DNA of 32,371 bases. Origin: Natronohydrobacter sp. GTDB taxonomy: Bacteria > Pseudomonadota > Alphaproteobacteria > Rhodobacterales > Rhodobacteraceae. Of the stretch, positions 1 through 32,371 are shown piece after piece. The notes under the pieces were generated by a model. That model ran no database searches, was not told where the DNA came from, and saw only the letters and a list, made by a program, of their open reading frames with translations. The first letter of the stretch is position 1. Each line of letters opens with the position of its first letter. The stretch is taken from contig SKSL01000088.1 of assembly GCA_007123015.1 (NCBI GenBank), positions 1 to 32,371 on the forward strand, given 5' to 3'. Position numbers and translations under genes: made by a program.

Positions 1-288
1 CATCAGAACCGCGCCATTGCAATGCAGGTGCTGCGCGCGAAGCTTTATGACATTGAACGCCAGCGCGCGGCCACCGAGCGCGCCGATGCCCGCCGGTCGC
101 AAGTCGGATCAGGCGATCGGTCGGAACGCATCCGGACATATAATTTCCCGCAAGGCCGCATGACCGATCACCGGATCAATCTGACGCTCTACAAGCTGGA
201 TGCTGTGATGCAGGGCGATCTGGATGAGGTGATCGACGCGCTGATCTCCGCAGATCAGGCCGCCCAACTGGCCGAGATGGACAGCTGA
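1..288 (+). CDS. prfA: Peptide chain release factor 1, C-terminal part (partial, 5' end outside window)
   Basis: The reading frame is open from base 1 and ends in TGA at 286-288; only the last 95 residues are present. The residues match the C-terminal end of class I release factors: the stretch around '[19 protein letters not shown]' is a well-known RF1/RF2 signature, followed by the short tail with 'DLDEVIDAL'. RF1 recognises UAA and UAG stop codons in the ribosomal A site and triggers peptide release. The GGQ and PxT motifs lie upstream and cannot be checked. RF1 rather than RF2 is preferred because prmC, which methylates the GGQ glutamine, follows directly (TGATG overlap), the usual prfA-prmC arrangement. 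Confidence 0.93.
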
Positions 289-1136
289 TGCAGGCGCAGC
301 ATTTGCTGGCCCAAGGCGTGCGCGCCTTGCAGACCGCCGGGATCGAGGGCGCGGCCCGTGATGCCCGTTGGTTGATGGCCCATGCGCTGGGGGTGGCACA
401 AGACCGTCTGCTGCTGGCGCTCCACGATCCGGTGACCGAGGCGCAGGCCGCGCAGTTCCGCCGCGCGATCAGTGCACGCGCGAACCATCAGCCTGTCGCG
501 CAGATCACGGGCCAGCGGCTGTTCTGGGGCCGTCGCTTTCGCGTCACGCCTGATGTGCTGGACCCCCGCCCGGAAACCGAAACCCTGATCGAGCAGGCGC
601 TGGCCCAACCCTTTGCGCGCGTGCTTGATCTTGGCACTGGCAGCGGCGCGATCCTGTGCACGCTGTTGGCCGAACAGGTGGAGGCAACAGGGCTTGGGGT
701 TGATCTGTCACCAGCGGCGCTGGAAGTGGCGCAATCCAATGCGGCAGCACTGGGTGTCGCCTCGCGCGCCGTGTTCAGGTGTTCGGATTGGTGCGCTGAT
801 GTGACCGGGCAATTCGATCTGATCGTGTCGAACCCGCCCTATATCGCGGCGTCAGAAGTCGCGGATCTCGCGCCCGAGACCCGCGACTGGGAACCGCGCA
901 TGGCGCTGGTGCCGGATCACTGCGACGGATCGGGTCTTGCAGCCTATCGCGTCATTGCGGCGCAGGCCCCGCGACATCTGGCACCGGGCGGACGGTTGGT
1001 GGTTGAAATCGGTCTGGGGCAGGGACCTGCTGTGCTGGCGCTGTTCACTGCGGGCGGATTGCAGGCCGGGGTCTTGTGCAAGGACCTGACCGGGCGTGCG
1101 CGCGTCGTGACTGCGCGGATGCCCGCAGAACTGTGA
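288..1136 (+). CDS. prmC: Release factor glutamine methyltransferase PrmC (HemK)
   Basis: A 282-residue SAM-dependent N5-glutamine methyltransferase that modifies the GGQ glutamine of release factors. Visible motifs are the SAM-binding glycine-rich loop 'VLDLGTGSGAIL' near residue 115 and the catalytic 'NPPY' near residue 185 that binds the substrate glutamine. An N-terminal helical substrate-recognition domain (about residues 1-85) precedes the Rossmann-type domain. The length is normal for the family. The start ATG overlaps the prfA stop by one base (TGATG), so the two genes are probably translationally coupled. No U-tract terminator follows, only the hairpin listed separately. Confidence 0.96.
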   Translation: MQAQHLLAQGVRALQTAGIEGAARDARWLMAHALGVAQDRLLLALHDPVTEAQAAQFRRAISARANHQPVAQITGQRLFWGRRFRVTPDVLDPRPETETLIEQALAQPFARVLDLGTGSGAILCTLLAEQVEATGLGVDLSPAALEVAQSNAAALGVASRAVFRCSDWCADVTGQFDLIVSNPPYIAASEVADLAPETRDWEPRMALVPDHCDGSGLAAYRVIAAQAPRHLAPGGRLVVEIGLGQGPAVLALFTAGGLQAGVLCKDLTGRARVVTARMPAEL

Positions 1137-1141
1137 CATGG

Positions 1142-1184
1142 CAAGCCCGCGCCTACCCAGAGGTTTTTTTGGGTATGGGGCTTG
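1142..1184 (+). other. Imperfect hairpin downstream of prmC (terminator-like, no trailing U tract)
   Basis: The arms CAAGCC (1142-1147) and TACCCA (1154-1159) pair with TGGGTA (1170-1175) and GGCTTG (1179-1184). A T7 run sits in the apical loop and not after the stem. It may terminate or protect the prfA-prmC transcript, but it lacks the classic intrinsic-terminator tail. Seen directly; the function is inference. Confidence 0.35.
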
Positions 1185-1333
1185 TCAGGCGCAGCGTGGC
1201 ATGCGATGTCATGCTCACGAGAAGCCGACTAAGCGCTCTCTGGTATTCCCATTCAGCAGCCCGATTTGTTCGCGTCAGGGACATTCGAAACAGGGCCGCA
1301 TGCTGTGCCAAGACTGGCAGGATAGAATTACGC

Positions 1334-2137
1334 ATGAGATCACCCAATAAACGTTCGCGTTCCAAGTCGAACCGCCCCAAGACGCTTGGCAATATCGTCA
1401 ACCGTGTTTTTGACAGCTCTGGCCCCGAAGGCAAGGTGCGCGGAACGCCGCAACAGATTATCGAGAAATACCAAGTTCTTGCGCGGGATGCGCAATTGTC
1501 GAACGACCGTGTCGCAGCTGAGAACTTTCAGCAGCATGCCGAGCATTACACGCGGCTTCTGGCGCAGGCGCAACGCGAAATGCAGGCCGAGCAGGAAGCG
1601 CGCCGTCAGCAACATGAAGAGCGCACCCGGCAGGCTCAGGAAGATCGGCAAGCAGAGCGTAACCAGGATCGCAATCAAGATCGGGCGCAATCGGGTGGCG
1701 CGCAGCAGAATCACAATCGTCGCGACACGCAACGGCCCACAGCTGACACAGCTGCACGGACACAGGACGCTGCCAGTGATACAGCGCCGCATGGCGCCTT
1801 TGCTGTGCAAGAGGGTGATGTGCAGGCTGATCAGGACAGTCTGGTCGAAACACCTGAAAGCAAGGCTACTGCGCCTGCTGAGCAACCAGATGCGCCCGAG
1901 CCGGCCGCAAAATCTGCACCAGTCCCACGCAAGCCGCGCGCGCCCCGGAAAACCGCAGCAAAGAAGAATGCAGAGCAGACGGTCGAACCTGATACGGCAC
2001 AAGACACGAAGCCTGAAACGACCGCTGTAGGTGACCCGGCCGATGCGCCCCAAAAGCCACCGCGTCGATACACCCGCAAAGCTCGTGAAAAGGCCGACGC
2101 GGCGACGAATGAGGCACCATCGTCCGCAGCCGAGTGA
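1334..2137 (+). CDS. DUF4167 domain-containing protein (putative RNA-binding)
   Basis: A 267-residue protein of the alphaproteobacterial DUF4167 family. The conserved part is the N-terminal ~80 residues, beginning 'MRSPNKRSRSKSN' and containing 'RGTPQQIIEKYQVLARDA'. This is followed by a glutamine/arginine-rich coiled stretch (about 75-140) and a long low-complexity Ala/Pro/Lys/Glu tail. The ORF track extends upstream to 1076, inside prmC, but the family starts at 'MRSPNKR', so I place the start at ATG 1334, with AGGAT about ten bases upstream. The basic N-terminus fits nucleic-acid binding; the family has no settled biochemical role that I can state. It commonly follows prmC in this order. 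A 197-base gap suggests its own promoter. Confidence 0.9.
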   Translation: MRSPNKRSRSKSNRPKTLGNIVNRVFDSSGPEGKVRGTPQQIIEKYQVLARDAQLSNDRVAAENFQQHAEHYTRLLAQAQREMQAEQEARRQQHEERTRQAQEDRQAERNQDRNQDRAQSGGAQQNHNRRDTQRPTADTAARTQDAASDTAPHGAFAVQEGDVQADQDSLVETPESKATAPAEQPDAPEPAAKSAPVPRKPRAPRKTAAKKNAEQTVEPDTAQDTKPETTAVGDPADAPQKPPRRYTRKAREKADAATNEAPSSAAE

Positions 2138-2197
2138 CCCGCCGGATCGCGTCGAATATGGCCCGTCACCCGCTGAAGCCTGGCACCGCGCGCGCGC

Positions 2198-3034
2198 TCA
2201 ACCCGGGCGCAGCATGGTCATTTTGCGTTTCTTGCGAAAATGCGACGGGGGCTCACCAATGTGCTGGGCAAAAGCGCGAGAGAAATAGCCCGGAGTCGAA
2301 AATCCAAGATTTCGCGCGATATCCTGGACCGGTACATCGGTCTCGATCAGCATGCGCCGCGCCTCATAAAGCCTGCGTTCCTGCAGCATGGCCAGCGCAG
2401 TGCGTCCGCAACTGGCGCGGCAGGCGCGTGTCAGATGTGTTGGCGTCACCCCTAGCGCCGTTGCATAATCGGTCACATTCAACGCAGACCCGAATTCGCG
2501 CTCCAGCAAGGTTGCATAGCGCGCGGTCAGGCGCTCATTCGCATTCAGTCGCGGGCGGGCAGTTTGGCCTTCACCAGCCAGCGCGTGCGCGTGACGTTCA
2601 AGCCAGATCGCCAGCAGGCCCAGCTGATGAAGCGCGGCCTGCTCTGCCTTGGGGCGCCCGCCATCAAGCTCGCGCTGCACAGCATCAATGATATGCGCGA
2701 TTTCAGCATGCTGGGCCGCGTCGCGCAGGCGCAGATGCATCGGATGTTCGGGCATTTCCAACCCGTGGGACTGACCGAAATAAACGGCTGTGCCCTGCAC
2801 GCGGGTCAGCGCCTGAAAGCCGTGCAGGGTCCCGGCGGGAATATAGATCGCGTTATGCGGGTGAAATCCCCGCAGGCTGCCCCCCAGGTTGATCCGGCCC
2901 TGGCCTTGCGTGAACCACAGGAACACGGGCTCGCGCAATGCGCGCATGGTTTCCAGCTGCCATTTCGGCGCTGCGGCGAATTTCGAAATCGGCAGCAGGC
3001 GCAGCCGCTTGCTCGGTTCAGGTATCCTGATCAT
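2198..3034 (-). CDS. AraC-family transcriptional regulator with cupin-like sensor domain
   Basis: A 278-residue regulator. The N-terminal half (about 10-150) looks like a cupin-type AraC ligand-binding domain, with 'FHPHNAIYIPAGTLHGFQAL' matching the typical metal/ligand barrel region. The C-terminal ~100 residues hold the two helix-turn-helix units of the AraC/XylS family: 'VTDYATALGVTPTHLTRA' (first) and 'VQDIARNLGFSTPGYFSRAF' (second), ending in a basic tail. A GGGGG stretch lies just upstream of the ATG as a possible ribosome site. It converges on the DUF4167 gene and lies downstream of miaA on the same strand. The ligand and target genes cannot be read from the sequence; neither neighbour suggests a catabolic operon. 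Confidence 0.9.
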   Translation of the reverse strand: MIRIPEPSKRLRLLPISKFAAAPKWQLETMRALREPVFLWFTQGQGRINLGGSLRGFHPHNAIYIPAGTLHGFQALTRVQGTAVYFGQSHGLEMPEHPMHLRLRDAAQHAEIAHIIDAVQRELDGGRPKAEQAALHQLGLLAIWLERHAHALAGEGQTARPRLNANERLTARYATLLEREFGSALNVTDYATALGVTPTHLTRACRASCGRTALAMLQERRLYEARRMLIETDVPVQDIARNLGFSTPGYFSRAFAQHIGEPPSHFRKKRKMTMLRPG

Positions 3035-3157
3035 TATGCCCGTATCCCCCCGGAACGCGTCGAGAGTAGGACACGAGGGCAGTAAGGGAAGCTTTTTTGC
3101 TCACGGCGGCGTGAAATTCTGTAATCGCAAGAATAGCCGTTGCAAAACGGTGACTCT

Positions 3158-4078
3158 TTAATCAGCGCGCCCAAACAGGTCCTGCCATGCCTGCATTCGC
3201 GCCCTGAACCAGGTGCGCTGGCGTTTGGCATATTGGCGCGTGGCCAGAGTTGCCGCGGAAATGGCGGACGGTAATGACATCTGGCCGTTCAGATACGCGA
3301 TCAGTTCGGGCGCGCCGATGGCTTTTGCCCATGCTGCGCGGGGGTCCCAGTGGGGCAGGGCCGCGCGGGCTTCGTCCAGCGCGCCCTGCATCATCATTTG
3401 CGCGAAGCGGTCGGCGATTCGCGCGTCCAGCCAGTCCACTTCGGGACGCACAACATAGGCCGTGGTTGCCGCGACTGGCAGGATCGGCGGCGGCGTCTGG
3501 TCCTGCCAGACTGCGAGGCCCTGGCCCGTCACTTGCAACACTTCCCATGCGCGCTGGACGCGTAAGGGATTCGCCGTGTCGATCCGGTCCCGGGTGGCGT
3601 GGTCCAGATCACGCAGCAGCGCATCCCGCCCGGCTTCTGCCAGCAGGGCATCCGCCTGCGCGCGAATCGTTTGGGGGATGGGGGGGATCTCGACCAGACC
3701 TTCGGTCAGAGCGCGGAAATAGAGCCCGGTGCCGCCGACGATGACAGGGTTGCCATGTTCGGACAGAAGCTGCGTGACCGCGCGCAGCCAATGCCCGGCG
3801 GACCAATCCTGATCACGGCGGACATGACCATAAAGCAGATGCGGGACCTCGGCGCAGTCCTGCGCATCCGGACGGGCCGAGAGCACCTGCCACATATCAT
3901 AGACCTGAAGCGCATCGGCATTCACGATCACACGGCCCTGCGCGCGCGCCAGCGCCAGCGCCAGCGCGGATTTGCCGCTTGCAGTGGGACCTGCAAGAAG
4001 TACAGGCCGCGCCGGGTCGGGGGGCGCGGCTTCCAGCGCGGCGAGAGCCCGCGCCAGAGGGTCGGTATTTTTCCCCAT
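3158..4078 (-). CDS. miaA: tRNA dimethylallyltransferase MiaA
   Basis: A 306-residue enzyme that transfers a dimethylallyl group from DMAPP to A37 of tRNAs reading UNN codons, the first step to ms2i6A. The P-loop '[14 protein letters not shown]' lies near residues 27-40, followed by the catalytic-region '[11 protein letters not shown]'. '[11 protein letters not shown]' and the C-terminal '[12 protein letters not shown]' tRNA-contact motif are also present. The length is usual. It is transcribed divergently from pyrH with a 113-base gap, so the two promoters probably face each other there. It uses the same isoprenoid precursor pool as the dxr/uppS genes across the gap. Confidence 0.96.
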
Positions 4079-4191
4079 CTGCGCCTGCTTTGCGATTGAA
4101 CCTGCGCCTGTTTTCCGACATTTTGCGGGGCGATGAAAGCGCTTGGTCCGTATTTTGTGCAGACCCTGCGCGCGACAGGAAGGACAACCCC

Positions 4192-4917
4192 GTGACAGAC
4201 AGCCCGCAGACCACCTATAGCCGTGTCATGCTCAAGATTTCGGGCGAGGCGCTGATGGGGGATCAGGGCTTCGGGCTGCACCCGCCCACAGTTCAGCGCA
4301 TCGCGCGCGAAGTGAAATCCGTGCATGACATGGGTGTCGAAATCTGCATGGTCATCGGCGGCGGCAATATCTTTCGCGGTCTGCAAGGCTCGGCGCAGGG
4401 GATGGAGCGCACGCAGGCTGATTACATGGGGATGCTGGCCACAGTGATGAACGCGCTGGGCATGCAGACGGCGCTGGAAGAGCTTGGGGTCTATACCCGT
4501 GTGATCAGCGCCATTCCGATGGATCAGATCTGCGAGCCCTATATCCGCCGCCGCGCTGTGCGCCATCTGGAAAAGAAGCGGGTCTGCATCTTTGCCGCTG
4601 GTACCGGCAATCCCTATTTCACGACTGACACGGCTGCGGCTTTGCGCGCCTCGGAAATGGCTTGCGAGGCGATCTTCATGGGCAAGCAGGTGGACGGGAT
4701 TTATGACAGCGACCCCAAAACCAACCCGGACGCCAAACGCTATGCCGAGATCAGCTATGACGAGGTGCTGCGCTCGAATCTGAAAGTGATGGATGCGTCT
4801 GCGATTGCCTTGTGCCGTGACAACAAGATGCCGCTCATCGTGTTCTCACTGGATGAGCCAGGGGGCTTCAGCGGTATCCTGCGCGGCGAGGGGACATACA
4901 CGCGCGTGCATGCGTAG
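4192..4917 (+). CDS. pyrH: Uridylate kinase (UMP kinase)
   Basis: A 241-residue cytoplasmic enzyme of the amino-acid kinase family that phosphorylates UMP to UDP with ATP. Visible motifs are '[13 protein letters not shown]' at the N-terminus, '[10 protein letters not shown]' near 56-65, and '[17 protein letters not shown]' near 138-154. The ORF track frame starts far upstream at 3979, but homology begins at '[14 protein letters not shown]'. I choose GTG 4192 because AGGAAGGA (4177-4184) sits seven bases upstream and the resulting length fits the family. It opens the long pyrH-frr-uppS-cdsA-dxr-rseP cluster. Confidence 0.96.
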
Positions 4918-5012
4918 GGCATGGTGCGACAAGGCTTACAAATTGCGCATCTGCAGGGTAGAACGCCGCAAGGTCCCGGATTGGGGAAAAGCAGAAGACA
5001 GGGAAGCTGGAC

Positions 5013-5576
5013 ATGTCCGATGAGCTTGAAATTGATATCGATGACCTGAAACGCCGTATGGATGGGGCCATGGCGGCGCTGCGCACGGAATTTGCCTCGT
5101 TGCGCACGGGGCGCGGCTCGGCCTCGATGCTTGAACCGGTGATGGTGGAAGCCTATGGCCAGATGACGCCGATCAACCAGGTGGGCACTGTGAACGTCCC
5201 CGAACCGCGTATGGTCACGATCAATGTCTGGGACAAATCCATGGTCGGCAAGGTCGAAAAGGCCATTCGCGAAAGCGGGCTGGGGATCAATCCGCAACTC
5301 AATGGCACGATCATCATGCTGCCGATCCCGGAACTGAACGAGGAACGCCGCCGCGAATTGAGCAAGGTCGCCGCGCAATATGCCGAACATGCCCGCGTTG
5401 CGGTGCGCAACCTGCGCCGCGACGGGATGGATCAGGTCAAGAAAGCCAAGGCCGCCGGCATGAGCGAGGATGAACAGAAGCTTTGGTCAGAAGAAATTCA
5501 GGAATTGACGGATAAATATATCGGACTTGTTGATCAGACGCTTGAGGCCAAGCAGTCGGAGATCATGCAGGTCTGA
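5013..5576 (+). CDS. frr: Ribosome recycling factor
   Basis: A 187-residue protein that, together with EF-G, splits the post-termination ribosome. Family signatures are '[20 protein letters not shown]' in the first helical part, '[14 protein letters not shown]' in the small domain, and '[11 protein letters not shown]' with '[10 protein letters not shown]' in the return helix. The length is that of a complete RRF. AGGGAAG lies eight bases before the ATG. A 95-base gap separates it from pyrH and the order pyrH-frr is nearly universal, so the two are probably co-transcribed. Confidence 0.97.
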
Positions 5577-5602
5577 GATGCATTTGATCGAGGGATGATG
5601 AG

Positions 5603-6346
5603 ATGAACATTGAGCAGCGCCCGCCCGGCGATGATCCGGCCTCTGCGAATAACATGCATGTGGCGGTGATCATGGACGGCAACGGACGCTGGGCCAGCAA
5701 TCGGGGCTGGCCGCGCCTTGTTGGTCACCGCAAAGGGGCGGAACGTGTGCGCGAACTGGTCAATGCCTGCCCTGATCTCGGGATTCGTTATCTGACGCTC
5801 TATGCGTTCTCGACGGAAAACTGGTCGCGCACCACCGAGGAGGTTCTGGGCCTGATGTCGCTCTTTGGTCGTTATATAAAGCGCGAAGCCGGGCGGATGA
5901 AGAAAGAAGGGGTGCGCATGCGCATCATCGGCGACCGGACCCCGCTGGACCCGAAACTGCGCGCTCTGTTCGACTGGATCGAGGAAGATACCCGGGACAA
6001 TGACCGTGTGCATCTGACTGTTGCCATCAATTATGGTGGGCGCGACGAAATTCGGCGCGCGGCGCAATCTGTTGCACGCGCTGTGGCCTCGGGAATGCTT
6101 GATCCTGACATGATCAGCGACCAGACCCTGAACGCGCATATGGACACAGCCGCCCTGCCGGATCCGGATCTGGTGGTGCGCACTTCAGGCGAAACCCGCG
6201 TGTCGAATTTCCTGCTGTGGCAGGCCGCTTATGCCGAATATATCTTCACGCCGGTCCTGTGGCCCGATTTCACGCCGGAAACCATGAACACCATCCTCGA
6301 TGCTTTTGCCAAGCGTGAACGCCGCTTCGGCGGTGTCGTCACATGA
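5603..6346 (+). CDS. uppS: Isoprenyl transferase (undecaprenyl diphosphate synthase)
   Basis: A 247-residue cis-prenyltransferase that condenses isopentenyl diphosphate onto farnesyl diphosphate to make the C55 carrier lipid for peptidoglycan and O-antigen. The catalytic 'VIMDGNGRWA' motif lies at about 22-31, 'YLTLYAFSTENWSR' near 65-78, and the substrate-binding 'RTSGETRVSNFLLWQ' near the C-terminus. AGGG precedes the ATG. The stop overlaps the cdsA start by four bases (ATGA), indicating coupled translation. Confidence 0.96.
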   Translation: MNIEQRPPGDDPASANNMHVAVIMDGNGRWASNRGWPRLVGHRKGAERVRELVNACPDLGIRYLTLYAFSTENWSRTTEEVLGLMSLFGRYIKREAGRMKKEGVRMRIIGDRTPLDPKLRALFDWIEEDTRDNDRVHLTVAINYGGRDEIRRAAQSVARAVASGMLDPDMISDQTLNAHMDTAALPDPDLVVRTSGETRVSNFLLWQAAYAEYIFTPVLWPDFTPETMNTILDAFAKRERRFGGVVT

Positions 6347-7131
6347 GCAGCAGCACAGGCAGTTTCGGCGATCTGCGCGCGCGCACGCTCTCTGCCGTGG
6401 TGATGGTGGCCTTGGGGGCCGGGGCAATCTGGGCGGGTGGGCTTGTCTTTACCGGGCTTGTTGTCATCCTGGTCGGACTGATGGTGTATGAGCTGTTGCG
6501 CATGCTCGACCCCGACAAGCGGCTGTCAGCAACACAAGCGCGCGCCCTAGGTGCCGGGGTCTGGCTGCTCGTGTTGGCATGGCAGCTGCCAGAGGCGCTG
6601 CGTGTGCCCGCGCTACTGTTGCCGATTCTCATCTTGACCCCGACTGTCCCGCGGGATCGGATCGTCTTCGCGCTCTATCTGGCGCTCATTCTGTTTGCAG
6701 GGCTGGGGCTGATCATCCTACGCGATGATTTCGGTCTGTATTGGGTGCTCTGGCTGGTGGCGCTGGTCATCGGCTCGGATGTCGCTGGCTATTTCGCCGG
6801 GCGGATCATCGGCGGCCCGAAGCTCTGGCCGCGGGTCAGCCCCAAGAAAACCTGGTCCGGGACACTGGCAGGCTGGGGGCTGGCAGCCGTGATCGGCGCA
6901 GGCTTCATGGGTGTGCTGGGCGTCGGGGCCGGGTTGATCGCCATCTCGGTGCTGGTCGCCATTGCCGGACAGGCGGGCGATATCGCCGAAAGTGCCATCA
7001 AGCGCCATGTTGGTGTCAAGGACAGCTCGAACCTGATCCCAGGCCACGGGGGCGTTCTGGACCGCTTCGATGCAATGATTGCCGCCGCCGCGCTGGTCTT
7101 CGTGCTGGCCGCGTTTGGGCTTCTGGGCTGA
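6343..7131 (+). CDS. cdsA: Phosphatidate cytidylyltransferase (CDP-diacylglycerol synthase)
   Basis: A 262-residue polytopic inner-membrane enzyme that makes CDP-diacylglycerol from phosphatidate and CTP, the branch point of phospholipid synthesis. The protein is mostly hydrophobic, with roughly six to eight membrane segments. The family signature sits at the C-terminus: 'SAIKRHVGVKDSSNLIPGHG' followed by 'GVLDRFD', which contains the Mg/CTP-binding acidic residues. 'SPKKTWSGTLAG' near residue 166 is also conserved. It overlaps uppS by four bases, and dxr starts 11 bases downstream. Confidence 0.96.
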   Translation: MSSSTGSFGDLRARTLSAVVMVALGAGAIWAGGLVFTGLVVILVGLMVYELLRMLDPDKRLSATQARALGAGVWLLVLAWQLPEALRVPALLLPILILTPTVPRDRIVFALYLALILFAGLGLIILRDDFGLYWVLWLVALVIGSDVAGYFAGRIIGGPKLWPRVSPKKTWSGTLAGWGLAAVIGAGFMGVLGVGAGLIAISVLVAIAGQAGDIAESAIKRHVGVKDSSNLIPGHGGVLDRFDAMIAAAALVFVLAAFGLLG

Positions 7132-7142
7132 AAGGACAGGCT

Positions 7143-8306
7143 ATGCGGGTTTCTGTCTTCGGGGCCACAGGTTCAATCGGGGAAAGCACATTCGATCTGT
7201 TGCGCCGCCGCACGGATATCACAGCAGTTGCCTTGACCGGTGGGCGCAATGTCGCACGCTTGGCCGAACAGGCGCGGCACTTGCGCGCAGAACTGGCCGT
7301 GACGGCCTATGATGACTGCTATCGGGCCCTGAAAGACGCGCTTGCAGGCAGCGGGGTGGAAGCCGCAGCAGGCACAGAGGCGCTGATCACAGCCGCAGAA
7401 CGTCCTGCCGATTGGGTAATGTCGGCGATTGTCGGCGCAGCGGGCCTGTCACCGGGGTTCCGGGCCTTGGCGCAGGGGGCGACCCTGGCGCTGGCCAACA
7501 AGGAATCGCTGGTAACTGCTGGCCCGCTTCTGATGGCAGAGGCCGCACGGCACAAGGCCCGCATCCTGCCTGTGGATAGTGAACACTCTGCTGTGTTTCA
7601 GGCGCTGGTGGGCGAAGATATGGCAGCGGTCGAGCGTGTGATCATCACTGCTTCGGGCGGGCCGTTCCGGGATTGGACCAAAGCGCAACTGGCCCAGGCG
7701 ACCTTGGCTCAGGCACAGAAACACCCCAATTGGGACATGGGCCAGCGGATCACGATCGATTCGGCGACCCTGTTTAACAAGGCGTTGGAACTGATTGAAA
7801 CACGAGAATATTTCGGACTGGAGCCTGCGCAGATCGACGCTGTGGTGCACCCTCAATCGATCATCCACGCGCTGGTGGGCTTTCGTGACGGGGCCTTGAT
7901 GGCGCATATGGGCGCGCCGGATATGCGCCACGCGATTGGCTATGCGCTCAACTGGCCCGCGCGCGCGCATCTGCCTGTGGCGCGGCTCGATCTGGCGCAA
8001 CTTGGTCAGTTGAGTTTTGAAGCCCCCGATCCGGACCGCTTCCCGGCTTTGCGTCTTGCGCGCGAGGTCATGGCGCTGCGCGGCCATGCTGGTGCGGCCT
8101 TCAACGCGGCGAAGGAAGTGGCGCTTGATCAGTTCATCGCCGGGCGGATCGGGTTTCTGGGCATGGCGGCGCTGGTTGAACGCACGATTGACAGCCTTTT
8201 GTCTAACTCTGGCCTGACTGAGCCCGTAACCTCGCTTGATTCTGTGATGGCCATGAACCAAATGGCCAGAGAGGTCGCGGCAGAGCACGCTGCTGCGATG
8301 GTCTGA
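7143..8306 (+). CDS. dxr: 1-deoxy-D-xylulose 5-phosphate reductoisomerase
   Basis: A 387-residue enzyme that converts DXP to MEP with NADPH, the committed step of the non-mevalonate isoprenoid pathway. Motifs are the NADPH-binding 'VFGATGSIGEST' at residues 5-16, 'LANKESLVTAG', 'PVDSEHSAVFQAL', the flexible loop 'TASGGPFRDW' and 'HPNWDMGQRITIDSATLFNK'. The ORF track joins it to an out-of-frame read of cdsA from 6741, but the family start is 'MRVSVFGATG' at 7143, with AAAGGA (7131-7136) upstream. Its product feeds UppS and MiaA in this window. Confidence 0.97.
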   Translation: MRVSVFGATGSIGESTFDLLRRRTDITAVALTGGRNVARLAEQARHLRAELAVTAYDDCYRALKDALAGSGVEAAAGTEALITAAERPADWVMSAIVGAAGLSPGFRALAQGATLALANKESLVTAGPLLMAEAARHKARILPVDSEHSAVFQALVGEDMAAVERVIITASGGPFRDWTKAQLAQATLAQAQKHPNWDMGQRITIDSATLFNKALELIETREYFGLEPAQIDAVVHPQSIIHALVGFRDGALMAHMGAPDMRHAIGYALNWPARAHLPVARLDLAQLGQLSFEAPDPDRFPALRLAREVMALRGHAGAAFNAAKEVALDQFIAGRIGFLGMAALVERTIDSLLSNSGLTEPVTSLDSVMAMNQMAREVAAEHAAAMV

Positions 8307-8335
8307 GCGGCGATACACTGAAAAGGGGATAGGTT

Positions 8336-9670
8336 TTGGATCTGGTCGGGCTGCTGCCGAGCTTCGGGAATTTCTTCTATACGATTGCGGCGTTCATTCT
8401 GGTGTTGTCGATCATCGTGGCAGTGCATGAATACGGCCATTACATCATTGGGCGGATTTCTGGCATTCATGCAGAAGTGTTTTCCATCGGCTTCGGCCCG
8501 GTGCTGGCAAGCGGGACGGATCGACATGGCACCGTCTGGCAGATCGCAGCGCTGCCCCTGGGGGGCTATGTGAAATTCGCAGGTGATGCCTCTGCCGTGT
8601 CCAGCAAGGATGAAGCGGGCATGTCCGGCCTGTCCGACGCAGAACGCCGCCGGACCATGCACGGGGCACCGCTCTGGGCGCGCGCGGCCACAGTCGCCGC
8701 AGGCCCCATCTTCAATTTCATCTTCGCGTTTTTCATTTTCGCGGCCCTGATCATGCAGGAAGGAATCGCCATCGAGGAACCTGTGGTGGGCGAGATCACC
8801 CCTTTGCCTGCGCAACCCTTCGAGCTTGCGCCCGGGGATCGTATTCTGGCGGTCGAAGGGATCGAAACTGAAACCTTGGCGGATTTTGTCGGCAGCAGTG
8901 ACGCGCTGCCCGCGCAATCCGTGCTGCGCTACACTGTCGAGCGCGACGGGCGGGTGATGGATGTGACTGGCCCGCATCCGCAACCCCCGCTTGCAGGCAG
9001 TGTTGCGCTGCAATCTGCCGCGCGTGCAGCCCAGATGCAAAGCGGCGATGTGATCACGGCGATTGACGGGGTTGATATTCACACTTTCGCGGAACTGCGT
9101 GACATGGTGGCAGCCTCGGAGGGGGTGCCACTTGATCTGACCGTCTGGCGTGACGGGCAGACGCTTGCGCTGACCATGCAGCCGCGCAGCACGGATTTGC
9201 CGCTGCCCGAAGGCGGGTTCGAGACACGGTTCCTGATCGGGCTGACCTCTGGGGCGGTTTTCGAATATGGCACACGGAATGCGGGCCTGATCGAAGCCTC
9301 GCAGATCGCCACACAGCAGATATGGCGGGTCATCCGGACTTCGCTGGAAGGGCTGTATTATATGGTCGTGGGGCAGATCAGCACCTGCAATCTGTCCAGC
9401 CCTATCGGAATCGCCGAAGCCTCGGTCGCGAAAGCCAATGATGGATTGATCGAATTCATCTGGTTCATCGCTGTTCTGTCAGTCGCAATCGGGCTTCTGA
9501 ACCTGTTCCCGATTCCGCCGCTGGATGGGGGCCATCTGGTCTTTCACGCCTATGAGGCCGTGATGCGCAGGCCGGCTTCTGATCAGGCGATGCGCGTACT
9601 GATCACGATCGGGCTGGCGCTGGTTCTGACCTTGTTCCTGTTCGCCATTTTCAATGATCTGACCTGCTGA
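8336..9670 (+). CDS. rseP: RIP metalloprotease RseP (site-2 protease)
   Basis: A 444-residue inner-membrane zinc protease that cleaves transmembrane anti-sigma factors and leftover signal peptides. The zinc motif 'HEYGH' (HExxH) is at residues 31-35 in the first membrane helix. Two PDZ-like domains are visible in the periplasmic part (about 140-215, 'LAPGDRILAVEGI'; about 225-290, 'MQSGDVITAIDGV'). The third zinc ligand lies in 'NLFPIPPLDGGHL' near 390. The ORF begins with TTG at 8336; AAGGGGA lies six to twelve bases upstream and no better ATG exists before the first helix, so I accept the TTG. It is placed between dxr and bamA, as is usual. Confidence 0.95.
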   Translation: MDLVGLLPSFGNFFYTIAAFILVLSIIVAVHEYGHYIIGRISGIHAEVFSIGFGPVLASGTDRHGTVWQIAALPLGGYVKFAGDASAVSSKDEAGMSGLSDAERRRTMHGAPLWARAATVAAGPIFNFIFAFFIFAALIMQEGIAIEEPVVGEITPLPAQPFELAPGDRILAVEGIETETLADFVGSSDALPAQSVLRYTVERDGRVMDVTGPHPQPPLAGSVALQSAARAAQMQSGDVITAIDGVDIHTFAELRDMVAASEGVPLDLTVWRDGQTLALTMQPRSTDLPLPEGGFETRFLIGLTSGAVFEYGTRNAGLIEASQIATQQIWRVIRTSLEGLYYMVVGQISTCNLSSPIGIAEASVAKANDGLIEFIWFIAVLSVAIGLLNLFPIPPLDGGHLVFHAYEAVMRRPASDQAMRVLITIGLALVLTLFLFAIFNDLTC

Positions 9671-9762
9671 CGCAGGGCCTGTGCGGCATTGCCGTGATTG
9701 CGTCTCTGTGCTGCCCCAATTTCGCCTGAAACAAGAGCGATCTTGTGGCAACGGAGGGTAGT

Positions 9763-9912
9763 ATGGCCTATATCGAATACGAACTGAACAACGCGCGTCT
9801 GCTCTGGACCAGGGTCCGTGAGCGCGTCCTGATCGTCGGGCTGATCATGCTTGCGATGCTGCTTGCGAGTGCGATCTCTGCAGTTTTTGGGCATATGCCG
9901 CACAAACTGTGA
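9763..9912 (+). CDS. Small single-pass membrane protein (49 aa), function unknown
   Basis: This gene is too short for the ORF track. ATG 9763 is preceded by GGAGGG at 9753-9758, a strong ribosome site, and the frame runs 50 codons to TGA 9910-9912. The product begins 'MAYIEYELNNARLLW', a charged amphipathic N-terminus with several Arg/Glu residues. One hydrophobic segment of about 22 residues follows (around 23-44, 'VLIVGLIMLAMLLASAISA'), and then a short tail ending 'MPHKL'. I do not recognise a family. Its position between rseP and bamA suggests an envelope role; that is inference only. It could also be a chance ORF, but the ribosome site and hydrophobic profile argue for a real gene. Confidence 0.6.
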   Translation: MAYIEYELNNARLLWTRVRERVLIVGLIMLAMLLASAISAVFGHMPHKL

Positions 9913-9957
9913 CCCTGCTGACGTTTCCAGCGACGATCACCCGCGCATCAATCTTGT

Positions 9958-9985
9958 GCGGACCGGCTTTTTCATGGGGGTCCGC
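9958..9985 (+). other. Hairpin in the gap before bamA
   Basis: GCGGACC (9958-9964) pairs with GGTCCGC (9979-9985) around a 14-base loop containing a T5 run. No U tract follows the stem, so this is not a typical intrinsic terminator. It could cap the rseP/small-protein transcript or shape the bamA leader. Only the inverted repeat itself is seen. Confidence 0.3.
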
Positions 9986-10066
9986 CCCTCGTATCGCGGC
10001 CCAGACTGTGCGGCCGATACATGTCGACCGATTAGGTCACAATCCCCCATTTTGCTGCTGATCGCT

Positions 10067-10095
10067 TTGACATCATCGTGCAGACTCGCTACGCA
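10067..10095 (+). promoter_or_regulatory. Possible sigma-70-type promoter for bamA
   Basis: A perfect -35 hexamer TTGACA (10067-10072) is followed after 17 bases by TACGCA (10090-10095), a weak -10. Transcription would start near 10102, some 20-30 bases before the bamA start. The -35 is convincing and the -10 is not. A 200-base gap separates bamA from the previous gene, so a separate promoter is reasonable. Confidence 0.3.
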
Positions 10096-10130
10096 AGTCG
10101 CAACAATAAAGCGGTATAGTGGGGCCCGAT

Positions 10131-12518
10131 ATGCGCGGTGCGGAGTCTAATTTGTCTGCGCGCAAAGGAGGAGTGCGGCGCGGTCGGCATCTCTTCTCTG
10201 CGGCAGTTTTCAGTGCAATGACAGCAGTTGGCGCTGGATTCGCCTCGAGCGCGGATGCCCAGACCTTTCGTTTCAATACAATCGAAATTGACGGCAATAT
10301 AAGGGTCGATGACTCCACGATTTTCGGCATAACCGGGATCGGGCGCGGCCAACCCGTCACGGCGGGTCAGCTTAATCAGGCCGTGTCAAACCTCGCGGCC
10401 TCTGGACTGTTCGAGGATTTTGATCTGGTGCCGCAAGGCAACCGCCTGATGATTCAGGTGCGCGAATTTCCGATCATCGGCATCGTGAATTTCGAAGGCA
10501 ACCGCCGGATCAATGATGACGCAATCTCGGAAGTGGTGCAGACGCGGGGCGGTCGGGTGCTTTCGCCATCGGCTGTCGAAGCGGATGCGCGCGCCATCGC
10601 CGAGCTTTACGCCCGCCGTGGTCGCACAGCCGCAGAGGTCACTCCCAAGATCATCCCGCGCGGCAATAACCGTGTCGATCTGGCCTTCGAGATTCGCGAG
10701 GGCAATGTGGTCGAGATCGAGCGCATTTCCTTCGTCGGCAATAGCGCCTTCTCGAATTACCGTTTGCGTCAGGTACTCAGCACCAAACAGGCCGGGTTGC
10801 TGCGCTGGGTGATCCAGAGCGATACATTCATCGCCGAGCGGATCGCGCTCGACCGGCAGTTGCTGACCGATTTCTACCTTTCGCGCGGCTACATTGATTT
10901 CGAAGTGCTGTCCGTGACCTCTGAGATCGCGCGCGAGCGCGACGGGTTTTTCCTGACCTTCAACATTCGGGAAGGTCTGCAATACCGATTTGGCGATGTC
11001 ACTGTGGTCAGCGAAGTCGATGGGCTTGACCCTGCCGATTTCGAGCGCGAATTGCGACTGCGCCCGGGCGTCATTTTCTCGCCCAATGTGCTTGAGCAGA
11101 ACATCGCACGAATGGAACGGCTGGCTGAATTGCGGGGCTTGCGGTTCATCCGGGCCGAACCGCGTTTCACACGCAACAACCGCGATCAGACAATTGACGT
11201 GGAATTCGCATTGGTCCGCGGCGAACGCGTCTTCGTGGAACGCATCGACATTCAGGGCAACACCACCACTTTGGACCGCGTCGTGCGACGCCAGTTCAAT
11301 GTCGCCGAGGGCGATCCGCTCAATCCTCGGGAAATCCGCGAAGCGGCTGAACGTATTCGGGCGCTGGGGTATTTCTCGGATGTCTCGGTCGAGCCGCGTC
11401 AGGGCAGTGCGCCCGATCAGGCCGTTGTCGATGTCGAGGTCGAGGAAACCACCACTGGGTCGCTTGGATTTTCGGTCAGCTACGGCGCAGCGCAGGGTGT
11501 TGGCTTCGGGATCACTTTTGCCGAGCAGAATTTCCTGGGGCGCGGGCAGCAGGTCGCTGTGGCCTTCAATACGGTCAAAGGCTCGCGTGACCTGTCGCTG
11601 AATTTCGTGGAACCCGCCTTCATGGGCCGGGATTTGTCCTATTCTCTTGGCGTGGGCTATCGCGAGACCCGAACCTTCTTCTCGGATTTCAACACGCGCG
11701 AGGCGTTTTTCAACAATGCCATCGACTTTCCGGTCAGCGAGTTCGGGCGGCTGCAATTGCGTCAGGGGCTTGTTCTTGACCGGTTGCGCGGTTTGAATGA
11801 GGGCCCCTATGCGCCCGGAGATGTGCGGCCTTCGACACGCCTTCTGGATGACCAGAGAGCCGGAACATCCATCACAGGCTCGCTCGGCTATACCTATTCG
11901 ATTGACACGCGCAATGTGGGGATCGACCCGACCCAAGGCTATGTCTTCAGCTTCCGCCAGGATTTCGGCTTGGGCAACCAAAGCCGCCGCTTCATCAAGA
12001 GCGAAGTTCGCGCCGGGTATGAAATGGCGGTCTTCAATGAAGATGTGACGCTGCGCGGCGATGCGCGGGCCGGGTTGCTGCATATGGCCAGAGGCCAGTC
12101 GCGCTACCGCGAGCGCTTCCAGCTGGCCGATGTCATGCGCGGGTTCCGCCCTGGTGCGTCCGGGCCGCGCGACTTCTTTGCGACCAATGAAGATGTGTTG
12201 GGCGGCAACAAGTATTTCACAGTCTCGGCTGAAATGCAGTTCCCGCTGGGCACGCCCGAGGAATACGGCCTCAGTGGTGGGCTCTTTGCGGATGTGGGTT
12301 CGGTCTGGGGGTTCGACAGCGCGACGACAATCCAGACCACGCATCCGCTGCCCGATGGTGTGGATTACAACAAGATGCATGTCCGGGGCACTGTCGGCGT
12401 GTCGCTGTTCTGGGACAGCCCGCTGGGGCCGCTGCGCTTTGATTTCTCGCGCGCGGTGCGCAAGCTGGATCGGGATCGGACACAGAATTTCGACTTCTCG
12501 ATTGTTTCCCGCTTCTGA
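10131..12518 (+). CDS. bamA: Outer membrane protein assembly factor BamA
   Basis: About 795 residues; the central subunit of the BAM complex, which folds beta-barrel proteins into the outer membrane. A basic N-terminus and hydrophobic stretch end in 'ASSADAQ', a likely signal peptidase site. POTRA repeats follow ('FRFNTIEIDGNIRVDD', 'IIGIVNFEGNRRINDD', 'VEIERISFVGNSAFSNY', 'YRFGDVTVVSEVDGL', 'VFVERIDIQGNTTTLDR'), i.e. five. The C-terminal Omp85 barrel contains 'GLSGGLFADVGSVWGF' and 'SPLGPLRFDFSRAV', and the protein ends in an aromatic residue ('DFSIVSRF'), the BAM recognition signal. The start is uncertain: GTG 10119 and ATG 10131 are both possible and neither has a good ribosome site. The stop overlaps the next gene (TGATG). 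Confidence 0.96.
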   Translation: MRGAESNLSARKGGVRRGRHLFSAAVFSAMTAVGAGFASSADAQTFRFNTIEIDGNIRVDDSTIFGITGIGRGQPVTAGQLNQAVSNLAASGLFEDFDLVPQGNRLMIQVREFPIIGIVNFEGNRRINDDAISEVVQTRGGRVLSPSAVEADARAIAELYARRGRTAAEVTPKIIPRGNNRVDLAFEIREGNVVEIERISFVGNSAFSNYRLRQVLSTKQAGLLRWVIQSDTFIAERIALDRQLLTDFYLSRGYIDFEVLSVTSEIARERDGFFLTFNIREGLQYRFGDVTVVSEVDGLDPADFERELRLRPGVIFSPNVLEQNIARMERLAELRGLRFIRAEPRFTRNNRDQTIDVEFALVRGERVFVERIDIQGNTTTLDRVVRRQFNVAEGDPLNPREIREAAERIRALGYFSDVSVEPRQGSAPDQAVVDVEVEETTTGSLGFSVSYGAAQGVGFGITFAEQNFLGRGQQVAVAFNTVKGSRDLSLNFVEPAFMGRDLSYSLGVGYRETRTFFSDFNTREAFFNNAIDFPVSEFGRLQLRQGLVLDRLRGLNEGPYAPGDVRPSTRLLDDQRAGTSITGSLGYTYSIDTRNVGIDPTQGYVFSFRQDFGLGNQSRRFIKSEVRAGYEMAVFNEDVTLRGDARAGLLHMARGQSRYRERFQLADVMRGFRPGASGPRDFFATNEDVLGGNKYFTVSAEMQFPLGTPEEYGLSGGLFADVGSVWGFDSATTIQTTHPLPDGVDYNKMHVRGTVGVSLFWDSPLGPLRFDFSRAVRKLDRDRTQNFDFSIVSRF

Positions 12519-13123
12519 TGCGTCGACGCGGCGCGCTGGCCTCATATCTCGGGGCGGCAGGTCTTGCACTTGCCGCCCCGCTTCCTGCGCAGCCTGTGCT
12601 GGAATTCTCGCTGGGTGAAGACGCGCAGACGGCCGAGGTGGCCCAACTGTTGTTGCGCACGATTGATGACGAGCGATTGTTTCGCGAGTCAGAGTTTGGC
12701 CAGCGCGTGGCGCAAGAGATCGATACGGCCTCGCGCGCGCTTGAAGCGGAAAATGACCGTCTGCTCGCAGAACTGACAGCGCGTGAAGCCGAATTGACCG
12801 AGTTGCGCGCCGAAATGACCGTGGAAGAGTTCCGCGCCGCCGCCAGCGCCTTCGACATCGAGGCCGAAACGATCCGGCGCGATCAGGCCGAAAAACGGCA
12901 ACGGTTGGTGCAGTTCGAAGACTCCGAGCGGCGGCGTTTTTTCGGGCAGTCGGCACCGGTTCTGCAACAGGTCCTGGAGCAATCCGGTGGGCTTGTCCTG
13001 ATCGATGCGCGCGCTGTGATCATCGGAATTCCTGGCCTCGACATGACCGAGGAGGCTGTCGAGGCGATGAATACCGCGTTCGGCGATGGGGGCGATCCTC
13101 CTTTCCCGCTGCTGATTCCGTGA
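12518..13123 (+). CDS. OmpH/Skp-family periplasmic chaperone
   Basis: A 201-residue protein with an N-terminal signal peptide (basic 'MRRRGALAS', hydrophobic core, 'PLPAQ' cleavage region). The central part is a long charged coiled coil (about 60-145, rich in Glu, Arg and Ala), typical of Skp/OmpH, whose helical arms hold unfolded outer-membrane proteins. The C-terminal part 'GGLVLIDARAVIIGIPGLDMT' resembles the beta body of the family. Length and the place directly after bamA (TGATG overlap) support the call. Sequence similarity within this family is low, so the call rests on architecture and context. Confidence 0.85.
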   Translation: MRRRGALASYLGAAGLALAAPLPAQPVLEFSLGEDAQTAEVAQLLLRTIDDERLFRESEFGQRVAQEIDTASRALEAENDRLLAELTAREAELTELRAEMTVEEFRAAASAFDIEAETIRRDQAEKRQRLVQFEDSERRRFFGQSAPVLQQVLEQSGGLVLIDARAVIIGIPGLDMTEEAVEAMNTAFGDGGDPPFPLLIP

Positions 13124-13139
13124 GCGTTTTCGCCTTCGC

Positions 13140-13168
13140 TTGCCAGCTTGACGCAGCCTTGCTAGAGC
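13140..13168 (+). promoter_or_regulatory. Possible sigma-70-type promoter before fabZ
   Basis: TTGCCA (13140-13145) and TAGAGC (13163-13168) are separated by 17 bases in the 103-base gap between the ompH-like gene and fabZ. The -35 matches five of six consensus bases and the -10 three of six. If used, it would give the fabZ-lpxA-lpxI-lpxB genes their own start. Confidence 0.3.
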
Positions 13169-13226
13169 GGGTTCGCGCGTGCCGGGCAATTTGGGGGCAC
13201 GGACCTGAAAGCTGGAAAGGACCAAG

Positions 13227-13697
13227 ATGACCGACTATGTCCCTGCAGAGGCAGATCTCGCCACGATCATGCGGATCATTCCCCATCGTTACCCGTTTCT
13301 GCTGATCGACAAGGTGCGGGATGTGGTGGACAGGACCTCTGCTGTGGGCATCAAGAATGTGACCTTCAACGAGCCGCATTTTCAGGGCCATTTCCCCGGC
13401 GCGCCGATCATGCCCGGTGTGACGATTGTCGAAGCCATGGCGCAGACAGCGGCGGTGCTTGTGGGTCTTTCAGTTGGCTTTGGTGACAAGGCGCCGCTGG
13501 TCTATTTCATGTCGATCGACAAGTGCAAATTCCGCCGCAAGGTGGTGCCGGGCGATGTGTTGGAACTGCATGTCACAGTCAAGCGTGGGTCCACCAAGAT
13601 CTGGAAATTCGAAGGCGTGGCCAAGGTGGATGGGCAATTGGCCGCAGAAGCCGAATTCGCCGCGATGATCGATCTGAATGCGACTGCGGTAGCGTGA
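13227..13697 (+). CDS. fabZ: 3-hydroxyacyl-[acyl-carrier-protein] dehydratase FabZ
   Basis: A 156-residue hot-dog-fold enzyme that dehydrates 3-hydroxyacyl-ACP in fatty acid elongation. It competes with LpxA for 3-hydroxyacyl-ACP. The catalytic segment '[20 protein letters not shown]' carries the active-site His (HFPG) and Glu (VEA). '[17 protein letters not shown]' at the N-terminus is the family start signature. AAAGGA lies six bases before the ATG. The stop TGA overlaps a possible GTG start of lpxA. Confidence 0.97.
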
Positions 13698-13705
13698 TCT
13701 CTGCC

Positions 13706-14497
13706 ATGATTGACCCAAGCGCCGAAATCCACCCCATGGCCGTGGTCGAACCCGGCGCGCAGATCGGGCCGGGCTGCATGATCGGGCCATTTGCGGTGGT
13801 CGGGCCAGAGGTCACGCTGGCAGAGGGTGTCACCCTCAAACCCCATGCCCATGTCACGGGCTGGACCCAGATCGGGCCGGGCAGCACAGTGTTTTCGTTC
13901 GCATCGGTCGGTGAAGTCCCGCAGGATCTGAAATATGCAGGCGAACGCACGCAGCTGGTCATCGGCGCGCGGTGTCGCATTCGCGAGAACGCGACGCTGC
14001 ATATCGGCACGGAACAGGGCGGGGGCGTGACCCGTGTGGGCGATAATGTGCTGGTCATGGCGGGCGCGCATGTGGGCCATGATGCCCAAGTGGGCGACAA
14101 TGTGATCCTTGCGAATTTCGCCGGTGTTGCCGGGCATGTGACCATCGAGCGCAATGTGATCGTCGGTGCCTCGGCCGGATTGCATCAGTTCATCCGCGTG
14201 GGCGAGGGGGCGATGATCGGTGCGCTGACCCGCGTGACGCATGATGTGATGCCCTTCGGTCTGGTCTCTGGCCCCGATGGCGCGCTTCTGGGACTGAACC
14301 TGATCGGCATGAAGCGGCGTGGCATGGACCGCGCGCAGATTGCAGCACTGCGGGCGGCCTATAAACGGCTTTCGGGCGAGGGCGCGTTGTCGGACCTTGC
14401 GCAGGCACTGCTCGATGAAGGGGCTGAAGATGCGGTCGCTCAGGTCGCGCAGTTTTTCACTGGCGAGACAGGCCGCAACTTCCTGCGCCCGAAATGA
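13706..14497 (+). CDS. lpxA: UDP-N-acetylglucosamine O-acyltransferase LpxA
   Basis: A 263-residue left-handed beta-helix acyltransferase that adds a 3-hydroxyacyl chain from ACP to the 3-OH of UDP-GlcNAc, the first lipid A step. The N-terminus shows hexapeptide repeats ('AVVEPGAQIGPGCMIGPFAVVG'), the catalytic His is in 'MAGAHVGHDAQ' (H125), and 'GLHQFIRVGEGAMIGA' and 'LIGMKRRG' are typical. The numbering lines up with E. coli LpxA without gaps through this region. The residue at the acyl-chain ruler position 173 is Ala, not the E. coli Gly. I chose ATG 13706 because 'MIDPSAEIHP' matches the E. coli start 'MIDKSAFVHP'. GTG 13694, overlapping the fabZ stop as GTGA, is an alternative. Confidence 0.96.
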   Translation: MIDPSAEIHPMAVVEPGAQIGPGCMIGPFAVVGPEVTLAEGVTLKPHAHVTGWTQIGPGSTVFSFASVGEVPQDLKYAGERTQLVIGARCRIRENATLHIGTEQGGGVTRVGDNVLVMAGAHVGHDAQVGDNVILANFAGVAGHVTIERNVIVGASAGLHQFIRVGEGAMIGALTRVTHDVMPFGLVSGPDGALLGLNLIGMKRRGMDRAQIAALRAAYKRLSGEGALSDLAQALLDEGAEDAVAQVAQFFTGETGRNFLRPK

Positions 14498-15321
14498 GCC
14501 GGATTGCGATCATTGCCGGGCGCGGCGCGCTGCCAGAGGTGCTGGCCGCGCGTCTGGCCTCGGACGGTCAGACCCTGTTGCTGGCCGAGTTGGAGGGGTT
14601 CGAGAGCCTGAGCCATCGACGCGACGATGTCCTGCGCTTTCGGCTGGAGCGGCTTGTGCCCTTCCTTGACCATTTGCAGGATCAGGGCGTCACGCGCGCG
14701 GTTTTTGCAGGCGGCGTGCATCGCCCGCGACTGGACCCGGCGCTTATCGATCCGGCAACGATGCAGCTATTGCCGCGCATCATGGCCGCGATGCAACAGG
14801 GCGATGATGGCACCCTGCGCGAAGTGATCACCCTAATGGGGGAATGGGGGATCGCGGTGATGGGCGCGCAGGATATCTGCCCTGACTTGGTTGCGGGGGC
14901 AGGGGTGCTGGGCGCGCATCACCCCAAATCCGGCGAGAAGCAGGACGCAATGCGCGGATTTGACATCTTGCGCCTGACCGGGGCGGCGGATGTGGGGCAG
15001 GGCTGTGTGGTCGCGCGCGGTCAATGCCTGGCGCTCGAAGCCCTGCCGGGGACCGATGTGATGCTGGCGCATCTGACGCAATTGCGCGCGGCGGGCGTGG
15101 CGCTGCCCGAAGGCGGGGTGTTCTGCAAGGCCTCGAAACCCGGTCAGGACCGGCGCATCGACCTGCCCGCGCTGGGGCCAGAGACAGTGACCCGCGCGCA
15201 TGCGGCGGGCTTGCGCGGGATCGCGTTTGAAGCGGGCGGCGTCTTGCTGATCGACCGCGCTGACATGATCGCGCGCGCTGATGATCTGGGCCTGTTCCTG
15301 CTGGCTGTGGAGCCTGCGTGA
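14494..15321 (+). CDS. lpxI: UDP-2,3-diacylglucosamine diphosphatase LpxI
   Basis: A 275-residue enzyme that hydrolyses UDP-2,3-diacylglucosamine to lipid X and UMP. It is the alphaproteobacterial replacement for LpxH. Family features are the N-terminal 'IAIIAGRGALPEVLAARL' and the C-terminal-domain stretches 'GVLGAHHPKSGEKQDAMRGF', 'GQGCVVARGQCLALEALPGT' and 'GVFCKASKPGQDRRIDLPA'. The latter two hold conserved Glu, Lys, Asp and Arg residues around the active site. It overlaps lpxA by four bases (ATGA) and lpxB by four (GTGA), so the three are translationally coupled. Confidence 0.95.
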   Translation: MSRIAIIAGRGALPEVLAARLASDGQTLLLAELEGFESLSHRRDDVLRFRLERLVPFLDHLQDQGVTRAVFAGGVHRPRLDPALIDPATMQLLPRIMAAMQQGDDGTLREVITLMGEWGIAVMGAQDICPDLVAGAGVLGAHHPKSGEKQDAMRGFDILRLTGAADVGQGCVVARGQCLALEALPGTDVMLAHLTQLRAAGVALPEGGVFCKASKPGQDRRIDLPALGPETVTRAHAAGLRGIAFEAGGVLLIDRADMIARADDLGLFLLAVEPA

Positions 15322-16457
15322 AGGTCTTCGTCATCGCGGGCGAGCCCTCTGGCGACAAGCTGGGCGCGGCGCTGATGGCAGGGCTGAACCAGCTTGCCCC
15401 GGACACCCGCTTCATGGGGGTTGGCGGCGAAGGGATGGCAGCGCAGGGTCTGCAAACGCAGTTTCCAATGTCAGATCTGAGTGTAATGGGCTTGGCCGAA
15501 GTGCTGCCGCGCATCGCGCTTCTGCGCCGCCGGATCCACCAGACAGCAGCCGCCATCGCCCATGCGCAGCCTGATCTGGTCATCACCATCGACAGCCCGG
15601 ATTTCTGCCTGCGCGTGCTACGCCTTGCGCGTGCCGCGCGGCCTGATCTGCCTGTCGTGCATTATGTCGCGCCCTCGGTCTGGGCCTGGCGTCCGGGGCG
15701 GGCGACCAAGATGGCGCCGCTGGTCGATCATGTGCTGGCGCTTCTGCCTTTCGAGCCGCCCTATATGGAAGCCGCTGGCATGAGCTGCGATTTTGTGGGT
15801 CATCCTGTCGTGGCCGAGCCGCGCGCGAGTGCGGCCGAAATCGACGCTCTGCGCGCGCGCGTCCCTGCGCCGGTCTGGCTGGCATTGCCCGGATCGCGGC
15901 GCGGCGAAATCGCGCGCCATGCCCCGCGCTTCGGCGCTGCCATGGCGAAAGTTCTGCCGCAAGGCGCGTCGGTTCTGGTGCCCAGCGTCAGCGCGCGCGC
16001 CGAGCAGATGCGCGGCGAGGTTGCGCGCTGGCCTTTTGCTGCCCATGTTCTGACCGATCCCGGCGACAAGCGCGCGGCCTTTGCTCTGGCGGAAATGGCC
16101 CTCGCGGCGTCGGGCACTGTCTCGCTGGAACTGGCGGCGAGCGATACGCCCATGGTGATCGCTTATGACGTGAACCCGGTCACGCGCTGGCTGGCCACGC
16201 GCTTGATCACGCTCGACACAGTGACGCTTGTCAATCTGGTCAGCGAGACGCGGGCGATCCCGGAATGTCTGGGTAGCGCCTGCACACCGGATCGGATCGC
16301 CGCGTGCCTGCAAGCACTGCATGCCAGCCCAGAGGCACGTTTGGCGCAGCGTCAGGCGATGCAGATGACCATGGCGCGACTGGGCGCAGAGTATACGCCA
16401 CCGGGGCTGCGCGCGGCACAGTCCGTCATGGGTTTCATGGCGCGCAGATGCGGTTAA
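15318..16457 (+). CDS. lpxB: Lipid-A-disaccharide synthase LpxB
   Basis: A 379-residue glycosyltransferase (GT-B fold) that joins lipid X to UDP-2,3-diacylglucosamine, forming the beta-1,6 disaccharide of lipid A at the inner face of the membrane. Motifs are 'VFVIAGEPSGDKLGAALM' at the N-terminus, 'FMGVGGEGM', 'DSPDFCLRV', 'HYVAPSVWAWRPGRA', 'FVGHPVV', 'ALPGSRRGEI' and 'ALAASGTVSLELAA'. It starts with GTG 15318 inside the lpxI stop. Its TAA stop (16455-16457) overlaps the TAA stop of the convergent histidine kinase gene, leaving no room for a terminator. It is the last gene of the envelope cluster. Confidence 0.96.
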   Translation: MKVFVIAGEPSGDKLGAALMAGLNQLAPDTRFMGVGGEGMAAQGLQTQFPMSDLSVMGLAEVLPRIALLRRRIHQTAAAIAHAQPDLVITIDSPDFCLRVLRLARAARPDLPVVHYVAPSVWAWRPGRATKMAPLVDHVLALLPFEPPYMEAAGMSCDFVGHPVVAEPRASAAEIDALRARVPAPVWLALPGSRRGEIARHAPRFGAAMAKVLPQGASVLVPSVSARAEQMRGEVARWPFAAHVLTDPGDKRAAFALAEMALAASGTVSLELAASDTPMVIAYDVNPVTRWLATRLITLDTVTLVNLVSETRAIPECLGSACTPDRIAACLQALHASPEARLAQRQAMQMTMARLGAEYTPPGLRAAQSVMGFMARRCG

Positions 16458-18739
16458 TCCTCGTGCTGGGCGTGGCGCAGCCAGTAGCTGTGATCGCCGC
16501 GATCCGCCGGGCTTGATCCGATCATTTCCGTCTTGTCACGATGGAGCGCGACCTGTTGCAAAAGTCTGCGCAAGCGACGCAGAGCCAGCGGTTTGGTCAT
16601 CACAGGGATATCATGATCCTCGGCCTTCTGTACCAGATCAGGGCTGTGATTGGCCGTGATCAGAACAGCGGGAACAGGCCCATGCTTTGCCCGCAGATCC
16701 GTGATCAGATCAAGCCCGGTTTCCCCTGCATCCAGTTGATAATCCGCAAGGATCACATCTGGCGGTACGCCAAATTCTTCGATCTGCGACGCTGCCTCGC
16801 TCTGGGTCCGGGCCTCGATCGGGCTGCAGCCCCAGTCCTCGAGAACACCCATCATGGCACTACGCACATTATCGTCATTCTCGACCACAAGGATCAGCAG
16901 ATCCTCAAGCGCCGCGTTTGAAGCTTCCTGTAAGGCCAGCGGCGTGGTCCCGATTTCCGGAGGGGCGGCGCGCGGGACTGTGACTGCGAACATGGTGCCG
17001 CGCCCGACAACCGAGCGCAGATGCAGAGAATGGTTCAACAGCGCGCAAGCCTGCTCGACAATGGCCAGCCCCAGCCCCATCCCGGCCTCGCTTTGTGAGG
17101 GGTTGAGCCGAGTGAATTCCTCGAAAATATCCGCTTGCCGGTCTTCCGGAATGCCGGACCCTGTGTCCCAGACCTCAAGGCGCAGATCAGGCCCGCAAGA
17201 ACGCACCCCAAGCACGACCCGGCCCTGAGTGGTATAGCGCAACGCATTGGAGAGCAGATTTTGCAGAATACGTTTAAGATAGACCGGGTCTGATGTGACA
17301 TGCGCGCCGCTCGGATGCACGCGCAATTCCAGCCCGCGTTCCCGTGCAATGGGTGTGAATTCTTCGCGCAGGCGTTCCAGAAGCGGCGCGAGCGCCAGCG
17401 TTTCCGGTTTCGCCCGTGCCGCACCAATATCGAATTTCGAAATATCGAGCAGCGCGCCAAGGATCTGCTCGACTGACCCGAAGGCCTTGGTGATCCGCTC
17501 GATCAGCCGTTCCTGCGCCGGGGGCTGGTCCATCGCGCTGAGCGAGGCAAGAAACAGCTTGGCGGCATTGAGCGGCTGCAAAAGATCGTGGCTGGCCGAG
17601 GCCACGAAGCGCGATTTCGAGGTATTGGCGCGTTCGGCTGCGTCGCGCGCGGATTCCAGCTCGATCGTGCGCGCACGCACGCGGGCTTCCAGCGTCTCGT
17701 TCAGCCGGTGCATTTCGGCAATCGCACGGCGTTCCTTGGTCAGATCGTTGAACGAGATCACGAAGCCCCGATCCGGCATCGCCTGCGCCGAAAGCTCGAT
17801 CACGGCGCCCTCGTCTTGCAGAATCTCAAGTGTCAGCGGCGGGCGGAATGGCGGGCCATTGACCCAATCGGTCAGCGTCGCGCGGATATTGCTGCGCCCG
17901 AGTTGGCGCCGCCGCATCAGATTGTTCAACAGCGCCGAAAAGGGCGTTCCAGTGGCCAGAAGGTCGACAGGTGGCGAAAACAATTCACGCAGGCGTCGGT
18001 TCCAGCCCGCCAGCCGCGCTTTCGCATCGAAGATCATCACGCCTTGGTCGATGTGATCGAGCGTGGCGCGCACCATTTCAGCCTGTTCATCAAGCAGCTT
18101 CGTGCGTTCCTCGCGCGCCGTGCGCACCATGCCAGTGACGTCCGTCTGGGTGACGGCAGTCCCACCCGAGGCCATGCGTTGTTCCGAGACCTGCAGCCAC
18201 TGATCTTCGATCAGCGGGACCATGAAATTGACATCGCGTCGCCGATGGCTGTCAAGGCGCTGAACGACCCAATCGCGCCGCAGCGTGGTTTGGGGCAGGT
18301 TCAGCGACGGGCTTTCCGAAACGATCCGCACATAATCCCGAAATGACAAACCGGGCCCGATTCGACGACGGACATCGGGCAGATCCGCGCAAAAGCGTGA
18401 ATTCCACATGGTCAGCCGGTCCTGCGCGTCGAACATGGCAAAGCCTTCGGTGATTGCCTCCAGCGCATCAGTCAACGCATTTCGGGCCGCAACAGCATCG
18501 CGTTCCGCTTTTGACAGACGTGTATTGGCGACGCGCAATTTATCAAGCGTTTCGGCCAGATCGCGCGTGCGCGCACGGATTTGCTGTTCCAGCGTGACAA
18601 CATGGCTCAGCTGGCTGATTGGTCGATTGGTGCTTTGTGTTGCGCGTTCCGACCGATCCATGAGCGCTGCGACAATGGCGCGCAACCGGGCGTTCTCTTC
18701 TTCGAGATCGGGCGAATCCGTAAACAGATTTTCAAGCAT
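16454..18739 (-). CDS. PAS-containing hybrid histidine kinase (NahK/ErcS'-like)
   Basis: A 761-residue soluble sensor kinase without membrane segments. It has an N-terminal coiled coil (about 10-90), a first PAS domain (about 92-205, 'ITEGFAMFDAQDRLTMWN') and a second PAS (about 228-335, 'IDQGVMIFDAKARLAGWN'). HisKA follows, with phospho-acceptor His384 in 'FVASASHDLLQPLNA', then an ATPase domain (N-box 'ILQNLLSNALRYT', G1 'VWDTGSGI', G2 'GMGLGLAIVEQA'). The C-terminal receiver domain (about 615-725) has Asp666 in 'ILADYQLD' and Lys716. Its start overlaps the end of the FIST gene by eight bases, so the two form one operon. This matches the Pseudomonas NosP-NahK pair, in which the FIST protein regulates the kinase; that specific link is inference. 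Confidence 0.9.
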   Translation of the reverse strand: MLENLFTDSPDLEEENARLRAIVAALMDRSERATQSTNRPISQLSHVVTLEQQIRARTRDLAETLDKLRVANTRLSKAERDAVAARNALTDALEAITEGFAMFDAQDRLTMWNSRFCADLPDVRRRIGPGLSFRDYVRIVSESPSLNLPQTTLRRDWVVQRLDSHRRRDVNFMVPLIEDQWLQVSEQRMASGGTAVTQTDVTGMVRTAREERTKLLDEQAEMVRATLDHIDQGVMIFDAKARLAGWNRRLRELFSPPVDLLATGTPFSALLNNLMRRRQLGRSNIRATLTDWVNGPPFRPPLTLEILQDEGAVIELSAQAMPDRGFVISFNDLTKERRAIAEMHRLNETLEARVRARTIELESARDAAERANTSKSRFVASASHDLLQPLNAAKLFLASLSAMDQPPAQERLIERITKAFGSVEQILGALLDISKFDIGAARAKPETLALAPLLERLREEFTPIARERGLELRVHPSGAHVTSDPVYLKRILQNLLSNALRYTTQGRVVLGVRSCGPDLRLEVWDTGSGIPEDRQADIFEEFTRLNPSQSEAGMGLGLAIVEQACALLNHSLHLRSVVGRGTMFAVTVPRAAPPEIGTTPLALQEASNAALEDLLILVVENDDNVRSAMMGVLEDWGCSPIEARTQSEAASQIEEFGVPPDVILADYQLDAGETGLDLITDLRAKHGPVPAVLITANHSPDLVQKAEDHDIPVMTKPLALRRLRRLLQQVALHRDKTEMIGSSPADRGDHSYWLRHAQHED

Positions 18740-19934
18740 TCGCGTTTTCAGGCGCTCCGTCTACCACGAAATCGGTCGCTGTCAGAGTATCGGTATCTTC
18801 GTCGGGGGGATAAAATGCAAGGCCTGTAAAGGTCTGGTTCACATGGACCAGATTGAACTGCTCGCCATAGGTGTTGAATCCGGTGACCCCGAAGCGATCA
18901 AGCACCGCTGATATCTGGTGGCGCTTCTGGCTATGTTCCGCTTCCAGTCTGCGCAGGATACAATCACAGGCCATGATCGCGGGTGTCTCGCCCGCAGGGG
19001 AAAGCCGCGACAATTCCTGTTCCAGATGTGCCCCCAGATCCGTGCTCTGGGCCAGACGCAGCACCAGCCCGGTCTCGATGGCTGAGAAGAATCGCAAGGT
19101 GCCGTCCTCTTCGACGCGCTGGATCGCGAGCACATGATGGTCATCGCCGATCTTTGACACAACAGGATTGGCCGCAAATATGAATGGCGACAGCTGTTCA
19201 GGGTCTTTACCAAGGATGCGCGCATATTCAGGGCCCGCTGGCATGCCATTGATCGCGCGCACAAGCCGGTGTTCCGGATCCGCATCTGTCACGACCATTC
19301 GCTTGTCTGTGGGTTCGAGATGATCGAAACGAAAAGCCGTAACGCGGCAGGGGGTGCGCAGGATGGCCAGCACAGCCGCGTCGGACATGAAGCGGCCCTG
19401 ATGCATGACAAAAGTCTTGCCGAAGCTCAATCCATCGCCGGCAGAACCACCGACCAAGGGACTTTGACCCAGGGCTTCCGAAAGCGCCCAGACCAGTTGC
19501 TCTTCCATCAGCGACAGCCCGTCCGACAGCAGAAAGGCCACTTCATTGGCCCAGTCCGCAGTGGAGAAGGTCACTTCGGCGCGCAGATCGAAGGCCAGTT
19601 GCCGCGCAAGCTCTGGATCAAACTTCCGCAGATCGCGCAGCACGCCGGTTGCGACCTGAAACAGGTTGCGCGGCAGGCCAAGCGCCACGATCTGCCCGTC
19701 CAGATAGCCGCCTGCGCCGATTTCCCCCGCTGTGGTGCAGCCGATGATCTGGGTTTGCTGGGTAATCGGCAAAAGGGTCTTTTCGATCTGGTCCAGATCA
19801 TGACCTTCGCCGATGAACAGGATCATGAGCGCCAGTTTGTCCGGCTCAAACTGTTCCAATACCTCCGATATCGCCTGACAGCTGTCGGGCGACGCAGACT
19901 GCGCGCGTGAAATGAAGGTGGTTGATGGATGCAC
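18732..19934 (-). CDS. FIST domain sensor protein (NosP-like candidate)
   Basis: A 400-residue protein with an N-terminal FIST domain (about 30-225, 'QIIGCTTAGEIGAGGYLDG', 'SPLVGGSAGDGLSFGKTFV') and a FIST_C domain (about 230-385). The latter ends with 'GFNTYGEQFNLVHVNQTFTG', a signature of this family. FIST proteins sense small molecules and signal through partner kinases. In Pseudomonas, Vibrio and others, NosP is a heme-binding FIST protein that inhibits the co-transcribed kinase on binding nitric oxide. The same neighbour is present here, which supports a NosP-like role, but heme binding cannot be read from the sequence. It starts with GTG 19934, with AGGGAGGGG just upstream. Confidence 0.88.
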   Translation of the reverse strand: MHPSTTFISRAQSASPDSCQAISEVLEQFEPDKLALMILFIGEGHDLDQIEKTLLPITQQTQIIGCTTAGEIGAGGYLDGQIVALGLPRNLFQVATGVLRDLRKFDPELARQLAFDLRAEVTFSTADWANEVAFLLSDGLSLMEEQLVWALSEALGQSPLVGGSAGDGLSFGKTFVMHQGRFMSDAAVLAILRTPCRVTAFRFDHLEPTDKRMVVTDADPEHRLVRAINGMPAGPEYARILGKDPEQLSPFIFAANPVVSKIGDDHHVLAIQRVEEDGTLRFFSAIETGLVLRLAQSTDLGAHLEQELSRLSPAGETPAIMACDCILRRLEAEHSQKRHQISAVLDRFGVTGFNTYGEQFNLVHVNQTFTGLAFYPPDEDTDTLTATDFVVDGAPENANA

Positions 19935-20025
19935 GCTGACCCCTCCCTGGTTGGCGCACGAATAGCAGGGACAAGCTTACCCCAGTCGATAGGCCTTGCG
20001 CAAAAGGTTTGAGGCCCCTCGGAGA

Positions 20026-20685
20026 TCAGGAGCGGTCTATATCGCGCCGCAATTGGGTAAAACTGACCGAGTTGGCGATCCGGACGGCTTGCGTGCGGCT
20101 TTGGGCGCCCAGTTTGCGCAGGATCGCCGTGACATGCGCCTTGACCGTGGTTTCCGAGATCGAAAGCTCATAGGCGATCTGCTTGTTGAGATAGCCCTCG
20201 CAGACCAGCGCCAGAATACGGCCCTGCTGCGGGGTCAGGTCTGACAGCCGGTCAATCGCGCTACGGTCGGCATCACTCTCGGCATCCTTGGCAGGGGCTG
20301 TATAGTCCTGGGGCAGATAGACCCCGCCCTGAACGGCCGCGCGCAGGGCGGTCACGAATGCATCTCGTGGGCTGTGTTTGGGGACAAAGCCCGCAGCCCC
20401 GGCATGCAGCACCGCTGTGATGATCCGGTCATCAGCCATGGATGACACCACGACCACAGGCACTCCGGGGGCAGCATTGCGCAGCCGCGTCAGCCCGTCA
20501 AGCCCGGCCACATCCGGTAAGTTCAGGTCAAGGACAATCCCTTCAACTTCCAATCCGGCGCGGATGCGTTGCAGGGCATCCCCTAACGAACTTGCCGTTT
20601 CCACTTTCGAGAACCCCGGCGTTTCCGCGAGCGTCATCTGAAGCGCCTCGCAAAAAAGCGGGTGGTCGTCTATCACCAGTATCAT
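20026..20685 (-). CDS. NarL/FixJ-family (LuxR-type) response regulator
   Basis: A 219-residue DNA-binding response regulator. The receiver domain (1-120) has 'VIDDHPLF', phospho-acceptor Asp53 in 'IVLDLNLPDV', and the conserved Lys in 'GFVPKHS'. The C-terminal LuxR-type helix-turn-helix is 'LTPQQGRILALVCEGYLNKQ' continuing to 'SETTVKAHVTAILRKLGA'. The ORF track starts at 20736, but GAGGGA lies seven bases before the internal ATG at 20685, and homologues begin close to 'MILVIDDHP', so I choose that start. It lies upstream of the FIST and kinase genes on the same strand, with a 91-base gap, and is the likely output partner. A related regulator (ErdR/AgmR type) lies near nahK in Pseudomonas. Confidence 0.92.
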   Translation of the reverse strand: MILVIDDHPLFCEALQMTLAETPGFSKVETASSLGDALQRIRAGLEVEGIVLDLNLPDVAGLDGLTRLRNAAPGVPVVVVSSMADDRIITAVLHAGAAGFVPKHSPRDAFVTALRAAVQGGVYLPQDYTAPAKDAESDADRSAIDRLSDLTPQQGRILALVCEGYLNKQIAYELSISETTVKAHVTAILRKLGAQSRTQAVRIANSVSFTQLRRDIDRS

Positions 20686-20837
20686 CTCGTCCCTCGTTCC
20701 GGTGACAGCCTCCATAGTAATCATCGTTTCACGCATCTGACTGCCCGAATCTGCTGTCGTTCATACTCCCAACACCACATGTAGAAGGAAAACAGCGCGA
20801 GCGCGCCCCCCCTATAGGTCTTATCTGTCGAACGGAT

Positions 20838-21272
20838 TCAGGTCAGTTTTTGGGCCAGATGCGCGAGCGCCAACACATATCCCTGCGTGCCGCAGCCAAT
20901 GATCATCGCATCCGCGCGGGCGCTGATATAGGACTGGTGCCGGAAGGCCTCGCGGCGGTGGATATTCGAGATGTGCACTTCGATTACAGGTCCCTCGAAG
21001 GCATTGAGCGCATCAAGAATTGCAATCGACGTATGCGTGTAAGCCCCTGCATTGATGACGATCCCGGCCGCAGCCTGGCGCGCTTCCTGAATCATCTCGA
21101 CCAGCGCACCTTCATGATTGGACTGTCGGAAATCAACTGCAAGGTCCAGGCGCGCGGCCTCGGATGCGCAGGCCTGTGCCACATCATCCAGCGTCTCTGA
21201 GCCATAGATCGCGGGCTCGCGCTGGCCCAGAAGATTAAGGTTCGGCCCGTTCAGAATGAGAATGGTTTTCAT
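20838..21272 (-). CDS. aroQ: 3-dehydroquinate dehydratase, type II
   Basis: A 144-residue dodecameric enzyme that dehydrates 3-dehydroquinate to 3-dehydroshikimate in the shikimate pathway. Motifs are the N-terminal '[19 protein letters not shown]' with the catalytic Tyr and Arg of the lid loop, '[17 protein letters not shown]', and '[20 protein letters not shown]' with the catalytic His. The track frame begins at 21308, but the family starts at '[13 protein letters not shown]', so I place the start at ATG 21272, with AAGG nine bases upstream. It lies downstream of the inositol-monophosphatase gene on the same strand. Chorismate from this pathway is the PabB substrate encoded nearby. Confidence 0.95.
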
Positions 21273-21323
21273 GCGACGCTGCCTTGCTGCCTGTGTCGGG
21301 TCTGTCATGTCAGAGCGCAGGGT

Positions 21324-22118
21324 TCAGGCGGGGCGCTGGCGGATGATCCTGGCAAGATTGTCGAAGATCGCTGAATTTGCAGCAATGATCTCGCCGCGCT
21401 CCAGGATTTGCGTGCCTTCACGGATCGGGCCCACAAACCCGCCTGCTTCGCGGACCAATAACAGACCCGCCGCCAGATCCCACGCATGCAACTCACGTTC
21501 CCAGAAGCCATCGTAACGCCCGGCCGCCACATAGGCGAGATCGAGCGCCGCCGATCCCCAGCGCCGGACGCCTGCGCAGGCCGGCATCAACTGCCCCAAA
21601 TCGTGCAGGGTGGCAGGCAGGGTTTTCTTGCCTGCATAAGGCACCCCTGTCGCAAACACACTCTCGATCATGGCGCTGCGGTCCGAGACACGCAAGCGGC
21701 GGTCATTCATGAAAGCGCCTGCGCCCTTCTCGGCCACGAATAATTCATCTTTGGCAGGATCGAAGACGACCGCTGCGACGATCTCACCCTTGAATTCCAG
21801 CGCGATCGAGATCGCCCAATGCGGCAGACCATGCATGAAATTCGTGGTTCCATCCAGCGGATCGACAATCCAGCGCCGGGTCGGATCCTTGCCGTTGACC
21901 GGCTCGGATTCTTCCCCCAGCCAGCCGTAATTGGGCCGGGCTTCTGTCAGCATCTCGCGGATGATCTTCTCAGAGGCGATATCGGCGCGGCTGACAAACT
22001 CTCCGGCGGATTTCGAAGAGACCTGCAGGTTCTCGACCTCGCGGAAATCCTTGACCAGCGCGCGTCCTGCCTTGCGTGCGGCGTTGATCATGATGGTAAG
22101 ATTGGCGCTGCCTTGCAT
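21324..22118 (-). CDS. suhB: Inositol monophosphatase family protein (SuhB-like)
   Basis: A 264-residue Mg-dependent phosphatase. Metal-binding motifs are 'WLGEESE' (about 65-71), 'WIVDPLDGTTNF' (about 82-93) and the C-terminal 'HAWDLAAGLLLVREAGG' (about 214-230). This set defines the IMPase/SuhB family, which hydrolyses inositol phosphates and related substrates. In E. coli SuhB also takes part in rRNA antitermination. The exact substrate here is not known. AGGAGC precedes the ATG. It is followed closely by aroQ and preceded by pabC on the same strand with an 83-base gap. Confidence 0.92.
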   Translation of the reverse strand: MQGSANLTIMINAARKAGRALVKDFREVENLQVSSKSAGEFVSRADIASEKIIREMLTEARPNYGWLGEESEPVNGKDPTRRWIVDPLDGTTNFMHGLPHWAISIALEFKGEIVAAVVFDPAKDELFVAEKGAGAFMNDRRLRVSDRSAMIESVFATGVPYAGKKTLPATLHDLGQLMPACAGVRRWGSAALDLAYVAAGRYDGFWERELHAWDLAAGLLLVREAGGFVGPIREGTQILERGEIIAANSAIFDNLARIIRQRPA

Positions 22119-22201
22119 CTGGGGTCGCTCCTGAAGGGTCCGGGGCGCGCTATACGCTGCAGGGGGGCAGATGTGAAGCCCTTGCGCGGGCCTCTCGACG
22201 C

Positions 22202-22816
22202 TCAGGGCCGCGCGATGAATTCCGCTGCAATCAACCCGCGCAAGGCATTGCCAACCCAGAGCTGCACATGCGGCAAGTCGCGCGCCAACAGGGTCTCTTC
22301 CGGGCAGGCGCGTTCGGCGCGCAGGACACCGGGCAACAGGCCCGCCGACAGGGGCGGCGTGCGCATTCCCGCGCCACGGTCGAAGAATACAGTCGTGATG
22401 GTTCCATCGCAGACCTCGTCGCGTTCATTGAGGAAGATTACTTCATCAATGTCTGTGGGAAGGTCTGCGCGGGCCGCATCATATTTCGCGCGGCGGCTGG
22501 ATTTTATGCGCAGCCAAGGGTCGCGTGACGAAAGCCGCTCGCGCGCCAACGCCACATGCCAGAGCGGTTTCGACGGGGGCAGGGGGGTGTGCGTGATCTG
22601 CATTCTGCCGTCCCGCGAGAGCGTCAGGCGCAACCGGGCCGGGTGGGCCGGGCCGCTGATCTGTGCGTGCGGGCAGTCCCAGCCCAGAGCGTCGGCGCCC
22701 CTGCGCAAGCGGGCGCGGTGTAGCGCTTCGCGCGGGGCGCGCGTGCCGTCCCAATAGAGGGTTTCGATCAGGTGCAGACCGGGGTCGTCAGCGCCTGCGC
22801 GTAGCGCATCTTCCAC
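22202..22816 (-). CDS. pabC: Aminotransferase class IV, probable 4-amino-4-deoxychorismate lyase
   Basis: A 204-residue PLP enzyme of fold type IV, shorter than E. coli PabC. Motifs are 'GLHLIETLYWDGT' at the N-terminus, the PLP lysine in 'IKSSRRAKYDAAR', 'NERDEVCDGTITTVFF' with the conserved Glu, and 'LSAGLLPGVLRAE'. Directly next to pabB, the best call is ADC lyase, giving p-aminobenzoate and pyruvate. The track start ATG 22831 has no ribosome site, whereas GTG 22816 has GGGAGG (22824-22829) seven bases upstream, so I choose the GTG. Either way the gene begins inside the 3' end of pabB. A branched-chain or D-amino-acid aminotransferase is less likely because of the context. Confidence 0.85.
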   Translation of the reverse strand: MEDALRAGADDPGLHLIETLYWDGTRAPREALHRARLRRGADALGWDCPHAQISGPAHPARLRLTLSRDGRMQITHTPLPPSKPLWHVALARERLSSRDPWLRIKSSRRAKYDAARADLPTDIDEVIFLNERDEVCDGTITTVFFDRGAGMRTPPLSAGLLPGVLRAERACPEETLLARDLPHVQLWVGNALRGLIAAEFIARP

Positions 22817-23928
22817 AGTGCTTCCTCCCATTCACCCTGGGCTGTGCTGTCTTGCACCACACCGCCGCCGACATCCGCGCGGATATGGCCATCCGGCGCG
22901 ATCTGCAAGGTGCGGATCGCCACAGACCAGCATTGATCGCCATCTGGCGCAGCCCAGCCGATGGCCCCGCAATAGGCCCCGCGCGGGCTGTGTTCCAGTT
23001 CCGCAATGATCTGCATGGCGCGGATTTTCGGCGCGCCTGTGACGGAACCGCAGGGAAAGAGCGCGGCCATCAAGTCAGGCAGCCCCGCAGCGTCGCGCAA
23101 CTGGCCCTGCACGCGGCTGCTCATCTGATGCACTGTGGCGAAACTCTCGATGGCGAACAGCTCAGGCACGCGCACAGTGCCGATGCGGCTGATCCGCCCG
23201 ATATCGTTGCGCAGCAGATCGACGATCATCAGATTCTCGGCCTGCACTTTCTCGCTCGCTGCCAGCGCGGCTTTCAGCCTTGCATCCTCGCGCGGATCAG
23301 CGCTGCGTGGGGCCGTGCCCTTCATCGGCCGACTTTCGAGGGTATCGCCCTTGATCTGAAAGAACAGCTCCGGACTGCGCGAGACGATGGCAGCACCGCC
23401 ACCAAGATCAAGATACGCCCCGAAGCCGACAGTCTGGCGCTTGCGCAGCGCCCCGTAAAGCCCAAGCGCTGTGCCCGCTTCAAGCTGCGTGTGCACCGGG
23501 AATGTGAGGTTGATCTGGTAGCAATCCCCCGCGCGGATATAGGTTTGCAACTGCGTGAAGGCTGTATCATAGGTCGCGCGCGGGATCGCAGGGTCCAGCG
23601 GCGCAAGCCGGATATCCCGCGCTGCATGCCTTGCCTGCGCGACTATGTCCGCTGCAGCAGATGGCGTGTCATAAAGTCGCAGGTCAATGAGGGGCCGCGC
23701 CGAAGGCACCCAAAGCTGCTCAAGGCGCGGCTCGAAGGCATAGCCGGCTTCATAGGCCAGATATCCGGCGACCCAGAGCCCTGCGCGCCGCGCGGCCTCT
23801 GCCTGCTCAAGCACAGGCTGAACCTCGTTCAGGGCCTGTGCAATAAGGCGCTGACGGGGCCTGTCGAAAAGCGCAGGACGGCCCTTTGGCCCATGTTCGA
23901 TCAGGATCACTTTGCCGCTCGCATCCAC
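22768..23928 (-). CDS. pabB: Aminodeoxychorismate synthase component I
   Basis: A 386-residue chorismate-binding enzyme that, with a PabA glutaminase, converts chorismate to 4-amino-4-deoxychorismate for folate synthesis. Motifs are 'YEAGYAFEP' in the N-terminal part, 'AGDCYQINLTFPV', 'LESRPMKGTAPRS' with the lysine typical of PabB (PIKGT motif of ADC synthase), 'IVDLLRNDIGRI', 'LFPCGSVTGAPKIRAM', and 'GGGVVQDS' near the end. It starts with GTG 23928 and has a weak ribosome site; GTG a few codons later ('VILIEHGP') is an alternative. pabA is not in the window. Confidence 0.94.
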   Translation of the reverse strand: MDASGKVILIEHGPKGRPALFDRPRQRLIAQALNEVQPVLEQAEAARRAGLWVAGYLAYEAGYAFEPRLEQLWVPSARPLIDLRLYDTPSAAADIVAQARHAARDIRLAPLDPAIPRATYDTAFTQLQTYIRAGDCYQINLTFPVHTQLEAGTALGLYGALRKRQTVGFGAYLDLGGGAAIVSRSPELFFQIKGDTLESRPMKGTAPRSADPREDARLKAALAASEKVQAENLMIVDLLRNDIGRISRIGTVRVPELFAIESFATVHQMSSRVQGQLRDAAGLPDLMAALFPCGSVTGAPKIRAMQIIAELEHSPRGAYCGAIGWAAPDGDQCWSVAIRTLQIAPDGHIRADVGGGVVQDSTAQGEWEEALWKMRYAQALTTPVCT

Positions 23929-24109
23929 TTCTGTTCAAGAGAAACAGATAGCGCGTTGTGTCGAGAATTGCACATGGCCTTCGCGACAGGGAAGCTGTGG
24001 AAAGCGGCATTGCCCAGGGCGCATGTGCAGAACTCTGCTGATCCTGCGCGGCTTCCTTGCCTTGCAGCACATAGTTGCTATCCTCATATGCACCCAACAG
24101 GAGGTTGAA

Positions 24110-24409
24110 ATGCCGAAACTGGTGAAAGTTTATATTCAACAAGTGCTGATCGGCTTTGGCCTCTCGGCAGTGTTCACCGTGATCCTGCTCTACTTCAATG
24201 TTGCCAATCTGCAGCGTCTGCTGTTGGGCTCGAGCGACGGCTATCTTGGCCTGTTTCTGATGTTCTTTTTCAACGGGCTGGTGTTTGCGGGTGTTCAATT
24301 CGCCATCCGGATCATGCGGATGGGCTATGAGGACGATGACGATGACGATGATGATCGCGGCATGCCCGTGCGCGCGGACTTCGCGCCGATCCCGATACGC
24401 GCAAAGTAA
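24110..24409 (+). CDS. Small two-pass membrane protein with poly-Asp tail (99 aa), conserved hypothetical
   Basis: A 99-residue protein starting 'MPKLVKVYIQQVLIGFGLSA'. Two hydrophobic segments are visible (about 12-33 and 46-65), followed by 'IRIMRMGYE', a run of eight aspartates, and a short basic/proline tail. The track frame starts at 23912, but AGGAGG (24099-24104) sits five bases before ATG 24110. A possible promoter lies upstream: TTGCCT (24057-24062), 16 bases, TATCCT (24079-24084). I do not know its function. Short proteins of this form look familiar from Rhodobacterales but I cannot name a family. The gene diverges from pabB and converges on the 6S RNA gene. Confidence 0.8.
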   Translation: MPKLVKVYIQQVLIGFGLSAVFTVILLYFNVANLQRLLLGSSDGYLGLFLMFFFNGLVFAGVQFAIRIMRMGYEDDDDDDDDRGMPVRADFAPIPIRAK

Positions 24410-24432
24410 GCGATAACCGTTAAGCGAGAAGG

Positions 24433-24595
24433 GCGGCAGGCCCGCAGCGACCGTGGTGGCGTGAATTTCCCGAGAGCCTGAGTTAATCAGGTGGGCGCCA
24501 GATAACGAGGCCAGGGCCCCGTCAGAGCCAGCTCCCTCGGAGATGCTTATCGGCCACTGGAAAAGGGCCACACACGCGAAGAGCAGAACCTGCCT
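24433..24595 (-). ncRNA. ssrS: 6S RNA
   Basis: Reading the minus strand gives a ~163-base RNA that lines up with E. coli 6S RNA along its length. 'GUGGCCGAUAAGCAU' matches E. coli 'GAGCCGAUAUUUCAU' on the 5' side of the central bubble. 'CACCUGAUUAACUCAGG' matches the 'CACCUUGAACCAAGG' hairpin on the 3' side. The closing stem pairs GGCAGG (24589-24594) with CCUGCC (24435-24440), extended by UCUGC/GCGGG. An inner stem pairs CGUG-U-GUGGC with GCCAC-CACG. GAUAA/UUAUC and CGAGG/CCUCG form the upper hairpin. 6S RNA mimics an open promoter and binds sigma-70 RNA polymerase in stationary phase. The ends are estimated from the promoter and the stem. Confidence 0.8.
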
Positions 24596-24601
24596 GACTC
24601 A

Positions 24602-24630
24602 GACATAGGCCCCACCTGCCAGCGCTGCAA
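24602..24630 (-). promoter_or_regulatory. Sigma-70-type promoter of the 6S RNA gene
   Basis: On the minus strand TTGCAG (24625-24630) is followed after exactly 17 bases by TATGTC (24602-24607). Initiation seven bases further, at about 24595, coincides with the first base of the 6S closing stem, so promoter and RNA structure support each other. Confidence 0.6.
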
Positions 24631-24653
24631 GAGCGATCCGGTACTTGACGACC

Positions 24654-24668
24654 GTTCATCTTTCGTTC
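24654..24668 (+). promoter_or_regulatory. LexA (SOS) box upstream of mmcB
   Basis: GTTCATCTTTCGTTC is an exact GTTC-N7-GTTC direct repeat, the LexA operator consensus of alphaproteobacteria. It lies 11 bases before the mmcB ATG and just after TTGACG (24644-24649), a likely -35, so bound LexA would cover the promoter. mmcB belongs to the SOS regulon in Caulobacter, which fits. Confidence 0.75.
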
Positions 24669-24679
24669 AGGTTCATGAT

Positions 24680-25135
24680 ATGTCTTCGGAACCTTCGCTG
24701 TCAGTCCCTACGGGTGTGCGCATCGCGCGCGGCGTCTGTCGCTGTCTGATCTCCATGGGATATGCGCCCCTGACCGAGTTCGCACCGACACGCGGCCTGC
24801 GTGTTGATGTGATGGCTCTGGGGCCGAAAGGCGACATCTGGGTGGTCGAGTGCAAATCGTCGCGCGCAGATTTCAGGGCAGATCACAAATGGCAGAGCTA
24901 TCTGGAGTGGTGCGACAGGTTTTTCTGGGCCGTCGATCTGGAATTTCCGCAAGAGCTGCTGCCGCCCGGGTCTGGTCTGATCCTGAGTGACGGGTTCGAC
25001 GCAGAGATCCTGCGCCAGCCAGAGCCCAGCCCGCTGGGCCCTGCGCGCCGCAAGGCGCTGGTGCAGAATTTGGCGCGGCAGGCGGCCTTGCGCCTCGCGC
25101 ACAGCCTGGACCCACAGGCTGGCAAGATGATGTGA
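24680..25135 (+). CDS. mmcB: MmcB family DNA repair protein
   Basis: A 151-residue protein of the MmcB (DUF1052) family, a small nuclease-like DNA repair protein found in alphaproteobacteria. The PD-(D/E)xK pattern is visible: Asp43 in 'GLRVDVMAL', then Glu57 and Lys59 in 'IWVVECKSSRADFRADHKW'. The rest is typical, with 'YLEWCDRFFWAVD' and a Leu/Ala-rich C-terminus. It is preceded by a consensus SOS box, so it is probably induced by DNA damage. No clear Shine-Dalgarno precedes the ATG (only CAGG eight bases upstream). If TTGACG is the -35, the mRNA may be nearly leaderless. Nuclease activity itself is inferred from the fold. Confidence 0.92.
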   Translation: MSSEPSLSVPTGVRIARGVCRCLISMGYAPLTEFAPTRGLRVDVMALGPKGDIWVVECKSSRADFRADHKWQSYLEWCDRFFWAVDLEFPQELLPPGSGLILSDGFDAEILRQPEPSPLGPARRKALVQNLARQAALRLAHSLDPQAGKMM

Positions 25136-25149
25136 CAGGGCGTCAGCCC

Positions 25150-26643
25150 TCAGATATCAAACCGGACTCCCTGGGCCAGTGGCAGGGCGTCGGAGTAGTT
25201 GATGGTGTTGGTCGCCCGCCGCATATAGGCTTTCCACGCATCCGAGCCGCTCTCGCGCCCGCCGCCAGTTTCTTTCTCGCCACCGAAGGCACCGCCAATC
25301 TCGGCCCCGGATGGGCCGATATTCACATTTGCGATCCCGCAATCGGACCCAGAGGCCGAGAGGAAGGTTTCGGCCTCGCGCAGATCACGGGTGAAGATGC
25401 AGGAAGACAGCCCCTGCGGCACGTCATTTTGCAGCGCAATCGCCTGATCAAGCGTGACATAGCCCATCACATAGAGGATGGGCGCGAAAGTCTCGGTGCG
25501 CACGATCTCGCTTTGCGCAGGCATGTCGACAATAGCAGGGCGCGCATAGGCCCCGCCTGCAACAGCTTCGACCATTTCCCCGCCATGGACTGTGCCGCCT
25601 TCAGCACGGGCCTGCGCCAGCGCGGCCTGCATCTGGTCCAGCGCGGCTTTGTCGATCAGCGGCCCGACCAAGGTGTCGGGCGCGCGCGGGTCGCCAATCG
25701 GCAAGCTGGCATAAGCTGTGGCGAGTTTCGCGACCAAACCGGCGCGCAGGCTGTCATGCACGATCAGGCGACGCAGCGACGTGCAGCGCTGCCCGGCCGT
25801 GCCAACTGCCGAGAAGACAATCGCGCGCACGGCCATATCCAGATCAGCGGAAGGGGCGACAATCATCGCGTTATTGCCGCCAAGTTCCAGGATCGACCGG
25901 CCAAACCGTTCGGCGACTTTCGGCGCAACCTTGCGGCCCATCCGGGTCGATCCGGTCGCCGAGACCAGCGGCACCTGTGGACTGCTGATCAGCGCGTCGC
26001 CCAGATCCGCCCCGCCGATGACCAATTGTACCAGACCATCGGGCGCATCCCCGAACCGGGCCAACGCGCGGTTCAGCACAGCCATCGTGGCCATGGCCGT
26101 GAGCGGTGATTTCTCGGACGGTTTCCAGATCACCGGATTGCCGCAAACCAGTGCCAAAGCGGTATTCCAGGACCAGACAGCCACGGGAAAGTTGAAAGCC
26201 GTGATCACTGCTGTTGGCCCCAGCGGATGCCATGTCTCCATCATCCGATGGCCCGGGCGCTCGCTGGCGATGGTCAGCCCGTAAAGCTGGCGCGACAGGC
26301 CCACAGCGAAATCGCAAATATCAATCATCTCCTGCACTTCGCCCAAGCCCTCGGACGTGATCTTGCCGGCCTCCAGCGTCACCACAGCCCCAAGCGCATC
26401 TTTTGCGGCGCGCAATTCCTCGCCCAAGAGCCGCACCAATTCGCCCCGGCGCGGGGCGGGAACACTGCGCCATGCCTGAAACGCGGCCTGCGACTGGGCC
26501 AGGATCGTCGGAACCTGGCCGCGTTCGGTTTGGTGCAACTGCGCAACAAGGCGCCCGTCAATCGGACTGATGGCGGGCAGAGTGCCGCCAGAGAGCTGGT
26601 CCTCGGTCAGGCCGCACTTTGCGAGCAGTGGATCGACTGGCAT
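25150..26643 (-). CDS. amaB: ALDH7-family aldehyde dehydrogenase (L-piperidine-6-carboxylate / aminoadipic semialdehyde dehydrogenase type)
   Basis: A 497-residue NAD(P)-dependent dehydrogenase. The catalytic Glu253 is in 'ILELGGNNAMIVAP', Cys287 in 'GTAGQRCTSLRR', and Asn151 in 'TAFNFPVAVW'. The 'GGNNA' and 'GQRCTSLRR' forms and 'MMETWHPLG' are typical of the ALDH7 (antiquitin) subfamily. That subfamily oxidises alpha-aminoadipate semialdehyde to alpha-aminoadipate in lysine catabolism. The length is complete. No lysine-degradation partner lies next to it, so the physiological substrate is inferred from the subfamily. It is downstream of ialB on the same strand, but a terminator separates them. 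Confidence 0.9.
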   Translation of the reverse strand: MPVDPLLAKCGLTEDQLSGGTLPAISPIDGRLVAQLHQTERGQVPTILAQSQAAFQAWRSVPAPRRGELVRLLGEELRAAKDALGAVVTLEAGKITSEGLGEVQEMIDICDFAVGLSRQLYGLTIASERPGHRMMETWHPLGPTAVITAFNFPVAVWSWNTALALVCGNPVIWKPSEKSPLTAMATMAVLNRALARFGDAPDGLVQLVIGGADLGDALISSPQVPLVSATGSTRMGRKVAPKVAERFGRSILELGGNNAMIVAPSADLDMAVRAIVFSAVGTAGQRCTSLRRLIVHDSLRAGLVAKLATAYASLPIGDPRAPDTLVGPLIDKAALDQMQAALAQARAEGGTVHGGEMVEAVAGGAYARPAIVDMPAQSEIVRTETFAPILYVMGYVTLDQAIALQNDVPQGLSSCIFTRDLREAETFLSASGSDCGIANVNIGPSGAEIGGAFGGEKETGGGRESGSDAWKAYMRRATNTINYSDALPLAQGVRFDI

Positions 26644-26786
26644 CTCAGTCCCTTTCTTCTGGAAATGGCGGGCCGATCAGCGCAGGACCGGGCACCGGCA
26701 TCAAATCATGCATAAAGGTGCAGACCAAGCCCCTGTGTTACATCAAGCCCGCCCGATCTGCGCTCAGGTGTCCATTCCATGAATGC

Positions 26787-26812
26787 AAAAGGCCCGACAC
26801 AAGGGCCGGGCC
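26787..26812 (-). terminator. Intrinsic terminator of the IalB-family gene
   Basis: On the minus strand GGCCCG (from 26807-26812) and CGGGCC (from 26791-26796) form a 6-bp GC stem around a 10-base loop, followed by U4 (26787-26790). It lies 24 bases past the stop codon, so transcription of ialB probably stops before the aldehyde dehydrogenase gene. Confidence 0.65.
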
Positions 26813-26836
26813 AAGCATTGCAATCTGCGCTGAGTC

Positions 26837-27472
26837 TTACTGCTGTTCCATTTGCTCGGACAATTCGTTGAAGGCTGCAGTGAAGCCGATCAGCGACATG
26901 CTCAGATCTACAGTCTGGTCCGGGGCGGCGACAGGCACCAGTGTCCAGACAGCTTCCGCACCACGACGGAAAGCATCAACTTCTGCCCCTGTAAAGCCCA
27001 CCCGCGCGATGCAGCCGATCGCCGTGCAGAAGGTAAAAGGATAGCGCTTCGCGGCCCCGCCATCGACCTGCATGACCAGTTGCGCAGTCAGCAGCGTTTC
27101 CAGCGGGGTCAGGATCGTCGAACCCGCCACAGCTTCGCCGCCTTCGGGCAGTGGAAAGATCGATATCTCTGCGGTCGCATTGCCTTCGCTGTCTCTGAGC
27201 AGCTGATACATCTGGCAAGGATCAGGCGCATCCGCGACACGCACGCAGACCAGTTCCCAATCGCCATGCGTGTTCCCGACATAGCTGTCACCGTCAGTGT
27301 CAGGTGTGACCAATTCCCCGGTCGAGAGCGCAGTCGCTGGGTTTGTCGCTGCAGCAGGGGGTGTTGGGGCTGCGGGCTCGTCAGCAGTTTGCGCGAATGC
27401 GTGTGTAGAAAGAAGGGCCAGCGCAGCTGTTGCAAGCGCCAATCTGCGGGCCTTGGGGAAATGGAATGTCAT
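26837..27472 (-). CDS. Invasion associated locus B (IalB) family periplasmic protein
   Basis: A 211-residue exported protein. The signal peptide is 'MTFHFPKARRLALATAALAL' ending near 'THAFAQ'; a Pro/Ala/Thr-rich linker follows (about 27-50). The IalB domain begins at 'HGDWELVCVRVADAPDPCQM' with paired cysteines, and continues with 'YPFTFCTAIGCIARVGFT', which has two more cysteines. The family is named after a Bartonella invasion protein but is widespread in free-living alphaproteobacteria; its molecular role is not established. The track start is 27517, but AAGGA lies seven bases before ATG 27472, where the signal peptide begins. The two Cys pairs probably form disulfides in the periplasm. 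Confidence 0.9.
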   Translation of the reverse strand: MTFHFPKARRLALATAALALLSTHAFAQTADEPAAPTPPAAATNPATALSTGELVTPDTDGDSYVGNTHGDWELVCVRVADAPDPCQMYQLLRDSEGNATAEISIFPLPEGGEAVAGSTILTPLETLLTAQLVMQVDGGAAKRYPFTFCTAIGCIARVGFTGAEVDAFRRGAEAVWTLVPVAAPDQTVDLSMSLIGFTAAFNELSEQMEQQ

Positions 27473-27507
27473 ATGGCGTCCTTCGCTTCCTCGTTCCGAG
27501 CGTGGGT

Positions 27508-27536
27508 GTCGTAGCATGCAGTCTTGATGCTGTCAG
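27508..27536 (-). promoter_or_regulatory. Possible sigma-70-type promoter of the IalB-family gene
   Basis: On the minus strand CTGACA (27531-27536) is followed after 17 bases by TACGAC (27508-27513). A start near 27501 would leave a 29-base leader to the ATG at 27472. The -35 is one mismatch from consensus and the -10 is weak. Confidence 0.35.
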
Positions 27537-27682
27537 GCGGAAAAACTGGCTCTGCCTCAGTTGTGATGGCAACTGCTTGTCGCGCTGCCGACAGGACGCG
27601 CGGACAAAGCCAAATCTTTCGGTCCAGATGCAAACTTTACTGTCGCACTCTGCGCCCATGGCCAGAACCGGATGCCATAACG

Positions 27683-27725
27683 AAAAAACAAGGACCGAAC
27701 GGTCCTTGTTTTCATTTTATTTTTT
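27683..27725. terminator. Bidirectional intrinsic terminator
   Basis: AAAACAAGGACC (27685-27696) and GGTCCTTGTTTT (27701-27712) form a perfect 12-bp stem with a GAAC tetraloop. T-rich sequence follows on the plus strand and A6 precedes on the left, giving a U tract in both directions. No protein gene ends next to it on either strand. Confidence 0.8.
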
Positions 27726-27754
27726 TTGCTCCCTGCCGGACTGGCCGACGAATT
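27683..27754 (-). ncRNA. Candidate small RNA (~70-75 nt) with perfect intrinsic terminator
   Basis: The minus-strand promoter at 27761-27789 would start a transcript near 27754. It would run through a G/C-rich 5' part ('GGCCAGUCCGGCAGGGAGC'), then an A-rich single-stranded stretch, and end at the 12-bp terminator hairpin and U tract near 27683. Promoter, short body and strong terminator in an otherwise empty region are the hallmarks of a bacterial sRNA. The alternative is a terminated (attenuated) leader of ialB, whose ATG lies 213 bases further along the same strand. I do not recognise a known sRNA family. Confidence 0.45.
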
Positions 27755-27760
27755 GAGCAG

Positions 27761-27789
27761 AGGCTATGCTGAAAGATAAGGTCCGTCAA
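27761..27789 (-). promoter_or_regulatory. Sigma-70-type promoter of the candidate small RNA
   Basis: On the minus strand TTGACG (27784-27789) is followed after exactly 17 bases by TAGCCT (27761-27766). The -35 matches five of six consensus bases. The predicted start lies only about 45 bases before the terminator stem and no gene intervenes. Confidence 0.5.
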
Positions 27790-27908
27790 CAAAAAATTCG
27801 TCAGATTATTTTCCGAAACCCTACGCAGGCTTTACACGGCTTCACAACAGTTTTTCTGTCGGTGTCCCGCGTGCGCGGCGCTGTGTCATGTCCGGCATGG
27901 ACTCAGTG

Positions 27909-27933
27909 AAAAAGCTGCGCCCTAAGGCGCAGC
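27909..27933 (-). terminator. Intrinsic terminator on the minus strand
   Basis: GCTGCGCC (27914-27921) and GGCGCAGC (27926-27933) form a perfect 8-bp GC-rich stem with a four-base loop. In the minus direction it is followed by U5 (27909-27913); no T run follows in the plus direction, so it acts on minus-strand transcripts. Confidence 0.7.
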
Positions 27934-28000
27934 CAGTCTGACAGGGAGAAAACTGCGCGCGCATTGGCAGGTTTGCACGCCGCGCATGCTGTCACGATAC
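27909..28000 (-). ncRNA. Second candidate small RNA (~90 nt), 5' end uncertain
   Basis: A minus-strand terminator at 27909-27933 has no protein gene upstream of it, only the antisense side of the HerA-like gene leader. Upstream on the minus strand a heat-shock-sigma-like pair CTTGGAA...ACCCTTTT (about 28004-28030) would start an RNA near 27997. The predicted RNA has a 5' stem GCAUGC/GCGUGC, an exposed 'UUUUCUCCCUGUC' stretch that could pair with Shine-Dalgarno sequences, and the terminator. The start and sigma factor are guesses; the terminator is clear. A 21-codon ORF starting 'MRGVQTCQCARSF' lies inside. Confidence 0.3.
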
Positions 28001-28106
28001 CTGAAAAGGGTAAAGATTCGCTTTCCAAGCTGTGCCGGGCTGATCTACCGTTCACATAGCGGCGTGCGACAGCAGCGCGATGAGGTAGCAGGATAGGGTC
28101 AGGCGC

Positions 28107-29645
28107 ATGGATGTTCAGCATCAGCCGGTTTTCGTTGGGGGTGGCGGAGAGGACGCACGCGATCCACAGAGGCTGCGACTGGATTTCGGTAACCGCCATG
28201 GGCTGATTGCCGGCGCGACCGGCACAGGCAAGACGATCACGATGCAGATCCTTGCAGAAGAATTCTCGAATGCTGGCGTCCCAGTGTTTCTCACTGATAT
28301 CAAAGGCGATTGCAGCGGCATGTCGATGCCCGGCACCCCGCGCGATGGGCTGGAGCGGCGCGCGGCAAGCATCGGACTGCAAGATTACGGCTATCGTGAA
28401 AGCCCGGTCATTTTCTGGGATTTCTTCGGGGAACATGGCCATCCGGTGCACGCGACCATTGCCGAAGTGGGGCCGCTCTTGCTCTCGCGCATGCTCGATC
28501 TGACCGAGGCGCAGGAAGGCGTGATCAATGTCGCGTTCCGGATTTCGGATGACGAGGGGCTGCCGATCCTTGATCTGAAAGACCTGCGCGCGATGCTGGC
28601 TTTTCTGGGCGAGAACCAGCGCGAAATCTCGCAGACCTATGGCAATGTCTCGACCCAGAGCATTGGCGCGATTCAGCGCAAGCTGCTGGTGCTGGAAAAT
28701 CAGGGCGCAGCGCAGTTTTTCAGCGAACCGGCGCTGGAACTGGCCGATCTGATGCGTCTGGCCCCGGATGGGCGCGGCACCATCTCGATCCTGCATGCTG
28801 AACGGCTGATGCGCACACCGCAGCTTTACGCGACCTTTCTGCTCTGGCTTTTGTCGCAACTCTTCGAGACCCTGCCCGAAGTCGGCAATCCTGAAAAGCC
28901 CGTGCTGGTTTTCTTCTTCGATGAGTCGCATCTTCTGTTCAACGGTGCCCCGCGCGCGCTGGTCGAGAAGGTCGAGCGCGTGGCGCGGCTGATCCGCTCG
29001 AAAGGGGTGGGCGTCTATTTCGTCACGCAAAACCCTGATGATGTGCCGGATACTGTGCTGGGCCAGTTGGGCAACCGTATCCAGCATGCTTTGCGCGCGT
29101 TCACGGCCCGCGACCAGCAGGCGCTGCGCCGCGCTGCCCAGACCTATCGCCCCAATCCGCGTTTTGATATTGCAGAGGCGATCCGCGATGCCGGCGTGGG
29201 CGAGGCGGTGACCTCTTTTCTGGAAGACAAGGGCAATCCGGGCATGGCCGAGCGCACATTGATCCGCCCGCCGCGCAGTCTGATCGGCCCCATCGAGGAA
29301 GGTCAGCGCCAGATGCTGATGCTGCGCTCGCCCGTCGCCGGGAAATATGAGCGCATGGTGGACAGCGACTCGGCGCATGAGATGCTGGCGCGACGGGCCG
29401 AAGCAGCCGCGCGCGAGGCCGAAGCCGCGTTGCAGGCCACAGAGGCCGGGAAAGAACGCGAATTCAACAGCGCGCGGCGCTACGAGCCTGCCGCCCGCTC
29501 GGCCCCTCGATCGCGCGCCCCGGCAGCGCGGCGCGGGGATACGGCTGTTGATGTCTTCGCAAAATCCATGGCGCGGCAGTTGGGCACGCGGTCTGGGCAG
29601 GCTTTGGTGCGCGGGGTGCTGGGGGGATTGTTGCGCGGACGGTGA
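28107..29645 (+). CDS. HerA-like ATPase, DUF853 family
   Basis: A 512-residue ATPase of the FtsK/HerA superfamily (YjgR type). The Walker A motif is 'IAGATGTGKTITMQ' near 34-47, followed by 'PVFLTDIKGDCSGM'. Walker B is 'LVFFFDESHLLF' near 268-279, and the sensor region is 'GVYFVTQNPDDVPDTVLGQL'. The C-terminal part (about 420-512) is an Ala/Glu/Arg-rich charged stretch, then 'GTRSGQALVRGVLGGLLRGR'. HerA proteins are DNA translocases or helicases, but the DUF853 branch has no established cellular role that I can state. There is no NurA nuclease neighbour. A weak promoter (TTGCAC, 17 bases, GATACC at 27973-28001) lies upstream. A terminator-like hairpin follows. Confidence 0.9.
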   Translation: MDVQHQPVFVGGGGEDARDPQRLRLDFGNRHGLIAGATGTGKTITMQILAEEFSNAGVPVFLTDIKGDCSGMSMPGTPRDGLERRAASIGLQDYGYRESPVIFWDFFGEHGHPVHATIAEVGPLLLSRMLDLTEAQEGVINVAFRISDDEGLPILDLKDLRAMLAFLGENQREISQTYGNVSTQSIGAIQRKLLVLENQGAAQFFSEPALELADLMRLAPDGRGTISILHAERLMRTPQLYATFLLWLLSQLFETLPEVGNPEKPVLVFFFDESHLLFNGAPRALVEKVERVARLIRSKGVGVYFVTQNPDDVPDTVLGQLGNRIQHALRAFTARDQQALRRAAQTYRPNPRFDIAEAIRDAGVGEAVTSFLEDKGNPGMAERTLIRPPRSLIGPIEEGQRQMLMLRSPVAGKYERMVDSDSAHEMLARRAEAAAREAEAALQATEAGKEREFNSARRYEPAARSAPRSRAPAARRGDTAVDVFAKSMARQLGTRSGQALVRGVLGGLLRGR

Positions 29646-29647
29646 AC

Positions 29648-29680
29648 AGGCCCTTGGCGCGTGTCCGGGGCCTTTCGTTT
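29648..29680 (+). terminator. Probable terminator after the HerA-like gene
   Basis: AGGCCC (29648-29653) pairs with GGGCCT (29668-29673) around a 14-base loop, followed by TTCGTTT. The U tract is interrupted and the loop is long, so it may be only partly efficient before obgE. Confidence 0.45.
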
Positions 29681-29698
29681 GCGCAGATCCTGCGCTAA

Positions 29699-31856
<2,158 letters not shown>

Positions 31857-31860
<4 letters not shown>

Positions 31861-32371
31861 CCGAGATCAGCCAAGAGATGTTGGAGATGGGCGCAAAGGC
31901 CCGTGCTGCTGCCCAAGCGCTTGCGACTGCGACGCCAGAGGTCAAGACCAAGGCGCTCGAAGCTGCAGCCGACGCGCTTCTGGCCGCACAGGACGATATT
32001 CTTGCGGCAAATGCCCGTGACATGGCGCATGGGCGCGAAAAGGGCCTGTCAGGGGCGATGCTGGACCGGCTGATGCTGGATGAAAGCCGCCTGCAAAGTG
32101 TGGCGCAGGCGCTGCGCGATGTAGCCAACCAGCCCGACCCGGTGGGGGCGGTGATCAGCGAATGGGACCGGCCCACAGGGTTGCATATCCAGCGCGTGCG
32201 CACGCCTTTGGGGGTGGTGGGTGTAATCTACGAATCGCGGCCCAATGTCACGGCGGATGCGGGCGCGCTGTGTCTGAAAGCGGGCAACGCTGTGATCCTG
32301 CGCGGCGGCTCTGAAAGCTTCCATTCCTCGCGCGCGATCCATGCAGCCCTTGTGGCCGGGCTGAACGCCGC
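31857..32371 (+). CDS. proA: Glutamate-5-semialdehyde dehydrogenase, N-terminal part (partial, 3' end outside window)
   Basis: The first ~171 residues of gamma-glutamyl phosphate reductase, which reduces glutamyl phosphate to glutamate semialdehyde with NADPH. Recognisable are '[16 protein letters not shown]', '[20 protein letters not shown]' and '[17 protein letters not shown]', typical of the ProA branch of aldehyde dehydrogenases. The catalytic Cys lies beyond the window. It overlaps proB by four bases (ATGA), so the two enzymes, which form a complex, are co-translated. Confidence 0.96.

Follow-up and report, generated by a model that had tools for sequence, protein, structure and literature searches.

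A conserved small RNA between herA and ialB in Rhodobacteraceae, predicted to act as a sponge for SorX/SorY-like sibling sRNAs

The window analyzed here, a stretch of 32,371 nucleotides of Natronohydrobacter sp. (contig SKSL01000088.1), carries on its minus strand, between ialB and a divergent gene for a HerA-like ATPase, two short predicted RNA genes in tandem, which we call sRNA1 and sRNA2 (Table 1). A sequence-only reading of the window had described the second of these as a compact unit in which a TTGACG-17-TAGCCT promoter is followed by a perfect 12-bp terminator hairpin, and had proposed that it encodes either a free sRNA of about 70 nt or an attenuated leader of ialB. The unit is present as described: the hairpin has a 4-nt loop, is followed by UUCGUU and lies 48 nt past the −10 element, while the ATG of ialB, at 27472, is 210 bases past the end of the unit. 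It is also correct that no protein gene separates promoter and terminator, as none of the reading frames that cross the unit is conserved in the alignment of relatives; one of these, a small protein starting at the ATG at 27715, was considered as a candidate and rejected on this ground. Judged within a single genome, the promoter and terminator matches are weak and unremarkable: the promoter is absent from the list produced by a consensus scan, in which 15 terminator-like sites were seen versus 11.9 expected. The predicted RNA folds with unusual stability (z-score −3.8). The unit is more than a chance occurrence because it is conserved in relatives, not because it matches a consensus.

Table 1. 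Features of the herA-ialB interval and its flanks (positions in the window).
Feature	Position	Strand	Details
ialB (PF06776)	26837..27472	-	downstream flank, synteny kept
ialB promoter, conserved, separate	27510..27536	-	CTGACA...TGCTACG; 30/30 genus members
sRNA2 intrinsic terminator	27679..27712	-	12-bp stem (27712-27685) + U tract
sRNA2, predicted, ~72 nt	27683..27754	-	start and end inferred from -10 element and terminator, respectively
sRNA2 A-rich spacer	27713..27728	-	from alignment
sRNA2 antiseed AGTCCGGCAGGGAG	27729..27742	-	complement of SorX/SorY-like/sRNA1 seed CUCCCUGUyrGACU; predicted duplexes, compensatory changes
sRNA2 invariant core GTCGGCCAGTCCGGCAGGGAG	27729..27749	-	5' hairpin GUCGG(CCAGU)CCGGC + unpaired AGGGAG
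sRNA2 promoter	27761..27789	-	-35 TTGACG (27789-27784), 17 nt, -10 TAGCCT (27766-27761); sigma-70-like
sRNA1, SorX/alpha-R8-like, predicted partner of sRNA2	27908..27973	-	seed CTCCCTGTCAGACTGG 27948-27933; terminator 27934-27909
HerA-like ATPase gene (PF05872)	28107..29645	+	upstream divergent flank, synteny kept

A DNA search found the sRNA2 unit in most species of the genus (the Roseinatronobacter/Natronohydrobacter group). The promoter, the 5' core GTCGGCCRGTCCGRCAGGGAG, the A-rich spacer and the terminator are kept upstream of ialB in all 30 aligned genus regions, one of which (G035) begins at the core, its promoter being beyond the contig end, and the stretches between these conserved parts vary. 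The A-rich spacer that had been noticed in the window thus recurs in the aligned relatives, where it is a possible contact for Hfq. Conservation of promoter and hairpin, which had been named as a check, extends across both the genus and the family, with TTGACG and TAnnnT as the constant elements of the promoter. Among the matches listed in a pattern scan, the core occurs across the Rhodobacteraceae and is in almost every case flanked by ialB and a divergent HerA-like gene. A covariance model, R1, built from 50 members, matches the unit in the window at 27759-27680 with 69.6 bits and has matches in 270 of the 298 Rhodobacteraceae genomes searched, which almost all represent different genera. 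About a dozen of these matches are weak (E above 1e-5) and some are clearly not sRNA2; the 28 genomes with no match include incomplete ones. In a class-wide search, the matches outside Rhodobacteraceae did not exceed 24 bits and were judged to be noise. Two genomes, G258 and G260, gave five and three R1 matches, respectively, so that extra copies of sRNA2 are possible there. A lone match to the core pattern on a contig labelled Halovenus (L113:2591-2611), with no promoter, terminator or neighbours, was taken as chance.

The core contains 18 invariant columns among 50 diverse members, which were themselves chosen by the core pattern; the genus set of aligned regions was not chosen in this way. 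In the 86 distinct R1 matches, 97.7% of the helix cells are paired and 82 carry changes on both sides versus 11.8 in shuffles, in an alignment that was fitted to R1 itself and that includes two antisense matches; such compensatory changes occur in all six modelled pairs of the terminator and in three of the five pairs of the 5' hairpin. With promoter, body and terminator all kept, the proposal of a free sRNA, here predicted at about 72 nt, is strongly supported, and the existence of sRNA2 as a real, conserved gene can be considered well supported by these comparisons.

The other half of the earlier proposal, the attenuated leader, is not supported. A terminated leader would have a precedent within the Rhodobacteraceae in UpsM of R. 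sphaeroides, where a terminator likewise closes an sRNA ahead of a gene, mraZ (PMC5089854), and the synteny with ialB across the family agrees with it. However, mraZ lacks its own promoter (PMC5089854), whereas ialB, by sequence, has one: an extended −10 type promoter of consensus CTGACA...TGnTA lies between the sRNA2 terminator and the ialB ATG in 30 of 30 genus members, and a looser, permissive version of this pattern is found in 66 of 75 family loci. Furthermore, the spacer from terminator to ialB varies freely in length and sequence, and the conserved core of sRNA2 matches sibling sRNAs rather than ialB. We regard a leader function as very improbable. The sequence-only reading is thus supported for the free sRNA but not for the leader, and it overlooked both the pairing partners of the RNA and the second sRNA just upstream.

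Comparison of sRNA2 with all 4227 families of Rfam 15, at gathering and at low thresholds, returned no match, and a literature search with the letters of the core found no description of it. Likewise, no account of sRNA2 or of a sponge for SorX/SorY was found among the papers searched, although published RNA-seq tables may list the RNA without a name; the Paracoccus 'Intergenic 134' RNA (84 nt, very abundant and conserved) might be related to it. sRNA2 represents a new RNA family. Sponges as such are already known, and what is novel here beyond the family itself is the tandem arrangement of sRNA2 with an RNA that it is predicted to bind.

That partner, sRNA1, belongs to a group of stress-response siblings. 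SorX and SorY give R. sphaeroides protection from singlet oxygen, while carbon storage and the response to starvation are steered by alpha-R8 RNAs. sRNA1 scores 30.7 bits (E 4e-6) against the Rfam SorX model RF02784, below the gathering score of 46.6; it is a relative of SorX that cannot be assigned to the SorX family by score. Low-threshold Rfam comparison showed a weaker likeness to SorY and MmgR, with 19.7 bits against the alpha-R8/MmgR model RF00519 (gathering score 41). The alpha-R8 core UUUCCUCCCU is read in many relatives, while the window has UUUUCUCCCU in its place. sRNA1 lies upstream of sRNA2 on the same strand in 120 of 144 loci; the remaining 24 keep sRNA2 without sRNA1, among them Cereibacter flavus (L131, G100). 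A motif, GGAAAGCGAATCTTWACC, at 28008-28026 on the minus strand between herA and sRNA1, is kept in most of the genus and could be a promoter or regulator site of either sRNA1 or herA. The Natronohydrobacter genome contains three SorX-like loci: the sRNA1 locus; C29 (L248, G000:C29), a SorX that scores 58 bits and follows an OmpR-like reading frame, as is the case for SorX; and C21 (L249, G000:C21), which is SorY-like and has a SorY-like terminator. The seed of the latter two, CTCCCTGTTGGACT, is nearly uniform in the genus.

The most conserved part of sRNA2, AGUCCGACAGGGAG, is the antisense of CUCCCUGUyrGACU, the seed common to SorX, SorY and sRNA1, which lies in an unpaired linker of the SorX consensus. 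SorX and SorY (RF02651) of R. sphaeroides carry the seed that sRNA2 mirrors, and they are predicted partners of sRNA2, not its relatives. Within the same genome, the predicted duplex of sRNA2 has an energy of −17.9 kcal/mol with SorX versus a mean of −6.9 when the core is shuffled (0 of 200 shuffles reach the native value), of −17.0 versus −5.7 with the SorY-like RNA (0 of 200), and of −20.0 versus −9.0 with sRNA1 (1 of 200). The antiseed forms 14 unbroken pairs with SorX and with SorY; the pairing with sRNA1 is usually interrupted at its centre by a single mismatch (CAG in place of CGG). Complementarity to the seeds of other sRNAs beyond chance, one mark of the functional class of bacterial sponge sRNAs, is thus found in sRNA2. 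Complementarity alone cannot tell a sponge from a target, because the shared seed is conserved for the siblings' own mRNA targets.

These energies also bear on two different views of the pairing. One is that the roles are reversed, with the tandem sRNA1 sponging sRNA2, or that the two RNAs neutralize each other as a closed pair. The position of sRNA1 just upstream on the same strand in 120 of the loci, and its duplex, by one measure the strongest of the three, speak for this arrangement, but the antiseed is a better match to SorX and SorY, and the loci that lack sRNA1, C. flavus included, nonetheless keep sRNA2; we consider it improbable. The other is that sRNA2 is an ordinary trans-acting sRNA whose core pairs with mRNAs, for example at CUCCCUG-type sites, the likeness to an antiseed being secondary. 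A core of such length (21 nt) and near-invariance exceeds the need of a simple decoy, invariant seeds are common among sRNAs, and the conserved core could pair with mRNAs too. Against this, the predicted pairing with each of the three siblings in the genome is far above the shuffled controls, and changes in the siblings match changes in the antiseed in five of eight genera, so that a trans-acting role seems unlikely while deserving to be kept in mind.

The changes in question are as follows. In diverged members of sRNA2 the antiseed arm of the hairpin and the AGGGA tail stay, while the other arm changes. A C-to-U substitution within the antiseed (GTTCGACAGGGA) is seen in eight genera that lie apart on the tree; its pattern gave 21 matches, of which 8 were taken as sRNA2, most of the others being inside unrelated sequence, and some apparent pairs of AGTCTGACAGGGAG with CTCCCTGTCGGAC, in which a single locus had been read on both strands, were left out of the counts. 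For seven of the eight genera a position on a HerA tree was obtained, and seven separate changes are needed to account for them, so that the C-to-U genomes are not one clade. The substitution turns a G-C pair of sRNA2's own hairpin into G-U, and hence is not explained by that hairpin. The matching G-to-A change (GAAC) is present in at least one sibling in each of 5 of the 8 C-to-U genomes: in SorX in G286, G230 and G144, and in sRNA1 in G286, G185 and G605. Among sRNA1 copies GAAC was found in 3 of 7 C-to-U genomes versus 6 of 90 others (p=0.016). In SorX it occurs in 3 of 4 C-to-U genomes, and it is absent from every SorX-type copy that was read in C genomes, a comparison for which p=0.002 is indicative only, since many of the C-genome copies come from one genus and all were classed and counted by hand. 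One C genome (G354) has a sibling other than sRNA1 with GAAC. No compensating change was found in a sibling in 3 of the 8 C-to-U genomes, and SorY never changes. Overall, these compensatory changes, incomplete and small in number as they are, are supportive of a pairing that has been kept.

StsR (RSs0827), the 'sRNA targeting sRNA' of R. sphaeroides, might also be thought to be represented in the Rhodobacteraceae by sRNA2: it is a free sRNA that has the same length of 72 nt as predicted for sRNA2 and that pairs with another sRNA (PMC8307010). StsR is under stress sigma factors, and its partners are UpsM and rpoE (PMC8307010), unlike the predicted partners of sRNA2; the two RNAs are compared here by published descriptions, promoter and predicted pairing. 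StsR needs RpoHI/HII; in the sRNA2 promoter, which looks sigma-70-like, the TTG and the A-12 spacing also fit RpoHI/RpoHII, but there is no T at −9, which RpoHI needs (PMC3441632). In a pairing test confined to the core, with the mraZ leader of C. flavus and the rpoE 5' regions of three genomes rather than with R. sphaeroides itself, sRNA2 was unremarkable, 147 of 200 shuffles being as good for the UpsM region and 162, 163 and 17 of 200 for rpoE. C. flavus, moreover, has no match to chrR, the partner of rpoE, yet keeps sRNA2, and SorY is slightly lower, not higher, when StsR is missing. Identity with StsR is, in our judgement, highly unlikely.

These results are best accommodated if sRNA2 is a sponge, or decoy, for its SorX/SorY/alpha-R8-like siblings, which on the sequence comparisons above we consider reasonably probable. 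The siblings would expose their unpaired, anti-Shine-Dalgarno-type seed to the complementary antiseed of sRNA2, whose unpaired AGGGAG could serve as a toehold that nucleates on CUCCCU; pairing would then open the 5' hairpin and proceed to a duplex of 14-20 bp, probably on Hfq. The duplex would take the sibling off its mRNA targets and likely speed its decay. Some of the siblings are stress-induced (PMC8307010), and a standing threshold, which induced siblings must exceed, is suggested for sRNA2 because its promoter looks sigma-70-like. We infer in this way its expression, the duplex in the cell, the role of Hfq, the decay and the threshold.

The closest parallel is found in Caulobacter crescentus, where CrfA sponges the alpha-R8 siblings SisA-D with the help of Hfq (PMC12559287), and by analogy with it sponging appears to be the most likely function of sRNA2. 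In both RNAs a G/A-rich stretch is the complement of the CUCCCU core that sibling sRNAs of alpha-R8 type have in common. No kinship between them was detected, R1 giving only noise outside Rhodobacteraceae, and CrfA is likened here by its description and not by its sequence; unlike CrfA, sRNA2 has a predicted pairing of 14-20 bp and one predicted partner encoded next door. QrrX of Vibrio, as far as it is presented where it is cited in PMC12559287, is a sponge of the Qrr siblings and thus also a single antagonist of a set of siblings that have a seed in common; it belongs to an unrelated lineage, as judged from that literature and not from sequences. A broader proposal, that one ancient sponge, encoded in tandem with one of its partners and independent of CrfA, has co-evolved with the whole SorX/SorY/alpha-R8-like network of the Rhodobacteraceae and keeps it in check, is more tentative, and we hold it to be somewhat short of an even chance.

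The sRNA2 family can be added to Rfam. If one RNA does antagonize all the siblings throughout the Rhodobacteraceae, a family abundant in the sea, sRNA2 would be a missing control point of those networks and, together with CrfA and QrrX, would suggest that families of sibling sRNAs repeatedly acquire a common antagonist.
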